Origin: Emticicia agri
GTDB taxonomy: Bacteria; Bacteroidota; Bacteroidia; Cytophagales; Spirosomataceae
NCBI RefSeq assembly: GCF_004168285.1
Contig: NZ_SEWF01000009.1
Location: 124,001 to 188,000, forward strand
Reading direction: 5' to 3'
DNA length: 64,000 nucleotides
Position numbers and translations under genes: made by a program. How positions within the stretch are numbered: position 1 is the first letter of the stretch; each line of letters opens with the position of its first letter. The notes under the pieces are model-generated. The model had not been told where the DNA came from, made no database searches, and saw only the letters and a list, made by a program, of their open reading frames with translations. This document shows, piece after piece, positions 1 to 64,000 of the stretch.

Positions 1-2
1 TA

Positions 3-515
3 ATTCCATATTCGTCAATTGAGCAATATGCCAACATAAGTGTACAGATTAAATCTGATGATAAATTTAAGGAGGCAAGTCAGGAATACAATAGTCTGTT
101 ACCGGATAAAGCACCTTATTTCAGATATACTACCTCTCTTCTTATGGCATTTGATGGCCTTCCTCAAATGATTAAGCCTAATGTTGAACAACGTTTTTTT
201 GAAATGAGAACCTATGAAAGTTTTTCTGAAGATGCCGCCCGAAGGAAGATAAAGATGTTTAATGAGGAAGAAATTAAGATTTTTTATCAAACAAAGTTAA
301 ATCCTGTATTTTTCGGAGAAGTCATAGCTGGTGAACATCAGCCATGCCTGACCTATATGCTTACTTTTAAAAATATGGAAGAAAGAGATGCCAACTGGAA
401 AGCATTCAGTGCTGATGCAGACTGGAAAAGAATCTCTCCCTTACCCGAATATGCTAATACAGTATCACGAATTATCAGAGTTTTTTTAGAACCAACCACC
501 TACTCTCAAATCTAA
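3..515 (+). CDS. NIPSNAP family protein, 3' part (5' end outside window)
   Basis: The frame is open from base 3, so the gene begins upstream of the window and 170 residues are visible; the ATG at 144 is internal. The C-terminal half is a NIPSNAP domain: FFEMRTY, a charged helix, then LTYMLTFKNMEERDANW and a final KAFSADADWK. NIPSNAP proteins are small ferredoxin-like-fold proteins, often paired with secreted enzymes in Bacteroidota, and their biochemical role is poorly defined. Only 4 bases separate it from the deacetylase downstream, so the two are probably co-transcribed. A signal peptide cannot be judged because the N-terminus is missing. Confidence 0.85.
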   Translation: MPYSSIEQYANISVQIKSDDKFKEASQEYNSLLPDKAPYFRYTTSLLMAFDGLPQMIKPNVEQRFFEMRTYESFSEDAARRKIKMFNEEEIKIFYQTKLNPVFFGEVIAGEHQPCLTYMLTFKNMEERDANWKAFSADADWKRISPLPEYANTVSRIIRVFLEPTTYSQI

Positions 516-519
516 TACA

Positions 520-1515
520 ATGAAAACCTCTTTAGCTATCCTCACAGGAATTTTACTTACGCTCAATGTCTCAGCCCAGAATACCACCTATGCCGAAAAA
601 TTAGGCTATCCGAAAGGAGCCAAAGTAATCATTATGCATGTTGATGATGTGGGAATGTCCTACGATTCTAATATAGGAGCCATCAAAGCCATTGAAGAGG
701 GTGTTGCTAACTCATTAAGTGTCATGATGCCTTGCCCGTGGGTTCCAGGGTTTGTTCATTATTTAAAAAATCACCCTGAAACAGATGCCGGATTGCATCT
801 GACGCTCACCTCTGAATGGAAGGATTATCGTTGGGGACCATTGGCAGGGAAAGCAAATGTACCCAATCTGGTAGATGAAGAAGGAGCTATGTGGAGAAAT
901 GTTCAGGGAACGGCTACCCATGCCACAGCCGATGATATTGAAAAAGAAATCAGAAGTCAGTTAGACCGTGCCCGTACGATGGGTTTTGAGCCTACACACA
1001 TGGACTCGCACATGGGTACCCTTTTTGCAAGAGCCGATTATCTGGAAAGATACCTGAAAGTAGGCATGGAGCAAAAAATCCCTGTGATGTTTCCGGGTGG
1101 TCACGACCACATGATAATGAAAGACATTGGTGCAACCGGATTAAAATTAGAACAGGCACAAGCTATTGGTAAGAAACTATGGGAGGCTGGTCTGCCTGTA
1201 TTAGACGATTTGCATAATATCAGTTACGACTGGAATCAGTATAAAAATCAGAAAGTAAGCGACGAGGTTCTGCAAAAATATAAAACAGCAAAATATATTG
1301 AATCATTTAAAGATTTACAGCCGGGCGTAACTATGGTAATTATGCACTGTACAGCAACTACCGAGGTTTTTGAGCATATTTCTGATTCTGGTAATAACCG
1401 CAGAGGTGATTTGTTGGCCATGATAGACCCTGCTTTAAAGAAATATATTCAGGATAATGGGATTATCATGACAACCTGGAGAGAACTCAAAGAAAGAAGA
1501 GATAAAGTCAAATAG
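520..1515 (+). CDS. Secreted ChbG/HpnK (YdjC-type) polysaccharide deacetylase
   Basis: A 331-residue protein with a signal peptide (residues 1-20, ending VSAQ), so exported. The YdjC/ChbG fold is indicated by HVDDVGMSYDSN at about residue 40 (metal-binding Asp), GLHLTLTSEW at about 91 (metal-binding His) and THMDSHMGT in the middle. Family members remove acetyl groups from N-acetylated oligosaccharides or hopanoid sugars. Characterised members such as ChbG are mostly cytoplasmic, so export is a departure and points to an extracellular or periplasmic sugar substrate, unknown here. It follows the NIPSNAP gene by 4 bases. The start at 520 is set by the signal peptide. Confidence 0.88.
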   Translation: MKTSLAILTGILLTLNVSAQNTTYAEKLGYPKGAKVIIMHVDDVGMSYDSNIGAIKAIEEGVANSLSVMMPCPWVPGFVHYLKNHPETDAGLHLTLTSEWKDYRWGPLAGKANVPNLVDEEGAMWRNVQGTATHATADDIEKEIRSQLDRARTMGFEPTHMDSHMGTLFARADYLERYLKVGMEQKIPVMFPGGHDHMIMKDIGATGLKLEQAQAIGKKLWEAGLPVLDDLHNISYDWNQYKNQKVSDEVLQKYKTAKYIESFKDLQPGVTMVIMHCTATTEVFEHISDSGNNRRGDLLAMIDPALKKYIQDNGIIMTTWRELKERRDKVK

Positions 1516-1587
1516 TCGGACGAAAAAAGGCGGATTATGTTGAAATATTCCGCTTTACAGGCACTTTGTTTATACTTGATTGTGTAA

Positions 1588-2085
1588 TCAGAATTTCACG
1601 GTACCATAAGCACCTTCTTCGGCATATTCTTTTCCCATTAAAAGTGTAGTCAGCATTTTTATACCTGCTACAACCCTGTTTGAATCACTGTCCCAATACT
1701 CCGCTTCATGGGGAATAACTTTTATTAAGGTCAGGTTTGGATCATCCTTCCCTTCAGGAAACCACACTTTGGCCATAGGATTCCAGTATTTATCTATTTT
1801 TCTTTGGTCGTCTACTTCCTCGGCTTCACCCATAATGCAGACATACGTATTATCTGAAGGAGCAGCGTAACAAACGCACACATTGGCATTAGCCTTTATT
1901 TCAGCTAATTTCTGAGAATCTTTTGCTGTCAGAAACCAGATATTTCCCTCATTGTCCATTCCTTGCGTTCCCATCGGACGGCTATGAATATGTCCTTTTT
2001 GGGTATTGGTACAAAGCATAGCGAATCTGATGTCTTTCACCATTTCACGAATATCTGCCTGCGTTTTTTGTTCTTCTTTTTTCAT
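1588..2085 (-). CDS. Pyridoxamine 5'-phosphate oxidase-like general stress protein
   Basis: A 165-residue split-barrel flavoprotein of the general-stress-protein-26 type. Visible features are the N-terminal helix, RFAMLCT followed by SRPMG (the cofactor-side strands), NIWFLTAKDSQK, and the central VCVCYAAP strand; the C-terminus has AEYWDSDSNR. Such proteins bind FMN, FAD or F420 and are linked to stress responses, but few have a proven reaction. It is monocistronic and faces away from the genes on its right. It opens a stretch rich in stress-associated families extending to about 8250. Confidence 0.85.
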   Translation of the reverse strand: MKKEEQKTQADIREMVKDIRFAMLCTNTQKGHIHSRPMGTQGMDNEGNIWFLTAKDSQKLAEIKANANVCVCYAAPSDNTYVCIMGEAEEVDDQRKIDKYWNPMAKVWFPEGKDDPNLTLIKVIPHEAEYWDSDSNRVVAGIKMLTTLLMGKEYAEEGAYGTVKF

Positions 2086-2322
2086 GGTTATTCAAAGTTT
2101 TGTATCGTCTGATAGAATCTGAAAAATGTATTCCATATGATGGAAATTAATGGAAACCTAATCGATAGAAAAAGGCTGGGTAAGAATAACAACAGCACGA
2201 TGAGTAATAAAATGCACAAGGAATATAAATATGAGGAGAATCATGCTGTGGAATGATTTTTTACTAAAGTAAATAGTATAAAATCATCGAATTTTATTCC
2301 CGAATCAAATCCTTTTACACCC

Positions 2323-2790
2323 ATGGAAAAGTTTAATGAAGAGGCAATGAGGAGCTTGATACTACTCCGTGAAATTAATGCAGTGAGAGTAAAAGGCTAC
2401 CAGAAAGCTGTTGACATGATAAAAAATGGCAATTCAAAAAAGTATTTTCAAGTACAAATTAATGAAACGAACGATTTGACTGAATGTATCAATCGCTCGA
2501 TAGCGGCAGTTCATGTAGACAGAGCAAGACCCAATAAAATTGAGCATGAAAAGATACATCAATCTCAGTTTTATTTCACGATGGCGGCATCATCAACTAA
2601 TCCCCGAACAGTGGCTTTGTCTTGCCAGTTAGGCGATAAATTTGCCGAAAAAGCCTATGCTTCAGCTTTGACTGCTATTCAGTTTTTATCATTGCCCGAA
2701 TTATTAACACTATTAGGAAAACATATTTCAAGTCTGCGTAAATCTTTTGAATCAACACAGGAAGCATTTGATTTGGCATTGGTTTATTAA
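2323..2790 (+). CDS. Predicted four-helix-bundle protein, possibly DUF2383-like
   Basis: A 155-residue soluble, almost all-helical protein without signal peptide. Heptad-like spacing of hydrophobic residues over four segments suggests a ferritin-like helical bundle like that of DUF2383/PA2169 proteins. I see no EXXH di-iron motif, so metal binding is not supported. It is 35 bases upstream of the FAD oxidoreductase and likely in the same transcript. The neighbourhood (PNPOx-like, SDR, DUF892) argues for a stress-related role, which is inference. Confidence 0.55.
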   Translation: MEKFNEEAMRSLILLREINAVRVKGYQKAVDMIKNGNSKKYFQVQINETNDLTECINRSIAAVHVDRARPNKIEHEKIHQSQFYFTMAASSTNPRTVALSCQLGDKFAEKAYASALTAIQFLSLPELLTLLGKHISSLRKSFESTQEAFDLALVY

Positions 2791-2825
2791 AGTACAACAA
2801 AGCATTTGATTATTCACACAACTAC

Positions 2826-4028
2826 ATGGATTTAAGAACTGAATCGCCATTCTGGTTAATGCGAAGTGGTATTGTTCGTTCATACCCTTCAATTAAACAA
2901 TCTTATTCTACTGATGTGGCTATTATGGGCGGAGGTATCACAGGTGCTCTGATAGCCTACCATTTAACAGAAGCCGGTATCCCGGCCATCGTATTAGACA
3001 AGCGAAAAATTGGTATGGGAAGTACCTGCGCCAGTACCTCACTGCTGCAATATGAAATTGATACGCCCTTAGGTGAACTTACAAAATATGTAGGGTCAAA
3101 AAACGCAAATCAGAGTTACCTGATGTGTGTGGAAGCTATTCAGCAAATTCATAAGATTGTTAAGTCTCTAAAAAAAGATGTCGGGTTTTCGTTGAAGAAA
3201 AGCTTTTATTATGCTTCCACCAAAAAAGATGTGAAAGAAATAAAAACCGAATATCAACTCAGGAAAAACATCGGCATTGAACTTGAATTGCTGTCTGAGG
3301 AAGATATTAAGGGTTTGTTCCCATTTTCTGCACCTGCAGCGTTACTTTCAGAAACAGGCGCACAAGTTGATGCCTATTCTTTTACCCATGAACTATTGAA
3401 CCATGCGATGGACAATGGTTTATGTGTTTTTGACAAAACAGAAGTAGTGAAGATTAATCAGCATAAATCGGGGGTAGAGCTTCATACGAATTTTGGCGAC
3501 ACTGTAAAGGCAAAAAAACTGATTATTGCCTGTGGATACGAATCTCAGGAATATCTTTCTCAAAAAGTTGTGGATTTTAATTCTTCTTTTGCTATTGTCA
3601 GTGAACCTCTTGAAACTAAAAATTTGTGGTATCAGAATTGCCTGATCTGGGAAACTGCCCGACCGTATTTATACATAAGGACTACTGACGATAACCGTAT
3701 ACTAATCGGCGGCAAAGACGAACCATTCTACAATCCCGATAAAAGAGATAAACTTACCGGGAAAAAGGCATTGCAACTGGAAAAAGCCTTTGAAAAGAAA
3801 TTCCCTGATTTAGATTTCAGAACTGATTTCAGATGGGCAGGTACTTTTGCTGAAACCAAAGACGGATTACCTTATATTGGTAAAGTAGACGAACATCCCG
3901 ATACTTATTTTGCCTTGGGGTTTGGTGGTAATGGAATTGTTTTCAGTCAGATTGCGGCCGAAATTATCAGAGATGCTCTGGTCGGGAAAAAAAATGCTGG
4001 TGAGGCTATTTTCAGGTTTGACAGGTAA
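2826..4028 (+). CDS. FAD-dependent oxidoreductase, DAO family
   Basis: A 400-residue cytoplasmic flavoenzyme of the glycine/D-amino-acid oxidase (DAO) fold. The Rossmann FAD motif GGGITG is at residues 35-40, followed by the conserved acidic end of strand 2 (VLDKRKIGMGST). The C-terminal FAD-contacting segment is GLPYIGKVDEHPDTYFALGFGGNGI. Family members oxidise amines such as glycine, sarcosine or gamma-glutamylputrescine; the substrate cannot be read from sequence. Length matches the family. It sits between the helical-bundle gene and an SDR gene on the same strand. Confidence 0.88.
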   Translation: MDLRTESPFWLMRSGIVRSYPSIKQSYSTDVAIMGGGITGALIAYHLTEAGIPAIVLDKRKIGMGSTCASTSLLQYEIDTPLGELTKYVGSKNANQSYLMCVEAIQQIHKIVKSLKKDVGFSLKKSFYYASTKKDVKEIKTEYQLRKNIGIELELLSEEDIKGLFPFSAPAALLSETGAQVDAYSFTHELLNHAMDNGLCVFDKTEVVKINQHKSGVELHTNFGDTVKAKKLIIACGYESQEYLSQKVVDFNSSFAIVSEPLETKNLWYQNCLIWETARPYLYIRTTDDNRILIGGKDEPFYNPDKRDKLTGKKALQLEKAFEKKFPDLDFRTDFRWAGTFAETKDGLPYIGKVDEHPDTYFALGFGGNGIVFSQIAAEIIRDALVGKKNAGEAIFRFDR

Positions 4029-4066
4029 AAACAGGTATAGTTTTTTAGGGGATATGAATAAACTTG

Positions 4067-4918
4067 ATGGCTATGAAACAACATGAAAAAGAAATCAATC
4101 AGGCGGTCTCGAAAGAGAAGAATATGAAAGATAAGCCTGTATTTGAAAGACCTTACGACAGAAAACCTCAAAAGCTATTGAATAAAGTAGCCATAATTAC
4201 AGGTGGCGATAGCGGAATAGGGAGGGCCATATGTATTGCATTTGCCAGGGAAGGAGCCAATGTAGCCATTGTTTACAGGAAACATACCGAAGATGCAGAA
4301 GAGACCAAAAAACTGGTTGAGGAGAAGGGAACCAAGGCTCTATTGATTGAATCAGACGTCAGCAAAGAAACCAATTGCACTGATATAGTAGAAAAGGTGT
4401 TGAAGGAGTGGGGGAAGATAGATATTCTGGTAAATAATGCGGGAGTACAGTTTCCACAGGAGGAGGTGGAGGACATAAGCTCAGAACAAATGAAACAAAC
4501 ATTTGAGATTAATATCTTCTCAAATTTTTATCTGGTGAAGGCAGCATTGCCTCATCTGAAAAAAGGCAGTTCAATTATTAATACAGCCTCGGTAGTTGCT
4601 TACAGAGGAAATCCTTTACTTTTGGATTATTCGTCCTCTAAAGGGGCTATAGTGGCCTTTACAAGAACTTTATCGGGCATGTTGGCTGAAAAGCATATCA
4701 GAGTAAATGCAGTTGCACCCGGGCCAATCTGGACACCTTTGATTGTCTCCACTTTCTCAAAAGAGCATCAACGGAAGTTTGGAAAAAAAACACCCATGAA
4801 AAGACCCGGCCAGCCTGCTGAAGTAGCTCCTGCTTATGTTTTTCTGGCTTCAGAAGATGCCAGCTATATCAGCGGTCAGGTGATACATATTAATGGCGGC
4901 GAGCCTGTAAATGGATAA
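4067..4918 (+). CDS. SDR family NAD(P)-dependent oxidoreductase (general stress protein 39-like)
   Basis: A short-chain dehydrogenase of 283 residues with a lysine-rich N-terminal extension of about 38 residues, as in the GSP39/YdaD-YhdF subgroup. Motifs: cofactor loop TGGDSGIGRA near residue 46, NNAG, the catalytic Ser in NTASVVAY, and the YSSSK active-site Tyr/Lys pair. The end ISGQVIHINGGEPVNG is typical. Start chosen at ATG 4067; TTG 4064 is less likely and ATG 4073 is also possible. It is 38 bases after the DAO gene, same strand. Subgroup members are general-stress proteins whose alcohol or aldehyde substrate is unknown. Confidence 0.9.
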   Translation: MAMKQHEKEINQAVSKEKNMKDKPVFERPYDRKPQKLLNKVAIITGGDSGIGRAICIAFAREGANVAIVYRKHTEDAEETKKLVEEKGTKALLIESDVSKETNCTDIVEKVLKEWGKIDILVNNAGVQFPQEEVEDISSEQMKQTFEINIFSNFYLVKAALPHLKKGSSIINTASVVAYRGNPLLLDYSSSKGAIVAFTRTLSGMLAEKHIRVNAVAPGPIWTPLIVSTFSKEHQRKFGKKTPMKRPGQPAEVAPAYVFLASEDASYISGQVIHINGGEPVNG

Positions 4919-4932
4919 TTGATAGGCTTATC

Positions 4933-4975
4933 ATAGAAAAACGCCTTATGAACCAATCATAAGGCGTTTTTCTAT
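4933..4975. terminator. Bidirectional intrinsic terminator
   Basis: A perfect 19-bp inverted repeat (4933-4951 and 4957-4975) with a 5-base loop; the stem core is ACGCCTTATGA/TCATAAGGCGT, flanked by A and T tracts. It lies between the convergent SDR gene (ends 4918) and DUF892 gene (ends 4994) and can serve both strands. Confidence 0.9.
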
Positions 4976-4993
4976 GTCTGAGCTTAAACAATA

Positions 4994-5533
4994 TTATTCC
5001 AAGGCTGCTTCTTCGTTAATGTGGGTTTCGGCCAGTTCGGTTAATTGATGGTCTGCCTCACCTTCTTCATCTAAAGTGGTTTGCAGTATCTCTGCTACCT
5101 CAAAATGACCCAGAATACGGGCAATATTACGCAGTGTGCCATAAGAGGCTATTTCGTAATGCTCAACCTTTTGCGCTGCCATAATCAGACCGCAATCTCT
5201 CACAAAACTTCGGGTATCTGTGGAGCGGACAATTTCGTCGCCTTCCTGCAATAGCCCTTCCATAGCAGGACACTCCTTTGATTGAATTTTTTCGCCGATT
5301 ATCTCAAAAACACGCTCAAGACGGTTTACATGTTTTTCGGTTTCAATCAGGTGTTTATCAAAAGCCATTTTGAGGGCTTCTGACGTTGCTGCCTTCGACA
5401 TTTTCGGTAATGCTTTCACTAAATGGTTTTCGGCCCAGTAAAGGTCTTTCAAGCCATCTGTAAAAAGTGTTTTTAGTTTTTCACCATCATGTTCTGAAAA
5501 TTTCGAACTCAGATTCTGATTAGGATTTTTCAT
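4994..5533 (-). CDS. DUF892 ferritin-like protein (YciE/YciF family)
   Basis: A 179-residue helical protein with the YciF/DUF892 signature LKTLFTDGLKDLYWAENHLVKALPKM, and repeated acidic/His positions (HLIETEKHVNRLERVFE, KVEHYEIASYGTLRNIA, DEEGEADHQLTELAE) that supply carboxylate and His ligands in this ferritin-like family. Homologues are stress-induced, and a di-metal centre has been seen structurally in the family. The gene is monocistronic and shares a bidirectional terminator with the SDR gene. Confidence 0.92.
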   Translation of the reverse strand: MKNPNQNLSSKFSEHDGEKLKTLFTDGLKDLYWAENHLVKALPKMSKAATSEALKMAFDKHLIETEKHVNRLERVFEIIGEKIQSKECPAMEGLLQEGDEIVRSTDTRSFVRDCGLIMAAQKVEHYEIASYGTLRNIARILGHFEVAEILQTTLDEEGEADHQLTELAETHINEEAALE

Positions 5534-5936
5534 GATTCCCTGAATTTTAATTGATAAAAAATAAGAGAAGTACTTGCGACTTTGATAAAATGATAAAAAA
5601 TCTGTTCCATTAAAATAGTCAGATTCTTAAACTTTAAAATGCGGTAAAAATGCTCCTCAAAACATTCAATATTTTAGTTTTCAGAGGTAAGGAATCCTCA
5701 TTTTTTTTAATGAAAAAGTGTCTATTGAAATGGTTTTTTCGGGCTTACAATATAAATTTGAAATAATTGATAGGAATATTTTATAAGTATTTGATTATAA
5801 GTTATTTATGAGATATTTTTTTTAGGTACAAACGAATTTTTTTTGAATATTTTTCGTTATAAAATAGGGGTGTTTTCTATCAAAAAAATATTCCTGTTTC
5901 CCAAACCTTTTACATACTTAAATCAAGCTGTCAATA
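5534..5936. other. 403-base AT-rich divergent intergenic region
   Basis: Lies between the divergent DUF892 and 343-residue unknown gene. It contains runs of A and T but no ORF worth calling and no convincing RNA. A TAAATTTG sequence at 5753-5760 matches the Bacteroidota -7 element, but the nearest TTG (5725-5727) is 25 bases upstream, slightly too far for a good promoter. Confidence 0.4.
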
Positions 5937-6968
5937 ATGGAAAATATTGAAAGAAATTCAGTCATTAAAAATTACCAGTCAGGAAAATTAACTATGATGG
6001 ATGCGTCGTCCATCCCTGCGCAAGTATTCTTTAACCATTTCGAAGCCGTTTATCGTAATATTGATAAAGGCAACCAAATGAATAACCTGTCCTCATTGCC
6101 TTTTTGGAAGAAATTCAAGCCTTTTATGAACGATAACAGGGTAAATTATATAAAGGCCATGCTACTGAATGCCTGGAATACAGAGTTTTCGTTAAGAAAT
6201 GTTGCAAAATCACCGGATACCCAGTTTGTCAATCATTCTCTGCACTGGACATTCCCACAGGCTTATTTCAGTATATTTTACTCGACAAGGGCACTTATGG
6301 GTACTCAGGGCGTTTATACCTCTGATGAAAGCGTTTTATCTGAACGCATGGCTAAATGGGTTGAAAGAGGGTTTTATCCGTCTTCTTTAGGCTATTATAG
6401 TTCGGGTAATTACAATGATTTCAAAATTCATCGCTTGCCTGAGTCAGAAGTTCAGCCAAGTGTGGATTATCTGAAGGGCGAAGAAGATGTGGTATCTCAT
6501 GTAGCACAATTTTTAAAAACCACCCGAACTCTCAAAGCCAGAAAATTAAGAGAGGTAATACAGAGTAATGAAGATACAGCCCTGAAAAATAAAAAAACAG
6601 GCGACCCGATTCTCAAATTTTCAAAACAGGATTGGGAGAAAATTACCTCACAGCTGCCTATAACTACTGTTTTTGATTTATTAGGCCGTTTGAAGTATTC
6701 GGAAAGCAACCGGGAGATTGAACGTTACCTGAATGCTAATATTGCTTTTGATGCCTTTCACGAATCGCTGATAGGAATAGTTTATTACATTAATCTGGTA
6801 CATGAAATGTATCTCGTAAAAGCACTGGGTATAGAGGCTTATCAGGCTTTATTAAACGAGTTGCCTGCTTATCTGAGAAATGGATTTGCCAGCGAAAGAT
6901 TTACCCAGATTATCAAGCCTCAGATGCTGACCAAAACATATCAAACGAAAAAATATCTGGCCGCTTAG
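5937..6968 (+). CDS. Conserved-looking protein of unknown function
   Basis: A 343-residue soluble protein that I do not recognise. It lacks a signal peptide and membrane segments, and is rich in aromatic residues, for example NHSLHWTFPQAYFSIFYSTRA and the YPSSLGYYSSGNY stretch. The C-terminal half (RYLNANIAFDAFHESLIGIVYYINLVHEMYLVKALG) looks helical. Aromatic and charged residues in helices recall HEPN-like or nucleotidyltransferase-associated proteins, but no catalytic motif is visible, so I make no functional claim. Codon use appears like its neighbours. It stands alone, followed by the repeat array. Confidence 0.75.
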   Translation: MENIERNSVIKNYQSGKLTMMDASSIPAQVFFNHFEAVYRNIDKGNQMNNLSSLPFWKKFKPFMNDNRVNYIKAMLLNAWNTEFSLRNVAKSPDTQFVNHSLHWTFPQAYFSIFYSTRALMGTQGVYTSDESVLSERMAKWVERGFYPSSLGYYSSGNYNDFKIHRLPESEVQPSVDYLKGEEDVVSHVAQFLKTTRTLKARKLREVIQSNEDTALKNKKTGDPILKFSKQDWEKITSQLPITTVFDLLGRLKYSESNREIERYLNANIAFDAFHESLIGIVYYINLVHEMYLVKALGIEAYQALLNELPAYLRNGFASERFTQIIKPQMLTKTYQTKKYLAA

Positions 6969-7620
6969 TTCATATTTTCAGGAACTTGGGCATAAAAAGA
7001 GGAGGCACTTTTGATGTCTCCTTTTCTTTTGGATTTTGTAGCTGAAAAAGCAGCATAAATTGTCAAAGGTATTTTTCAATGACTGGCCGTCCGCACTTTA
7101 GTCTAAAAACTAAAGTTGTGTGAATTCATGGAGGGGGTTATACGCTCTATGAGTAAATACCTCTGTTAAAAAGTTAAAGTGTGTGAATTTAAGTAACTAT
7201 TATTCTTAATTGTGTGTAATGATTGGTTTGGCCTAAAAAACTTAAAAGTGTGTAAATCTATACAAGTGAATATCGTTGCGTGTATTAAACTTCTTCGGAT
7301 TCAGTCTGTTCTGTTATGTTAAAGTGTGTGTGAACCTAATAGCTAATTAAACCTTTTGTGTGAATTTTTACTATTCGTTTAAAGTCGTGTACATTTAATT
7401 TTATTAGTTGTGCGAATTTGAGTAACTATCATAACCCGGTCTGAACCGGAATTATAAATGTTTTTAGTTGTGTGTATTTGAGTTGCGCTCTTTTTTACTT
7501 TATCAGTAAAATATTTTTATTGGCTGAAATCTATCTGGTTGGGTTTAAAACAAGGGGTATATTAAAGTACTATACCCCTGTTTGACTTTCACAACCACTA
7601 TAGAATCCACGATTAATATC
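6969..7620. other. 652-base gene-free region between convergent genes
   Basis: No ORF of note. The first 110 bases after the unknown gene hold nothing clear. From 7096 to about 7490 there is an array of short degenerate repeats (separate entry). The final 130 bases before the LEA-like gene end are AT-rich with no obvious terminator stem. Confidence 0.6.
7096..7490. repeat. Degenerate repeat array with GTGTGAATTT core
   Basis: About ten imperfect copies of a motif resembling TTAAAGTGTGTGAATTTAAG begin near 7111, 7174, 7206, 7242, 7272, 7318, 7352, 7378, 7404 and 7462. Spacing is irregular, 23-63 bases, often close to 30. Best copies are at 7174-7200 and 7404-7430, which also share the following GTAACTAT. 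The left edge is a dyad, CTTTAGT at 7096-7102 and ACTAAAG at 7109-7115. Both flanking genes end here, so the array is not a promoter of either. Function unknown. Confidence 0.6.
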
Positions 7621-7968
7621 TTATTTTGTCCAACTTTTTACTTTATCTTTTCCCTCTTCCCATTTCTCACTTGCTTTATCTTTTAGTTCTTCAGCTTTAT
7701 CCTTTGTTTTTTCCCAGGCGTCCGAGGCATCTTCTTTGGTTTCTTCCCATTTATCGTTAGCCTTATCTTTTAAATCTTCGGCTTTATCTTTGGTTTTTTC
7801 CCAGGCGTCTGAGGCATTTTCTTTGGTTTCTTCCCATTTGTCGTTAGCCTTTTCTTTTAAGTCTTCGGCTTTAACCTTGGCTTCACCATACTTGTTTTCT
7901 GCTTTATCCTGTAAGGATTCTTTTTTTGATTTTGCTTCATCAAGCAGTTCTTCTCTTTCTGTTTTCAT
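7621..7968 (-). CDS. LEA-like lysine/glutamate-rich repeat protein
   Basis: A 115-residue, highly charged protein without signal peptide, made of a 29-residue repeat: units at residues 34-62, 63-91 and a partial unit 92-115. Each contains DLKDKANDKWEETKE followed by SDAWEKTKDK. The amphipathic 11-mer-like periodicity with Lys, Glu, Ala and regularly spaced Trp resembles group 3 late-embryogenesis-abundant (LEA) proteins, which protect membranes or proteins during desiccation, freezing or osmotic stress. Units 1 and 2 are almost identical, pointing to a recent 87-bp duplication. It follows the small membrane protein gene and may be co-transcribed with it. Confidence 0.8.
   Translation of the reverse strand: MKTEREELLDEAKSKKESLQDKAENKYGEAKVKAEDLKEKANDKWEETKENASDAWEKTKDKAEDLKDKANDKWEETKEDASDAWEKTKDKAEELKDKASEKWEEGKDKVKSWTK
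7696..7869 (-). repeat. Two 87-bp in-frame tandem repeats in the LEA-like gene
   Basis: Bases 7783-7869 and 7696-7782 encode nearly identical 29-residue units, and a third partial diverged copy occupies 7624-7695. Because the period is a multiple of three, copy-number change would keep the reading frame. Confidence 0.85.
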
Positions 7969-8004
7969 GTTTTGTTGTGTGTTTTAATTGAGTTGTGTGA
8001 TGTG

Positions 8005-8250
8005 TTATTCGGCTTTTAAAGTATCGCCCTTTACCACTGCTGTAGAGTCTTCAGGACTTACAACACCGAAGCGGCCGCCTTCATTTGGACCACCTACTGT
8101 AATAAATCCTCCGACATACGCAATGATTGAAAAAACGATTCCTAATCCAAAGAGCCACAATAACATTTTCTTAAAATTAAGATTCTTTTCCTCTTTCACC
8201 TGTTCCTCTTCGTTGTGGTCAAGGTGATCGACTTTTTCTGATTTTTTCAT
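8005..8250 (-). CDS. Small single-pass membrane protein
   Basis: An 81-residue protein beginning at ATG 8250 (MKKSEKVDHLDH). The frame stays open further upstream to 8493, but that part has no coding character. It has an acidic/basic N-terminal third, one hydrophobic segment (MLLWLFGLGIVFSIIAYVGGFI) and a Gly-rich, acidic tail ending KGDTLKAE. Function unknown. It lies 36 bases upstream of the LEA-like gene on the same strand, so a joint role in envelope stress is possible but unproven. Confidence 0.65.
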   Translation of the reverse strand: MKKSEKVDHLDHNEEEQVKEEKNLNFKKMLLWLFGLGIVFSIIAYVGGFITVGGPNEGGRFGVVSPEDSTAVVKGDTLKAE

Positions 8251-8452
8251 GGTTGTAGATTTAATGTCAATACAGACAAAAAAAATGTACCTTAGCCAAT
8301 AATTCAGAATTGTGGTGTGATTTCCCCAATTTGTGGATTGAAACGAGGAATTTACGCAACTAATGGGTTGACGTATAGTAGAAGTTAAAAGATGATGACA
8401 TTTATTGCCTGAAACAGAAAATAACTGAAACGGATTATCGTTCTGATACTTG

Positions 8453-8686
8453 ATGAGAAAGATACTTGCTATATTTTTTTTGCTCTTCATCATGCAGAGT
8501 TGCTACATCTACCGACCTTGCCCCATCAAGTCTTGTAAAGTCTGGATGGAACACAGGCATGGAGAGAAAACCTTCTCCCCCAAAAAAATATGGAAGACAA
8601 GGGTTCACTTTGTTGGTGAAAAACTGATTACAGATAGTAACAAGAGAAAAATCAGAAAACAAAGACGTGAGATTGAAAATAACTAA
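8453..8686 (+). CDS. Small predicted lipoprotein
   Basis: A 77-residue protein from ATG 8453 (a TTG directly upstream at 8450 is unlikely to be used). The N-terminus has a hydrophobic stretch ending IMQSC, a lipobox-like site with Cys at residue 17. Two further Cys follow in RPCPIKSCKVWMEHRH, and the C-terminus is very basic (NKRKIRKQRREIENN). I recognise it only as a small Cys/Lys-rich Bacteroidota-type lipoprotein of unknown function. The first 40 bases overlap antisense open frame without coding support. Confidence 0.6.
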   Translation: MRKILAIFFLLFIMQSCYIYRPCPIKSCKVWMEHRHGEKTFSPKKIWKTRVHFVGEKLITDSNKRKIRKQRREIENN

Positions 8687-8700
8687 ACTCTGAAACGCAA

Positions 8701-9153
8701 TCAGAAATCAAGGTGGCAATTAATCCACTCGCCATCAAATCTTGTCGGAAAGTTTTTACGATAAAAATTTATGGCGGGTTCGTTCCAGTCTAATACCTGC
8801 CACATCATGCCCGTACACTCGGTTTTTTTTGCTTCTTCTATGGTCTTATCAAACAATAGTTTGCCCAATCCATTGCCACGCATCGCTTCAGTTACTACTA
8901 TATCTTCCAGATATAATCTTTTACCTTTCCAGGTAGAGTAGCGGTAATAATAGATTGAAATACCCTGAATTACACCATCTACTTCTGCCACAAAGCAGCC
9001 GAAGATTTTGTTTTTGCCAAAGCCATCTTTCAGCATCATATCCACTGTATTGGTTACCTGCTCGGGGGCTTTTTCATAAACAGCTAATTCATAGACTAAA
9101 TTAAAAACCTGTGTAACATCTTCTTTTTTTATTTTTCTGATTCTGATTTTCAT
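8701..9153 (-). CDS. GNAT family N-acetyltransferase
   Basis: A 150-residue acetyltransferase. The acetyl-CoA pyrophosphate-binding loop is RGNGLGKLL (consensus Q/RxxGxG/A) after the beta-4 strand YLEDIVVTEAMRG. The closing part, WQVLDWNEPAINFYRKN, is characteristic of the diamine/spermidine acetyltransferase-like branch of GNATs. Acceptor substrate not known. It ends 14 bases from the convergent lipoprotein gene and is separated by 66 bases from the upstream pseudouridine synthase stop. Confidence 0.9.
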   Translation of the reverse strand: MKIRIRKIKKEDVTQVFNLVYELAVYEKAPEQVTNTVDMMLKDGFGKNKIFGCFVAEVDGVIQGISIYYYRYSTWKGKRLYLEDIVVTEAMRGNGLGKLLFDKTIEEAKKTECTGMMWQVLDWNEPAINFYRKNFPTRFDGEWINCHLDF

Positions 9154-9219
9154 AATTGGGGTAGGTTTTACAGATTTATTTTTTCTGTTTGCAAATTGTT
9201 TATTTTCTGCCTGTTTGGG

Positions 9220-10251
9220 TTATTCAGTAACATAATTTTCCCATTTTGTCAGCACACTTTTAAAATCATCGGGCAGTTCTGTATCAAACTGAAGCCATTG
9301 TTTGGTGCGTGGATGCACAAATCCCAGGGTCTTGGCATGAAGCGCCTGACGAGGCATTAATTCAAAACAGTTTTCAACAAATTGCCTGTATTTATTAAAC
9401 AATTGCCCCCTGAGAATTTTATCTCCGCCATACTCTGCATCATTAAACAAAGGATGCCCCAGATGCTTCATGTGTATTCTTATCTGATGGGTTCGTCCGG
9501 TTTCTAAATTGCATTGGACGAGTGAAACATAGCGCAAATCTTTCAGAATTTTATAGTGGGTAATTGCCTCTTTACCTTGTGAACCGTCCGGAAATACATC
9601 GGATACTTTTCTATTTTTAAGACTTCTACCAATAAAATTATGGATAGTACCGGTTTCTTCTTTTGGTACCCCCCATACAAGGGCGAAGTAAGTTCGTTCA
9701 ATAGAATGTTCAAAAAACTGATTGGCCAGAAATGTCATGGCATAGTCATTCTTGGCAACCACCAATAAGCCGGAAGTATCTTTGTCGATTCTATGAACCA
9801 AACCCGGACGAATTTCTCCGTTGCGATGGGTGGGTAGGTTTTGAAGATAGTAAATCAGGCCATTGACCAAGGTGCCTGTCCAGTTGCCAAAAGCCGGATG
9901 TACTACCATTCCGGCAGGTTTGTTGATGATGAGAATATCTTCGTCTTCAAAAACGATATTAAGCGGAATGTTTTCAGGAATAAGCTCTGTATTTCTGGGT
10001 GGCTTAGGTAAAGAATAGGTGATAACATCAAAGGGCTTTACCTTATAGCTTGCTTTGGCTGTCTGGCCATTTACTTTAATGGTTTCTGCCTCAATAGCAT
10101 TCTGAATGCGATTGCGGGAAATGTTTTTAGAAAAATGAGGTAGATATTTGTCAAGCCGCATCAGTGCCTGTCCTTTATCAACCACAACTCTCTGGTGTTC
10201 GTAGAGTTCGTCTTCCTCGTCGTTATCAATATTTTCTTGTGTTTCAGACAT
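9220..10251 (-). CDS. RluA-family pseudouridine synthase (RluD-like)
   Basis: A 343-residue RNA modification enzyme. An N-terminal S4 RNA-binding domain (RLDKYLPHFSKNISRNRIQNAIE) is followed by the RluA catalytic domain with HRIDKDTSGLLVVAKN, in which the Asp is the catalytic residue, and the downstream GRTHQIRIHMKHLGHPLFNDAEYGG motif. RluD-type enzymes modify helix 69 of 23S rRNA; RluC and others of similar layout modify other sites, so target assignment is tentative. It diverges from the PLP enzyme gene on its right. Confidence 0.93.
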   Translation of the reverse strand: MSETQENIDNDEEDELYEHQRVVVDKGQALMRLDKYLPHFSKNISRNRIQNAIEAETIKVNGQTAKASYKVKPFDVITYSLPKPPRNTELIPENIPLNIVFEDEDILIINKPAGMVVHPAFGNWTGTLVNGLIYYLQNLPTHRNGEIRPGLVHRIDKDTSGLLVVAKNDYAMTFLANQFFEHSIERTYFALVWGVPKEETGTIHNFIGRSLKNRKVSDVFPDGSQGKEAITHYKILKDLRYVSLVQCNLETGRTHQIRIHMKHLGHPLFNDAEYGGDKILRGQLFNKYRQFVENCFELMPRQALHAKTLGFVHPRTKQWLQFDTELPDDFKSVLTKWENYVTE

Positions 10252-10319
10252 TCTGCTTAATTTTGGTGCAAATCTTAGAATTTACATTTTACCTCAAATA
10301 TGGTTGAAACTCAGTTTCA

Positions 10320-11219
10320 ATGTGCAAAGATATGCTTGATTTTGAAAAAATACTAAATCTACCCTCACCATTAGAACCTCTCTCTGACCCAATGTATGTA
10401 GAAAAATCACTGAAAGTCTTTGTAAAAAGAGATGATTTGATACATCCACAGATTTCAGGGAATAAATGGCGAAAACTCAAGTTTAACCTGATTGAAGCAG
10501 AAAAACAGGGCTATCATAAACTCATAACTTTTGGTGGTGCACATTCTAATCATTTGTATGCGGTAGCAGCCATAGGCAGGTATTTTGGATTTGAAACAAC
10601 CGGAATTATCAGAGGTGATGAATTAAACTCCTATTCAAGTATTACTTTACAATATGCGCATGAATGTGGCATGCAATTGCAATTTGTTTCGAGACAAGCC
10701 TATAAAGATAAAAACCAACTTTTGGGAATTTATCGGAAAGATGACCAGTATGTATTACCCGAAGGTGGAACCAATACATTATCGTTAGCAGGAGTAGGAG
10801 AGATGGTGCAAGAAATAAGGCAACAATTGGGATATGACCCTGATTATATCATTTGTCCTGTTGGCACAGGGGGAACTATTGCAGGAATTTTGTCGGCTGT
10901 ATCAGCCAAAACAACTGTAGTAGGCGTTTGCGTATTAAAAAATGCTAATTATCTTGAAAATGAAATTACTACTCTGCTACAAAGCGGTGCGGATAATTAT
11001 TCTGAAAATTATCGGATTTTCTGGGAGTTCCATCACAGAGGTTATGCAAAAAAAACGCCTCAATTAATGAGTTTTATTGAAGCGTTTAATGAGAAAAACG
11101 GATTTTCAGTTGAACCAGTTTATTCGGGGAAAATGTTTTATGCTTTTGATGAATTGGTAAAAAATGAAATAAGAGATAATAGTACAATAGTCTTGATTCA
11201 CACAGGCGGTTTGCGATAA
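10320..11219 (+). CDS. PLP-dependent ACC deaminase / D-cysteine desulfhydrase family
   Basis: A 299-residue fold-type II PLP enzyme. The PLP-binding Lys is in QISGNKWRKLKFNL, followed by the substrate-side GGAHSNHLYAVAA motif. The phosphate-binding Gly-rich loop is VGTGGTIAG. Family members include 1-aminocyclopropane-1-carboxylate deaminase and D-cysteine desulfhydrase; most bacterial members without a plant association are thought to act on D-cysteine. Start at 10320 or at ATG 10332 cannot be distinguished. It diverges from the RluA gene with about 68 bases between them. Confidence 0.88.
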   Translation: MCKDMLDFEKILNLPSPLEPLSDPMYVEKSLKVFVKRDDLIHPQISGNKWRKLKFNLIEAEKQGYHKLITFGGAHSNHLYAVAAIGRYFGFETTGIIRGDELNSYSSITLQYAHECGMQLQFVSRQAYKDKNQLLGIYRKDDQYVLPEGGTNTLSLAGVGEMVQEIRQQLGYDPDYIICPVGTGGTIAGILSAVSAKTTVVGVCVLKNANYLENEITTLLQSGADNYSENYRIFWEFHHRGYAKKTPQLMSFIEAFNEKNGFSVEPVYSGKMFYAFDELVKNEIRDNSTIVLIHTGGLR

Positions 11220-11233
11220 AAAAACTTGATTTC

Positions 11234-13120
11234 CTACAGGTCAATGACTAATGAAACTGTGGTTCCAGCCTCTGGTTTACTCTTAATTGCCAGCTCTCCA
11301 CCAATTTTAGCGGCCCTTTTCTGCATATTTTTCAAACCATTTCTGGTAGATTCCTGCTGCATATCAAAGCCAATTCCATCATCAATAATATCAATTTTCA
11401 GGCGTTTTTGTTCTACACTTCCATTAATTTGTGCATGTTTGGCCTGACTATATTTAACCATATTATTGATAGCTTCTTTCAGAATAAGGTAAACGTCTCT
11501 GCGTTTACCCATATCAATTTTTAGATTTTCTGAGTTTGCCGGAAAATTGAATTTGAAAGCAATATCTTTAGATTCAAATAAGGGCACAGCATAAGTTTTT
11601 AGCCTCATTTCGAAATTATGAAAAGAATCATTTTCAGGGTTGATAGTCCAGATAATGTCATCCATTTTGTCAATTACTTCACGGGCATCATCGCTTACCC
11701 TACGCATAATTTCTGGCTTAAATTCATTTTTCTTTTGTTGAACGGCAACCATTTCAGATAAAATAGAAATACTACTGAGTGTACTACCTATTTCATCGTG
11801 TAAGTCAGCGGCAATTTTATTTCTCAGTAACTGGGTTTCTTCCAATCGTTTCCATCTGTTACGATTTACGAGAAAAACAATCAGAACGATTGCCAGTAAT
11901 GCTACCAATATTCCACCAATCAAAAGCGCATTTCGCTGAAAATTGGCAATTTTAGTTTCTTCATCCAATAGTTTTATTTGTTGCTCTTTTTTCTCGGTTT
12001 CGTATCTGGTCAAAATTTCCTGTGTACGTTCGTCAGATTCTATTTTGTATGAGGAGTCTCTGGCAATATTGGCCTCGATCAGGTATTCATAAGCCTTATT
12101 GAAATTGTTGATTTTAGCGTAGAAATTTGAAATTGCCTCCGCAGCCTCATGCGTTTCTGCCCTATTTTCGGCCTCTTTGGTGAGGTCATATCCTTCTTTT
12201 AAATATTTCTCGGCTAATGAATAGTTTTTCTGATACAAATATAAATTGCCTAAAAGTACGCATCCATTAGCCAGCGCAGTTCTTGAATCAAGGCTCCGGC
12301 ATAAAGTTTCGTTTTCTTTCAGGTATTTTTCAGCTTCCTTATACCTTTTAAAGTGTATTTCCATCCTTCCGAGGTTACTCAGCAAATCGGTTTTCAATAA
12401 TAGATATTTTGCCTCTTCGGCATGTTTTAAACCAATTTTATAATGCCTGAGTGCCTCGTCCTGTTTCTGCAAATCATCATATAAATTCCCGATTTGGTTT
12501 TCATTAATTGCCATACCTTTTAAATCTCCTTTATCTGTATCTACCTTGAGTGCTCTTTGGTAATATTTCAAGGCTTCCATTGGTTTTTTATAAAATTTCA
12601 GAATCCCACCTACCAGGCTGTATGGTGAAGAGTCTAATTTTTTAAAATTTGCTTTTTCTTGCAACTCAATGGCTTTCATTGCATATTTCATGGCATTGTC
12701 ACGGTCTCCCAAATCATCATAAGCTACCGCAATATTATTCAGGGCAGCCTCCTGCATACTTTTATTAAGTTTGTATTGCACTATTAAATCATAGCATTTT
12801 TTGAAGTTTTCAAGCATCTCTTTGGGTTCAGATTTCTGCTGGTTGATAATGGCTTTTAGTAGATAATGGTAGTAAATCCCCCGGCCATAATTAATTTTTT
12901 CTGAGAGGTTTTTTATGGCATTTGCCAGTGAATCTGCTTTTTTTAAGTCTGCTTTCTGATAAATCTGAATCAGGGCATAGGGGCGCATAGCCCATATATA
13001 CAAGGTGTCTTTGGGTCGGGTTTTAAGAAAAGTAAGTAAAGAGTCTTCGGATTTGGGGACCTGTGTAAAGGCAAAAAAGGGTAGCAATAGTACGATAAGA
13101 AAAAAAAACATTTTTCTCAT
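11234..13120 (-). CDS. TPR-containing sensor histidine kinase (HisKA_3 type), no adjacent regulator
   Basis: A 628-residue protein with a signal peptide (MRKMFFFLIVLLLPFFAFTQ), a periplasmic domain of TPR helices to about residue 370, a transmembrane segment near residue 400 (LIGGILVALLAIVLIVFLV) and a coiled coil. The cytoplasmic kinase has the HisKA_3 H-box DLHDEIGSTLSSISILSEM and an HATPase_c domain with NMVKYSQAKHA (N box) and DDGIGFD (G1). Such kinases partner with NarL/LuxR-type regulators, but none is adjacent. It closely resembles the kinase at 37967-39865 in layout and motifs. Confidence 0.92.
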   Translation of the reverse strand: MRKMFFFLIVLLLPFFAFTQVPKSEDSLLTFLKTRPKDTLYIWAMRPYALIQIYQKADLKKADSLANAIKNLSEKINYGRGIYYHYLLKAIINQQKSEPKEMLENFKKCYDLIVQYKLNKSMQEAALNNIAVAYDDLGDRDNAMKYAMKAIELQEKANFKKLDSSPYSLVGGILKFYKKPMEALKYYQRALKVDTDKGDLKGMAINENQIGNLYDDLQKQDEALRHYKIGLKHAEEAKYLLLKTDLLSNLGRMEIHFKRYKEAEKYLKENETLCRSLDSRTALANGCVLLGNLYLYQKNYSLAEKYLKEGYDLTKEAENRAETHEAAEAISNFYAKINNFNKAYEYLIEANIARDSSYKIESDERTQEILTRYETEKKEQQIKLLDEETKIANFQRNALLIGGILVALLAIVLIVFLVNRNRWKRLEETQLLRNKIAADLHDEIGSTLSSISILSEMVAVQQKKNEFKPEIMRRVSDDAREVIDKMDDIIWTINPENDSFHNFEMRLKTYAVPLFESKDIAFKFNFPANSENLKIDMGKRRDVYLILKEAINNMVKYSQAKHAQINGSVEQKRLKIDIIDDGIGFDMQQESTRNGLKNMQKRAAKIGGELAIKSKPEAGTTVSLVIDL

Positions 13121-13246
13121 AAATAATAGTATTTTGGGATATCAAATTTAATAATTTTACAACGAACCTTTTTAAACAGATTCAAGATAAAGCAGTTTGT
13201 ATATTAGACATATCAATTAATTGATTTTTAATTAAAATTCAAAAAA

Positions 13247-13966
13247 ATGGAGATACAAGTTTTCAATGATTCAGAAGAACTGGCAAATCACACGGCAAAA
13301 TTTATTATTAATTTAGTAAAAGATAAACCCACTGCTACGCTTATTCTTACCTCGGGCGATACTCCGGTAAAAACCTATCATAAAATAGTTGAATTAGCTG
13401 AACCCGAAGATTTTGCTCAGGTAACAGTAATTGGATTGGATGAATGGGTAGGAGTGCCTGCAACCAGCGAAGGCAGTTGCCGATATATTGTAGAAGAAAA
13501 CTTATTGAAACCATTGGGAGTGAATCCTGCTCAATATACCTTTTTTGATTCGATGACGGAGGATTTACAGCAGGAATGTGAAAGGGTAGACCAATTGATT
13601 TTTGAGAAAGGTGGTGTTGATTTTATTGTGGTAGGTATTGGTCTGAACGGCCATATAGGGTTGAATGAACCCGGAACCAGCTTTGATTTATATAGCCATG
13701 TTTCTAAACTGGCAGAAATTACTATTAGTACAGGTCAGAAATATTTTAATGAAAATACCGAACTTACACAGGGCATCACCATTGGCTTAAAACACTTGTT
13801 AGAAGCGAAAACTGCGGTTATGATTGCCACAGGAGAGAAAAAGGCGGAGATATTAAGAGAAGTGGTTATTCAGGACCCTAATATTAATTTACCTGCTACG
13901 GTTTTCAAGAAACATATCAACGGCCATATCTGGATTGATAAAGCCGCAGCCTCATTGCTTCAATAA
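13247..13966 (+). CDS. Glucosamine-6-phosphate deaminase / galactosamine-6-phosphate isomerase family
   Basis: A 239-residue aldose-ketose isomerase of the NagB/AgaI/6-phosphogluconolactonase superfamily. Motifs are LTSGDTP (phosphate loop), GLDEWVG (catalytic Asp region) and GIGLNGHIGLNEPG. In classical NagB the last motif reads NDGHIAFNEP; here the Asp is replaced by Asn, as in galactosamine-6-phosphate isomerases (the AgaI group), so the amino-sugar epimer is uncertain. The enzymes convert hexosamine-6-phosphate to ketose-6-phosphate plus ammonia. No nagA is nearby. Its 3' end overlaps the convergent DUF5694 gene by 15 bases. Confidence 0.82.
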   Translation: MEIQVFNDSEELANHTAKFIINLVKDKPTATLILTSGDTPVKTYHKIVELAEPEDFAQVTVIGLDEWVGVPATSEGSCRYIVEENLLKPLGVNPAQYTFFDSMTEDLQQECERVDQLIFEKGGVDFIVVGIGLNGHIGLNEPGTSFDLYSHVSKLAEITISTGQKYFNENTELTQGITIGLKHLLEAKTAVMIATGEKKAEILREVVIQDPNINLPATVFKKHINGHIWIDKAAASLLQ

Positions 13967-14815
13967 AGTAGTGGCATCTACTACTTCAAAATAGGGGTGG
14001 GTTTTCAGCATATCTCTTAAAACCTGTATATGCCCACCCCCTATAATTACCAATAATTTGCGGTCGAAAGGAGTTACCTTGAGAAGAATATTCTGCAATA
14101 TTTTGGTGTTTCTGAAATACTCCTTGGCTGTAAACTCTGCCCCATAGCCATTAGTATTGGTATCCATCCAGCCCGTTATATTAAAATAGTGCAAAGTAGA
14201 AATGCTCTCTTCTGAGTTTAATTGAATCAGATGGTCTTTGATACTTAAATCTTTCCAGGTTTCATACCTTGCCAGATAATCTTTTAAAGCTTTATTGACA
14301 CTTGGGTTTGCCTTGAAATAGTTATCGTAAGAAGGGCGTTTGCGTTCTAACTCATGCGAATAAAAACTCAACAAAGTATCTAATTTATTTTTGGCGAGTT
14401 TAAGCCCCGGCACCAATTCAGGCTGTACATAGTTTACACAGGTAACCCCAACCGGATGATTGAGTTTGTAAGCCAGTTTAATACCTAACTGGTAAATTTC
14501 ATTGTATTCAATGTTACGCTCTTTAGGTCTCAGGTTGTTCTGGTAATTTTTATATACATTGTCCCAGAAAGGTTGAGTATCTGGTGTATTCTCTACAAAT
14601 ATTTTATCCGGCTTAAATTTGGCTAAGGCATCAACCACTTCTGAAATCTGCGCTTGTCGGTTGGCAGATAGTAAATCACTAAGTGAACCTTGCTTATAAT
14701 CGGGCGTTTCCCCCATGTGAAAGACACCAAGAAAAGCAATTTGAATTTTTCCACTCTGGGCTAATAACTGAAATGGAAGGCTTAACAGGAAAGTAAATAG
14801 GGTAATTTTTTTCAT
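13952..14815 (-). CDS. DUF5694 secreted protein (TraB/ChaN-like)
   Basis: A 287-residue protein with signal peptide MKKITLFTFLLSLPFQLLAQ. IAFLGVFHMGE at the start of the mature part and the C-terminal LLVIIGGGHIQVLRDML resemble the TraB/ChaN-like erythromycin-esterase superfamily, with the paired His in FH and GGGH and an acidic KIFVENTP strand. Members of DUF5694 are uncharacterised. The last 15 bases overlap the NagB/AgaI gene end to end. Confidence 0.75.
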   Translation of the reverse strand: MKKITLFTFLLSLPFQLLAQSGKIQIAFLGVFHMGETPDYKQGSLSDLLSANRQAQISEVVDALAKFKPDKIFVENTPDTQPFWDNVYKNYQNNLRPKERNIEYNEIYQLGIKLAYKLNHPVGVTCVNYVQPELVPGLKLAKNKLDTLLSFYSHELERKRPSYDNYFKANPSVNKALKDYLARYETWKDLSIKDHLIQLNSEESISTLHYFNITGWMDTNTNGYGAEFTAKEYFRNTKILQNILLKVTPFDRKLLVIIGGGHIQVLRDMLKTHPYFEVVDATTLLKQ

Positions 14816-14900
14816 GTATAGGGTTTTGCTGTAAACATAAGCAAAAAGACTGTCAAAATAGTAAGAAACTCAGGCTTTTCAGGGTTCAAAAATTACTCAA

Positions 14901-16373
14901 TCACCATTTTTTTATAATAGACACGTAAGAACCAAAATTGTCTCTGATCAGGTCCCCGTGGTCAACGGCTATGCTTACATTCAAATGAGCTTTTAATCGG
15001 CTGAGAGGAATAGTTGTATTGACCCCATAGGAGATTTGTGTTACAGGTGAGATAGGTTTGCCGACCACATCATAAGAGCCAAAATTTTTGCTGAAAGATA
15101 TCCGATTGGTAAAACTGACAGTACCAATCTGATTCATGGTAGCTAAATAAAAAGCCCATACACGGTTGTTATTGACAAAAATATAATTATTGTCCACCTG
15201 TTTTTCAGACCTTAAATTTTCTTCGGGGGTCAGAAATGGCGTGCCAATGGTATAGCGGTTGTACGACCATCCATCAAGGTATTGCTGATGGTTAAAAAGG
15301 AAGTTTTCTTCGTTAGGGTGCCTATCAGGCAAGCCTAAAAGTCTGCCAAAAGCTGAAACATAATGCCCCTGATTTTTGGTGTAAAGGTATTCGAAAACTA
15401 CTTTTTTAAAGGCAGATTTATAAGGAGTGAGGCTGATGCCATACAGGCCATCATCTGTATTGGTAAGGCCAAAAAGCTGGCCATCATCAAAAACAAATTG
15501 TTTATATAAAAGCAATTTAGCCTTTTTAAGCGTTATCTCGGCACCTGCATCTAATGAACCTAAATGGTTACCAAAACGATTGCCTAATTCAAATTTGTTG
15601 TAGTCTTTATATTTGGGTATTGTTCCCCATACTTTTTTGAGTGGGAATACTACATTTCCATAAACAAACCAATCTTCCGGAAATTTTCCGTTATATAATC
15701 TGTCGTCTCCTTCAGGTAAGGTTACTTTAGGTGTGCCACCCCATTGTACATTGTGTACAATACCACCAAAGAGTTTTATTTGGGCAGTAGGTTTGCCGAG
15801 TCTGAAAAAAAGAGATTTCTGATGCAGGTAATATCCTTTTGCATAATTCTGTTCGCCAAACCACCCATGTGCATAAGTGCCCTTAAAACTTAGCCACTTG
15901 AAGAATAATTTAGTATAAATAGGAATACTCACCTGAAGTTTAGGCAGTGGAAGCGCATTGCCAGACCACGAGATAGAACCTGAACTGAGGGTAGTATCAA
16001 CTAAACCAAATATTTCTCTCTTTCGACCTGCATAAATCTCAAAGGCTCCGACTTTAGCACAAATATAACCTTCGGGTATTATTAATTGTGGCTGACGACC
16101 TAATAGTGTAACTAATTCTGCACCATAATCGAGCCTGAAAAACTTATTGAGCGTATCTTTTTTGGTTCTTAAAATCTGCCGACAGAGAAAAGAGGGGAGT
16201 TCTTTGGGGATACTTCCATACTGGTTACTTGCTTGCCAGAAAGGCAATTTGTTTGTGAGTGAAAAATACCCTCCAACTTCAAATTCATAATTGAATTTGT
16301 TTTTTAGCTGTGTTTCCTGGGCAAAAACCGCAGGTAAGGCGAATAAGATGATTAAAGCAGTAATACTTTTCAT
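14901..16373 (-). CDS. Capsule assembly Wzi family outer-membrane protein
   Basis: A 490-residue protein. The start is at ATG 16373, which gives the signal peptide MKSITALIILFALPAVFAQ; an upstream ATG at 16424 would add an implausible leader. The body is rich in alternating beta strands with aromatic girdles, ending in SIIKKW. The opening EVGGYFSLTNKLPFWQASNQYGSIP and the internal YAGRKREIFGL are typical of PF14052 (capsule assembly Wzi). Such barrels sit in the outer membrane and anchor or assemble surface polysaccharide. It is 54 bases downstream of the DUF819 gene. Confidence 0.85.
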   Translation of the reverse strand: MKSITALIILFALPAVFAQETQLKNKFNYEFEVGGYFSLTNKLPFWQASNQYGSIPKELPSFLCRQILRTKKDTLNKFFRLDYGAELVTLLGRQPQLIIPEGYICAKVGAFEIYAGRKREIFGLVDTTLSSGSISWSGNALPLPKLQVSIPIYTKLFFKWLSFKGTYAHGWFGEQNYAKGYYLHQKSLFFRLGKPTAQIKLFGGIVHNVQWGGTPKVTLPEGDDRLYNGKFPEDWFVYGNVVFPLKKVWGTIPKYKDYNKFELGNRFGNHLGSLDAGAEITLKKAKLLLYKQFVFDDGQLFGLTNTDDGLYGISLTPYKSAFKKVVFEYLYTKNQGHYVSAFGRLLGLPDRHPNEENFLFNHQQYLDGWSYNRYTIGTPFLTPEENLRSEKQVDNNYIFVNNNRVWAFYLATMNQIGTVSFTNRISFSKNFGSYDVVGKPISPVTQISYGVNTTIPLSRLKAHLNVSIAVDHGDLIRDNFGSYVSIIKKW

Positions 16374-16427
16374 TACAGCATATTTTTGGGCTACATCGTA
16401 ATGATAAACAATAGACAAAAACAATGC

Positions 16428-17669
16428 CTAATTTGAAATCCATTGCATAATCAGCCCTGTTAAGTATCCGCAATAGGTACCAATAGCATTTCCTAAGATA
16501 GCCAGCAGTACACCGATTGGTGCCAGAGAGGGGTGAAAAGCAGCCGCAACTACTGAGGCAGAAGCGACACCGCCGACATTAGCCTGCGAACCCACAGCTG
16601 TAAAAAAGAAGGGAGCTCGTACCACTCTTGCTGCTATTAATGTAAAAATTGCGTGTGTCAGAATCCAGATTAATCCTACCACAAAAAGGGTGGGATTCTG
16701 AAAAGCGTCAAAAATATGTAACTGCATACCAATGGTTGCAATCAGAATATACAGAAACAAAGTGCCGAATTTGGTTGCACCAAACCTTTCTAAATTACGA
16801 GCTGTGGTGGTTGAAAGTATAAGCCCCGAAGAGGAGGCGATAGTTACAATCCAGAACGATTTTGATGCCAGACTATAGGCTTTTAGTACAGGGTAATTTT
16901 TTTCAATAAAAGGCGCAATCAAATCAGCAAGTAAATGTGAAACAGCCGTGATACCAAACCCTACAGCTAATAAAATTATCAACTCCTGAAAATCGGGATT
17001 TTTCTCTTTTTTACTGTTATGCTCAACCTTGATTCTGATTTCTTCAATTACTGATGAGTCGGCTTTCATTTTCTTATCAATCTGGTCAGCCTTTCCCACG
17101 AAGTACAATAATAAACCCAGCCACAATTCAGCAAATAATATATCTATGACACTTGTTTGCGCAAAAACGTTGGGAGAAGGCTGAAATATTTCTTTCAAAG
17201 CCAACTGGTTGGCATTTCCACCTGTCCAGCTTCCGGCAATGGTAGCCAACCCCCGCCATACTTCTTCGCCATTCCGGTTTAAAAAGCCCGGGTCGATGCT
17301 TTTACCAATCCATAAGGCTAACGGCCCACCAACCATTACCCCGACGGCTCCAATCAGAAATACAAAGAGGGCTTTACCGCCTAAACGCCTGATAGCCTGA
17401 AAATCGATTCCCAAGGTAAAGAATACAAGACAGGTAGGTAGCAGAAACCGGGAGGCTGTTTCATCTAATTGCGATTGGGTGGCCGATATAATATTGAAAG
17501 AACTTAACAGGCCGGGAATAAAAAAACACAAGAGAATCGGGGGAATGATTTTGTAAAACCCTTCAAAAGTTTTAAGTCTGGTTGAATAAAAAATAAGCGC
17601 CAAAGTACCAAGCAGAATGCCTAATACAATAGCATCGTTTGTAAATATAGGAGCGTTCGGGTTCATCAA
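16428..17669 (-). CDS. DUF819 family membrane permease-like protein
   Basis: A 413-residue polytopic membrane protein with about ten hydrophobic segments. The first segment is followed by YSTRLKTFEGFYKIIPPILLCFFIPGL, and a conserved glycine-rich half-site WRGLATIAGSWTGGNANQLALKEI lies near the centre, as in DUF819 (YjcL-like) proteins related to 2-hydroxycarboxylate and sodium symporter folds. Substrate unknown. The start used is ATG 17669; a second ATG follows immediately. Upstream on the same strand lies a tRNA-like RNA gene with three terminator-like stems in between, so its expression may depend on read-through. Confidence 0.88.
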   Translation of the reverse strand: MMNPNAPIFTNDAIVLGILLGTLALIFYSTRLKTFEGFYKIIPPILLCFFIPGLLSSFNIISATQSQLDETASRFLLPTCLVFFTLGIDFQAIRRLGGKALFVFLIGAVGVMVGGPLALWIGKSIDPGFLNRNGEEVWRGLATIAGSWTGGNANQLALKEIFQPSPNVFAQTSVIDILFAELWLGLLLYFVGKADQIDKKMKADSSVIEEIRIKVEHNSKKEKNPDFQELIILLAVGFGITAVSHLLADLIAPFIEKNYPVLKAYSLASKSFWIVTIASSSGLILSTTTARNLERFGATKFGTLFLYILIATIGMQLHIFDAFQNPTLFVVGLIWILTHAIFTLIAARVVRAPFFFTAVGSQANVGGVASASVVAAAFHPSLAPIGVLLAILGNAIGTYCGYLTGLIMQWISN

Positions 17670-17761
17670 TAAGAGATTAGATTTGCTTTGTTGAATAAAC
17701 AGATTTTTTATGGATTACGCAAATGTGAGAAGTATTAAAATACAGCGAAAAGCAGCAGAAA

Positions 17762-17778
17762 AAGGCCGAAATAGCCTT
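17762..17778 (-). terminator. Weak terminator-like hairpin upstream of DUF819
   Basis: On the minus strand AAGGC (17778-17774) and GCCTT (17766-17762) pair around a 7-base loop and are followed by T residues. It is only 5 bp, so it may be a leader structure or nothing. Confidence 0.35.
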
Positions 17779-17782
17779 AAAT

Positions 17783-17817
17783 AAAAAACACGCAATCCTC
17801 AATTCGGAACTGCGTGT
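17783..17817 (-). terminator. Intrinsic terminator in DUF819 leader
   Basis: Minus-strand ACACGCA (17817-17811) pairs with TGCGTGT (17794-17788), loop of 16 bases, followed by a six-T run. It lies 63 bases beyond the terminator of the tRNA-like RNA, so it either backs that terminator up or ends another short transcript. Confidence 0.55.
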
Positions 17818-17879
17818 CGCAATTACACTTCATCAACAAACTAAAAACCAAATAATGTTTTTGTTAAGCAAACATACTT

Positions 17880-17923
17880 AAAAAAAAGTATGAAAGAAAT
17901 TTATTCATAAATCTTTCATACTT
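17880..17923 (-). terminator. Intrinsic terminator of the tRNA-like RNA
   Basis: Minus-strand AAGTATGAAAGA (17923-17912) pairs perfectly with TCTTTCATACTT (17897-17886) over 12 bp, with a 14-base loop and an eight-T run (17887-17880). It begins 5 bases after the acceptor-like stem. Confidence 0.88.
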
Positions 17924-18126
17924 CACGCTGTAAGAGGGGGACTCGAACCGCCCACGGTGTAGTTAGCCACAGTACAAATTTTGGTGGTCAATCCCAGTCG
18001 ACTAAAATTGTCCGGCTTTATGCTGCGTTTGTCCTATTATCACCACCCCCGAGACAGGAGGGCATGGCTGCCAATTTCATCACCTTACATTATCATTGTC
18101 AAGGCCGTTTCTCTCTCGCTTTGACA
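17880..18126 (-). ncRNA. tRNA-like non-coding RNA with giant variable arm
   Basis: Transcribed on the minus strand. A tRNA-like domain spans 18089 to 17929. Acceptor-like stem TGTAAGG (18089-18083) pairs with TCTTACA (17935-17929), allowing one G-U. The D arm is ATG/CAT around AAATTGGCAGC, the class II tRNA-Leu pattern with the GG pair. The anticodon-like arm is CCCTC (18062-18058), loop CTGTCTC, GGGGG (18050-18046), with U33 in place and GUC in anticodon position. The T arm has loop TTCGAGT (17947-17941) on GGGCGG/CCCCC with one bulged C. The variable region, 18045-17954, is about 92 bases and can fold into a long hairpin (GGTG/CACC, TAG/CTA, AGCC/GGCT, then ACAATTTT/AAAATTTGT). A 6-bp hairpin (TGTCAA/TTGACA, 18126-18097) precedes it. 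No CCA is encoded. Promoter and terminator flank it. I do not recognise a named family. Confidence 0.7.
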
Positions 18127-18129
18127 TGA

Positions 18130-18162
18130 CAAAGTTACAACATAAATCTATGTAATTGCAAA
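18130..18162 (-). promoter_or_regulatory. Bacteroidota-type promoter of the tRNA-like RNA
   Basis: On the minus strand TTTG (18162-18159) is followed after 21 bases by TAACTTTG (18137-18130), an exact match to the TTG / TAnnTTTG consensus with ideal spacing. Transcription would start near 18125, at the foot of the 5' hairpin. Confidence 0.75.
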
Positions 18163-18247
18163 TTTTTTATAAAATTTCTCAAAAATTTAAATGATTGCTA
18201 AAATTTAAATTAAAATATTGATAAATTCGCAAAAACTTATACTTTGA

Positions 18248-18712
18248 ATGGACAAAAATTTAGAAATTGATAAAACAGATCTGAAGATTTTATCATTATT
18301 AATGCAAGATGCCAAGATGCCTTATACAGCCATAGGAGAAAAAATCTTCGTTTCAGGTGGAACTGTGCATGTAAGAATGGCAAAAATGGAACAGATGGGT
18401 ATTGTAAAAGGTTCACAGCTGATTGTTGACCCGGTTCGATTAGGGTGGGACATCAGTGCATTTATCGGCATATACTTAGATAAAAGTTCTCTGTATGACG
18501 AGGTGGCAGACCAGTTGGAAATGATACCCGAAATAGTTAGTATTAACTACACTACCGGAATGTATAGTATTTTTGCCAAAATCGTGTGTAGAGATACACC
18601 CCATCTGCGTGAGGTACTTCATGATAAGGTGCAAAAAGTACAAGGGATTCAGCGAACTGAAACTTTTATTTCATTAGAAGAACGCACGGTGAGACCCATT
18701 CCGCTTTTGTAA
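18248..18712 (+). CDS. Lrp/AsnC family transcriptional regulator
   Basis: A 154-residue regulator with an N-terminal winged helix-turn-helix (KTDLKILSLLMQDAKMPYTAIGEKIFVSGGTVHVRMAKME) and a C-terminal RAM ligand-binding domain ending in the conserved EETVRPIPLL-like tail (LEERTVRPIPLL). Lrp/AsnC proteins sense amino acids and assemble into octamers. It diverges from the tRNA-like RNA and the DUF819 permease; the 110 bases between its start and the RNA promoter could hold a shared operator, and a permease substrate such as an amino acid would fit, though that is inference. Confidence 0.92.
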   Translation: MDKNLEIDKTDLKILSLLMQDAKMPYTAIGEKIFVSGGTVHVRMAKMEQMGIVKGSQLIVDPVRLGWDISAFIGIYLDKSSLYDEVADQLEMIPEIVSINYTTGMYSIFAKIVCRDTPHLREVLHDKVQKVQGIQRTETFISLEERTVRPIPLL

Positions 18713-18865
18713 ATTATTCCGGAAACCCTTACAACCTTTTAGATAAAAGAATAGTCAAGTCTTAAAATACAGAGAGGTCTTTGCCAAATCAATAGATTTT
18801 TGACTGAGAGGAATTTTAATTTTGTTTTTCTGACACTCCCTTAACGGCTTATCTAAACAAATGGG

Positions 18866-18873
18866 TACCTTTG
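18866..18873 (+). promoter_or_regulatory. Candidate -7 element for the 623-residue membrane protein
   Basis: TACCTTTG matches the Bacteroidota -7 consensus and lies 62 bases before the start codon. A good -33 TTTG at standard spacing is not visible, so support is partial. Confidence 0.4.
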
Positions 18874-18935
18874 CAGGTCGGTTTATCAAATTTTAAAGCA
18901 CGCATAATTCCCTTTTGAGGAAAGAGATATATTGA

Positions 18936-20807
18936 ATGGACTTTCGAGCAGCAAAGCAGAATCAGATATTTATTTTTATTGCAATTTTACTTCCGGTTAT
19001 TTACGGAATTTTCTTTATACGAAATTTCACGTTGCCGTTAACCGGAGGAGGAGATGTTGATGAATGGGAATATGTTGGTTATTATTTATCTCAGAATCTC
19101 CGTTTTGATATTTTTCCGAAAGTTATCTTACAACAGAATCAGACGTTTTATCCATTCGGAACAACTCAGGCGTTTGCAGATTGGTCACTTGAAAGCAATT
19201 ACTGGTTTGCCTTGTTTTATCGTCTCAAAGGGCATGGTGCCTGGCTTAATTATTATTATGTGTTAAGTCTTGTGGTCTCTTTTTTAGGCTCTTATTTGTT
19301 ACTTAAAAAAGAATTTGGCCTGAAAAAAGCGTTTTTTGTAGGCTTTGTTGTTACATTTTTTAATTTTTATGCGCTCAACAAATATCCTCATCATTTTAAC
19401 CATAGTACCATACATTGGACTATACTAAGTATATTTTCTGATTTTATTTTAGTCAAAAGAATAATTCTGAGAGAGCATATTTCGGTTAAGTGGGTGTTTT
19501 TAAAAGCTTTTTTACTGATAGCTACATTAGGAATGAACTTAGGATATATCTGTGGATTTGCTTTAACAAGTTTTGTTCTAAGTTTGATGGTTGTAGGTGT
19601 AGTGATTATTAAAAGATATAGCAAAAAGGAAAATCAACTGATTTTTTATTTAAGCAATTGGGGTAAGGAATTAAAAAATAGTCCGGCCTTGTATGTTTTC
19701 CTTTCGTTACCTCCACTGTTATTACTGTATTTTTATTTGCCCATTGTGTGGCAGATTTACCAGGAATCGCAGACTTTACATTTTAATAATGCGGAATCAC
19801 CACATCTCTGGAGTCATCCATTAAGAATGATGTTTCCGTATTTTCCTTTTTTTAATGCTACAGAAAATCCACTGACAAATTTATTAAAAGATATGCCAGA
19901 GGGGTTAGGCTCAGGAAGTCCCGGGTGGTTTTGTTTGGGGTTAGGTATTATAGGGTATATTTCAAACTGGAAAAAATACTGGCTGGTTTTTTTGCCTCTG
20001 GTAATACTGTTAATTATTTCAACTTTTTATCATCCGAATAGAGTGCCGACTTTGAAAATTTTCCCGTGGGGAACTTTCAACCGTGTACCGTCGAGATTCA
20101 CCTCTATTTTACCTGTTATCTTTTGTTGCTTTATATTACCGCTTGATTGGTATAAGCTAAAGATACATAAGATACTTACCGGTGTATTGGTAGTGTTGTT
20201 TCTGATAGAAGGCATAGTTGTTTATCAGTTTTTATATAAAAAGAGTCCTTATATAGTTGATGGTAATTTTTTTAACTATATGGCTGTGGTAGAAAAGCAG
20301 AAAGGGGAAGCAGTGCTTGATTTTCCGTTTTGTGTAGTGGGGGGAGATGGGACAGGCCTGAAAGAAAACCTTTGCCCGGTTTTTGTCTATACCTGTAATG
20401 TATATGCCATGCGAAGATTCCATCATAAAAAGGTGATAGGTGGGTATTATAGCCATATAAATCCTGTAGCTATTAAAGGCTTTGTTGAGATGGGTGTAGG
20501 GAAACTGACAAAACCTAATTATACTGACTGGCGGAGTGCTTCTATGGTTATTAACGAGTTTTCGGAAGAGCAACTGGCCTACTTTATTAAGTATTTACAA
20601 TACAACGACTTTGTGGGAATCAACCTGTGCGTTGATTTGATACATGAAAAAATGTATAAACAAATCGTAGATAATATCGGAAAACCGACACAAAGTACAC
20701 TATTTCCGGGTGCTGGGAGGGTGGTTTTTATTCCAAAACCAGATGCCTGGCGTAAGCTGACTGATAAAAACAAAGCGGCAGGAATGAAGTTTCCTTGTGG
20801 TTGTTGA
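18936..20807 (+). CDS. Polytopic membrane glycosyltransferase-like protein
   Basis: A 623-residue protein with about ten transmembrane segments in the first 450 residues and a soluble C-terminal domain of about 150 residues. The first extracytoplasmic loop carries an acidic pair (GGGDVDEWEYVGYYL), the position where GT-C glycosyltransferases keep catalytic acids. I cannot assign a sugar or acceptor. The C-terminal domain (PNYTDWRSASMVINEF) has no motif I recognise. It is 122 bases upstream of a WxcM/FdtA-like isomerase gene on the same strand, which suggests surface polysaccharide or glycan decoration. Confidence 0.65.
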   Translation: MDFRAAKQNQIFIFIAILLPVIYGIFFIRNFTLPLTGGGDVDEWEYVGYYLSQNLRFDIFPKVILQQNQTFYPFGTTQAFADWSLESNYWFALFYRLKGHGAWLNYYYVLSLVVSFLGSYLLLKKEFGLKKAFFVGFVVTFFNFYALNKYPHHFNHSTIHWTILSIFSDFILVKRIILREHISVKWVFLKAFLLIATLGMNLGYICGFALTSFVLSLMVVGVVIIKRYSKKENQLIFYLSNWGKELKNSPALYVFLSLPPLLLLYFYLPIVWQIYQESQTLHFNNAESPHLWSHPLRMMFPYFPFFNATENPLTNLLKDMPEGLGSGSPGWFCLGLGIIGYISNWKKYWLVFLPLVILLIISTFYHPNRVPTLKIFPWGTFNRVPSRFTSILPVIFCCFILPLDWYKLKIHKILTGVLVVLFLIEGIVVYQFLYKKSPYIVDGNFFNYMAVVEKQKGEAVLDFPFCVVGGDGTGLKENLCPVFVYTCNVYAMRRFHHKKVIGGYYSHINPVAIKGFVEMGVGKLTKPNYTDWRSASMVINEFSEEQLAYFIKYLQYNDFVGINLCVDLIHEKMYKQIVDNIGKPTQSTLFPGAGRVVFIPKPDAWRKLTDKNKAAGMKFPCGC

Positions 20808-20929
20808 GGAAGGAAAAGTATAAATTTCATTCAATTATAGGGTTCAGGCTTTTAAATGAAAAAAAAAAGCCGTTATTTTACGTTAGACTCGCAATTTTTA
20901 ATTATTATAACAAAGATACGGATAGCCTT

Positions 20930-21319
20930 ATGGCAAAACTATTTCATTTACAAACGTTTTCGTCAGAAAAGGGAAGTCTTACGGTTTTTGAAAAAATATT
21001 ACCGGAAGGCATCAGGAGGATTTTTTATATTTATGATGCTGAGAATCAGATTAGAGGTGGTCATAGACACGTATTAGCTAATAATGCTTTAACTTGTGTT
21101 AGCGGGAGTTGCAAAGTTTTTGTAGATGATGGCGAAGAACAACATGTGTATGACCTTGATGCACCTGATATTTGTCTGTTACTTGACCCAAAAGACTGGC
21201 ATGAAATGTATGATTTTTCAGAGAATGCTGTTTTACTGGTATTATCTGACCAGTTTTACGATAAGGAAGACTATATTTTTGAAAGATACCCTGAAAAAAA
21301 ACTTAGTCCAATCCAATAA
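20930..21319 (+). CDS. WxcM/FdtA-like cupin (sugar-nucleotide ketoisomerase family)
   Basis: A 129-residue single-domain cupin; start ATG 20930 (MAKLFHLQTFSSEKGSLTVFEK) because the upstream frame to 20795 lacks family similarity. Motifs: IRGGHRHVLANNALTCVSGSCKV and LLDPKDWHEMYDFSENAVLLVLSDQFYDKEDYI, matching FdtA/WxcM-type dTDP-4-keto-6-deoxyglucose 3,4-ketoisomerases, whose active site uses the paired His of GHxH. Such enzymes act in deoxyamino-sugar synthesis. No aminotransferase or other dTDP-sugar gene is adjacent, so the pathway is incomplete here. Confidence 0.78.
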   Translation: MAKLFHLQTFSSEKGSLTVFEKILPEGIRRIFYIYDAENQIRGGHRHVLANNALTCVSGSCKVFVDDGEEQHVYDLDAPDICLLLDPKDWHEMYDFSENAVLLVLSDQFYDKEDYIFERYPEKKLSPIQ

Positions 21320-21344
21320 ACCTGCTATTGAAAACAATTCTACA

Positions 21345-21380
21345 TTAAAAAACCACCTTAGAATTGCGTCATAAGGTGGT
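21345..21380 (-). terminator. Intrinsic terminator of hslV
   Basis: ACCACCTTA (21352-21360) pairs with TAAGGTGGT (21372-21380); on the minus strand the stem is followed by a run of six T. It may work weakly for the converging cupin gene as well. Confidence 0.85.
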
Positions 21381-21400
21381 ATATCACAAAAAATCAGAAA

Positions 21401-21937
21401 TTATAAAGTTTCTATAATGATATTATGGTTGGTATAGATACATATATCTGCTGCAATATTCAAGCCTTCCTGTACCATTTCTTGTGCACTTAATTTGGGG
21501 GCATGTCTCTTTAATGCAATGGCTGCCGATTGGGCATACATGCTTCCCGAACCAATTGCTGCAATCTGATTATCCGGCTCTAATACGTCGCCTGTACCCG
21601 AAATAACCAGAAGTTCTGTTTCATTGGCTATAATCAGCATGGCTTCTAATTTACGCAAGTATCTATCCATACGCCAGTCTTTAGCCAGTTCAATAGCTGC
21701 ACGTTTCATATTGCCACCATAAGAATTGAGTTTTTCTTCAAAGCGTTCAATCAGCGTGAAAGCGTCGGCTGTTGAGCCTGCAAAGCCAGCTAATATTTTA
21801 CCCCCATAGAGTTTTCTTACTTTTCTGACATTGCTTTTGGCAATAGTATTGCCCATAGTTGCCTGTCCGTCAGCGCCTAAAGCTACTTTTCCATCATGAA
21901 TGATTCCAAGGACAGTTGTTGCGTGTATTTTTTCCAT
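21401..21937 (-). CDS. hslV: ATP-dependent protease subunit HslV
   Basis: A 178-residue proteasome-like peptidase. Mature HslV starts with the catalytic Thr; here TTVLGI follows six residues (MEKIHA) that would be cleaved. The family run HDGKVALGADGQATMGNTIAKSN and the central AGSTADAFTLIERFEEKL match HslV throughout, and the C-terminus YTNHNIIIETL is normal. It forms a double hexameric ring that works with the HslU ATPase, which is not in the window. The gene is last in a row of three (E2, 185-residue protein, hslV) with 1-base gaps. Confidence 0.96.
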   Translation of the reverse strand: MEKIHATTVLGIIHDGKVALGADGQATMGNTIAKSNVRKVRKLYGGKILAGFAGSTADAFTLIERFEEKLNSYGGNMKRAAIELAKDWRMDRYLRKLEAMLIIANETELLVISGTGDVLEPDNQIAAIGSGSMYAQSAAIALKRHAPKLSAQEMVQEGLNIAADICIYTNHNIIIETL

Positions 21938-21938
21938 T

Positions 21939-22496
21939 TTATTCTTTAGATTCTATGGAAGAAATCTTCCAGATGTTTTCTTCCAGGTCAAATTTATAAA
22001 TCAATGTGTGTATATAAGGCTTTTTTATATTTACGGTTACCGTAGCCTTTGTTTTGTCTATTTTAGTTGATGAACTATTTTTAAGTGCATACAACAATTG
22101 CGCAATAGTTGGCGGGTCTTGCGAAAGTAAATATCTGTCGTAATCAAGTCTTTCGGCTATCTCCTTTTTGGCTACAACAGACTGTTTGACTTTAAATTCA
22201 TTTTTCAGATTTCTGAGATAAATGCTTGAAAACAAGCCTGTTTTCTCAATGACTGATAGGTAATTCTGCAAACATTTAGGGTTGATTTTAGTAATATCCA
22301 TGCCCTCACCTTCAAAACATTCGTTTTCATCAGGCACTTGTGCAGGTTTACCTAACCAACTAAAGAATTTGCCAAGTCTTTGTTGAGGAGTCTGCTGTGC
22401 ATGTAATGGAATAGCAAATGCTACAAAGCAATAAATCCCCCATATTTTCAATGAGGGATTTATCAGATGTTTTAATCGATATTCTTTTGCTAACAT
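21939..22496 (-). CDS. Secreted protein of unknown function
   Basis: A 185-residue protein with an N-terminal hydrophobic segment (IWGIYCFVAFAIPLHAQ) preceded by about 15 polar residues, so signal peptide or membrane anchor. The mature part is Lys-rich, with no motif I recognise, though the C-terminal VTVNIKKPYIHTLIYKFDLEENIWKISSIES looks like a small beta-sheet domain of the NTF2 type. It fits between aceF and hslV with 1-base gaps on each side, so it is translated from the same transcript. Confidence 0.75.
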   Translation of the reverse strand: MLAKEYRLKHLINPSLKIWGIYCFVAFAIPLHAQQTPQQRLGKFFSWLGKPAQVPDENECFEGEGMDITKINPKCLQNYLSVIEKTGLFSSIYLRNLKNEFKVKQSVVAKKEIAERLDYDRYLLSQDPPTIAQLLYALKNSSSTKIDKTKATVTVNIKKPYIHTLIYKFDLEENIWKISSIESKE

Positions 22497-24137
22497 TTAT
22501 ACCAACAACTTGTAAGGTTCTTCAAGCAATTGTTTTAAGGTAACCATAAAGGCCGCACCTGTTGCACCGTCTACTACACGGTGGTCGCAGGTTAAGGTTA
22601 ACTTCATGATATTAGTTGCAAAGAACTGGCCATCTTTTACACCTACGGTTTCTTTAATGGCACCTACCGCCAGAATACAAGATTCCGGTGGATTGATGAT
22701 AGAGGTAAATTGCTCAATGCCAAACATACCTAAGTTACTTACGGTAAACGTATTACCTTCCCAGTCTTTGGGTTGTAATTGTTTGTTTTTTGCTTTTCCA
22801 CCTAAATCTTTGGTTTCAGCCGCAATCTGTGACAGGGTTTTGGTATTGGCAAAACGGATAACAGGAACTAAAAGCCCTTCTTCAACCGCTACAGCCATAC
22901 CAATATGCACATGGTGATTTTTACGAATCTTATCGCCCATCCACGAAGCATTTACCATTGGGTGTTTGGTTAATGCCGCAGAAACTGCTTTAATTACCAT
23001 ATCATTGAATGAAATTTTTACAGGAGAAATCTCATTCATGGCTTCTCTTGCCTTGATGGCTTTATCCATCGTGATTTCCATCGTCAGATAGAACTCAGGA
23101 GCAGAGAATTTAGATTCTGACAAGCGACGAGCGATGGTCTTACGCATTTGCGAAAGCGGTACATCTTCGTAACTTTCCTGACCAGCCGGAGCAGCGGCAA
23201 CCGCAGGAGCCGTTGTTTGACTTGGTGCAGGCGTAGCAGGTTTAGCTTTTGGCTGGAAGGTGTCCACATCATTCTTGATAATTCTTCCGCCTTCGCCAGA
23301 GCCATTAACGTCTGATAAGTTAATGCCTTTTTCTTCGGCCAATCGTTTTGCTAATGGAGAGGCTAAAATACGACCATTATTAGCTGCTGCTGTGGTTGGT
23401 TCCGGCGTACTTGATACTTGTGCTTGAGGCGCAGCTGGTGTAGCGGCAGGTTTATCAGCTTCTTCGGGTTTGGCCGGAGCAGCAGGTGCACTTCCGGCAT
23501 TTAATAAAGCCTGGTAGTCGGCACCTTCTTCACCTATTACAGCAATTACCTCATTTACTTTGGCGGCTTTTCCGGCTTCTACACCAATGTATAATAAGGT
23601 TCCGTCTTCATAGGCTTCTAATTCCATCGTAGCTTTATCTGTCTCAATTTCAGCCAGAATATCACCTGATTTTACTTTATCACCTACTTTTTTCAACCAG
23701 GTGTGTATCACCCCTTCTGTCATGGTATCGCTCAGAAGTGGCATTTGAACTGTTTTAGCTTTGATATTTGAAGTATCTACTGCCGGAGCAGCAGGCGCTG
23801 TAGGTTGTGTTGCAGGTTGGGCAGCAGGGGCTGACTCCTTTGATGCTTCGGCATGTTGAGCCGAGCCACCTCCACTTAAAAGGCTTTGATAATCTTCACC
23901 GGGCTTACCGATTACTGCCATGATAGCATCAACCGGAACAGATTGCCCTTTTTCTACGCCGATATATAGCAAAGTACCATCATAATAAGACTCCATATCC
24001 ATGGTAGCCTTATCTGTTTCTACTTCTGCCAAAATATCGCCTGATTTTACAGTGTCTCCAACTTTTTTATGCCATGCTGCTATAACACCCTCTTCCATGG
24101 TGTCGCTCATCTTGGGCATTCGGATTACTTCTGCCAT
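22497..24137 (-). CDS. aceF: Pyruvate dehydrogenase E2, dihydrolipoamide acetyltransferase
   Basis: A 546-residue E2. Two lipoyl domains at the N-terminus each carry the lipoylated Lys in EVETDKATMDME and EIETDKATMELE. Each is followed by an Ala/Pro-rich linker. A peripheral-subunit-binding domain (ILASPLAKRLAEEKGINLSDVNGSGEGGRI) precedes the catalytic domain, which ends in LTCDHRVVDGATGAAFM with the catalytic His/Asp. The enzyme passes acetyl groups to CoA within the pyruvate dehydrogenase complex. E1 and E3 genes are not in the window. Its downstream neighbour starts 1 base after the stop. Confidence 0.95.
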   Translation of the reverse strand: MAEVIRMPKMSDTMEEGVIAAWHKKVGDTVKSGDILAEVETDKATMDMESYYDGTLLYIGVEKGQSVPVDAIMAVIGKPGEDYQSLLSGGGSAQHAEASKESAPAAQPATQPTAPAAPAVDTSNIKAKTVQMPLLSDTMTEGVIHTWLKKVGDKVKSGDILAEIETDKATMELEAYEDGTLLYIGVEAGKAAKVNEVIAVIGEEGADYQALLNAGSAPAAPAKPEEADKPAATPAAPQAQVSSTPEPTTAAANNGRILASPLAKRLAEEKGINLSDVNGSGEGGRIIKNDVDTFQPKAKPATPAPSQTTAPAVAAAPAGQESYEDVPLSQMRKTIARRLSESKFSAPEFYLTMEITMDKAIKAREAMNEISPVKISFNDMVIKAVSAALTKHPMVNASWMGDKIRKNHHVHIGMAVAVEEGLLVPVIRFANTKTLSQIAAETKDLGGKAKNKQLQPKDWEGNTFTVSNLGMFGIEQFTSIINPPESCILAVGAIKETVGVKDGQFFATNIMKLTLTCDHRVVDGATGAAFMVTLKQLLEEPYKLLV

Positions 24138-24369
24138 TTTAAAAATTTGCTTGGTTTTGGATTAATGATTTTGCTGTAAAGGCTCGTGTACTTTTAATAG
24201 AACATCATAGCTGAATAAAAAGTTACGTAGCTTTCAGCAATTTATTGATTTTACTTAGAATCGGTTTCAACGAATTTCTTCGATGCCCAAAATTATAATA
24301 AAGTCTGTGAATGTCAGTCATATTCCAACAAAAACTTTATACAATTATATATTCCGGTATAAATAAAAA

Positions 24370-24397
24370 GCCCTTCCGTTGGTAAATCAGGAAGGGC
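24370..24397 (-). terminator. Intrinsic terminator of lepA
   Basis: GGAAGGGC/GCCCTTCC arms (24390-24397 and 24370-24377) with a 12-base loop; on the minus strand the stem is followed by T-rich sequence (TTTTTATTTAT). It lies directly after the lepA stop. Confidence 0.85.
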
Positions 24398-24405
24398 ATT
24401 TATTT

Positions 24406-26193
24406 TTAGCTAATCTTTAATACAGCCATAAATGCTTCTTGTGGTACTTCTACTGTTCCAATCTGGCGCATCCTCTTTTTACCTTTCTTTTGTTTCTCCA
24501 ATAGTTTACGTTTACGCGAAATATCACCCCCGTAACACTTGGCAATTACATCTTTTCGTAGCGCTTTTACTGTTTCACGGGCAATAATCTTGGCACCAAT
24601 AGCTGCCTGAATAGCAATCTCAAATTGCTGGCGTGGTAAAAGTTCTCTTAGTTTTTCACACAACTTCTTTCCCCAGTCATAGGCCTTATCACGGTGTACA
24701 ATTGCCGAAAGGGCATCAACCGGGTCACCATTTAAGAGAATATCTAATTTCACGAGGTTGGACTCACGGTAGCCAATGAGGTGATAGTCTAAGGAGGCAT
24801 AGCCTCTTGATATGGTTTTTAGTTTGTCGAAGAAATCGAATACTACTTCCGAAAGTGGCATTTCAAAAGTCAGCTCCACACGGGTTGAGGTCAGGTACAC
24901 CTGATTTTTCAGTATCCCTCTTTTTTCCATACACAAACCCATAATAGGCCCAACGTAGTCAGAGGCAGTAATAATCTGTGCATTGATAAAAGGTTCTTCA
25001 ATCCAGTCGATATAGTTAGGATCTGGCATTTCTGACGGAGCAGAAACTTCCATTATCTCGCCTTTTTTATCAATCACATGAAAGCGTACTGATGGAACTG
25101 TGGTCAGTACAGTCATATCAAACTCACGTTCCAGACGCTCCTGTACAATTTCCATGTGCAACATTCCGAGGAACCCACATCTGAAACCAAAGCCTAAGGC
25201 GGCAGAAGTTTCAGGTTCCCATATAAGTGCTGCATCATTTAATTGCAGTTTTTCCATAGCCTCTCTCAAATCTTCAAACTCTGAGGTATCAACCGGATAA
25301 ATTCCGGCGAATACCATGGGTTTTACCTCCTCAAAACCTTTAATGGCTTCTTTAGTAGGGTTTTCTGAGTGGGTAATGGTATCACCGACTTTTACCTCTT
25401 TGGCAACTTTAATACCTGAGATAATATAACCCACATCTCCGGAATCTACATAGTCACGGGGTTCTTTGGTTAAGCGCAGAATACCCACTTCATCAGCAAT
25501 GTATTCTTTACCTGTAGCCACAAATTTTACTTTATCACCCTTAGAGATACGCCCGTTTTTTACCCGGAAAATTACCTCAATACCACGATAAGAGTTAAAG
25601 GTTGAGTCAAAAATTAATGCCTGTAATTCTGCATTCGGATTACCTTTTGGTGGATGAATACGATGGATAATAGCCGACAGAATTTCATTGATACCGATGC
25701 CTTCTTTGGCGCTGGCAGGAATAATTGAATCTCTGTCACAACCAATCAGGTCAACAATCTGGTCTTTTACCTCTTCGGGCATCGCACCGGGTAAATCAAT
25801 TTTATTTAATACCGGAATGATTTCGAGGTCATGATCTAACGCTAAAAAAAGGTTACTGATGGTTTGTGCCTCAATTCCTTGCGAAGCGTCAACTACCAGC
25901 AATGCACCTTCACAGGCGGCAATTGAACGGGAAACCTCATAACTGAAATCGACGTGACCGGGGGTATCAATCAGATTTAATATATATTCCTGCCCTTCAA
26001 AATGATAATTCATCTGAATAGCATGGCTTTTTATCGTAATTCCTCTTTCTCTCTCCAAATCCATATCGTCAAGCACTTGTGCTTGCATTTCACGGTCCGA
26101 AATAGTATTGGTAAATTGTAGGAGGCGGTCGGCAAGGGTACTTTTGCCGTGGTCAATGTGTGCAATAATGCAGAAATTACGAATATTTTTCAT
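24406..26193 (-). CDS. lepA: Translation elongation factor 4 (LepA)
   Basis: A 595-residue translational GTPase. G1 is [15 protein letters not shown]2 [12 protein letters not shown]3 [12 protein letters not shown]4 NKIDLPGA. The C-terminus has the LepA-specific domain with [26 protein letters not shown]. Length and motif order match EF4. The enzyme back-translocates or remodels ribosomes and is linked to translation fidelity under stress. Confidence 0.97.
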
Positions 26194-26359
26194 CTAATGT
26201 TCAGTTCCGGATATTATAAGATAGCAGTCGTATTTTTTGGCTATCTGCTCTTTGTCTGTAACAACAAACTGACTTTAAAACGGGTGTTTTAAAAGAAAAA
26301 CTGTATTACAAATCAATTATTTGCAAAAATAGTAAGAAAAGGAGGATAAAATGAAGATT

Positions 26360-27325
26360 TTAAAGATAATTATCTCCAACTAAATAATTACTCACATAAT
26401 CCTGCACCGAATCTTCTAAGGAGGTAAAAGGCTTTTTATAACCTATCAGACGGAGTTTACTCATATTGGCCTGAGTAAAATACTGGTATTTGTCACGAAT
26501 ATCTTCAGGCGTATCTATAAAATCTATCTGGGGTTCCAGATTCAAAGCGGCAAAGGTAGCTTTGGCTAAATCAAGAAAAGTACGGGCTTTGCCTGTTCCG
26601 AGGTTATAAATGCCTGAGTTGCGGCGTGAGTGCATGAGGTGAATACAAACTTCTATCAAATCTTTTACATATACGAAGTCGCGCATTTGTTCGCCATCTT
26701 TATAGTCCGGCCGATGTGATTTGAAAAGTTTTATTCTACCGCTTGATTTAATCTGATTGTAGGCATGAAAAATAACCGAAGCCATGCGGCCTTTGTGATA
26801 TTCGTTAGGTCCAAACACATTGAAGAATTTTAAACCAGCCCAGAAAAAAGGTGTATCTTTTTGCAACAAAGCCCATTTGTCAAAATCATTTTTTGATTCA
26901 CCATAAGGGTTTAAAGGCTTTAGTTGCGGAATCACCAACTCGTTGTCGTCATATCCCAACTCACCGTTTCCATAGGTAGCTGCCGAGGAAGCATATATCA
27001 AGGGAATCTGGTAAAGATGGCACTTTTTCCATATCTGCTTCGAGTAGTTAAGATTTAATTTGTTGAAAATATCCTGGTCAAACTCTGTAGTATCTGTACG
27101 TGCACCAATATGAAAACAAAACTCAACTTCTGCCTGATTTTTATCTAACCATTCAAAAAATACATCACGGTTTACAAATTCCTGAATTTTTTTGCCCTCT
27201 AAATTCTTCATTTTCAAGGGATTAGTAAAGTCATCAACAGCAATAATAAAATTAAACCCGTCTTGATTCAGGCGTTGTATCAAACAGCTTCCAATAAAAC
27301 CGGCGGCACCCGTAACAATTATCAT
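26360..27325 (-). CDS. hldD: ADP-L-glycero-D-manno-heptose 6-epimerase
   Basis: A 321-residue NAD(P)-binding epimerase. The cofactor motif is VTGAAGFIGS at the N-terminus; the catalytic Tyr/Lys pair is in PYGESKNDFD. FFWAGLKFFNVFGPNEYHKGRMASV and MRDFVYVKDL are diagnostic for HldD/RfaD. It makes the heptose precursor of the lipopolysaccharide inner core. Together with lpxB close by, it supports a Gram-negative envelope with heptose-containing LPS. Confidence 0.94.
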   Translation of the reverse strand: MIIVTGAAGFIGSCLIQRLNQDGFNFIIAVDDFTNPLKMKNLEGKKIQEFVNRDVFFEWLDKNQAEVEFCFHIGARTDTTEFDQDIFNKLNLNYSKQIWKKCHLYQIPLIYASSAATYGNGELGYDDNELVIPQLKPLNPYGESKNDFDKWALLQKDTPFFWAGLKFFNVFGPNEYHKGRMASVIFHAYNQIKSSGRIKLFKSHRPDYKDGEQMRDFVYVKDLIEVCIHLMHSRRNSGIYNLGTGKARTFLDLAKATFAALNLEPQIDFIDTPEDIRDKYQYFTQANMSKLRLIGYKKPFTSLEDSVQDYVSNYLVGDNYL

Positions 27326-27538
27326 AAAACTTTCGTAGTGTTATAAGATTGCAAATTTAGTACATTCATTAACGTAAATCCATAGACTTAACTTTGATTA
27401 AATTGCACTTTTTAAAGAATGTGCTTTCAATTAACCTCTACTGATGTAAGTTAATACTTTTTTGATGGTAATTTTGTGAAATTTTTAAGACAAACTTCGT
27501 TGTTTGAGAGTATAAAAAGAAAATCAAGTTAAAATATT

Positions 27539-27949
27539 ATGATTTATATAACAAGACGTGAGCGATTCAATGCTGCGCACAGGTTATGGAATACAACATG
27601 GCCGGAAGAAAAAAACAGAGAAGTTTTTGGTTTGTGTTCTAATATACACGGTCATAACTGGGAACTGATTGTAACCGTGAAAGGTGAGATAGACCCTGAT
27701 ACAGGATTTGTGATGGACTTAAAAGCACTCAGCAAGTTGATGAAGCAAGAGGTAGTGGATAAAGTTGACCACACTTTTTTGAACGAAGATGTGCCTTTTC
27801 TGAAAGGAAAATTTCCAAGCACAGAGGTTTTTGCTGTAGAAATCTGGAAGATACTGGCTCCGATTATTAAAAATGATTATAACAGTACACTGCATTGTGT
27901 AAAACTGATAGAAACACCAAACCATTATGTGGAGTACTTTGGTGAATAA
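27539..27949 (+). CDS. queD: 6-carboxytetrahydropterin synthase / PTPS family
   Basis: A 136-residue T-fold enzyme. Zn ligands are the His in RERFNAAHRLWN and the two in NIHGHNWEL; the catalytic Cys precedes them in GLCSNIHGHN. The DHTFLNEDVPF strand and the C-terminal VKLIETPNHYVEYF complete the fold. QueD catalyses the second step of queuosine precursor synthesis from dihydroneopterin triphosphate; the family also includes pterin synthases, so the gene symbol is by similarity. It begins 213 bases from the divergent hldD. Confidence 0.9.
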   Translation: MIYITRRERFNAAHRLWNTTWPEEKNREVFGLCSNIHGHNWELIVTVKGEIDPDTGFVMDLKALSKLMKQEVVDKVDHTFLNEDVPFLKGKFPSTEVFAVEIWKILAPIIKNDYNSTLHCVKLIETPNHYVEYFGE

Positions 27950-28021
27950 AATGTATTTCAGGAGCATCTGTTTTAAAGTTCAGTATAATCAATCATTCAG
28001 TCAATTACGAAGTTGTTCAGC

Positions 28022-29146
28022 ATGAAATATTTTATTATAGCAGGCGAGAGGTCAGGAGATTTACATGGGTCTAATCTGGTTACTGCTATAAAAATGGCAG
28101 ATAAAGAAGCTGAGATAGTAGGATGGGGGGGAGATTATATGGAAGCGGCAGGGGTAAATATACTGATGCATTATAAAGCCCTTGCCTTTATGGGGTTCTT
28201 TGAAGTGCTAATGAATTTGTCGAAAATTCTTGGGTTTTTTAAGGTCTGTAAAAAACAGGTACTTGACTACAAGCCTGATGCCATCATACTGATAGATTAC
28301 GGTGGTTTTAATATGCGCCTTGCCAAATGGGCTAAATCACAGGGCTTTAAGGTATTTTACTATATTTCGCCTAAAGTGTGGGCCTGGAATCAGAACAGGG
28401 CGTTGAAATTGAAGCAGAATATCGACAGGCTTTTTGTTATCTTTCCGTTCGAGGTAGATTTCTTCAAAAAATTTGATTATGAGGTTGAATTTGTAGGTAA
28501 TCCGTTGTTTGATGCCATTGCCACTTTTCGGCCAAACCCTGATTTTTTAAGCCAGAATAAGCTCAATGACAAGAAAATCATTGCCTTATTACCGGGTAGC
28601 AGAAAGCAGGAGGTAGAGAAGATGCTTGAATTGATGGTGGCCACCAAAAAGCAATTTCCCGAGTATAGATTCGTTATTGCAGGAGTCGGGAATCTGTCAA
28701 AAGAGTTTTATCAGCGGTTTTTAACAGATGATATCAGCCTTGTTTTTGATCAGGCTTATGACCTTCTGAGCCATGCCGAGGCTGCTATGGTAACGAGTGG
28801 AACAGCTACTTTAGAGACAGCCTTATTTGGTGTGCCACAAGTAGTTTGTTATAAGACCAGCCCAATTACCTACAGTATAGGCAAGATAGTTATTAGAGTG
28901 CCTTTTATTTCGCTGGTAAATCTGATTGCGCAAAAAGAAGTAGTAACAGAGCTTTTGCAAGATGAACTGACGCCCGAAAATATCGCCCTGGAAATTAAAA
29001 TGGTATTAAATAATTCGGAGAGAAGAAAAGAGCAAATAGCTGAATATCAAAGAATTAGAAGCATTCTTGGCAGCACCGGAGCATCGGCTACAACGGGCAA
29101 AAGAATTGTAGAAATATTAAATAATAGTAGATTAGCGAATCATTGA
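28022..29146 (+). CDS. lpxB: Lipid-A-disaccharide synthase
   Basis: A 374-residue GT19 glycosyltransferase. Start ATG 28022 (MKYFIIAGERSGDLHGSNL) rather than the TTG 9 bases upstream. Motifs: FIIAGERSGDLHG, ILIDYGGFNMRLA, FYYISPKVWAWNQNR, LLPGSRKQEVEKML and the C-terminal VTSGTATLETALFGVPQVVCYKTSPI. It joins UDP-2,3-diacylglucosamine and lipid X into lipid A disaccharide. Same strand as queD, and followed by a lipoprotein gene 22 bases on. Confidence 0.96.
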   Translation: MKYFIIAGERSGDLHGSNLVTAIKMADKEAEIVGWGGDYMEAAGVNILMHYKALAFMGFFEVLMNLSKILGFFKVCKKQVLDYKPDAIILIDYGGFNMRLAKWAKSQGFKVFYYISPKVWAWNQNRALKLKQNIDRLFVIFPFEVDFFKKFDYEVEFVGNPLFDAIATFRPNPDFLSQNKLNDKKIIALLPGSRKQEVEKMLELMVATKKQFPEYRFVIAGVGNLSKEFYQRFLTDDISLVFDQAYDLLSHAEAAMVTSGTATLETALFGVPQVVCYKTSPITYSIGKIVIRVPFISLVNLIAQKEVVTELLQDELTPENIALEIKMVLNNSERRKEQIAEYQRIRSILGSTGASATTGKRIVEILNNSRLANH

Positions 29147-29168
29147 TGTATCATTAAAATTGTTTAAA

Positions 29169-29654
29169 ATGAGATTTAGTAAAACCTTAATTATCTTAAC
29201 TTTTACAGGACTAATTCTGTTTTCATGTAAAGAAAAGCCGGTGGTGTTGAAATCAAAAACAGAATATCTGGCAGGAACAGTTTCTAAAACATGGCGTAAT
29301 ACCAAAGCAGAAGCAACTGACCCAAGTAAACTAACCATAGATCTGGTACACACTCAACCTGATTGTGTCAAAGACAATATATTGATTTTTTATCCTGACC
29401 AAACTTACGAGTTTAAGGAAGGAGCAACCAAATGTAATGGTAGTGACCCTGATTTATTGCTGAAATCGAACTGGAGTTTTCTTGACAACGAAACCAAGTT
29501 TAAAATTGATAAAATTGTGTTTTTGGGAAGAGAGCTAAATGATACGATTTTTGATATTGTAGAACTGAACGATAATGTTTTTACGGGAAAAACTACGGTT
29601 ACTTTAAACGGGGTTACTTATCAGTTTGTGGCTACATTTCAGCCTGTGCAATAA
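29169..29654 (+). CDS. Small predicted lipoprotein (lipocalin-like)
   Basis: A 161-residue protein from ATG 29169 (preceded by a less likely TTG 9 bases upstream). Signal peptide with lipobox LILFSCKEKP. The mature portion begins with WRNTKAEA then strands such as ILIFYPDQTYEFKEGA and WSFLDNETKFKID, a pattern seen in lipocalin-like DUF families of Bacteroidota. Function unknown. Confidence 0.75.
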   Translation: MRFSKTLIILTFTGLILFSCKEKPVVLKSKTEYLAGTVSKTWRNTKAEATDPSKLTIDLVHTQPDCVKDNILIFYPDQTYEFKEGATKCNGSDPDLLLKSNWSFLDNETKFKIDKIVFLGRELNDTIFDIVELNDNVFTGKTTVTLNGVTYQFVATFQPVQ

Positions 29655-29715
29655 AGTATAGATAGCTGATAGAGAATAAATTTGACAAATTAGCAAATTG
29701 TATGGGTATTAAGGC

Positions 29716-29723
29716 TAAATTTG
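29716..29723 (+). promoter_or_regulatory. Candidate -7 element for sufB
   Basis: TAAATTTG fits the TAnnTTTG consensus and lies 126 bases before the sufB start. The nearest TTG (29698-29700) is 15 bases upstream, a little short, so it is only a candidate. Confidence 0.4.
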
Positions 29724-29848
29724 CGAACAAATATTTTTTTATTGGTGTTTATTAAGTCGAGCGGATTGTGAATTCGTGGTTTTTGAACTCTTCAACACGT
29801 CTAATATTTCGCTTTTTAAACCTAATATAGCGCTTAAAGCAAAAATAC

Positions 29849-31318
29849 ATGAGTAAAGACTTAGAATTATTAGAAGAATTAACAAGCTCTGAATATAAAT
29901 ACGGGTTTTATACAGATATTGAGGCTGACGAGGTTCCGGCAGGATTAGACGAAAGTGTTGTTCGTTTGATTTCTGAAAAGAAAAACGAGCCTGAATGGAT
30001 GTTGGAATGGCGTCTGAATGCTTTCAGAACATGGCTTACCATGACTGAACCTAAGTGGGCAAATATTAAATATAGCCCGATTGATTTTCAGGGAATTAAA
30101 TATTACTCTGCTCCTAAACAGAAAAAAGAAATTAATAGCCTTGATGAAATTGACCCTGAATTGCGTCGTACTTTCGAACGTCTGGGTATTTCGCTAAAGG
30201 AACAGGAGCGTTTAGCAGGAGTTGCGCCAAAACCTTTGTCGGGAGTTGCCGTTGATGCCGTAATTGACTCAGTTTCTGTAGCTACTACTTTTAAAGCTGA
30301 CCTGAGAAAATTAGGAATCATTTTTTGTTCAATGTCTGATGCCATTCAGGAACACCCTGATTTGATAAAAAAATACTTAGGGTCAGTTGTGCCTGTCAAA
30401 GATAATTTTTATTCGGCACTAAATGCGGCTGTTTTCTCTGACGGTTCTTTCTGTTATATTCCAAAGGGTGTTCGTTGCCCAATGGAGCTATCAACCTATT
30501 TCCGTATCAATGCGGCCGGAACAGGTCAGTTTGAACGTACGCTGATTGTGGCTGATGAAGGCGCCTATGTAAGTTATCTGGAAGGCTGTACAGCACCTCA
30601 ACGTGACGAAAACCAATTGCACGCCGCTGTAGTTGAAATTTATGCCCATAAAAATAGTGAAGTAAAGTACTCAACGGTTCAAAACTGGTATCCGGGTGAT
30701 AAAGAGGGTAGAGGGGGTATTTATAACTTTGTAACCAAGCGTGGTTTATGTTTTGGTGAAGGTTCTAAAATATCATGGACACAGGTTGAGACTGGTTCGG
30801 CCATAACCTGGAAATATCCATCTGTAATTCTTCGTGGTGATAATTCAATCGGGGAGTTTTATTCGGTAGCTGTAACCAATAATATGCAACAGGCTGATAC
30901 CGGGACCAAAATGATTCATATAGGTAAGAATACCAAGAGTCGTATTGTATCAAAAGGTATTTCGGGTGGGAAGAGCCAGAATTCATACAGAGGTTTGGTT
31001 GATATTTCTAAGAGAGCACAAAACGCCCGTAACTTCTCTCAATGTGACTCATTGCTATTGGGAGATAGATGTGGCGCACATACATTCCCGTATATTGAAG
31101 TAAATAACTCTACGGCCTCGGTAGAACATGAAGCCACCACTTCAAAAATTGGTGAAGACCAATTGTTTTATTGTAACCAGAGAGGTATTCCTACTGAAAA
31201 AGCAGTGGCTTTGATTGTGAACGGTTATGTAAAAGAAGTATTGAATCAATTACCGATGGAATTTGCGGTAGAAGCACAGAAATTATTGGAGATTTCTTTA
31301 GAAGGAAGTGTCGGATAA
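29849..31318 (+). CDS. sufB: Fe-S cluster assembly scaffold SufB
   Basis: A 489-residue SufB. The beta-helix core is clear, with [25 protein letters not shown] and [17 protein letters not shown]. The C-terminal [24 protein letters not shown] carries Cys and His of the Suf scaffold. SufB works with SufC and SufD to build Fe-S clusters; neither follows here, where a terminator and an unrelated regulator come next, so sufC and sufD are probably elsewhere. Confidence 0.96.
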
Positions 31319-31343
31319 TTTTTAGAATATAGATTATTGAAAG

Positions 31344-31371
31344 AAAGACTGCTCAGAAGGCAGTCTTTTTT
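31344..31371 (+). terminator. Intrinsic terminator of sufB
   Basis: AAAGACTGC (31344-31352) pairs with GCAGTCTTT (31360-31368), 7-base loop, then a run of T. It closes the sufB transcript after one gene. Confidence 0.92.
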
Positions 31372-31395
31372 GTTAGATACATTTTCTTTAAAAAC

Positions 31396-31426
31396 TTGCT
31401 ATCTGGTGTAAGAATCAGTAGCTTTG
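31396..31426 (+). promoter_or_regulatory. Promoter of the Crp/Fnr regulator
   Basis: TTG (31396-31398), a 20-base spacer and TAGCTTTG (31419-31426) match the Bacteroidota promoter consensus. Start of transcription would be near 31432, giving a leader of about 25 bases. Confidence 0.65.
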
Positions 31427-31454
31427 GTAAAACCTGAATCTACTAATTACAAAC

Positions 31455-32042
31455 ATGAGCGATCTTGATATACTGGCACACGCTTTACATTCATTAGCCA
31501 ACATTGATGAAGAGGATTTTAAGATTTCGGCTGCTTATTGGCAAAAACGCACTTACAAAAAAGGCGAGTATTATAATGAGTACCGGAATGTATGTAAATA
31601 CCTGGGATTTATCATTGATGGGGTATTCAGAACCTATTATGTAGACGATAATACCGGTGAAGAAAAGAATGTATTCTTTTTCTCAAAAAATCAGGTAGTG
31701 GTTTCATTTAAAAGTTTTATTACCCAAACCCCCTGTAACTACTTTACTCAATCAATGGTTGATTCAAGGATTTTATACATCCATATTGATGACCTCAACC
31801 GCTTGTATCAGCAATCACATAAATGGGAACACTTAGGAAGACTCATTGCAGAATTAGCCTTTAATGTTTCGATGAATCGTACTGAAAGTTTTCTATTCCA
31901 AACTCCTGAACAACGGTATTTACAATTAGTTGCAGACCACCCCGATATTTTCAATACCATTCCGCTGTATCAGATTTCATCTTATTTAGGCATTCAAGGC
32001 CCATCTTTAAGCCGCATTCGTAAAAGAATTATTGGTAAGTGA
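31455..32042 (+). CDS. Crp/Fnr family transcriptional regulator
   Basis: A 195-residue cyclic-nucleotide-binding-fold protein. The N-terminal beta-roll includes KKGEYYNEYRNVCKYLGFIIDGVFRTYYVDD and the C-terminal DNA-binding part is short, ending with a helix-turn-helix-like IPLYQISSYLGIQGPSLSRIRKRI, the usual Bacteroidota layout. No Cys cluster of Fnr is seen, so oxygen sensing is unlikely. Effector unknown. It precedes an alpha/beta hydrolase gene whose upstream region carries a dyad likely to be its operator. Confidence 0.88.
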   Translation: MSDLDILAHALHSLANIDEEDFKISAAYWQKRTYKKGEYYNEYRNVCKYLGFIIDGVFRTYYVDDNTGEEKNVFFFSKNQVVVSFKSFITQTPCNYFTQSMVDSRILYIHIDDLNRLYQQSHKWEHLGRLIAELAFNVSMNRTESFLFQTPEQRYLQLVADHPDIFNTIPLYQISSYLGIQGPSLSRIRKRIIGK

Positions 32043-32159
32043 TTATTTAATGGGTCAATTATACTCCGTGAAACTCTGTGTATTACTTTGTAACACCCCG
32101 TGGTTAAGTCATTCTTCATCACTGTATTGAATTTATAAAAAAATCTGTTGATAGCTTCG

Positions 32160-32179
32160 ATTTTAACTTAGGTTAAAAT
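32160..32179. promoter_or_regulatory. Likely operator dyad upstream of the hydrolase
   Basis: A perfect 8-4-8 inverted repeat: ATTTTAAC, spacer TTAG, GTTAAAAT. It lies 87 bases before the hydrolase start, fitting an activator site above a -33 element. Crp/Fnr regulators bind dyads of this general form (half-sites separated by a few bases), and the regulator is encoded just upstream. No clean -7 element is seen (GACATTTG at 32210-32217 is the closest). Confidence 0.6.
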
Positions 32180-32265
32180 TATTGTCAGGCTCATCTATGA
32201 CATTTGTATCGTAATCATTAACGATTGCAACAAGACAGATTTTAAACATTAAACTCAATACTACA

Positions 32266-33057
32266 ATGAAAAATTCAATCACCACCAAAAACATCGTATT
32301 CATCACAGGCGCTTTTGTTCACAATTCTTCATGGCAAGAGTGGCAGAAATATTTTGAAAACAAAGGCTATAATACCATTGCCCCAGCCTGGCCTTTTAAA
32401 GATGCGCCAACAGCTGCCGACCTGAGAAACAGACAACCACAAGATACTGATTTAGCAGCCTTAACCTTAGATGAATTGGTGAATCATTACGCAAAAATTG
32501 TAAGCCAGTTTTCTGAAAAACCAATTATTATTGGCCACTCGTTAGGAGGTTTAATTACTCAGATTTTAATAAACAGAGGTTTAGGCGCAGCCGGAATTGC
32601 TATTCACCCCGTTCCTCCGCAAGGTGTTTTTCCTTATGAGTTCTCATTCCTGAAAGCAGGCTGGAAAGCATTAGGATTGTTTACCTCATTGAAAAAAACT
32701 TACCTGATGTCGTTTGAAGACTGGCAATATGCGTTTGTGAACGGAATGCCTTTGGAAGCACAGAAAGAAGCCTATGAAAAAAATACGATTCCTGAATCAA
32801 AAACTGTGGCAAGAGGTGGATTGACAAGCGCTGCCAAGGTTGATTTTGCCAAACCCCATGCGCCATTACTGATTACATCAGGTGATAAAGATACCATCAT
32901 CCCTGCTCACCTGAATATGCGTAATTTTAAAGCCTATAAAAATTCAGGTTCGGTGTTAGATTACAAAGAATTTAAAGGGAGAAACCACTACGTGTTGGGT
33001 CAACCAACCTGGAAAGAAGATGCCGATTATATTTTAGATTGGCTTCAAAAGCAATAA
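32266..33057 (+). CDS. Alpha/beta hydrolase
   Basis: A 263-residue soluble hydrolase. The nucleophile elbow is GHSLGG (catalytic Ser), the N-terminal oxyanion strand is VFITGAFVHNSSW, and the acid and His are plausibly in ITSGDKDTIIP and KGRNHYVLGQP. No signal peptide. Substrate unknown. The gene is downstream of the Crp/Fnr regulator and its dyad, and followed by a terminator, so it is probably the regulated target. Confidence 0.88.
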   Translation: MKNSITTKNIVFITGAFVHNSSWQEWQKYFENKGYNTIAPAWPFKDAPTAADLRNRQPQDTDLAALTLDELVNHYAKIVSQFSEKPIIIGHSLGGLITQILINRGLGAAGIAIHPVPPQGVFPYEFSFLKAGWKALGLFTSLKKTYLMSFEDWQYAFVNGMPLEAQKEAYEKNTIPESKTVARGGLTSAAKVDFAKPHAPLLITSGDKDTIIPAHLNMRNFKAYKNSGSVLDYKEFKGRNHYVLGQPTWKEDADYILDWLQKQ

Positions 33058-33070
33058 TAGCTTGCTTTAT

Positions 33071-33118
33071 AAATAATAAGGAGAGAGAACGCATTCATTC
33101 TCTCCCCTTATTATTTAT
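33071..33118. terminator. Hairpin terminator after the hydrolase
   Basis: AAATAATAAGG plus GAGAGA pairs with TCTCTC and CCTTATTATTT across an interrupted stem of about 17 bp, loop of about 12 bases. It immediately follows the stop at 33057 and ends in AT-rich sequence. Confidence 0.75.
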
Positions 33119-33130
33119 TGTAATTCTTGA

Positions 33131-33225
33131 GTAACGGCGAATCCAATTCGCCGCCTAAAATAACAAAGCGGACGTCGCACGGGAATTATCATCTTATAGG
33201 CGCAGACTAAAGTCTGCACATAACA
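33131..33225. repeat. Extragenic palindromic element (REP-like)
   Basis: Two short palindromes in one intergenic element: CGGCGAAT / ATTCGCCG around CCA (33135-33153), then GCAGACT / AGTCTGC around AA (33202-33217). Short dyads between genes like these are typically dispersed repeats in the genome. A diverged relative of the second dyad (CTTTAGT/ACTAAAG) occurs at 7096-7115. Confidence 0.5.
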
Positions 33226-33321
33226 TAAAAATTATTCAGTATAAATGATTTTTGAAATTTTGACTAAAGTGTCAAGTTATTTTCTCTGTCAAAATTACTA
33301 TTAAACAAGTTTATTTAACAA

Positions 33322-34173
33322 TTACTGTTTCAAACTCTTCAGGTACTCGATACTTTTCGGAACATTCACTAATTCGTTATTGCTTTCGTCTTCAATGAAG
33401 AAATGTTTGATACCTACTTTATTTGCCTCTTTAATAATATTCGGCCAGTCTGCTTGTCCTGTACCTAAAACCACATCATTTTCGGCAGGTGTATGACCTG
33501 AAAAGTCGCCTTTAATGCCTTTTTTCAAGTCTTTTACGTGCATTAACTTCCAACGATTACCATATTTTTTCAGTAGAGCCACAGGGTCTCCACCACCATG
33601 TATGGTCCATAATACGTCCATTTCAAAAGAAACATATTCCGGATTGGTATTTTTAATGATATAATCCATCATTGTGCCATCTTCATAAGGTCTGAACTCA
33701 TACCCGTGGTCATGATAAGCGAAGGTAATGCCATTTTCTTTGAAAATTTTTCCGGCATAGTTAAAGTCTTCCACAGCCTTTTTAGCTTCTTCTATCGTAA
33801 AATTATCGCCTTTGTGAGGTATCCATGCACACATTACATAGGTTGAACCTAAAGTTTTGGCTCTTTTAACCGTTTCCTCGGGGGTTCTTAGTTGCTCGTA
33901 ACTAATTCCGGTTGATGGGATTTTGATTCCACGGTCATCACACATTTTTTTAAATTCTTCCAATGTAACGCCTTTGGCACCACCACCTTCAATTTCTGTA
34001 ATTCCTAAAGATTTAATAAGGTCTAATGTTCCGGGAACATCTTTGGGCATCACGTTGCGGTAAGTATAAGTTTGTATGGCAAAAGGAGCCGTGTATAAGG
34101 GCTTTTTCTTCTGGGCATTTACTTCCTGTGTAAATAACAGGCTTAACAAACTGTAAAAAATGATTTTTTTCAT
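33322..34173 (-). CDS. Secreted sugar phosphate isomerase/epimerase (TIM barrel)
   Basis: A 283-residue xylose-isomerase-like TIM-barrel protein with signal peptide MKKIIFYSLLSLLFTQEVNAQ. Metal-ligand candidates are EIEGGG, ITFAYHDHGYEF, EMDVLWTIHGGGD and HFFIEDE at the usual strand ends. Similar secreted proteins occur with GMC-type dehydrogenases that oxidise sugars to 3-keto sugars, and the two genes upstream here are exactly that set. Its reaction (isomerisation or cleavage of an oxidised sugar) is inference. Confidence 0.85.
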   Translation of the reverse strand: MKKIIFYSLLSLLFTQEVNAQKKKPLYTAPFAIQTYTYRNVMPKDVPGTLDLIKSLGITEIEGGGAKGVTLEEFKKMCDDRGIKIPSTGISYEQLRTPEETVKRAKTLGSTYVMCAWIPHKGDNFTIEEAKKAVEDFNYAGKIFKENGITFAYHDHGYEFRPYEDGTMMDYIIKNTNPEYVSFEMDVLWTIHGGGDPVALLKKYGNRWKLMHVKDLKKGIKGDFSGHTPAENDVVLGTGQADWPNIIKEANKVGIKHFFIEDESNNELVNVPKSIEYLKSLKQ

Positions 34174-34212
34174 AGAAAGACAGGCGTTTTACGCCGAGGT
34201 TAATTATAGTTA

Positions 34213-35928
34213 TTAAAGGTTTTTCTTTTTCATTTCACTTACGGCATAATTGGCTGCACGAGCGGTGAATGCCATGTAAGTTATTGATGGATTTTGTGTT
34301 CCGGTTGAGGTCATACAGGCTCCATCGGTTACAAAAACGTTTTTACACAGATGAAGCGCATTCCACTTATTAAGCATAGATGTTTTAGGGTCATTTCCCA
34401 TGCGTACTCCGCCCATTTCATGAATATCAGCACCGGGATTTGATTTGGTATCTACAGCTTTAATGTTTCTGAATCCTGCCTTGGTAAACATTTCTGTAAA
34501 TTGTTCCATATAATCCTGCACCATTTTGGCATCATTATCTGTCCACTCGGCAGATGTAACTAATTGCGGAATACCATAAGGGTCTTTCAGGGTTTCGTGC
34601 AGTCTGACATGGTTTTTCTCGATAGGGATACATTCGCCCATCATCCACGAGCTTACACCCCAATGATTATTTATTTTAGGAAAAAGCAGGCTATTTTTCA
34701 GGTCTTCACCAATTCCTTCACGACTTGATGAGGAGCCTCTTCCTGCACCTATTCCGGCGGCATAACCTCTCAAAAAGTCCGTTTCCTGCGAAAACAGGTT
34801 TCGGAATCGTGGTACATAGCCATTGCTTGGATTTTTTCCATCGGTAGTTTTATCTAAAAAGCCATCATACTCTGCCGATATTTTGCCCCGATAGTTGTGC
34901 CAAGCTATAAATTTACCTAAAAGCCCGTTATCGTTACCTAATCCGTTCGGAAAACGATTAGAGATAGAATTGAGCAGAATTAAATTTGAGTTGAGTGCTG
35001 AACCATTTACAAAAATAATTCTGGCATAATACTCAATCATTTCTTTGGTATTGGTATCAACTACCCTAACCCCGCTGGCTTTGTTGAGCTTTTCATCAAA
35101 AATAATGGAATGAACCGTTGAAAAAGGTCTCAGAGTCATGTTACCTGTTTTAGCCGCCCAGGGCAGAGTAGAAGCATTGCTGCTGAAATAACCACCATAC
35201 GGGCATCCACGGTTGCAAAGGTTGCGATGCTGGCATTTGGCTCTGCCTTGCTGAGTATGGATAGGCTTAGGGTCGGTTACATGCGCACACCGCCCCTGAA
35301 TCACATGGCGTTTATTGTCGTATTCTTTGATTAAGACCTTTTTCAGATGTTGTTCTACGCAATTGAGTTCGATGGGTGTAAGAAATTCTCCATCGGGTAA
35401 TTCCTGTAAACCATCTTTATTTCCTGAAATTCCTGCAAATTTTTCGACATGGCTATACCAGGGAGCAATATCTGCATAACGGATAGGCCAGTCTACTGCA
35501 AAACCATCACGCTTCGGTCCTTCAAAATCCAGGTCGCTCCAACGTTGGGTTTGTCTTGCCCACATCAGCGATTTTCCACCCACATGGTATCCACGGGTCC
35601 AGGTAAATGGTTTTTCTTCCACAAAAGGCTGGACACCATCTTTTAAGGCAAATGGGAGGGTTTCTTCTCTTAAAAAAGCTGCTCTGCCTTTTGGATATTG
35701 GCTTCTGATATCTAAAGGAACTTGTCCACGATGCTCAAAATCCCAGGGATTCATCATGGCCGTAGAATAGTCGGCAATGTGTTTAATATCACGTCCACGC
35801 TCTAATACTATCGTCTTTAAACCTTTCTCACACAATTCTTTAGCAGCCCAGCCACCACTAATACCAGAGCCGATTACGATGGCATCATATGTGTTCTGTT
35901 TTTTTGCATCTAAAGCAAGATTTGCCAT
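34213..35928 (-). CDS. GMC family oxidoreductase
   Basis: A 571-residue flavoenzyme. FAD motif GSGISGGWAAKEL near residue 20 and the C-terminal GTQNPSITYMAFTARAANY with a catalytic His/Asn region. It contains a Cys-rich segment AKCQHRNLCNRGCPYGG that could take part in electron transfer or metal binding. No signal peptide, so export would depend on the partner subunit, whose N-terminus is Tat-like. It is 28 bases after the subunit-3 gene. Substrate likely a sugar, not shown by sequence. Confidence 0.9.
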   Translation of the reverse strand: MANLALDAKKQNTYDAIVIGSGISGGWAAKELCEKGLKTIVLERGRDIKHIADYSTAMMNPWDFEHRGQVPLDIRSQYPKGRAAFLREETLPFALKDGVQPFVEEKPFTWTRGYHVGGKSLMWARQTQRWSDLDFEGPKRDGFAVDWPIRYADIAPWYSHVEKFAGISGNKDGLQELPDGEFLTPIELNCVEQHLKKVLIKEYDNKRHVIQGRCAHVTDPKPIHTQQGRAKCQHRNLCNRGCPYGGYFSSNASTLPWAAKTGNMTLRPFSTVHSIIFDEKLNKASGVRVVDTNTKEMIEYYARIIFVNGSALNSNLILLNSISNRFPNGLGNDNGLLGKFIAWHNYRGKISAEYDGFLDKTTDGKNPSNGYVPRFRNLFSQETDFLRGYAAGIGAGRGSSSSREGIGEDLKNSLLFPKINNHWGVSSWMMGECIPIEKNHVRLHETLKDPYGIPQLVTSAEWTDNDAKMVQDYMEQFTEMFTKAGFRNIKAVDTKSNPGADIHEMGGVRMGNDPKTSMLNKWNALHLCKNVFVTDGACMTSTGTQNPSITYMAFTARAANYAVSEMKKKNL

Positions 35929-35956
35929 GTTGGTATGATAGATAATGATGAATAGT

Positions 35957-36481
35957 TTATTTTTTTACGGGTACACAACCATAGTAGTGACCTGGAGCCA
36001 TATTGTATTTCAGAAATCCGGTTTGTACATACTCAGAAGTAGTATAACCCAGAATCGTGAGATTTTTTACGAGGCTATAAAAATCCTTTAGTCTGGTATC
36101 TTCGTTTTTTTCGAATCCTAATAAAATTTGCTGCTTCTGTTGCGTATCGCAATCATCAAAACTTTTTCCGAATTGTTTCTGAGCCGCTTTTTCAGTAGCA
36201 GTCAGGCCATTCTTTATATTTTCTGATACCGTAGGCTCATAGCAATCCTGTAACATTTTCTGTAAAAAAGCGGGTACTCCTAAAGACTTTGCGCCCTTTG
36301 TATCCGATTCGGGTATGATGGTTTCTACTATGGTAGCAAGCAGGTGCTGTTCATTGGCCTTGAAATAACGCTGATTCAATTGAAAAGAATGGGTGGTCCA
36401 GCCATTGGTAGCCCAGGCAGGAAGAGAGGTAAGCCCACCCAGTGCCAGAGTGAGGTCTCTGATAGCAATACGACGGTTCAT
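35957..36481 (-). CDS. Gluconate 2-dehydrogenase subunit 3 family protein
   Basis: A 174-residue protein with an N-terminal RRIAIRDLTLALGG, resembling a twin-arginine signal, followed by the subunit-3 core (HLLATIVETIIPESDTKGAKSLGVPAFLQKML). These small subunits accompany GMC flavoproteins, helping export by the Tat pathway, and the flavoprotein can be carried as a hitch-hiker. It is the first gene of a three-gene minus-strand operon with the GMC protein and TIM barrel. Confidence 0.87.
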   Translation of the reverse strand: MNRRIAIRDLTLALGGLTSLPAWATNGWTTHSFQLNQRYFKANEQHLLATIVETIIPESDTKGAKSLGVPAFLQKMLQDCYEPTVSENIKNGLTATEKAAQKQFGKSFDDCDTQQKQQILLGFEKNEDTRLKDFYSLVKNLTILGYTTSEYVQTGFLKYNMAPGHYYGCVPVKK

Positions 36482-36725
36482 AGGGAGAATATTTGGTGGG
36501 ATAAATTTACTTTAAAATTTAATTCTTTTTAGTTTTTATGAGACAAAATTTAGTTTTGTATAGATAAAATAATACTACTTTTAAAAAGAGGAGAAATTTT
36601 GCGCAGAAAGAAAATAATTAAAGCAGATGAATGAATAAATATTTCAGGAAAAACTGTATTATTAACTGGAGTAAAGTGTAACGTAAAAATTCTCTCATTT
36701 ACCTAATCAAAACTAAGCATTGACT

Positions 36726-37247
36726 ATGACAAAATCATTGAACTGGACCAGAAAAGCATTTAACAGGCATATTGAATTCAAAGACGATAATGGAAATATA
36801 GTAAGCACCATTACTTTTAAACTGTTTGAAAGAGATGTAGAGGCCGAACTGAATGGGAAAAAATTCAGGTTCGATGTATATGGTTTCATCAATAAAGAAG
36901 TAACGGTTACCGATGAAACTAACCGGGAAGTGGCTAAAATTAATCTGGGTTTCAGAGGTAAAGCTGAAGCGCAATTGGCTAATGGTGAAAAATATGTATG
37001 GAAAAGAGCAGATTTCTTTATGAGCGAATGGCAACTTATTCATGACCTGCCATTGACTGATAATGACCCTGTGATTATCAATTACGACCGCAATAGAAAT
37101 TTTCTGAATCAGGAAGGGAAAATCAGTATTATAGAGCAGGAGGAAAATGCTGAGTTGTTAACCTTAACAGGGTTTTTCATAGGTTTCTATTTTTTGCGGA
37201 GACGTGGAAAAGCAGCAGCCATCGGTTTGGGGGTTGCAATGAGTTGA
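36726..37247 (+). CDS. Protein of unknown function, beta-rich (tubby/LURP-like)
   Basis: A 173-residue protein from ATG 36726; an in-frame TTG lies 6 bases upstream. The N-terminal 110 residues are predicted beta-rich, with paired strands (RHIEFKDDNGNIVSTITFK, RFDVYGFINKEVTVTDETN) as in tubby C-terminal-like/LURP proteins. The tail (LTLTGFFIGFYFLRRRGKAAAIGLGVAMS) has a hydrophobic segment that may anchor it to a membrane. Function unknown. Confidence 0.65.
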   Translation: MTKSLNWTRKAFNRHIEFKDDNGNIVSTITFKLFERDVEAELNGKKFRFDVYGFINKEVTVTDETNREVAKINLGFRGKAEAQLANGEKYVWKRADFFMSEWQLIHDLPLTDNDPVIINYDRNRNFLNQEGKISIIEQEENAELLTLTGFFIGFYFLRRRGKAAAIGLGVAMS

Positions 37248-37274
37248 TATTGCCAAAAAACAGTTTTTAAACTA

Positions 37275-37901
37275 TTATACCAATTTATCCCGGATAGCTT
37301 TGGTGATGGCTTCACCTTTTGAATTGACATGCAATTTCTGATAAATATGTAAAATATGTTTTTCAACGGTATTGATGCTGATATCATAATGATAGGCGAT
37401 GAGTTTGTAACTGTCGCCTTCTACCAACCTTTGCAGAACCTCTACTTCCCGATTGGTTAATTCATAAGGGTTGACCTTTGGTTCCTGAAAACTGGAAAGA
37501 ACTTTCAGTGCAATAGATGGGCTCATGGCACTACCTCCCTGATACACCTCTTTGATGCTTTGAATAATTTTATCTCCGGCGGTTTTTTTTAGTAAATAAC
37601 CTACTGCTCCAGCTTTGATGGCTTCAAAAATCCGGTTTGTATCTTCAAAAACAGTGAGCATCAGTATTTTAGGCACTTTTGTTAATTTTTTAGATACCAG
37701 CCTTGTGGCTTCTATTCCGGTCATGTAAGGCATTTCTATATCCATCATAATTACGTCGGGTTGCTCTGTGCTTATGTCTTCTAATATATTGGTCGGGTCC
37801 TGATGTGAACCTACCAGCACCATTTCTTCACATGATTCAATCACCCAAACCAAAGTTTCGTTCAATTGAGCATTATCTTCGTAAATAGAAACTCTTATCA
37901 T
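37275..37901 (-). CDS. NarL/LuxR-family response regulator
   Basis: A 208-residue regulator. Receiver domain: acid pair in YEDN and phospho-acceptor Asp in VIMMDIEMPYMTG, Thr in LMLTVFED, Lys in LLKKTAGD. The C-terminal LuxR-type helix-turn-helix contains LTNREVEVLQRL and ISINTVEKHILHIYQKL. It follows the sensor kinase on the minus strand (65 bases apart) and is its obvious partner. Confidence 0.94.
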   Translation of the reverse strand: MIRVSIYEDNAQLNETLVWVIESCEEMVLVGSHQDPTNILEDISTEQPDVIMMDIEMPYMTGIEATRLVSKKLTKVPKILMLTVFEDTNRIFEAIKAGAVGYLLKKTAGDKIIQSIKEVYQGGSAMSPSIALKVLSSFQEPKVNPYELTNREVEVLQRLVEGDSYKLIAYHYDISINTVEKHILHIYQKLHVNSKGEAITKAIRDKLV

Positions 37902-37966
37902 AGCTGCGGTCTTAAATTATTTTTTAGCAAAAATAAAGGATTTAGTATTACTGATAAATGACGGAT

Positions 37967-39865
37967 TTATGTGATAGAAAAACTGAGTTTTATGAGAGAA
38001 CCGGATTGTGGATTGGAAAGGATATCGATTTTAGCTCCCATTTCAGCAGCACGCAATTTCATGTTCTTAAGTCCGTTTCTGGTGGTGCTTGCTAATGTAT
38101 CAAAGCCTTTGCCATTGTCTTCAACCGTAACCGAAATGTCTTTTTTGTCTTTCACAAAATGCACGTTTGCTTTACTGGCCTCTGAATATTTAATGAGGTT
38201 ATTGATGGCTTCCTTGATAATCAGATAAAGGTTTCTTCTGATTTCCATCGGCAAAGCCAGGTTTTCAATGTCCTCATCTACCTTAAAATCAAAAGAAATA
38301 TTTTTTGATTCAGCTAAAGGCAAAGCATATTCTCTCAGCCGCAGTAAAATGCCTTGTAATGAATCATGCACCGGATTAACCGACCAGATGATTTCATCAA
38401 CCGATTCCATGACGTGCTGAGAGTCCGAATGAATTTTTGAGAACATTCGGTTACTTCCTTCGTTCGTTTGAATAATATGCTGGTTTTTAGCCATTCCACT
38501 TATCAATAAAATACTACTTAGCGTACTCCCGATTTCATCATGCAGGTCAGAAGCTATTCTATTGCATAGTTTTTCGGCCTCCTGTAAACGTTTGAGTTTA
38601 TTCCGGTTAAGTATCAATATGGTAAAGACCCCTGCTAACAATAACAATAAGACACTCCCGAAAGTTATACCCTTATTCTGTAATGAAGCATTGGCATTTT
38701 TTTCATTCAGCAGTGCTATTTCCTGTTCCTTTTGCTTGGTTTCATACTTGGTTTGGAGTTCTTCTGTATTTTTAGCAGTTTCTAATTTAAAGGTGGAATC
38801 CTTCGCTGTTTCAGAAGCTAATTTATACTCATAGGCTTTTTCATACTGCCTGGTGTCAGCATAGAAGACGGAAAGATTTTCATTGATGCTATAAAACATA
38901 TATATATCTTTCGATTCTTTGGCTAATGCCAGCGCTTCTAAGTAATATTTTTCGGCAAGTTCATTCTTATGCTGTTTAGCATATAAATCCCCCAGATTCT
39001 GATAAACTATTTTTAACGATTGATTTGCCTCTAATTCTTTAATTAATTTTTCACTTTTTTTGAGGTAAGCTTCTGCTTTTCCAAACTCATTTTTTGCAAA
39101 ATACAGGCGACCTAAATTAGTCAGAAAATCGGTTTGTAATAGGGTATAATCGGCTTCTTCGGCACTTTTTAATCCTCTCAGAAAGCAGGCTATGGCTTCA
39201 TCCGGTTTCTTCATCAATTCATAAATATTCCCTATACTGTTTTCTGCAATAGCAATGTATATCTTATTATTATTATCAATTTCTATCTGTAGTGCTTTTT
39301 TATAATAGACAAGCGCCTCGTCGTATTTTTTATAGTGTTGCAGGTTGTTGGCAATGCGGTCGTATGGACTACTTTTAAGTGGTTTTAGCTTATTCTTTTC
39401 CTGAAAATCTATCAGATCCATCGCATATTTTGTGGCTTTTTCACGGTCGCCATTAGCGCCATACGCTATGCTGATATTGTTTAGAGCGTTCTGATAGGTT
39501 CTTTTGGGTAATTTATATGTATCAATAATCTCAGCACATTTCAGAAAATAATCAAGTGCTACATCATAATTCTGTTTTGAATACGCCAGAAAACCTCTTG
39601 AGTTCATTGCCCGGTAAAAACCTGTTCCGTAGTTCAGTTTTTTACTTAAAGCTTCTAAGGCAGTAATGCCTGAATCTGCTGTGGCATATTTACCATGCTG
39701 AATTTTCTGGAAAGTAAATTCACTGAGTGCCTGCACATACACGGTATCCTGCTTTTCGGTTTTTAAAAAGACCGTAAGAGAATCGATAGTTTTGGGGTAT
39801 TGCGCAAAAGACAGATAGGAGGTGCTAAAGCACAAACAAGTGAAGAACACGAAGGTTTTTTTCAT
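37967..39865 (-). CDS. TPR-containing sensor histidine kinase (HisKA_3 type)
   Basis: A 632-residue kinase; start ATG 39865 gives signal peptide MKKTFVFFTCLCFSTSYLSFAQ, so the longer frame to 39955 is not used. TPR-rich periplasmic part to about residue 390, a transmembrane segment (GSVLLLLLAGVFTILIL), then H-box DLHDEIGSTLSSILLISGM and HATPase_c with NLIKYSEASKA and EDNGKGFD. It lies upstream of its LuxR-type regulator. It is a close paralogue of the orphan kinase at 11234-13120, differing mainly in the TPR sensing part. Confidence 0.93.
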   Translation of the reverse strand: MKKTFVFFTCLCFSTSYLSFAQYPKTIDSLTVFLKTEKQDTVYVQALSEFTFQKIQHGKYATADSGITALEALSKKLNYGTGFYRAMNSRGFLAYSKQNYDVALDYFLKCAEIIDTYKLPKRTYQNALNNISIAYGANGDREKATKYAMDLIDFQEKNKLKPLKSSPYDRIANNLQHYKKYDEALVYYKKALQIEIDNNNKIYIAIAENSIGNIYELMKKPDEAIACFLRGLKSAEEADYTLLQTDFLTNLGRLYFAKNEFGKAEAYLKKSEKLIKELEANQSLKIVYQNLGDLYAKQHKNELAEKYYLEALALAKESKDIYMFYSINENLSVFYADTRQYEKAYEYKLASETAKDSTFKLETAKNTEELQTKYETKQKEQEIALLNEKNANASLQNKGITFGSVLLLLLAGVFTILILNRNKLKRLQEAEKLCNRIASDLHDEIGSTLSSILLISGMAKNQHIIQTNEGSNRMFSKIHSDSQHVMESVDEIIWSVNPVHDSLQGILLRLREYALPLAESKNISFDFKVDEDIENLALPMEIRRNLYLIIKEAINNLIKYSEASKANVHFVKDKKDISVTVEDNGKGFDTLASTTRNGLKNMKLRAAEMGAKIDILSNPQSGSLIKLSFSIT

Positions 39866-39978
39866 AACAGGTATCAGGCATGTATCATAAATGTAGCGCA
39901 CTGATACAAAAATAAGATTTTTTATCAGAAAACCTTCGCTTATATCAATAAGCAATAAATATAGAATGATATAATCCT

Positions 39979-41568
39979 TTAAAGCCAGATTACTTCAATC
40001 ACTTCTTCTTTGGTAACCACCGTCGTGTGTTTTACCTTGGAATTGCGTTTAAGTACAATAGAATTGTGTCTTACTTTCTGGGCATCTTGCGAAAGTACAA
40101 GAAAAGGGGTTTTCTTGTAAAAAACTGCAATCGTTTCACCTTCTTTTACAGCAATTTCTACCTGTTGGTCATTTTCAGCTACTGAAATAGTGCGGGTTAT
40201 ATTTCGTGTTTCTAATGGCTCTCTTGCTGGATTTTGCATTAAGTCTATAGCTTTTGACGCATTAGGGATACCAAACCCTATAAAATTATTGCCAAAAGGA
40301 TATAAACTGGAAGACTTTTGAAGATAGCCTTTAATTTCTTTATTGGTCAGTTTAGGATTGGCCTGTAACATACAGGCAATAAATCCGGTTATAACCGGAG
40401 CCGCCAGAGAGGTTCCATAGAGTGAGTAACAAGCTACATTGGGCTTTACATAATCTAAAAAATCAGGGCCTATACTACTGTAACCCATTTTAAGACCTGC
40501 TTCATTGGTGGCTCCTACGGCAATGGTTCCTTCCACATCGGCAGGAGTTGAAATAATCCGCCAGTCCCGGTCATCGCCTTCATTTCCGGCTGACACAACT
40601 ACAATCATTCCTTTTTCTTCCGTGGCCATTTTGGCAGCACGGGCTATGATACTTGTGCTGCCATTCATTTGTTCAGGTTTATAATCTTCTTTAGAATTAG
40701 AAAAACCTTTGGCATAGCCCAAAGAGGTGTTTATGAGCCGAACGCCCAAACTATCCATCCATTCCATAGCGGCTACCCAATTGTCTTCTTCACCTCTAAA
40801 CTCCCGGCCTCCGGTATCGGTTCTTGCCAGGTAAAAATTTGCCTGTGTTGCCAGACCTAATAGTAATTTATTATCCTGTGACTTACCAGTAATAGCTGCC
40901 AGAACCTCGGTGCCATGAAAATCTGAAGAAGTTTCTCTCTCATCAAAATGATTCGTTTTTTTAGGATTAATGTAATCATGTATGCCTAAAATTCTGTTTT
41001 CAGTAAATAAGTGACCTAAAGCCGGAGACTCGCTGACACCATAATATCCGGCATCTATTACGCCAATCGTAACGCCTTTCCCGTTTAGTCCTGCTTGCAG
41101 AAACCCCTCAATGCCTACCTGTTTCATCACAAAATCAACTCTCAAATCATCTTTTGATTTCAGAGGTTCAAGCGTAGGACTGGTCTTAGCTAAGATTAAT
41201 TTGCTATCTATCGGAACGATTTCCTGAACAAAAAAAAGGCTTTTGGTGTATTGTAACTGTGAGGGAGTAAGATAAGTAGAAATGCCATTCAGCCATCTGG
41301 TTTGGTTAATAACTGATATACCTTGGGCTTGCAGTTGGCTGATATATGTTTTATTGACCGGAAAATCGCTTGCCTGAATTTCAGGAATACCCAGCGTTTT
41401 TCTGTTTTCTTTACATTTCTCTGAAATAGCAGCTTTTGTATTTAATTCTTTATCTTTGAAAAGAACCCAGTATTTTTGCTGCGAATAGCCCTGTAAAGAA
41501 ACAAAAACGAATAAAAAAAAGTTAATCAAAAATTGTCCAACCCTTGTCATGCCCAAACGATAATTCAT
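39979..41568 (-). CDS. Secreted S8 family serine peptidase (subtilase)
   Basis: A 529-residue subtilisin-like protease with an N-terminal signal peptide; starts at 41568 or at 41547 (MTRVGQFLINFFLFVFVSLQG). The catalytic triad is Asp in GVIDAGYYG, His in SSDFHGTEV and Ser in YGTSLAAPVITG. The N-terminal 120 residues before the catalytic domain resemble an inhibitor-like propeptide. The C-terminal part (about 90 residues) is beta-rich and could be a domain of unknown function. It is 113 bases upstream of the kinase gene, same strand. Confidence 0.9.
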   Translation of the reverse strand: MNYRLGMTRVGQFLINFFLFVFVSLQGYSQQKYWVLFKDKELNTKAAISEKCKENRKTLGIPEIQASDFPVNKTYISQLQAQGISVINQTRWLNGISTYLTPSQLQYTKSLFFVQEIVPIDSKLILAKTSPTLEPLKSKDDLRVDFVMKQVGIEGFLQAGLNGKGVTIGVIDAGYYGVSESPALGHLFTENRILGIHDYINPKKTNHFDERETSSDFHGTEVLAAITGKSQDNKLLLGLATQANFYLARTDTGGREFRGEEDNWVAAMEWMDSLGVRLINTSLGYAKGFSNSKEDYKPEQMNGSTSIIARAAKMATEEKGMIVVVSAGNEGDDRDWRIISTPADVEGTIAVGATNEAGLKMGYSSIGPDFLDYVKPNVACYSLYGTSLAAPVITGFIACMLQANPKLTNKEIKGYLQKSSSLYPFGNNFIGFGIPNASKAIDLMQNPAREPLETRNITRTISVAENDQQVEIAVKEGETIAVFYKKTPFLVLSQDAQKVRHNSIVLKRNSKVKHTTVVTKEEVIEVIWL

Positions 41569-41719
41569 AATATTGAAGATATGATACCTGCTTTATGAGA
41601 TGAATCTCAGCAGAATATCATTAAAATTTTAATACAGTACTAAATTTGATTGATAAATTTAGCTAAAAATACTGATATAATAACCCAAGCGATTAAGCTT
41701 ACCTATAAAATCACCCAAT

Positions 41720-43009
41720 ATGCGTTACGAACCCATTGATTCAACCTTGTTTTTGAGCAACCGCAAACGCCTTAATTCTTTATTAAAACCTAAATCGATG
41801 GTAATTGTTTTGTCGAACGATGTGATTCCGAGTAATGCCGACGGTACATTAGGTTTCAGGCAAAATAACGATTTTTTCTATTTAACAGGTATTGACCAGG
41901 AAGAAAGTATTCTGATTTTGTTTCCTGATTTTATTGATGAAAATTTCAGGGAGATATTATTACTGCGTGAAACCAGTGAACATATAAAAACGTGGGAGGG
42001 TGAAAAACTGACCAAAGCGAAAGCAACTACAATTTCGGACATTAATAAAGTTGTCTGGACAAGCAGTTTTGAGTCTATACTTCGGAAACTTGTTTTTGAG
42101 GCAGACCAGGTTTACCTAAATATGAATGAGCATGATGGCGCTGACTGGAAATTTCAGAGTCGGGAAAGAAGATTTATTACGGAATTTCAGCAGAAATTCC
42201 CGTTGCATCGCCTTGAAAGATTAGCTCCATTGATGCGACAATTAAGGGTAATAAAACAGCCTATTGAGATTGAACTTTTAAAAAAAGCTATTGATATATC
42301 CGCAAAAGGTTTCAAAAGAATGGCCAGGTTTTTAAAGCCGAATGTACGAGAGTTTGAACTGGAAGCCGAACTAACACATGAGTTTCTGATGAATCGTTCA
42401 CGGGGTCATGCTTTTCATCCTATTATGGCTTCAGGAGCAAATGCTTGTGTTTTACATTATATCACCAACAACAATATTTGTAGAGACGGAGAAGTTATAT
42501 TGTTAGATTTCGGGGCGGAGTATGCCAACTATAATGCTGACATTACCCGTTGTTTACCTGTGAACGGACGATTTACCCAACGCCAGAGACAGGTATATGA
42601 GTCGGTATTAAGAATTATGCGTATTGCCCGCAATATGATAGTAAAAGGCAATACCTTGGATAAACTCCGAAAAGATGTAGGCAAGGTAGTAGAAATCGAA
42701 TTGATAGCGTTAGGGCTTCTGAATAAAGCAGAAGTAGAAAGACAAGACCCTGAAGCACCTCTATACCGAAAGTATTTCCCACATGGAATAGGACACCACT
42801 TAGGGCTTGATGTGCATGATGTGGGTAGCAGATATGAAACGTTTAAACCGGGAATGGTTTTTACCTGTGAACCGGGTATTTATATTCCTGAAGAAAATTT
42901 AGGTATTCGTTTAGAAAATGATATACTGATTACCCAAAGAGGAAATATAGATTTGATGGAACATATTCCGATTGAAATTGACGAGATAGAAGCGTTAATG
43001 AATCATTAG
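41720..43009 (+). CDS. Aminopeptidase P family metallopeptidase
   Basis: A 429-residue Xaa-Pro aminopeptidase. N-terminal AMP_N domain (RKRLNSLLKPKSMVIVLSND), then the pita-bread catalytic domain with all five metal ligands: LLDFGAEYANYNADITR (two Asp), FPHGIGHHLGLDVHD (His), TCEPGIY (Glu) and IRLENDILIT (Glu). It releases the N-terminal residue from peptides with proline in second position. No signal peptide, so cytoplasmic. Confidence 0.93.
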   Translation: MRYEPIDSTLFLSNRKRLNSLLKPKSMVIVLSNDVIPSNADGTLGFRQNNDFFYLTGIDQEESILILFPDFIDENFREILLLRETSEHIKTWEGEKLTKAKATTISDINKVVWTSSFESILRKLVFEADQVYLNMNEHDGADWKFQSRERRFITEFQQKFPLHRLERLAPLMRQLRVIKQPIEIELLKKAIDISAKGFKRMARFLKPNVREFELEAELTHEFLMNRSRGHAFHPIMASGANACVLHYITNNNICRDGEVILLDFGAEYANYNADITRCLPVNGRFTQRQRQVYESVLRIMRIARNMIVKGNTLDKLRKDVGKVVEIELIALGLLNKAEVERQDPEAPLYRKYFPHGIGHHLGLDVHDVGSRYETFKPGMVFTCEPGIYIPEENLGIRLENDILITQRGNIDLMEHIPIEIDEIEALMNH

Positions 43010-43064
43010 AAACGATACTTACTAAAAATAAACTTTAGGCTATCTTTGCCTTGCTGATAATTTA

Positions 43065-43928
43065 ATGTATAAAAAGATGTTTTCCACCATGCACCCATTC
43101 GCCGGGCAACCAATGATGAGGTTTTATTGCATAGCTTTATTAATTCTTATTTCGAATGTATTATTAGCCCAGAGTGCTGACCAGTTGGTTTTTAAGCAAA
43201 AAATGGAATTACCAAAGGGTGAAACCACTGCTCAGTCGGCCATAACTATTGCTCAGTCTTTTATCGGACAAGCCTATAAAGCGGGCACGCTTGATGTACC
43301 AACAAAAGAGCAATTAGTCTGTAATCTGAAAGATTTTGATTGCTGGACATTTGTAGAAACTGTTTCAGCAATGGCTGTTACCAAACATTCTTCTAAACCC
43401 GATTTTGCCGTTTTTCTGAATAACTTAAAGAAATTGAGGTATCGTGATGGTAAAATAGATGGGTATGCTTCCCGGTTGCATTATTTTAAAGAATGGGCAA
43501 TAAGAGCCGAGGAGAATAAAATTGTACAGGATATGAGCGAAATGATAGGGGGCATTCCTGCTGAAAAAGAAATCAATTTTATGACCAGACACCGTGATTT
43601 GTACCCACATCTGCAAAGTAGTGAAACCTTTTCAGCCGTGGCAAACTACGAAAATCATCTGAATAAATACGATTTTTATTACATACCTAAAGCCAATGTA
43701 AGGAAAATTGAAAGCCAGATTCAAGATGGCGACATAATAGCTATCACCTCAAATATAGAAGGGCTCGATTTTAATCACGAAGGTTTTGCTTTCAGAAAAA
43801 ACGGCAGAATTCACTTACTGCATGCCTCTCAGGAAATGAAAAAGATAATAATTTCTGTTGAACCTTTAGCAGATTACCTCAACCGATTCAAAAAACATTC
43901 AGGCATAGCAGTAGTAAGGTTATTATAA
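43065..43928 (+). CDS. DUF1460 family protein (NlpC/P60-like amidase fold)
   Basis: A 287-residue protein. The start may be 43065 or the ATG at 43113 (MMRFYCIALLILISNVLLAQ), which gives a better signal peptide. The DUF1460 core holds LKDFDCWTFVETVSAM, with the catalytic-type Cys, and a later DFNHEGFAF with the His. Family members are periplasmic or lipoprotein peptidoglycan amidases related to cell-wall recycling. TATCTTTG at 43041-43048 could be its -7 element, just upstream of the first start. Confidence 0.85.
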   Translation: MYKKMFSTMHPFAGQPMMRFYCIALLILISNVLLAQSADQLVFKQKMELPKGETTAQSAITIAQSFIGQAYKAGTLDVPTKEQLVCNLKDFDCWTFVETVSAMAVTKHSSKPDFAVFLNNLKKLRYRDGKIDGYASRLHYFKEWAIRAEENKIVQDMSEMIGGIPAEKEINFMTRHRDLYPHLQSSETFSAVANYENHLNKYDFYYIPKANVRKIESQIQDGDIIAITSNIEGLDFNHEGFAFRKNGRIHLLHASQEMKKIIISVEPLADYLNRFKKHSGIAVVRLL

Positions 43929-43941
43929 TAGCCTTTTAAAA

Positions 43942-43974
43942 GCCTGCCGCAAATTTCGGATTTGCGGCAGGCTG
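43942..43974. terminator. Bidirectional terminator
   Basis: AGCCTGCCGCAAAT pairs with ATTTGCGGCAGGCT over 14 bp around a 5-base loop, between the converging DUF1460 gene and amidohydrolase gene. Confidence 0.88.
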
Positions 43975-43977
43975 GTT

Positions 43978-45246
43978 TTACTCTATCACCTGTCCGTCTT
44001 TCATAACCATTTTTACATTCCTTACTGCTTTGATATTATCGGCAGGATTTCCTTCTACAATTACTATATCAGCCAATAGTCCGGCTTTAATTCTTCCTAC
44101 CTGTTTTTCTATATGAAACGCATCTGCATTGATACTGGTGGCAGATTTCAGCGCCTCAATGGGTTTCATGCCATACTCTACTAACATTTCTATTTCACGG
44201 GCATTGTCGCCATGTGCAAAAACACCTACATCACCACCCATACATATTTTTACACCAGACTTTATTATTTCTTTAAAGGCTTCTTTTTTCTGTTTGATTC
44301 TTTCGGGGTCAGGGTCAATCCCCTTTTTCCAGCCACGGTATTGAAGCAAAGCATCACCTGCGGCTAAAGTAGGGCAGAGATACACATTTTTCTCTACCAT
44401 CAGTTTCCAGATTTCAGGCGTACCACCGTCGCCGTGTTCTATAGTTTCTACACCACCCAATATAGCCCTTCTCATGCCTTCAGCTGTAGAGGCATGGGCA
44501 ACCGTTGGCCTGCCTGAACTTTTAGCCGTGGCTACCACCAGTTTAATCTCATCAAGTGTAAAGGTTGGCGCAGCTTCACCTCTCAGTCCCCATCGATAAT
44601 CGGCATAGATTTTAATCAGGTCAGCACCTCTACCAATCTGATTTCTTACTTTTTTTATTAAATCATCGTGTCCGTCAGCTTCCTCAGCACCTTGTGGTAC
44701 CGAAATGTCAGAGGCAAATCCTTTGGGAGCATAGCTACCGGTCGCTACTAATGCTTTGGTGGCAATTAACAGACGAGGGCCTTGTACGACTTGCTCACTT
44801 ATAGCCATTTTTAATCCTACGTCATCGAATTCTGCGCCCTCAGTACCTAAGTCTCTTGCCGTGGTAAATCCGGCTTTCAATGTTCTTTCAGCATGTTTTA
44901 TGGCTCTGGCTGTGCGGTATGAACGAGGTTCTTTTAAAACCTGGTCATCCCAGGAGGTTTCATTATAGGGGTGAAGAAATAAATGCGTATGCCCTTCAAT
45001 CATTCCGGGTAATAACGTGCAGTTTTTAAATTCTAAAATGCTAACCTCTTTGTTAAGATTTTTTTCAATGTCTGTTTGTAGAGCTACCTGTTCTATTTTA
45101 TTGTTTTTAACAAGCACCCCGTAATTTTCGAGTATTCTTTCTCCATCAAATACGCTGGCAGGTTTCAGATAAATAGTTTTTTGGGCAATTGAATTGATAA
45201 ATAGCAGAAAGATTAAAGGAATAGTAATGAGTATAGATTTTTTCAT
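43978..45246 (-). CDS. Secreted amidohydrolase family protein
   Basis: A 422-residue metal-dependent hydrolase with signal peptide MKKSILITIPLIFLLFINSIAQ. The metal site is indicated by GHTHLFLHP (first two His), HASTAEG and IEHGDG (later His) and GGDVGVFAHGDN (Asp). The end VRNVKMVMKDGQVIE is typical of the imidazolonepropionase-like/dipeptidase branch. The substrate is not defined; secreted members are often annotated as Xaa-Pro dipeptidases or prolidases, without proof here. Confidence 0.88.
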   Translation of the reverse strand: MKKSILITIPLIFLLFINSIAQKTIYLKPASVFDGERILENYGVLVKNNKIEQVALQTDIEKNLNKEVSILEFKNCTLLPGMIEGHTHLFLHPYNETSWDDQVLKEPRSYRTARAIKHAERTLKAGFTTARDLGTEGAEFDDVGLKMAISEQVVQGPRLLIATKALVATGSYAPKGFASDISVPQGAEEADGHDDLIKKVRNQIGRGADLIKIYADYRWGLRGEAAPTFTLDEIKLVVATAKSSGRPTVAHASTAEGMRRAILGGVETIEHGDGGTPEIWKLMVEKNVYLCPTLAAGDALLQYRGWKKGIDPDPERIKQKKEAFKEIIKSGVKICMGGDVGVFAHGDNAREIEMLVEYGMKPIEALKSATSINADAFHIEKQVGRIKAGLLADIVIVEGNPADNIKAVRNVKMVMKDGQVIE

Positions 45247-45300
45247 AGAAATTGGTGTTTTGTTTTAAACATATTTTTTAGTCACAGACTCATTAGATAA

Positions 45301-45468
45301 CTACCGCCGGAACCATCTCAGACCTATCATACCCACTACTATAAACAGAAGACCCATAGCGATTTTAAAAGTTGTTACTCCCGGGAAAAAAAGACTAATG
45401 GTAAGAATGATAATGCCACAGGCAATAGCCACATAGCTGGCATAGACAGTAAGTTTGTTTTTATCCAT
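45301..45468 (-). CDS. Small two-helix membrane protein
   Basis: A 55-residue protein from ATG 45468 (MDKNKLTVYASYVAIACG) with two hydrophobic segments (ASYVAIACGIIILTISLF and IAMGLLFIVVGMIGL) and a basic end (RWFRR). Function unknown. An upstream in-frame ATG at 45507 adds 13 residues of non-hydrophobic sequence and looks less likely. Confidence 0.6.
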   Translation of the reverse strand: MDKNKLTVYASYVAIACGIIILTISLFFPGVTTFKIAMGLLFIVVGMIGLRWFRR

Positions 45469-45570
45469 GTATAGGTAGGTTAGGGTATAAAATTGAAATT
45501 TATCCAAAAATAAAATTTTATTTATTTCTTTTATCTAAAATTTACATTTTTACAGAATAATATTTATATC

Positions 45571-46077
45571 ATGCTTATTGCAATCGGAGGTGTCAGTCGG
45601 TCTGGCAAAAGTACCTTAGCTAATCTTTTGGTAACCTATTTCCGCAAAAACGGAAAAAAGGCTATTATTTTCCATCAGGACGATTTTGTTTACCCCGAAA
45701 CACAGATTCCTAAAATAAAAAACCGCACCGATTGGGAGTCGCCACATTCTATTGATTTTGAGTTGTTTAAAGAGGTGCTGATTCTTTTCAGGGAAAAATT
45801 TGATGTAGTAATTGCCGAAGGATTATTTGCTTTTTATGATGAATCTGCCACCGGGCTTTTTGATAAAAAACTATTTGTGAAAATCTCGAAAAGAACTTTT
45901 TTAATCAGAAAATCAATGGATACCAGATGGGGGTATGAGCCAACCTGGTTTATAGACCATATTTGGCATTCGTTTCAGAAGTATGGCAGACCATCGGCAG
46001 AATTAAAAAATATAATGACCATAAGTGGAGAAGATGAATTTGATATGGAAAAAGTAATTAAATACCTGGATAAATAA
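45571..46077 (+). CDS. P-loop kinase, uridine kinase-like
   Basis: A 168-residue P-loop NTPase. Walker A is GGVSRSGKST at residues 6-15; the HQDDFVYPETQIPKI segment with the substrate-binding Asp matches uridine kinase/nicotinamide riboside kinase-type proteins. The C-terminal half carries VKISKRTFLIRKSMDTR (lid). Substrate unknown. Confidence 0.82.
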   Translation: MLIAIGGVSRSGKSTLANLLVTYFRKNGKKAIIFHQDDFVYPETQIPKIKNRTDWESPHSIDFELFKEVLILFREKFDVVIAEGLFAFYDESATGLFDKKLFVKISKRTFLIRKSMDTRWGYEPTWFIDHIWHSFQKYGRPSAELKNIMTISGEDEFDMEKVIKYLDK

Positions 46078-46175
46078 AATGTTGGAATGGCTGCTCTAAA
46101 AGCATTTTTTCGAAGTTTAACTTTTGAATTTGTATGATTTAACAGACCTTTGCACTCTCATTAAAAATCAGCTCA

Positions 46176-47057
46176 ATGAATCTTATAGACGGAAAATTAA
46201 TTTCGGCTCAGGTCAAACAAGAACTAAAAATAGAAGTAGAGAAGCAAATAGCCGAAGGCGGCAAAATTCCGCATCTGGCAGCAATATTAGTAGGAAGCAA
46301 TGGTTCAAGTGAAACGTATGTGGCAAGTAAAATCAGATCCTGCGAAGAAATAGGCTTTAAATCTACCCTTATACGTAGAGACGACAGTATTACGGAAGAG
46401 GAATTATTAGAAGTTATTCAGCAATTAAATGAAGATGATGATATTGATGGCTTTATTGTTCAATTGCCGCTTCCTCCACAAATCAATGTCGAAAAGGTAA
46501 TCGAATCAATAGAGCCAAGAAAAGACGTAGATGGGTTTCATCCAATCAATATCGGAAGAATGGCTAAAGGGTTACCTGCCTATATTTCGGCTACACCATT
46601 TGGAGTGTTAGAGCTTATTAAGAGGTATAATATAGAAACTGCGGGTAAGCATTGTGTGGTTGTGGGCAGAAGCCAGATTGTAGGCTTACCTATGAGCATA
46701 CTCATGCAAAGAAATACTTATCCGGGCAACTGCACGGTTTCGTTGGTACATAGTCGTACACAAAATTTAGCTGAAATTACACGTCAGGCTGATATTCTGA
46801 TTGCTGCTTTGGGTAAGCCTGAATTTATTACGGCTGATATGGTAAAAGAGGGAGCGGTAGTAATTGATGTTGGTTTAACACGAATCGTTGATGAAACAAA
46901 AAAGAGCGGATTTGCCTTAAAAGGTGATGTGAAATTTGATGAAGTAGCACCTAAAAGCAGTTTTATAACGCCTGTGCCCGGCGGAGTAGGGTTAATGACC
47001 GTAGCTGCTTTGATGTACAATACCTTACTTTCTGCCAGAAAAGAGATTTATCAATAA
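46176..47057 (+). CDS. folD: Bifunctional methylenetetrahydrofolate dehydrogenase/cyclohydrolase FolD
   Basis: A 293-residue FolD. Catalytic [13 protein letters not shown] has the Tyr and Lys; [16 protein letters not shown] binds [19 protein letters not shown] is the family signature. It interconverts 5,10-methylene- and 10-formyl-tetrahydrofolate. The start at 46176 is the conventional one. A terminator follows. Confidence 0.97.
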
Positions 47058-47118
47058 TAGAAAGGGTAGCAATGCCAGAAACTATTTGCCAAGCAATAAC
47101 GAAGGCTATAAAATAATA

Positions 47119-47156
47119 ATAGAGGCTTTACCGGAGTAAGGCCTCTATCTTTTTAT
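47119..47156 (+). terminator. Intrinsic terminator of folD
   Basis: ATAGAGGC (47119-47126) pairs with GCCTCTAT (47141-47148) and is extended by TTTA/TAAG, followed by T residues. Confidence 0.82.
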
Positions 47157-47162
47157 AGCTGT

Positions 47163-47339
47163 TTAATGATTGATAAAGAATTGATGAGTAATAGATTTAC
47201 CTTTTGCCATTTGTAATTCTACAAAATAAACGCCGTCTTTAAGTTTCTCTATATCAAATTCCTGTTGGCTTCCATTCTGAAGATTTTGTTTTTGAATGAC
47301 TCTTCCTTGTGAATCTTTGAGAAATGCAGTGGTCTTCAT
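47163..47339 (-). CDS. Stand-alone T9SS type A sorting-domain-like protein
   Basis: A 58-residue protein from ATG 47339 (MKTTAFLKDSQGRVIQ). The whole sequence resembles a type IX secretion C-terminal sorting domain: VIQKQNLQNGSQQEFDIEKLKDGVYFVELQMAKGK and the ending HQFFINH. No signal peptide and no passenger domain precede it within this frame; a second ATG at 47351 adds four residues. It may be a fragment of a decayed secreted protein or a deliberate small CTD protein. It converges on folD past its terminator. Confidence 0.65.
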   Translation of the reverse strand: MKTTAFLKDSQGRVIQKQNLQNGSQQEFDIEKLKDGVYFVELQMAKGKSITHQFFINH

Positions 47340-47599
47340 AATTATCGTCATTTTAATATTAGTAAGAAAAGGAAAAGCAAAAATTTTGCCGTGTCATCTT
47401 ATAGACGAACATTTGATTAAAAAATGTTGCATGGGTTTAATCAGGTGGCAAATTTTCATTCCGTGGATTTTAAATGATAACTATTTAGTAGCCGATATGT
47501 TTTAAGAAAAGAGATAACTTATTTCATGCAAACACCGATATATTCTTTCAGATAACCGATAAATCATTAAAAATGGTGGAATGATGAGTATCTTTAGCG

Positions 47600-48718
47600 A
47601 TGGTTCAATTGAAAAATTTTTCCCTGATTGCGCATCTGGTAGGCTGGCTCATAGTTTTCAGTCTCACTTCTTTATTTTTATCAGAAAACCGGAGCGCTTC
47701 CGAGATTTTCCTTCGACCTAATTTCTGGGTCTTTTTTCTGATTTATATTTCGCTTTTTTATCTCAATACGGGTTGGCTTATTCCTAAACTCTTTTTTACC
47801 AAAAAATACCTTTTTTACTTCGGAATTATTCTTTGTCTATTAATGGGTATTGCCATTGTAAAGCCTTTTGACAGGTTGGTTTTTGAACGGAACAGACCAA
47901 GTCAGGTAGATAAGCCAACGCCATCTTTTTGTGAACCTCCACCACCGGGAGAAAGACCTCAGGATTTTAAAGAACTACGTAGAGAGCCTCCCCGTGATTT
48001 TGAGCGAGAACCCAGGCAGGAGCGTAACCAAATTGATGTAATCAGTATATTTTTGTTTGGGTTGATATGGGCATTAGGTATGGCCTTAAAAATTAGTGAG
48101 CGATGGCGTGATTCAGAACAAAGGGCAGTGCGGGCAGAGGCAGATAAAGCCAATGCCGAATTATCGTTCCTGAAAGCACAGATTAATCCGCATTTTTTGT
48201 TCAATACACTCAACAATATTTATTCGCTTGCCGTAACTAATAATAAAAACACGGCAGTAAGTATCATGAAACTGTCGCAAATAATGCGTTATGTAACCGA
48301 CGAAGTATCAGAAGATTTTGTACCACTACAAAGTGAAATAGAATGTATCAGCAATTATATTGACCTGCAAAAACTAAGATTAAGCAAAAAAACAGAAGTA
48401 ATTTTTGAAGTAAGCGGTAATACAGACACAAAACAGATTTCACCCTTAATATTGATGACTTTTGTTGAAAATGCTTTTAAGCATGGCATCAGTAACCATG
48501 AAAATGCTGTTATTGAAATCAGGATTGAAGTAGTAGCAAATACCATCAGGTTTGTTTGTAAGAATACATTATTTGCTACTTCAAGAAAAATAGAGCGAAC
48601 AGGAATTGGTCTGACTAATACCCGTCAGAGATTAACACATTTATATAAAAACAGACACTCACTGGTCATAAATGAGGATTCAGATTTTTATTTCGTTGAA
48701 CTAATTATTGAAGATTAA
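47600..48718 (+). CDS. LytS-type sensor histidine kinase
   Basis: A 372-residue His_kinase-family (PF06580) protein. Three or four N-terminal transmembrane segments occur within the first 100 residues; a Pro/Arg-rich cytoplasmic linker (PSFCEPPPPGERPQDFK) follows. The H-box is FLKAQINPHFLFNTLNNIYSLAV, with the Asn of the HATPase in MTFVENAFKHGI. It lies directly upstream of its LytTR regulator (stop 48718, start 48720) and pairs with it. Confidence 0.93.
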   Translation: MVQLKNFSLIAHLVGWLIVFSLTSLFLSENRSASEIFLRPNFWVFFLIYISLFYLNTGWLIPKLFFTKKYLFYFGIILCLLMGIAIVKPFDRLVFERNRPSQVDKPTPSFCEPPPPGERPQDFKELRREPPRDFEREPRQERNQIDVISIFLFGLIWALGMALKISERWRDSEQRAVRAEADKANAELSFLKAQINPHFLFNTLNNIYSLAVTNNKNTAVSIMKLSQIMRYVTDEVSEDFVPLQSEIECISNYIDLQKLRLSKKTEVIFEVSGNTDTKQISPLILMTFVENAFKHGISNHENAVIEIRIEVVANTIRFVCKNTLFATSRKIERTGIGLTNTRQRLTHLYKNRHSLVINEDSDFYFVELIIED

Positions 48719-48719
48719 A

Positions 48720-49421
48720 ATGAAACTCAGATGTGTTGTGATTGATGATGAACCGCTGGCGCTGGAGTTAATGAAGGAATATATTTCACGATTTCCTGAA
48801 CTGAAACTTATTCAGGCTTTTGATGATGGAATAGCAGGAAAGGAGTTTCTGAAAAATAATCAGATTGATTTACTGTTTATAGATATTAATATGCCTGATA
48901 TAACAGGGCTCGAACTGGTTGAGTCTTTAGAAAAAAAGCCTATGGTTATTTTTGCCACTGCGCACCGGAAATTTGCGCTTGAAGGCTTTAACCTCGATGC
49001 AATTGATTATCTATTAAAACCTATCGACTTTGAGCGATTTAGTAAAGCGGTAAAAAAGGCAATCGACTATTATAGCTTTAAAAATAATCAGCCTACTGAA
49101 ACACCTGAGCACATATTTGTTAGGGCTGAATACAGAATGATTAAAATCGACCTCAATGCTATTGAATACATTGAAGGATTAGAAGATTATATCAAGATTC
49201 ATGTAACCGGATTAGCCCATCCTATACTTACGCTGATGTCTTTAAAAGGCATTTTGGAACAATTACCTTTGGGGCAGTTCAGTCGTATTCATCGGAGCTA
49301 TATTGTGGCTCACGCTAAAATTCAATCAGTCTTAAAGAAAAATGTTCAGCTTACTTCGGGTATCGAACTGCCCATTAGTAATACCTACCAGCAGTTTGTA
49401 GATGATTGGCAGAAAAAATAA
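48720..49421 (+). CDS. LytTR-family response regulator
   Basis: A 233-residue regulator; start ATG 48720 (MKLRCVVIDDEPLALELM), one base after the kinase stop, so translational coupling is likely; TTG 48708 is not needed. Receiver domain has IDDEP, the phospho-acceptor Asp in LLFIDINMPDITGLELV, and LLKPIDFERF. C-terminal LytTR DNA-binding domain has FSRIHRSYIVAHAKIQSV. LytTR regulators bind DNA through an unusual beta-fold. Confidence 0.95.
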   Translation: MKLRCVVIDDEPLALELMKEYISRFPELKLIQAFDDGIAGKEFLKNNQIDLLFIDINMPDITGLELVESLEKKPMVIFATAHRKFALEGFNLDAIDYLLKPIDFERFSKAVKKAIDYYSFKNNQPTETPEHIFVRAEYRMIKIDLNAIEYIEGLEDYIKIHVTGLAHPILTLMSLKGILEQLPLGQFSRIHRSYIVAHAKIQSVLKKNVQLTSGIELPISNTYQQFVDDWQKK

Positions 49422-49524
49422 TCAGTTTACCGATACATACTTTGCATTGACCGATACATCAGATTTTAGCGCAATTTTATTTTTCTTTTCAGCGTCTATA
49501 GAGTATTAAACGAAAAAGAACACT

Positions 49525-50244
49525 ATGGACAGAAAAGATTTTTTGAAAAAGGGCTTAGGCTCATTAGCCATTATCCCATTATTTGCGGCTTGCAAAGAAA
49601 CTGATGTAACCCCTGATACAACCGGCACCACTGGCACTAATACAGGTTCAACCACTACCGGGTCATGTACTACTACTGCTACTGAAACTGAAGGACCATT
49701 CCCGACTAAAACACCGGGTTCGCTGGTTACGAATGATATTGCCTCTGACAGAACAGGAACAAAACTTACCGTAAAAATAACCATCCAGAACAAAAACAAT
49801 AGTTGCGCGGCTTTATCAGGTGCTTTAGTTGACATCTGGCATTGTGATGCTGCCGGAAATTATTCTGAATATGGTGGTACAGGTATGCAGAGTACCAATT
49901 ATACCAATGTTCATTTTCTTCGTGGGAGACAAACCACTGATGCCAATGGTTTAGTAACGTTTACCAGTATATATCCGGGTTGGTATTCGGGTAGGGCTAC
50001 ACATATTCATGTCCATGTGTATAATAGCAGTGGTAAATCTTTGCTGGTAACGCAAATTGCGTTTCCTGAAGATGTGAGCAAAGTGGTGTATGCACAAGGC
50101 GTTTATGCCAGTCATGGACAGGCCGATACTACTAATGCCAGAGATAATGTATTCAGCGATGGTACATCAACTGAAATGTCAACCTTAACAGGAAGTGCCT
50201 CAGCAGGTTATGTACTGACCCATACCATAGTTGTAAACGGTTAA
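49525..50244 (+). CDS. Secreted intradiol ring-cleavage dioxygenase family protein
   Basis: A 239-residue lipoprotein-like protein. The N-terminus MDRKDFLKKGLGSLAIIPLFAACKETD has a lipobox ending in FAAC. The dioxygenase fold is marked by EGPFPTKTPGSL, LVDIWHCDAAGNYSEY (first Tyr ligand), IYPGWYSGRATHIHVHV (second Tyr and two His ligands), so an Fe(III) site is complete. Substrate may be a catechol or an aromatic outside the cell; unknown. Two further genes follow on the same strand. Confidence 0.85.
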   Translation: MDRKDFLKKGLGSLAIIPLFAACKETDVTPDTTGTTGTNTGSTTTGSCTTTATETEGPFPTKTPGSLVTNDIASDRTGTKLTVKITIQNKNNSCAALSGALVDIWHCDAAGNYSEYGGTGMQSTNYTNVHFLRGRQTTDANGLVTFTSIYPGWYSGRATHIHVHVYNSSGKSLLVTQIAFPEDVSKVVYAQGVYASHGQADTTNARDNVFSDGTSTEMSTLTGSASAGYVLTHTIVVNG

Positions 50245-50273
50245 TTGAGTTTTAATAGATAGATAGCTGAACA

Positions 50274-50789
50274 ATGGCAAAAGGAATCATTCGCTTGTGT
50301 TATCAAAAGATTATAGATGTGCATGCACAAAAAACATGGGAAAGAAATGTTTTTGAGGATACTTATATGGAGTTTTTTATGCAATCGCAATTCTATAATC
50401 AGGAAGAACAGTATCAGACTTTTCAGGAGTTGATAGCGAATGTTCCTGCTGTCGACAAACTACACTATCTGGTAAGTACGGCTGCTATTAATTATATCAG
50501 GCAATTAAACAATCTTATGCCTGATATTACCAATGCGCATCAGCAGTTGTGCATGCCTTTTACCAATTTCAGATTCGAAATTGTTCAGTCGCATATTCAA
50601 CGAAAAGAAGAACATAGGATAGTTATTTATTTTTACAGCGAACCTATAATCTGGATTGATACCATAGACCATCAACTATTGGTAGCTTATGGTAACGAGA
50701 CAGAAGCATTAGAATCAGGAAAAGAAATTTCAACGGATTTAATAGCTTTACAACCATTTTTAAGTATTTCTTCTTTTCAAAATATTTAA
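50274..50789 (+). CDS. Protein of unknown function
   Basis: A 171-residue soluble protein without signal peptide. Aromatic and Gln-rich N-terminal half (YMEFFMQSQFYNQEEQYQTF), C-terminal part with RIVIYFYSEPIIWIDTIDHQLLV. I do not recognise it. It sits 29 bases after the dioxygenase gene and 4 bases before a pirin-like gene, so all three are probably co-transcribed. Confidence 0.7.
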   Translation: MAKGIIRLCYQKIIDVHAQKTWERNVFEDTYMEFFMQSQFYNQEEQYQTFQELIANVPAVDKLHYLVSTAAINYIRQLNNLMPDITNAHQQLCMPFTNFRFEIVQSHIQRKEEHRIVIYFYSEPIIWIDTIDHQLLVAYGNETEALESGKEISTDLIALQPFLSISSFQNI

Positions 50790-50793
50790 CACC

Positions 50794-51504
50794 ATGCTTA
50801 CCCAAACTGAAGGACAGATTTATTTATCACATTTAAGAGGTGTTACCAATCGTAAAACCTTCAGAAGTTTCCATACTTTTAATCATGGGACTTACTTTGA
50901 TAAAACCCGAACACCATTCGGGAATCTGATTGCCTGTAATGATGACACGTTAGCAGCAGGTAATTCGATTATCACAAACGTGGATAAGTATATGGAGTTA
51001 ATCATCATTCCATTGGTGGGTTGTATTGAGGTAAAAGATAACCATGATAAAAGCCAAGTCTTAGAAGCCGGACAGGCATTCATTTTAAGATTGAAAATGG
51101 AGGAATACTACCAGATTTTGAATCCTTTTAAAGATGAATTAGTGAATTTTTTGCAAGTGTGGTTTGAGAGGGAACAAATTGATAAAGAACAATCTAATGA
51201 ACTTATCACATTCGATATAGATACAAATAAAAATCGGTTAACTGCTATTGGAGACTATTGCTATATCGGGAAGTTTGAGGGTAGGGAAGAGGGAGTTTTG
51301 AGTATTGACGGTACCAATAAGGGTGTTTTCGGATTGGTAATAGAAGGGGCATTTGAGTTTCAGAACAGATTGCTTGAATCAAGAGATAGTATAGCCTTGT
51401 GGAATGAAAATAACGAAGCCCTGCAAATAGAATTTGAAGCACTGTCGAACGATGCCATTATATTAATAACTGAGGTAACAACTAAGGACGGAATATCATT
51501 TTAG
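50794..51504 (+). CDS. Pirin/quercetinase-like bicupin protein
   Basis: A 236-residue two-cupin protein. The N-terminal half has RTPFGNLIACNDDTLAAGNS and LIIIPLVGCIEVKDNHD, the C-terminal half GDYCYIGKFEGREEGVLSI and KGVFGLVIEGAFEFQNRLLESRDSIAL, as in pirin-like quercetin 2,3-dioxygenase proteins. The usual metal-binding His set of pirins is not evident, so catalysis is doubtful. Its last 23 bases overlap the converging VWA gene. Confidence 0.7.
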   Translation: MLTQTEGQIYLSHLRGVTNRKTFRSFHTFNHGTYFDKTRTPFGNLIACNDDTLAAGNSIITNVDKYMELIIIPLVGCIEVKDNHDKSQVLEAGQAFILRLKMEEYYQILNPFKDELVNFLQVWFEREQIDKEQSNELITFDIDTNKNRLTAIGDYCYIGKFEGREEGVLSIDGTNKGVFGLVIEGAFEFQNRLLESRDSIALWNENNEALQIEFEALSNDAIILITEVTTKDGISF

Positions 51505-52684
51505 TTGTATAGAATTTGCCTTTCTGGAATCTGAAATAGATTTTTCCTACCCGTATAACGGTCATTTCTTTAATATTGGCAGGGTTCACAATGTCGTCTT
51601 CAAGCGTATGAATACTGCCATCAGTCTTTTTAGCTATCTGCACATAATCTGACTGAAAGGCTAAATTTTTCTCATAGGTTTCACCACAGAGAATGATATG
51701 CGTTTTTTTCTTCAATTTCGACAGATTTCTCATATCCTTTACAGGACTGCTGTTGTCTGCAATCATTACAATATCATCAATTTCAGGGAAATTCTTTTGA
51801 GCAAATAGCAAAGCTTCAATATTATTTTCAGCTTTATTTTTATTGTTTTCGGTATTACTAATGGCCGCAAACATAGTATCCCATAACAGCAATTCATCTT
51901 TTTTCTTTACCATAAACATTTTACCCGGTAGTTTCCCTCTGGTTTCATTGCCTAAGCTATCACAATCGGTAAAGAATATAATACCTTTGATACTGTTGTT
52001 ATCCACATTTTCCATCATCCAGTCAAAAACCTGGGTTGTGTAAGGAAACATACTTGATGTCATATCGCAGACAATCACAATGTTTTTCCACTTATCTGCG
52101 TTCCGGTCAAGTGCTTCATAAGATGTCAGTTCGTAGGTCTTTCCTAATTCACGCACTCTCATAATTTTATCACTCATCGAAACTGCAGAAGAATTAAGGA
52201 AACGAATTTCTGTGTCAACAAGGTCAGTGTGTTTTTCAGCAGGTGCTGCAACTTTTCTTGAGGCCAATTTATTGACTTTAAAATTAGTTAATGGGGTAGT
52301 TTCAGCACTCTCGGCTGGCTTTAAAGGCTCTGTTGGTGTGGTGGTTTTAACAACTACTGGTGCAGGAACTGATTTTTTTTCTTTGGGTAATTCTATTTTA
52401 GTAAACGTCTTATCATCTATGCTTTCTTCTTGTTTAGGTTTTATTTCGGTAGGCGTGATTTTCTGTGCAATCACTTCAGATTTGATTGGAAGCGGGTCAG
52501 AACCTGCAAACCAATAATAACTCAAGCCTAAAATTAAAACAACGGCACTTGGAATAGAAAAACGTAATAAATTATCAATCATAATTTTACGTTTCATCTT
52601 ATTCCAGTCATCTGGCGAATGTTCAGGTTGGAAATGGTTTAGTTTTTCCCTGATAATCCGGTGAAATTTTTCTTCTTCTGACAT
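51482..52684 (-). CDS. Membrane-anchored VWA-domain protein, candidate anti-sigma partner
   Basis: A 400-residue protein. Residues 1-38 are a charged cytoplasmic region, 39-58 one transmembrane helix, 60-150 a Lys/Pro/Thr-rich linker, and about 195-390 a von Willebrand A-like domain with KNIVIVCDMTSSMF, a MIDAS-type DxTxS at residues 206-210, and FTDCDSLGN. It starts 2 bases after the ECF sigma factor stop, placing it as a membrane regulator or sensor of that factor. A typical zinc anti-sigma or FecR fold is not seen. Confidence 0.75.
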   Translation of the reverse strand: MSEEEKFHRIIREKLNHFQPEHSPDDWNKMKRKIMIDNLLRFSIPSAVVLILGLSYYWFAGSDPLPIKSEVIAQKITPTEIKPKQEESIDDKTFTKIELPKEKKSVPAPVVVKTTTPTEPLKPAESAETTPLTNFKVNKLASRKVAAPAEKHTDLVDTEIRFLNSSAVSMSDKIMRVRELGKTYELTSYEALDRNADKWKNIVIVCDMTSSMFPYTTQVFDWMMENVDNNSIKGIIFFTDCDSLGNETRGKLPGKMFMVKKKDELLLWDTMFAAISNTENNKNKAENNIEALLFAQKNFPEIDDIVMIADNSSPVKDMRNLSKLKKKTHIILCGETYEKNLAFQSDYVQIAKKTDGSIHTLEDDIVNPANIKEMTVIRVGKIYFRFQKGKFYTTKMIFRP

Positions 52685-52686
52685 GA

Positions 52687-53277
52687 CTACAATCTTTTTG
52701 TTAATTTTTGACGAAGTAATCCATTTGCTAAGGACAGATTTGCCCTTGAAGTACTTTCTGCAATATTTAACATCTGTGCAATTTCCTTGTGAGAGTACCC
52801 TTCAATAGCGTACAGACTGAAAACTACCCGATAGTTGGTTGGTAAACTTTGGATAGCCTGCATAATGTCTTCAGAGGAGAGCTTAGCGTAAACAGATTCG
52901 TCTCCATAATTGGGTTCAGCAATATTCTCGTTTAATTCTGCTGATTGTTTATGAATATTTTTTCTATAATGGTCTATGGCCCCGTTAATCATAATTCTCC
53001 GAAGCCACGGTTTTATACTTTCTATATTATCTATTTTGTTGAGGTTTCTGAATACTTTCAGAAAACCATCGTTCATGATTTCCAAAGCATCGTCTCTGTT
53101 TTCACAGTAACTCATACAAGTAGATAAAGCAAACCCATAAAAATGCTCATAAAACATTTTCATGGCTTTTTCATTGCCTTTCAGGCAGTCTGCGACAACC
53201 TCCATCAAACTATTTGAGGTCAATAGCTTTTTTCTTGTTAAGGTTTTTAAGTAAATTTCTGCTGTTTGTGTTATCAC
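52687..53277 (-). CDS. ECF-type RNA polymerase sigma factor
   Basis: A 196-residue sigma-70 ECF factor. Region 2 contains DDALEIMNDGFLKVFRNLNKIDNIESIKPWLRRIMINGAIDHYRK, and region 4 contains LPTNYRVVFSLYAIEGYSHKEIAQMLNIAESTSRANLSLA. The start may be 53277 or the internal ATG at about residue 25. It probably drives a small regulon and is controlled by the adjacent membrane VWA protein. Confidence 0.92.
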   Translation of the reverse strand: MITQTAEIYLKTLTRKKLLTSNSLMEVVADCLKGNEKAMKMFYEHFYGFALSTCMSYCENRDDALEIMNDGFLKVFRNLNKIDNIESIKPWLRRIMINGAIDHYRKNIHKQSAELNENIAEPNYGDESVYAKLSSEDIMQAIQSLPTNYRVVFSLYAIEGYSHKEIAQMLNIAESTSRANLSLANGLLRQKLTKRL

Positions 53278-53435
53278 GGGAAATTTACGATTGAATAGTG
53301 AAACTATTTTTTCTAAGACGTAAATAACCAGTCAAAACGCTGTGTAAAATAATTAATTTCCTTAAAAATGGGGCAGACTCATACCGATTCATACCCTGAA
53401 GAAGCTAATTATTTACGGTATATTTTAACTGAAAG

Positions 53436-53825
53436 TCAAGGTCTGGCCAATGCTCCTGCTTTTTTTTGAAAAACATAATCAAAGCCATTCTGTACTTTCA
53501 GGTTATAATCAAAAAACTCTAATGCCCTTTGCAGGTTATTGCGGTTAATGGCAATAAAATAAGGGTTTTTGCCTTCGCCTTTTCGTACAAGTCTTGCATC
53601 TAATTTAAAAATGGTTCCCTCGGGGTAGCAAGCTACCAATTTAGAGGGGCAACTCACCTTTATGTCGCAGGGTACCTGCTGACCATTAATTGTACTCAGT
53701 CGCATACGTTTTTTACTGGTATCATAATATGACTCAGCAAAAACATCGAGAAAAAAAACTTTGTTGAGTTCCGGAACTTCGTCCAGTAGCGACAGTTGCA
53801 TCAGCTTTAGGCGTTTACTTGTCAT
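53436..53825 (-). CDS. Small protein of unknown function
   Basis: A 129-residue soluble protein with no signal peptide. Beta-rich pattern (KVFFLDVFAESYYDTSKKRMRLSTINGQQVPCDIKVSCP; RLVRKGEGKNPYFIAINRNN) hints at a compact beta domain. Two Cys occur in PCDIKVSC and a third further on. I do not recognise the family. It stands alone between the sigma factor gene and prs. Confidence 0.6.
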   Translation of the reverse strand: MTSKRLKLMQLSLLDEVPELNKVFFLDVFAESYYDTSKKRMRLSTINGQQVPCDIKVSCPSKLVACYPEGTIFKLDARLVRKGEGKNPYFIAINRNNLQRALEFFDYNLKVQNGFDYVFQKKAGALARP

Positions 53826-53918
53826 GGTTGGTTACAGTATTAATCCATGAATATTGCAAATCTATACAAAAACCAGAAAATATTACAAAAGGGTATATGT
53901 TTTTTTAAGCAAAAAGCG

Positions 53919-53926
53919 TACCTTTG
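53919..53926 (+). promoter_or_regulatory. Candidate -7 element of prs
   Basis: TACCTTTG matches the -7 consensus, 28 bases before the start codon at 53954. The -33 position is T-rich without a clear TTTG. Confidence 0.5.
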
Positions 53927-53953
53927 CGCATCTTTTTTTGAGGTATAAAAAAA

Positions 53954-54904
53954 ATGGCAGAAGTTAAGATTTTTTCAGGTACTACATCAAAGTATTTAGC
54001 AAGTCGGGTTGCTGATTATTATGGCAAAGACTTAGGTGGTGTAAGCATCAATCACTTTGCTGATAGCGAAATTTCAGTAAGTTTTGATGAGTCAGTAAGA
54101 GGGTGCGATGTTTTTCTGGTTCAGTCAACTTTTCCACCAAGTGATAATATCATGGAGCTGTTGATGATGATTGACGCCGCCAGACGTGCCTCAGCTCACT
54201 ATGTTTGTGCAGTTATTCCTTATTTCGGATATGCCAGACAAGACCGTAAAGATAAACCAAGAGTAGGTATTACGGCCAAACTGATTGCCAATATGCTTAC
54301 AGCCGCAGGAGCCGACAGAGTAATGACAATGGACTTGCATGCGGGCCAGATTCAGGGTTTCTTTGATATTCCTGTTGACCATCTGGAGGGTACTTCTGTT
54401 TTTGTGCCTTATCTGAAAACCCAGAAACTTGAAAACCTCAAGTTTGCTTCTCCTGACGTTGGTGGGGTATCTCGTTGTCGTAAGTTTGCTTCGTATTTTG
54501 ATGCAGATATTGTGATTTGTGACAAACACCGTAAAAAAGCTAACGAAATTGCGTCTATGCAATTGATTGGAGAGGTAGAGGGTGCCGATGTGATTCTGGT
54601 TGATGACCTGATTGATACGGGGGGCACTATATGTAAGGCAGCAGAACTGATTCTATCGAAAGGAGCGAAGTCGGTAAGGGCTTTTTGTACACATGGTGTA
54701 CTTTCAGGTAAAGCACATGAAAACATTTCTAATTCTGTATTAGAAGAATTAATTGTAACTGATACCATTCCTTTAAAATATGATAATCCTAAAATTAAGG
54801 TATTATCAGTAGCCGAGTTATTTGGCAAGGCTATCGGAAGAATCAGAGATAACGGGTCTATTAGCACTTTATTTATAAATTATCAACAGAATTTGGGTTT
54901 TTGA
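53954..54904 (+). CDS. prs: Ribose-phosphate pyrophosphokinase
   Basis: A 316-residue PRPP synthetase. ATP loop PYFGYARQDRK, the flexible loop near RVMTMDLHAGQIQGFFDIPVDHL and the PRPP loop ILVDDLIDTGGTI are intact. It makes PRPP for nucleotides and histidine/tryptophan synthesis. It precedes the rplY gene by 46 bases. Confidence 0.97.
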   Translation: MAEVKIFSGTTSKYLASRVADYYGKDLGGVSINHFADSEISVSFDESVRGCDVFLVQSTFPPSDNIMELLMMIDAARRASAHYVCAVIPYFGYARQDRKDKPRVGITAKLIANMLTAAGADRVMTMDLHAGQIQGFFDIPVDHLEGTSVFVPYLKTQKLENLKFASPDVGGVSRCRKFASYFDADIVICDKHRKKANEIASMQLIGEVEGADVILVDDLIDTGGTICKAAELILSKGAKSVRAFCTHGVLSGKAHENISNSVLEELIVTDTIPLKYDNPKIKVLSVAELFGKAIGRIRDNGSISTLFINYQQNLGF

Positions 54905-54950
54905 TGGAGTATCTGTCTTAACCGAGATTCATTATTAAATTTTTACAAAA

Positions 54951-55508
54951 ATGAAAAAAACTGAGATTGTAGGGTATAACAGAGCGAATCTCGGACGCCA
55001 GGCTTCACAGGAATTACGTGGGCAGGGAATGGTTCCGTGTGTATTGTATGGTGGTACAGATCAGGTATCGTTTTACGCTCCGGCTTATTTGTTCCGTGAT
55101 TTGCTTTTTACTCCTGATGTGTATGAAGTAACACTTAATATTGAAGGTAAAATTTATACTGGTATTTTGCAGGATTCACAATACCATCCGACAAATGACC
55201 AGATTATCCATGCTGATTTCTTAGAAATCACAGAGGATAAAGTGATTAAAGTAGCTGTTCCAATTAAATTACATGGTCCGTCAGAAGGACAAAAGAAAGG
55301 GGGTAAATTAGTACAGAAAATGCAAAAACTACGTTTGCAAGGACCTGCTAAAAATATTCCTGATTATGTAAATGTAGATATCAAAGACCTGGATTTAGGT
55401 AAATCTATCAAGGTTTCGGCTATTGCAGAAATCGAAGGCGTAAAAGTTTTAGACTCTGCAAGCAATCCTGTAGCAGTTATCACTATTCCACGTTCTTTGC
55501 GTCAGTAA
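54951..55508 (+). CDS. rplY: 50S ribosomal protein L25/general stress protein Ctc
   Basis: A 185-residue L25 of the long TL5/Ctc form: an N-terminal 5S rRNA-binding domain (EIVGYNRANLGRQASQELRGQG) and a C-terminal beta domain (VDIKDLDLGKSIKVS). A terminator follows. Typical position after prs, as in many genomes. Confidence 0.95.
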   Translation: MKKTEIVGYNRANLGRQASQELRGQGMVPCVLYGGTDQVSFYAPAYLFRDLLFTPDVYEVTLNIEGKIYTGILQDSQYHPTNDQIIHADFLEITEDKVIKVAVPIKLHGPSEGQKKGGKLVQKMQKLRLQGPAKNIPDYVNVDIKDLDLGKSIKVSAIAEIEGVKVLDSASNPVAVITIPRSLRQ

Positions 55509-55538
55509 AAGCATTGCACATTCAAGCTAATAGATAGT

Positions 55539-55572
55539 TAACGGGTTGGCAACAACCCGTTATTTTTTTTTG
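55539..55572 (+). terminator. Intrinsic terminator of prs-rplY
   Basis: TAACGGGTT (55539-55547) pairs with AACCCGTTA (55554-55562), 6-base loop, then a long T run (55563-55572). Confidence 0.93.
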
Positions 55573-55577
55573 CCACA

Positions 55578-57095
55578 CTAATTGCAATTGCCCATTTTTG
55601 CTTCAAAAGTTGCTCCGGTATGCGTCTGGAATCCGTTCATGAGCATAATACTTTTGCCAGCCTGCATTTTTATAATAGAATTTTGATTTAATACTTGTCC
55701 GTTGTAATGAATGGCCTCTGATGCCGAATAATTATAATTACCACTCGGAATATCTTTAGTCAGAGTCATTTCAGACTGACATTCGTTATTGCTGAGTTTT
55801 AATATCCAGAAATCATCATCTCCATGCCAGCCTGGCACATCACCATTAGCAGGTGAGGCAGTATTACCTACTATCAGATACCCGTTATCAAAAGTACTTA
55901 CCATACAATTGGGTTCGTCGTGTCCGCTACCGCCATAGGTCTTATGCCAACGCATATCTCCGTTAACCGGATTTAGTTTGATTACCCAGAAGTCGGCACT
56001 GCCATGATTGTCCACAGGGTCGCCTTCACCATTGGCCGAATAAGATTCTCCAACTACGAGGTATTCACCATCTACCATTTGCAGCACCGAACGTGCATAT
56101 TCATTTTTTACGCCACCATAGCAACGACTCCAGATTTTTTGCCCCAGACTATCAATTTTTACAATCAGGTAATCTCTGTTATTAGGGTTATCGTAATTTG
56201 AATGATTTTCAATGGCATCATAGTCATGCGAGTAAGTTTCTCCGGCAATTACATAACTGCCGTCACTGCACTGAATGACCGATTTTGCATACTCATCCAA
56301 GGTCCCTCCAAAGGTATTCTGCCATTGAATTATGCCATCTTTATTCAGTTTTACTACCCAGAAATCAAGCCCACCTTTGTTGGTAAGTCCGGGTAAATCT
56401 TCTGAACTTGAATAGCCGACAAAAATAAAACCGTTATCACGTGTTTTTATTACCTGATGGGCATGATCGTTTTTAGAACCCCCATGAGACTTTTGCCATA
56501 GCATATTACCTGCGCCATCAATCTTTATTAACCAGGCATCAAACAAACCACTATTTCCTACAACAAGTGTATCATTTGATTCAGAGTAACCAGCAATCAG
56601 GTAGGTATCATTATCGGCTTTGCAAATCGAGAAAGCATATTCGTTACTTTCGCCGCCTATACTTTTTTTCCATTCAATAGTACCATCTTCAGTAAATTTT
56701 ACAATCCAGTAATCATTATGCCCATAATTTTCGGTAATATCATAATTTAATGAATTACTGTGGCCAACTACTATAAATTTGTTGTCAAAGGTTTCTATGA
56801 CCGAATTAATATAATCTTCACCACTACCGCCCAATGAGGTTTTCCATTGTAATTCTCCATGACGGTCAAGTTTTATGACCCATCCATCAAAAAAACCGTA
56901 ATGATTGGCTAAATCAAAGTTATCAGACTGTGAATGACCTCCGATAAAATAGCCCCCGTCATGGGTCTCCACCACTGATACTGCTTTATCATAAAAACTT
57001 CCGCCATAGGTTTTTGTCCATTCTATCTGCGGATGTTGAGCAAGACAATTAGCTGAAAGGAGAGATAAGGAAATTAAGTGTAAGAGTATTTTCAT
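55578..57095 (-). CDS. Large secreted protein with tandem WKxxGGS repeats
   Basis: A 505-residue protein starting at ATG 57095 (MKILLHLISLSLLSANCLAQ), not the 57131 start. The mature part is at least seven repeats of about 55 residues: W.K.YGGS..D.A.SV, then DGG, then GHS, then D.W..KLD..G...W, giving a beta-propeller-like array. The C-terminal NGQVLNQNSIIKMQAGKSIMLMNGFQTHTGATFEAKMG is a motif commonly found at the end of secreted Bacteroidota proteins. It is probably surface-exposed; function unknown. Confidence 0.78.
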   Translation of the reverse strand: MKILLHLISLSLLSANCLAQHPQIEWTKTYGGSFYDKAVSVVETHDGGYFIGGHSQSDNFDLANHYGFFDGWVIKLDRHGELQWKTSLGGSGEDYINSVIETFDNKFIVVGHSNSLNYDITENYGHNDYWIVKFTEDGTIEWKKSIGGESNEYAFSICKADNDTYLIAGYSESNDTLVVGNSGLFDAWLIKIDGAGNMLWQKSHGGSKNDHAHQVIKTRDNGFIFVGYSSSEDLPGLTNKGGLDFWVVKLNKDGIIQWQNTFGGTLDEYAKSVIQCSDGSYVIAGETYSHDYDAIENHSNYDNPNNRDYLIVKIDSLGQKIWSRCYGGVKNEYARSVLQMVDGEYLVVGESYSANGEGDPVDNHGSADFWVIKLNPVNGDMRWHKTYGGSGHDEPNCMVSTFDNGYLIVGNTASPANGDVPGWHGDDDFWILKLSNNECQSEMTLTKDIPSGNYNYSASEAIHYNGQVLNQNSIIKMQAGKSIMLMNGFQTHTGATFEAKMGNCN

Positions 57096-57250
57096 GGAGT
57101 TGAGCGTTGGTGTTAGTCTAAAGCACAGCAACCGGCTTTTAGATTGGTCAAAGTTATGGGTAAGCCTACTATAATTTAGATTAATTCTATATTATTTATT
57201 GAATGGCTTATTCTGATACTTTTTTAACAGGTGTTGGGTATATTTGTGTC

Positions 57251-57286
57251 AAAAAAAATCTTGCCACACAAGGCGGTGACAAGATT
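57251..57286 (-). terminator. Terminator of the fur operon
   Basis: On the minus strand AATCTTG pairs with CAAGATT (57280-57286 and 57257-57263), extended imperfectly inward, followed by an eight-T run. It lies 59 bases beyond the 108-residue gene. Confidence 0.75.
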
Positions 57287-57344
57287 GCTTACTACGACAG
57301 TTATTTACGACTTAAATATAAAATTTTACTGTGTGGATTGTAGG

Positions 57345-57671
57345 TCAATACTGCAATACTTTATTGACTTCTATCATCACAAATGTATCGTCAAGCATAT
57401 TTCTGAAATGCGCTAATTCTTTTGGCGTAAACATCAGATAAAAATTGTTCATGGGTGTACGCATACCCATCGTGCGGCCATTACAACATAAATCACCAGC
57501 ATCAAAAATGGTGGTTTCATCGTCAACCATTCTTCTGAATTGTCTTAAATCATCTTCTGAAAAAATGAATAGCTGGTTATTGAAAACCAGATTGAACTTT
57601 TCACAACATTGGCATTTACCTATGTATCCGTACGCACATGAAGCGAGAATCATTAGTTTGTGATTAGTCAT
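57345..57671 (-). CDS. Small Cys-rich protein of unknown function in the fur operon
   Basis: A 108-residue soluble protein with a Cys cluster (CAYGYIGKCQCCEKF) and a second pair in GDLCCNGRTMG. The helices FSEDDLRQFRRMVDD and FTPKELAHFRNMLDD look like an internal repeat of a helix-forming unit. I do not recognise a named domain with confidence. It overlaps the upstream 66-residue gene by 8 bases and is the last gene of the fur operon, so a role linked to iron or other metals is plausible. Confidence 0.7.
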   Translation of the reverse strand: MTNHKLMILASCAYGYIGKCQCCEKFNLVFNNQLFIFSEDDLRQFRRMVDDETTIFDAGDLCCNGRTMGMRTPMNNFYLMFTPKELAHFRNMLDDTFVMIEVNKVLQY

Positions 57672-57864
57672 TTTTTTCGTTGTTGATTTTCTTTTTTAAT
57701 AATTCAGAATAGTTTTCATCAGTATAGCCGCAAATCAGGTGATTAAACAGGTTGGTCATGGGTTTGCCTATCAGGAAAATCCGCTGGTTACTCATGCTTT
57801 CTATAATTTCCATTGCCTGAGTCATTAATGACTGTTTTTCGGTTGATGTGTGGGATTTTTCCAT
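57664..57864 (-). CDS. Small protein of unknown function in the fur operon
   Basis: A 66-residue soluble protein (MEKSHTSTEKQSLMTQAMEIIESMSNQRIF...), mostly helical, no cysteine cluster beyond one CGYTD. Its start lies at the end of an inverted repeat and its stop overlaps the next gene's start. Function unknown; its place between fur and the Cys-rich gene suggests a shared response to iron. Confidence 0.65.
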   Translation of the reverse strand: MEKSHTSTEKQSLMTQAMEIIESMSNQRIFLIGKPMTNLFNHLICGYTDENYSELLKKKINNEKND

Positions 57865-57982
57865 TGAGTGATTGAGTGAATGGGTGATTGAGTAAATATT
57901 TTATTAAAACAAAAGTTGATATTTTATCATAATTAAGTTTGGATTTTAAACTATAATCACTCAATCACTCATTCACTCAATT
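57863..57982. repeat. Inverted heptamer-repeat hairpin between fur and the next gene
   Basis: Copies of GAGTGATT and its variants at 57863-57894 face copies of AATCACTC at 57955-57982. The arms can pair over 23 bp with one mismatch around a loop of about 60 bases. One arm overlaps the fur stop codon, the other touches the start codon of the 66-residue gene. Confidence 0.7.
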
Positions 57983-58444
57983 GTTTAAAACCTTCTTGTT
58001 CTCACAATCTGCTTTCTCACAATGGCCATATAATAATAAATCGTGTTGAGTAATTTCAAACTTCATCATTTCGCCAATCATTTTCTGAATCTGTTGTAAA
58101 CGAGGGTCGCAAAACTCTTTTACCTGTTGGCAATCAAGACAAATCAGGTGGTCGTGTTGACGAAAATTGGCAGCTTTTTCATATTTGGTTACATTATTGC
58201 CAAACTGATTTTTCCGTATCAATCCACATTCAAGCAATACTTCAAGGTTATTATAGATAGTAGCCCGGCTCACATACTGCTTTTTATCAACCATAGTTTT
58301 GTAGAGGTCTTCTGCATCAAAATGGTCATGTCGAGAATAAATCTCTTCAAGCATCATCATACGTTCAGTGGTTTTTCGTAGCCCTTTTTCCTCCAGGAAA
58401 ATCAGAAACTTAGCCACTGCTTTTTCGTAATGTATATCTTTCAT
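57977..58444 (-). CDS. fur: Fur family transcriptional regulator
   Basis: A 155-residue Fur protein. The N-terminal winged helix contains TTERMMMLEEIY and VSRATIYNNLEVLLECGLI; the metal-binding part has FRQHDHLIC, LDCQQVKEFCD, and the C-terminal CEKADCENKK, so both Cys pairs for a structural zinc are present. It could be Fur or a PerR-like variant; its divergent partner being a siderophore receptor favours Fur. The upstream promoter carries a Fur-box dyad, so it appears to repress itself. Confidence 0.9.
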   Translation of the reverse strand: MKDIHYEKAVAKFLIFLEEKGLRKTTERMMMLEEIYSRHDHFDAEDLYKTMVDKKQYVSRATIYNNLEVLLECGLIRKNQFGNNVTKYEKAANFRQHDHLICLDCQQVKEFCDPRLQQIQKMIGEMMKFEITQHDLLLYGHCEKADCENKKVLNN

Positions 58445-58532
58445 TATACCTCCTTCCAGAAATTCCCTATGCAGGGGTCTGTTTTTTTATTTGAATCCGG
58501 CTTTAACCCAACTTGTTTCCGGTAGTGTGGTA

Positions 58533-58565
58533 CAAAGGTAAAGGCTTATTTAGAATTAATCCAAA
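58533..58565 (-). promoter_or_regulatory. Promoter of fur
   Basis: Minus-strand TTTG (58565-58562), 21-base spacer, TACCTTTG (58540-58533): an exact Bacteroidota promoter with ideal spacing. The dyad at 58546-58568 lies within its spacer, so repressor binding there would block it. Confidence 0.75.
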
Positions 58566-58568
58566 TAA
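58546..58568. promoter_or_regulatory. Fur-box-like dyad 1 (fur side)
   Basis: A 23-bp imperfect inverted repeat of the form TTATTT-GAAT-...-AAATAA (TTATTTAGAATT and CCAAATAA ends), the arrangement of Fur boxes. It overlaps the fur promoter spacer. Confidence 0.65.
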
Positions 58569-58578
58569 TTTTCCCATT

Positions 58579-58601
58579 TTATTTTTAATTAGTCTAAATA
58601 A
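58579..58601. promoter_or_regulatory. Fur-box-like dyad 2 (receptor side)
   Basis: A second 23-bp inverted repeat (TTATTTTTAATT and TCTAAATAA), 33 bases after the first, about three helical turns, and just before the receptor -7 element. Together they put both divergent promoters under one repressor. Confidence 0.6.
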
Positions 58602-58605
58602 CATA

Positions 58606-58613
58606 TACATTTG
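58606..58613 (+). promoter_or_regulatory. Candidate -7 element of the receptor operon
   Basis: TACATTTG matches TAnnTTTG. No clear TTG is at the -33 distance (the region there is the second Fur-box-like dyad, TTTTTAATT). The transcript would start near 58619, 30 bases before the first start codon. Confidence 0.5.
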
Positions 58614-58648
58614 CAGCACAATCAAACCACGAGAAATTTTTTTGAATA

Positions 58649-61015
58649 ATGAGTAAACCAAAACACCTTACAATGAAGTCGATTTTTACAGTACTATTAG
58701 GCATGAGCAGCCTATGGGTGTTTGCCCAAAACGGTACCCTGAAAGGCAAGATTACCACTAACGATGGCAAACCAGCCGAATTTGTCAATGTAATTATTAA
58801 AGGAACCAATAAAGGAGTAACCGCCGACATTGACGGAAATTATCAGATTGCTAACTTAAAACCAGGAGATTATACAGCACAGGCAAGTTTTGTAGGATTA
58901 AAAGCAGAAAATAAAAAATTTACTATCAGTGGAGATGAAACAGTAACCCTTGATTTTGAAATGGAGGTAAGTGCCAATCAGTTGCAGGAAGTGGCTGTAG
59001 TAGCTAACCCAAGTAAATATGTTACTGACTACCCATCTATCTCTCTTCGTCTGAAAACGCCACTGTTGGAAGTTCCACAAAATATTCAGGTGATTACCAA
59101 ACAGGTGATTCAGGACCAACAGATATTTGATATGCTGGAAGGTGTTACCCGAAATGTAAGTGGTGCTACCCGTGTAGAACACTGGGATATTTATGCACAA
59201 ATCAATATGAGAGGTTCACAGATTGCAGGTTTCAGAAATGGAATGAACGTACAATCTACCTGGGGGCCTTTGGTTGAAGACATGAGCATGGTAGAGCGTA
59301 TTGAGTTTGTGAAAGGTCCGGCAGGATTTATGTTGGCCAATGGCGAACCAAGTGGCTTTTATAACATTGTAACCAAAAAACCTACAGGCTTAACCAAAGG
59401 TGAGGCAACCATGACCGTAGGTAGTTTTAACACTTACCGTTCGACCCTTGATTTTGATGGTAAACTGACACAAGATGGTAAAATATTGTATCGCCTGAAC
59501 CTGATGGGTCAAACCAAAGGCTCTCACCGTGATTATGAATTCAATAACAGAATTTCGGTAGCACCTGTAGTGAAATTCCAGTTTACGCCTAATACTTCAT
59601 TAACTGCCGAATACACTTATCAGTTTAACCAGATGTCGGTGATTGGTTCAAATTATGCGTTCTCTAAAAAAGGTATGGGCGATTTACCCGTAAACTTTAC
59701 TACGGCCGAGCCTAACATGGACCCATCGAATATCAACGATAATACTTTCTTCCTGACATTAGCGCATAGCCTTAATACCAACTGGAAACTGACCGGACAA
59801 TTGGCTTATATGAAATACAGTCAGCAAGGTCAATCGTTATGGCCATCAGGTTTCTCTGCCAATGGCGATACACTTTACAGAGGTGCTTCTATCTGGGACG
59901 TAATGGGCATTACCAAAGTTGGTCAGTTCTTCGTCAATGGTGATGCTAAAACAGGTTTTGTTAACCACCGTATTTTAGCAGGTCTTGATATGGGACAAAA
60001 AGATTTCTACCATGACTGGAATCAGGGTGGTGGTTTCTCTGGCCCTAACGGCTTCAATATCTACAACCCTGTTTATGGTACTGTTCCTTCTTCGGCATTT
60101 CCTGAATATGACCGTAGCCTGAGCCTACGCCAGAGAGGTGTGTATTATGCACAAAGTTATGCTGCTCTTTATGCACAAGACGAATTACGTTTCATGCAGG
60201 ATAAACTAAGACTGACTCTTGCCGGACGTTTCACCACAGCACAGAACAGTGACCCTTATTCTGGCTTTGTTAAAGCTGAGAAATTTACTCCACGTGTAGG
60301 TTTAAGTTACTCAATCAACAAAAATACGAGTGTATATGCCGTATTCGACCAGGCATTTGTGCCACAGGCAGGAGCCGATGCTAAAGGTAAAGCATTTGAC
60401 CCTATTACTGGTGATAACAAAGAGATTGGTATTAAACGTGAATGGTTAGGTGGGCTTTGGTCAACTTCGGTTTCTGCTTACAACATTACTAAAAATAATG
60501 TACTCACAAGCGACCCTAACAACCAGTTCTTTTCAATTCAGTTAGGACAAACACAGGTAAAAGGTATTGAGTTTGACTTACGTGGACAAATCATTCATGG
60601 GTTAGATTTAACCTTGAACTACGCTTATACTGATGGTAAAGTAACCAAAGATACCGACGAGAAAAAAGTAGGTGTACAGATACCGGGGACTTCTAAAAAC
60701 GTGGCTAATGCGTGGTTGAGCTACAAAGCAACCAATGGCGCTTTACAAGGCTTTGGTATCTCGTTAGGAGGTCAGTATCAGGCAGGTCGTTCGTCGTGGT
60801 ATGTGTTTGATGGTACTAAACAAGGTTTACCAAATTATTTCAGAATGGATGGGGCTGTTTCTTACCAGGCTAACAAATTTGCAGTAGCCCTTAATGTGAA
60901 TAACCTGACCAATGCCTACTTATACATGGGTGGTTATTATGAGTGGAGCCAGTTCTTTTACTACCAGACAGAAGCCAAAAGAAATTTACGTCTATCAGTT
61001 AATTACAAATTTTAA
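58649..61015 (+). CDS. TonB-dependent siderophore receptor
   Basis: A 788-residue outer-membrane receptor. Signal peptide (start 58649, or 58673 for the shorter MKSIFTVLLGMSSLWVFAQ). A CarboxypepD_reg-like domain (GKITTNDGKPAEFVNVIIKG) precedes the TonB box/plug, with LLEVPQNIQVITKQVIQDQQIFD and FVKGPAGFMLANGEPSGFYNIVTKKP, both characteristic of the FhuA-like siderophore receptor plug. The 22-stranded barrel ends in RNLRLSVNYKF with a terminal Phe. No SusD partner follows, so it is an iron, not polysaccharide, receptor. Confidence 0.93.
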   Translation: MSKPKHLTMKSIFTVLLGMSSLWVFAQNGTLKGKITTNDGKPAEFVNVIIKGTNKGVTADIDGNYQIANLKPGDYTAQASFVGLKAENKKFTISGDETVTLDFEMEVSANQLQEVAVVANPSKYVTDYPSISLRLKTPLLEVPQNIQVITKQVIQDQQIFDMLEGVTRNVSGATRVEHWDIYAQINMRGSQIAGFRNGMNVQSTWGPLVEDMSMVERIEFVKGPAGFMLANGEPSGFYNIVTKKPTGLTKGEATMTVGSFNTYRSTLDFDGKLTQDGKILYRLNLMGQTKGSHRDYEFNNRISVAPVVKFQFTPNTSLTAEYTYQFNQMSVIGSNYAFSKKGMGDLPVNFTTAEPNMDPSNINDNTFFLTLAHSLNTNWKLTGQLAYMKYSQQGQSLWPSGFSANGDTLYRGASIWDVMGITKVGQFFVNGDAKTGFVNHRILAGLDMGQKDFYHDWNQGGGFSGPNGFNIYNPVYGTVPSSAFPEYDRSLSLRQRGVYYAQSYAALYAQDELRFMQDKLRLTLAGRFTTAQNSDPYSGFVKAEKFTPRVGLSYSINKNTSVYAVFDQAFVPQAGADAKGKAFDPITGDNKEIGIKREWLGGLWSTSVSAYNITKNNVLTSDPNNQFFSIQLGQTQVKGIEFDLRGQIIHGLDLTLNYAYTDGKVTKDTDEKKVGVQIPGTSKNVANAWLSYKATNGALQGFGISLGGQYQAGRSSWYVFDGTKQGLPNYFRMDGAVSYQANKFAVALNVNNLTNAYLYMGGYYEWSQFFYYQTEAKRNLRLSVNYKF

Positions 61016-61020
61016 GAGGA

Positions 61021-62196
61021 ATGACTTTTAAAAAGATTATTGGTAAAATACACCTCTGGCTCGGCCTTGCATCCGGGCTGGTGGTATTTATTGTAAGTAT
61101 TACCGGGTGCATCTATGCCTTTCAGGTCGAAATTCAGGACTTAGTTCAGTCTTATCGCTATGTAGAGGTTCAGAACAAGCCGATGTTACCCCCTTCAACC
61201 ATTCAATCTATTGTTGAAAAAGCAGTACCCAACAAGGTTGTTCATAGTGTTACTTACGAAAGACCGGGCAGAGCTGCCATAGCAACCATCTATCATTACG
61301 AACCTACCTATTATTACCTGGTTTATGTAAATCCTTATACCGGAGAGGTACTGAAAGCCAAGAATATGGATGAAGATTTCTTCCGCTTTATTCTTGACGG
61401 ACATTTTTATCTCTGGTTGCCTGACAAAATCGGTCAGCCTGTGGTAGCGTCTGCTACGCTGATTTTTGTATTCCTGATGATTAGCGGATTAATACTCTGG
61501 TGGCCTAAAAACAAAGCGGCTGCCAAACAAAGATTCTCTATTAAGTGGAATGCCCAATGGCGTAGAGTGAATTATGACCTGCACAATGTTTTAGGCTTCT
61601 ATATGACCTGGGTAGTTATTATTATTGCCGTAACAGGGTTGGTATGGGGTTTTCAATGGTTCTCAAAAGCGTATTACTATACACTTTCGGGTGGAAAGGA
61701 AGAGAAGATTTATTATGAACCTGAATCAGGTAAACCATCGGCCAGTTTAATCGCAGATAAGACACCTGCTATTGACTTAATCTGGAAAAAGATGATTGCC
61801 GAAACACCGGGTGCTAAAACGATTGAGGTTCATCCGCCTGAAACAGACAAATCAACCATTGTAACAGCTACTACTACCGATACAGATGTGTACTGGAAAC
61901 ATGATTATCGCTACTTTGACCAATATACTTTAAAAGAAGTATCGGTAACCAGCACTTATGGCCGTTTGACAGACTTATCGACTGCCGATAAAATTATGCG
62001 CATGAATTATGATATTCATGTTGGGGCCATCTTTGGTTTTGCAGGTAAGCTATTAGCCTTTTTTGCCAGTCTGATAGCCGCTTCATTGCCCATTACGGGG
62101 GTTTATATCTGGTGGGGCAGGAGAAAGAAAAGAGCCAGAGTAGTTGCCAAGCCTGCTACTTCCAATTCACAGGTTTTCAGACCTAAATACTCTTAG
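61021..62196 (+). CDS. PepSY-associated transmembrane protein (siderophore reductase-like)
   Basis: A 391-residue membrane protein with four transmembrane segments: IHLWLGLASGLVVFIVSITGCIYAF at the N-terminus, WLPDKIGQPVVASATLIFVFLMISGLILWW, HNVLGFYMTWVVIIIAVTGLVW and a C-terminal pair including LLAFFASLIAASLPITGVYIWW. The conserved His (HLWLG, GHFYLWLP, DLHNVLGFY, DIHVGAIFGFAGK) can bind heme. Such proteins (PiuB/FoxB-type) are thought to reduce ferric siderophores. It starts 5 bases after the receptor stop. Confidence 0.88.
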   Translation: MTFKKIIGKIHLWLGLASGLVVFIVSITGCIYAFQVEIQDLVQSYRYVEVQNKPMLPPSTIQSIVEKAVPNKVVHSVTYERPGRAAIATIYHYEPTYYYLVYVNPYTGEVLKAKNMDEDFFRFILDGHFYLWLPDKIGQPVVASATLIFVFLMISGLILWWPKNKAAAKQRFSIKWNAQWRRVNYDLHNVLGFYMTWVVIIIAVTGLVWGFQWFSKAYYYTLSGGKEEKIYYEPESGKPSASLIADKTPAIDLIWKKMIAETPGAKTIEVHPPETDKSTIVTATTTDTDVYWKHDYRYFDQYTLKEVSVTSTYGRLTDLSTADKIMRMNYDIHVGAIFGFAGKLLAFFASLIAASLPITGVYIWWGRRKKRARVVAKPATSNSQVFRPKYS

Positions 62197-62225
62197 TCGC
62201 AAATACACTTTTAACAATACACTTT

Positions 62226-62930
62226 ATGAAAAATACAATCATCTTATTAGCCTTAATGCTGATGCCTTTTTTGTCGGAAGCACATGGCTACTGGCTTGAA
62301 GTAAAAGGCTCAGGTAAAGTAGGGGAGCCTGCCAAAATTCAGATTTTCTATGGTGAATACAACAACCAGGGAAGAATGAAAGGCAAGTTTTTAGATAAAA
62401 TGAATGAAATAAAAATCTTTGTAGTTGACGAAGCCGGTAACCGTACGGATGTGCCGACTGTGCAAACCGAAACTCATTGGGAAGGAACATTCACCCCTAA
62501 AACCGAAGGGAATTATCAGGTGTTGGGTGTAAACGAAACCCGAGAAGTGCAGGATTGGGCAAAACATAACTTAGGTATTGTAAGACCCATGCAGTACCTA
62601 CGTACCAACTATATGGTTGGCAAAGCTACTGCTGCGACTAAACCAAATAATTATTTGGATATTATCGCTACTGAATCTGACAACGGAATTAATCTGAACG
62701 CTTTTAAAAACAATGTCCCGGCTGATAAAGCAAAACTAACCATTATCAGCCCTGATGGATGGGAGAAAGTAAAAGTTACCAGCGAAAGAGGCCGTACGTC
62801 TTTTGTGCCTAATGTGAAAGGTATTTATCTGATAGAAGCCGAATGGATTGATAAAACACCAGGAACTTATAAAGATAAACCTTATGAGTCAATCCGTTAT
62901 CATACTGAAACTACTATTGAGGTGAAGTAA
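62226..62930 (+). CDS. DUF4198 family periplasmic protein
   Basis: A 234-residue protein with a signal peptide ending at the AHGYWLEV start of the mature domain. DUF4198 is found next to TonB receptors and metal-uptake genes; the HGYWLE amino-terminus with exposed His could bind a metal. The fold is beta-rich. It is 29 bases after the PepSY gene and in the same operon. Metal role is inference. Confidence 0.85.
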   Translation: MKNTIILLALMLMPFLSEAHGYWLEVKGSGKVGEPAKIQIFYGEYNNQGRMKGKFLDKMNEIKIFVVDEAGNRTDVPTVQTETHWEGTFTPKTEGNYQVLGVNETREVQDWAKHNLGIVRPMQYLRTNYMVGKATAATKPNNYLDIIATESDNGINLNAFKNNVPADKAKLTIISPDGWEKVKVTSERGRTSFVPNVKGIYLIEAEWIDKTPGTYKDKPYESIRYHTETTIEVK

Positions 62931-63046
62931 ATTATTGTCGATTTTCGATTTCGGATTGTCGATTGAAAAAATTAATTAAATTCGACAATCTGCATCGTAA
63001 CGGCGAACCGTTCGACATTCGACAATTCCCTCAATCACTCAATATC
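62931..63046. repeat. Simple-repeat-like intergenic DNA before the last gene
   Basis: Contains repeated TTGTCGATT/GATTGTCGA and inverted TCGACAATC copies (62954-62962 with 62982-62990), a relative of the AACGGCGAA element and a TCAATCACTCAAT copy (63031-63043) like the fur-operon hairpin. These look like spread short repeats, not a promoter. Confidence 0.5.
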
Positions 63047-63076
63047 CATAAATCAATATCAAAAATTAATACAGAA

Positions 63077-63991
63077 ATGAAAAAAACAGTTATTCTCTTA
63101 TTGGCCAGCTTTGGTGCATTTGCGCAGAAATCGGCAGATATTACTGCTATTAAAGGACAATGCGGCTGTCATGAAGTAAAGTTTGACTATGCCGAAACTT
63201 TCACACCAAATAAAGAGTATAAACTCAAAGACCAATACCACGCCAAAGGAACTGAATATGTATTTGTGGTAGAAGAATCGAAAGACAAAATTGTGATTCA
63301 GCACTTGTTAGCTATTGGTGATACAATGGTGGTAAAACACTGGCGTGAAGACTGGACTTATGAAGACCCGAATTTGTTGAGTTTCTACAAAGAAGGTGTT
63401 TGGAAATACAGCCAGTTTGAAAAAGGTGCTGTGAAAAAAGGCTGGACACAAAAAGTGTATGAAGTAGACGATGCGCCACGTTATGAAGGCTTTGCCCAAT
63501 GGTCGCACGCCAATGGTAAACACCTATGGGAAAGCAAAGTAGATGCTCCGCTTCCACGTCGTGAGTACACCAAAAGAAAAGACTATAACGTATTGAAACG
63601 TGGTAACAGAATCTATGTAACAGATGCAGGTTATTTACACGAGCAGGATAACGACAAAATCCTGAGAAAAGAGGGTACTGATTTATTGATTGTACAAGAA
63701 AAAGGTATCAATGATTATAAAAAACTAAGCGATGAGAAGGCTTGTGAAGTAACCAAAAAATGGTGGGCAGAACACGCTCCTTTCTGGGCTGATGTGCGTG
63801 CTGAATGGGCGCAGGTATTTGACCAGCACAAAAACATTACTATCAAACAATTTGTGAGAAGTAAAATGTTGAGCGAATATTTCACGGCTATCGAAAAAGA
63901 GAAAAACGATTCAGTAACCAATCGTAAAAAAATCAAAGAAGTATTAAATCAATTTGTAGTATATAATGATGAAGTGATAGGAAAGAACTAA
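63077..63991 (+). CDS. DUF6607 family secreted protein
   Basis: A 304-residue protein. Start ATG 63077 (MKKTVILLLASFGAFAQ) because only this gives a signal peptide; the frame is open from 62963, but that stretch is repeat-derived. Features: ITAIKGQCGCHEVKFDYAETF near the mature start, MVVKHWREDWTYEDP in the middle and ARYEGFAQW-like DDAPRYEGFAQWSHANGKHLWESK. DUF6607 proteins are seen with TonB receptors in Bacteroidota; function unknown. It is the last gene of the receptor operon in this window. Confidence 0.8.
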   Translation: MKKTVILLLASFGAFAQKSADITAIKGQCGCHEVKFDYAETFTPNKEYKLKDQYHAKGTEYVFVVEESKDKIVIQHLLAIGDTMVVKHWREDWTYEDPNLLSFYKEGVWKYSQFEKGAVKKGWTQKVYEVDDAPRYEGFAQWSHANGKHLWESKVDAPLPRREYTKRKDYNVLKRGNRIYVTDAGYLHEQDNDKILRKEGTDLLIVQEKGINDYKKLSDEKACEVTKKWWAEHAPFWADVRAEWAQVFDQHKNITIKQFVRSKMLSEYFTAIEKEKNDSVTNRKKIKEVLNQFVVYNDEVIGKN

Positions 63992-64000
63992 TGGTTCTTC

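Follow-up and report, generated by a model that had tools for sequence, protein, structure and literature searches.

The discriminator base of tRNA-Leu, a class II tRNA, is A73, and tRNA-like modules are contained in YrlA RNAs. According to the accessible parts of the sources, tRNAOther of Bacillus cereus is a tRNA-like RNA that works outside translation (PMC3399842), and tRNA-Sec and the allo-tRNAs combine a long variable arm with a non-canonical cloverleaf (PMC7609411). The strong aspartate determinants of tRNA are G73, G34, U35, C36 and C38; G1-C72 and G2-C71 are also important in bacteria, and G1-C72 is termed crucial (PMC9976931, accessible part).

We analyzed a 64,000-nt stretch of the Emticicia agri genome (the window). 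It holds an element best explained as the gene of a putative non-decoding tRNA-type RNA, which would belong to a so far undescribed family found in the class Bacteroidia and in phages.

The RNA gene and its structure

A 163-nt tRNA-like RNA was read from the minus strand (18089-17927), with every tRNA arm present in the correct order (Table 1). An earlier note on this DNA had described an acceptor stem, a class II D arm with GG, an anticodon-like arm, a T loop, 92 inserted bases and a promoter-like site, and all of them were located where it had put them. Its bounds (17880-18162) do contain these features, but the RNA proper is shorter and the rest is promoter and terminator. The T stem, which had been called almost perfect, has one bulged base. 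The 92 nt of the variable region between the anticodon and T stems do not form the single long hairpin suggested previously, but a multi-helix domain in which V1 (4 bp) is separated by a bulge from V1b (3 bp), and V1b by an internal loop (approximately GAYAAA / CUAA) from V2 (8 to 10 bp), with an apical part beyond V2. The hairpin and T run of the 12-bp terminator that the note had reported are present; a terminator scan did not flag them because the loop is longer than the scan permits. By eye, this hairpin is kept in loci of the same genus with G-U and compensated pairs. Upstream of the RNA (up to 170 nt), TANNTTTG was found in 76 of 95 Lrp-linked loci, compared to 13.5 expected from mononucleotide shuffles, and the complete TTTG-N18-22-TANNTTTG in 42 of them. 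Transcription would be driven by this promoter of its own.

Table 1. Positions of the RNA gene, its parts and its neighbors in the window
Feature	Position	Strand	Evidence or remark
tRNA-like RNA, expected mature form	17927..18089	-	163 nt; covariance model match and BLAST in relatives
Acceptor stem, 5' strand TGTAAGG, partner TCTTACA	18083..18089 with 17929-17935	-	7 bp
D arm, class II, 3 bp, GG in loop	18064..18080	-	2/3 pairs covary
Anticodon-like arm, loop CTGTCTC (18051-18057)	18046..18062	-	U35/C36/C38 invariant; stem nearly invariant
Giant variable-arm domain	17956..18044	-	helices V1, V1b, V2 and apical part
V1, 4 bp	18041-18044 with 17956-17959	-	2/4 pairs double-changed; 100% of cells paired
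V1b, 3 bp	18034-18036 with 17960-17962	-	RNAalifold proposal; 40 double-changed cells
V2	18018-18027 with 17968-17977	-	8/10 pairs double-changed; 86.4% of cells paired
Apical motif GGATTGACCAC (family form GGRUNGACCAC)	17984..17994	-	conserved
T arm, loop TTCGAGT, 5' strand with one bulged base	17936..17953	-	4/5 pairs double-changed (28 sequences)
G73-C74 end	17927..17928	-	98/98 copies
-7 box TAACTTTG	18130..18137	-	promoter-like
-33 box TTTG	18159..18162	-	promoter-like; TTTG-N21-TAACTTTG spans 18162-18130
Leader hairpin TGTCAA...TTGACA, small	18097..18126	-	seen in sequence of window
Terminator-like hairpin, AT-rich, 12 bp, then T run	17886..17923; stem 17923-17912 with 17897-17886	-	sequence
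AsnC-type Lrp family regulator gene	18248..18712	+	divergent from RNA; Pfam AsnC domains
Companion element ATTTGGTTTTTAGTTTGTTGATGAAGTGTAATT, C-free	17821..17853	-	followed by hairpin 17788-17817 and T run

Compensatory changes were analyzed in two alignments. The first comprised 18 short-armed members from other genera and a structure written by hand; 94.8% of the cells were paired and 18 of 31 pairs showed changes on both sides, neither value being reached in 500 shuffles. The second comprised 28 long-armed sequences, including the window copy, picked for holding GACCAC. Here 95.7% of the cells were paired and 21 of 34 pairs were double-changed, which none of 500 shuffles reached. In this second alignment the acceptor stem was paired in 100% of the cells, with double changes in 5/7 pairs, and one U-G pair of V2 was kept in 28/28 sequences. 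The anticodon-like stem showed one double-changed pair in the first alignment and none in the second; in phage LR756504 its letters differ and the pairing is kept. Thus, compensatory changes back every arm, the long-arm helices included, save the nearly invariant anticodon stem. Furthermore, covariance model R1, built from the 18 short-armed members with the genome and genus of the window left out, matched the window copy with 100.7 bits over model positions 1-121 of 121. For the D and anticodon arms, RNAalifold favored other pairings. Since the folding energy of the single sequence is ordinary (z = 0.75) and the MFE fold of the window RNA is not a cloverleaf, the case for a tRNA-like fold rests on covariation. 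A pseudogene or a chance resemblance was ruled out by conservation together with covariation.

ARAGORN, a check suggested by the earlier note, called no tRNA in the window. Rfam 15 gave no match for the RNA at gathering score, including RF00005 tRNA (29 bits) and RF00023 tmRNA; at E<=10, the RNA stretch had only six weak matches (E 1.3-8.9), all far under the cut-offs and none to a tRNA. A whole-genome search with the Rfam tRNA model yielded 60 matches at E<=10 that did not include the RNA (150 of 493 first-look candidates were scored). A tmRNA or its replacement was also considered and rejected: RF00023 is unmatched and the genome holds a separate tmRNA (G000:C18). No description of such an RNA family was found among the top-ranked results of a literature search with limited coverage of subscription papers and preprints. 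For the RNA family, its arm domain and its regulator link, this search gave no described counterpart; chassis and ends are of tRNA type, which is why we group it with the tRNA-like RNAs. That it is a real, structured and conserved tRNA-type family, probably non-decoding, we consider very nearly certain. The previous proposal of a tRNA-derived RNA probably acting outside decoding is supported; homologues with compensated stems were found, and an Rfam match is missing. If this is true, a widespread RNA family has escaped notice, since its long insert is not accepted by a tRNA finder and no Rfam model exists for it.

Among distinct copies, the GG of the D loop and TTCGA of the T loop are each kept in 98/98. 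Distinct whole copies without N are 109-186 nt long, with a variable region of approximately 39-115 nt. GGRUNGACCAC occurs in the apical part of the arm in many lineages, and 9 of its 11 positions are invariant in the 28 long-armed sequences, which had been picked for holding GACCAC. We also counted self-complementary arm stretches in sequences without N and of at least 115 nt. Stretches of at least 10 nt were present in 18 of 41 viral copies (2.8 expected from shuffles), and stretches of at least 6 nt in 93 of 176 bacterial copies (102.6 expected). With an excess over shuffles in viral copies and none in bacterial copies, a kissing-loop dimer was dismissed as a family trait. The palindromes GCCGGCCGGC, GCGCGC, GCATGCATGC and TTGTGCACAA lie by the GACCAC motif in viral copies (for example L268, L271, L255 and L256) and are commoner there than in shuffles; copies with such loops could dimerize. 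Pairing of the anticodon loop with GGGA of the arm was inconsistent by eye.

Distribution in Bacteroidia and phages

With the RNA as query, BLAST matched 116 of 148 relatives, and in some of them 2 to 6 copies lie in tandem; homologues in relatives, proposed earlier as a check, thus exist, and compensatory changes are those of the two alignments above. A model search in 30 genomes of the order, 19 of them BLAST-negative, found no member in 18 of these 19, including the single-contig genomes G031, G043 and G054; it also brought to light a member that BLAST had missed (G094) and showed one BLAST match to be false (G116). After this search and the addition of G100, approximately 117 of the 148 are carriers, with 12 unlisted BLAST-negative genomes counted by BLAST only. 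In a sample of the class Bacteroidia, 53 of 296 genomes had a match of at least 75 bits; in addition, G345 has a long copy that has diverged, and G100 an armless one of 77 nt. Outside the class, none of 149 genomes had a member, and no match exceeded 60.4 bits. Carriers among the matches listed are Emticicia, Dyadobacter, Spirosoma, Runella, Hymenobacter, Pontibacter, Algoriphagus, Cyclobacterium and Flammeovirga, as well as Saprospiraceae, a Chitinophaga MAG and two Flavobacteriales MAGs. A plasmid search gave no match, and a plasmid-borne RNA was discarded. ARAGORN called a 77-nt family copy of a relative, in which the long arm is absent (L238:1501-1577, minus strand), as tRNA-Asp(ATC).

Weaker matches to the family model resemble ordinary tRNAs, and 6/6 that were run through ARAGORN were tRNA-Leu. 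The origin from tRNA-Leu that had been proposed is therefore plausible as to the chassis, but not as to a Leu identity, as G73 is found in 98/98 copies and the loop is Asp-like.

Another place for the RNA was phage genomes. A 636-kb uncultured phage record carries it within a tRNA array, and a pattern scan of IMG/VR returned 83 stretches with 60 full copies, 41 of them distinct; of the other 23 stretches, two were truncated at an end and the remainder did not fit the expression used. Viral copies used as queries against phage collections gave no match. With at most two proteins tested per contig, 6 of 10 contigs were found to encode terminase, portal, DNA ligase, RNA ligase or phage-type exonuclease, and no PHROG match was obtained for L334 and L255. 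The phage contigs L281, L307, L270 and L282, two of which are large, have tRNA arrays and also tmRNA genes whose long tag peptides end in ADYAVAA. Phage carriage suggests that the RNA is important during infection. It would be accounted for if the RNA were a decoy or replacement RNA against the tRNA-cutting nucleases of defense systems or toxins, and several of the 60 full copies do lie in tRNA arrays. Long conservation at one chromosomal locus by a regulator speaks against this explanation, which we consider rather unlikely.

The surroundings of the viral copies bear on the choice of synthetase. A tRNA-Ser gene lies at most 20 nt upstream of the RNA in 14 of 60 viral copies (spacing 4 nt in those listed). 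An upstream tRNA within 1.5 kb was found for 22 copies and was tRNA-Ser in 18 of them; 29/60 had no tRNA within 1.5 kb, some of the stretches being short. This neighborhood and the class II shape with G73 (98/98), which is a serine signature, could point to a ligand of seryl-tRNA synthetase or a seryl donor. We regard this as improbable. According to the accessible part of PMC9976931, the anticodon can hardly be of importance for serine, whereas U35, C36 and C38 do not vary among the copies; U1-A72 stands in place of G1-C72; the G100 copy dropped the arm and kept the loop; and no tRNA was detected within 1.5 kb of 212 bacterial copies in the flanks covered. These 212 copies were counted after setting aside 14 start matches without a recognized 3' end (T-loop variants, contig ends and duplicates); 186 of them are distinct, including one that holds N and one that is two copies run together.

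A dense tRNA array is present outside the window at G000:C5:33522-40020, with 14 matches over the Rfam cut-off and three weaker ones, and a TROVE/Ro60-type gene (C5:34624-35343) sits inside it. A scaffold RNA of the Ro60/Y-RNA type would be in keeping with the tRNA-like modules of YrlA RNAs, but a TROVE protein was found in 10 of 58 relatives and was absent from most carriers among them. This largely refutes the scaffold explanation, which we hold to be extremely improbable.

The AsnC-type regulator and the companion element

The gene divergent from the RNA encodes a regulator whose best NCBIfam match is AsnC PRK11179 (154 bits, under the cut-off of 227). An Lrp/AsnC gene is located divergently upstream of the RNA in 95 of 157 loci, with a median gap of 151 nt. 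The permease that had also been considered as a relevant neighbor belongs to a gene cluster found in 26 of the 157 loci and is not a general trait.

We compared the occurrence of the RNA and of the Lrp orthologue (at least 52% identity) in genomes chosen by RNA status. In the first set of 24 genomes, the orthologue was present in 12/12 carriers (63-81% identity) and in 1/12 non-carriers (G104); the best value in G091 was 46%. In the family to which the window belongs, 9/9 carriers and 0/8 non-carriers (best 37%) had it; G048 is one of these non-carriers, and the other tested members of its genus have both. The second set of 56 genomes gave 43/44 carriers and 4/12 non-carriers. The 44 carriers comprised 30 with adjacent and divergent genes, 12 with both genes apart, one contig end and one without Lrp (G094). 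Overall, 55/56 chosen carriers and 5/24 chosen non-carriers (G104, G149, G184, G278 and G367) had the orthologue, a comparison weakened by the facts that adjacent genes can be lost in one deletion, that lineages are not independent and that the genomes were chosen by RNA status. The suggested link to the adjoining Lrp/AsnC gene thus gains support from co-occurrence, and the cases with unlinked RNA and Lrp genes argue for a putative working partnership. An overlooked divergent RNA beside Lrp in RNA-minus genomes was searched for and rejected, as nothing above 7.2 bits was detected in seven stretches with filters off. A common Lrp/AsnC regulator would gain a likely partner in the RNA.

Downstream of the RNA, we observed a companion element. 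Its motif TTTAGTTTGTTGATGAAG was found in 30/30 loci (L002-L031), all from the window's family; it lies in a C-poor stretch, which by eye is followed by a terminator. ATTTGGTTTTTAGTTTGTTGATGAAGTGTAATT has an exact match in its own genome only at the window copy; with up to 3 mismatches, the companion motif had 31 matches, one of them exact, compared to 18 for a reversed control. A promoter-like box, TATGTTTG, precedes the element by eye. The motif begins 1, 9 and 17 nt past the RNA in L195, L019 and L191, respectively. Elsewhere the RNA is followed by different G/U-rich tails or, in many lineages, by a plain hairpin with a T run. Past the RNA, the longest stretch free of C exceeded that in shuffles (p<=0.05) in 54 of 185 bacterial copies and 2 of 44 viral copies. 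In G184, G278 and G367, which have Lrp and no RNA, a different tail with ATAATTGGTT lies beside the Lrp gene. Upstream of Lrp in L385, L386 and L387, a short ATAATTGGTT element with a terminator-like hairpin occupies the same place without a tRNA-like RNA. The same regulator may control the companion element as a small RNA in its own right.

This element is the basis of the strongest rival explanation, in which the tRNA-like part would be the 5' domain and processing signal of an Lrp-controlled small RNA: RNase P and RNase Z would be recruited, and the C-poor tail with its own terminator would be freed as a regulatory RNA. The 30 loci with the motif, its closeness to the RNA in L195, L019 and L191, the C-free excess in bacterial copies and the ATAATTGGTT tails beside Lrp in genomes without the RNA are all on its side. 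However, viral copies show no such excess, many lineages have just the plain hairpin and T run, a terminator-like hairpin separates the RNA from the tail in the window, and the conserved anticodon loop and V domain would be left unexplained. We judge it unlikely.

Loop identity and comparison with known systems

The identity statistics cover 98 distinct copies, all obtained by BLAST or with the model. Copies from the pattern scan were excluded, since that scan could return only sequences with U35, C36 and a pyrimidine at position 37, and for the latter reason base 37 of viral copies was not used. U33 was kept in 82/98 copies, and a purine at 37 was found in 3/98. In contrast, ordinary tRNAs of the same genome (43 distinct, 30 loci) had U33 in 43/43 and a purine at 37 in 42/43, and among 312 tRNAs of viral loci, 310 had U33 and 309 a purine at 37. 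U35, C36, C38, G73 and C74 were present in 98/98 copies and G34 in 89/98. The viral copies kept U33 and G34, which the search pattern left free, in 60/60. Given the pyrimidine at 37 and the incomplete retention of U33, the RNA is probably not used for codon reading; the window copy keeps U33, and there base 37 alone opposes decoding. An odd yet working decoding tRNA-Asp would agree with G34-U35-C36 in 89/98 copies, with the CCA-ready end and with phages keeping the RNA beside tRNAs. It is very improbable in view of positions 37 and 33, the anticodons AUC, CUC and UUC of other copies, and the two ordinary tRNA-Asp(GUC) genes already present in the genome.

The loop CTGTCTC differs from the loop of the genome's own tRNA-Asp, CTGTCAC, solely at base 37. 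We infer that AspRS would recognize, and probably charge, the RNA via U35, C36, C38, G73 and usually G34, the main reason being that synthetase contacts are kept and ribosome contacts are relaxed. G2-C71 and U1-A72 were found in 28/28 and 18/18 sequences of the two alignments. U1-A72 instead of the G1-C72 of bacterial tRNA-Asp and the loss of G34 in 9/98 copies count against reading by AspRS, and the 77-nt copy of G100, which retained the loop without the long arm, counts against the best explanation as a whole. Also on the opposing side, no dedicated paralogue is obvious among the genome's PF00152 synthetase genes, which number three; an extra PF00152 synthetase was rejected.

Recognition by AspRS combined with AsnC-type control of the RNA is the mechanism we favor, with a probability of roughly 0.4. 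The RNA would be cut out and CCA-tailed like a tRNA, as the canonical elbow and the G73-C74 end suggest; C74 is present in 42 of 43 distinct ordinary tRNAs of the genome's loci and the full CCA in two, so that ending at C74, as the RNA gene does, is usual for tRNA genes of this genome and CCA is expected to be added. The structured variable arm would provide a new functional surface. Judging from the co-occurrence, the divergent AsnC-type regulator most likely controls RNA synthesis in response to an amino acid. Regulator and RNA together would then make up a circuit for aspartate/asparagine status, in which the RNA would serve as a ligand of AspRS, as an aspartyl carrier or as a sensor. Tentatively, and with less confidence than in the mechanism, we suggest a new class of aspartate-charged, non-decoding and CCA-tailed tRNA that kept the AspRS code, acquired a big arm domain, serves in Bacteroidia as an AsnC-linked amino-acid-status or aspartyl-donor device and was captured by their phages beside tRNAs and tmRNA. 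If true, synthetase recognition is split from codon reading in nature, and non-ribosomal roles of aminoacyl-tRNA become testable.

With class II tRNAs such as tRNA-Leu (RF00005), the RNA shares the 7-bp acceptor stem, the 3-bp D stem, the class II D loop and the T arm; it differs by its variable region of approximately 39-115 nt with helices of its own, G73, a non-decoding loop and the absence of an RF00005 match. It resembles tRNA-Asp in the G73-C74 end, in a loop identical save for base 37 and in four of five strong determinants, which are invariant in the RNA, and departs from it in U1-A72, the class II shape, pyrimidine 37 and the giant arm. Like YrlA and Y RNAs, it is a structured bacterial ncRNA with a tRNA-like module, but a Ro60-type partner is absent from most carriers tested, and the RNA has no Rfam match. 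tRNAOther, with which it would share a role outside translation, has a Trp anticodon (CCA), occurs in some Bacilli and is part of a larger Fur-controlled transcript, and the accessible part of PMC3399842 mentions no giant arm; as CCA is absent from the loop table of the RNA, membership in tRNAOther was rejected. Finally, tRNA-Sec and the allo-tRNAs, which are alike in the long variable arm and non-canonical cloverleaf, have a longer acceptor domain, other anticodons and a role in decoding, as far as the accessible part of PMC7609411 describes them.
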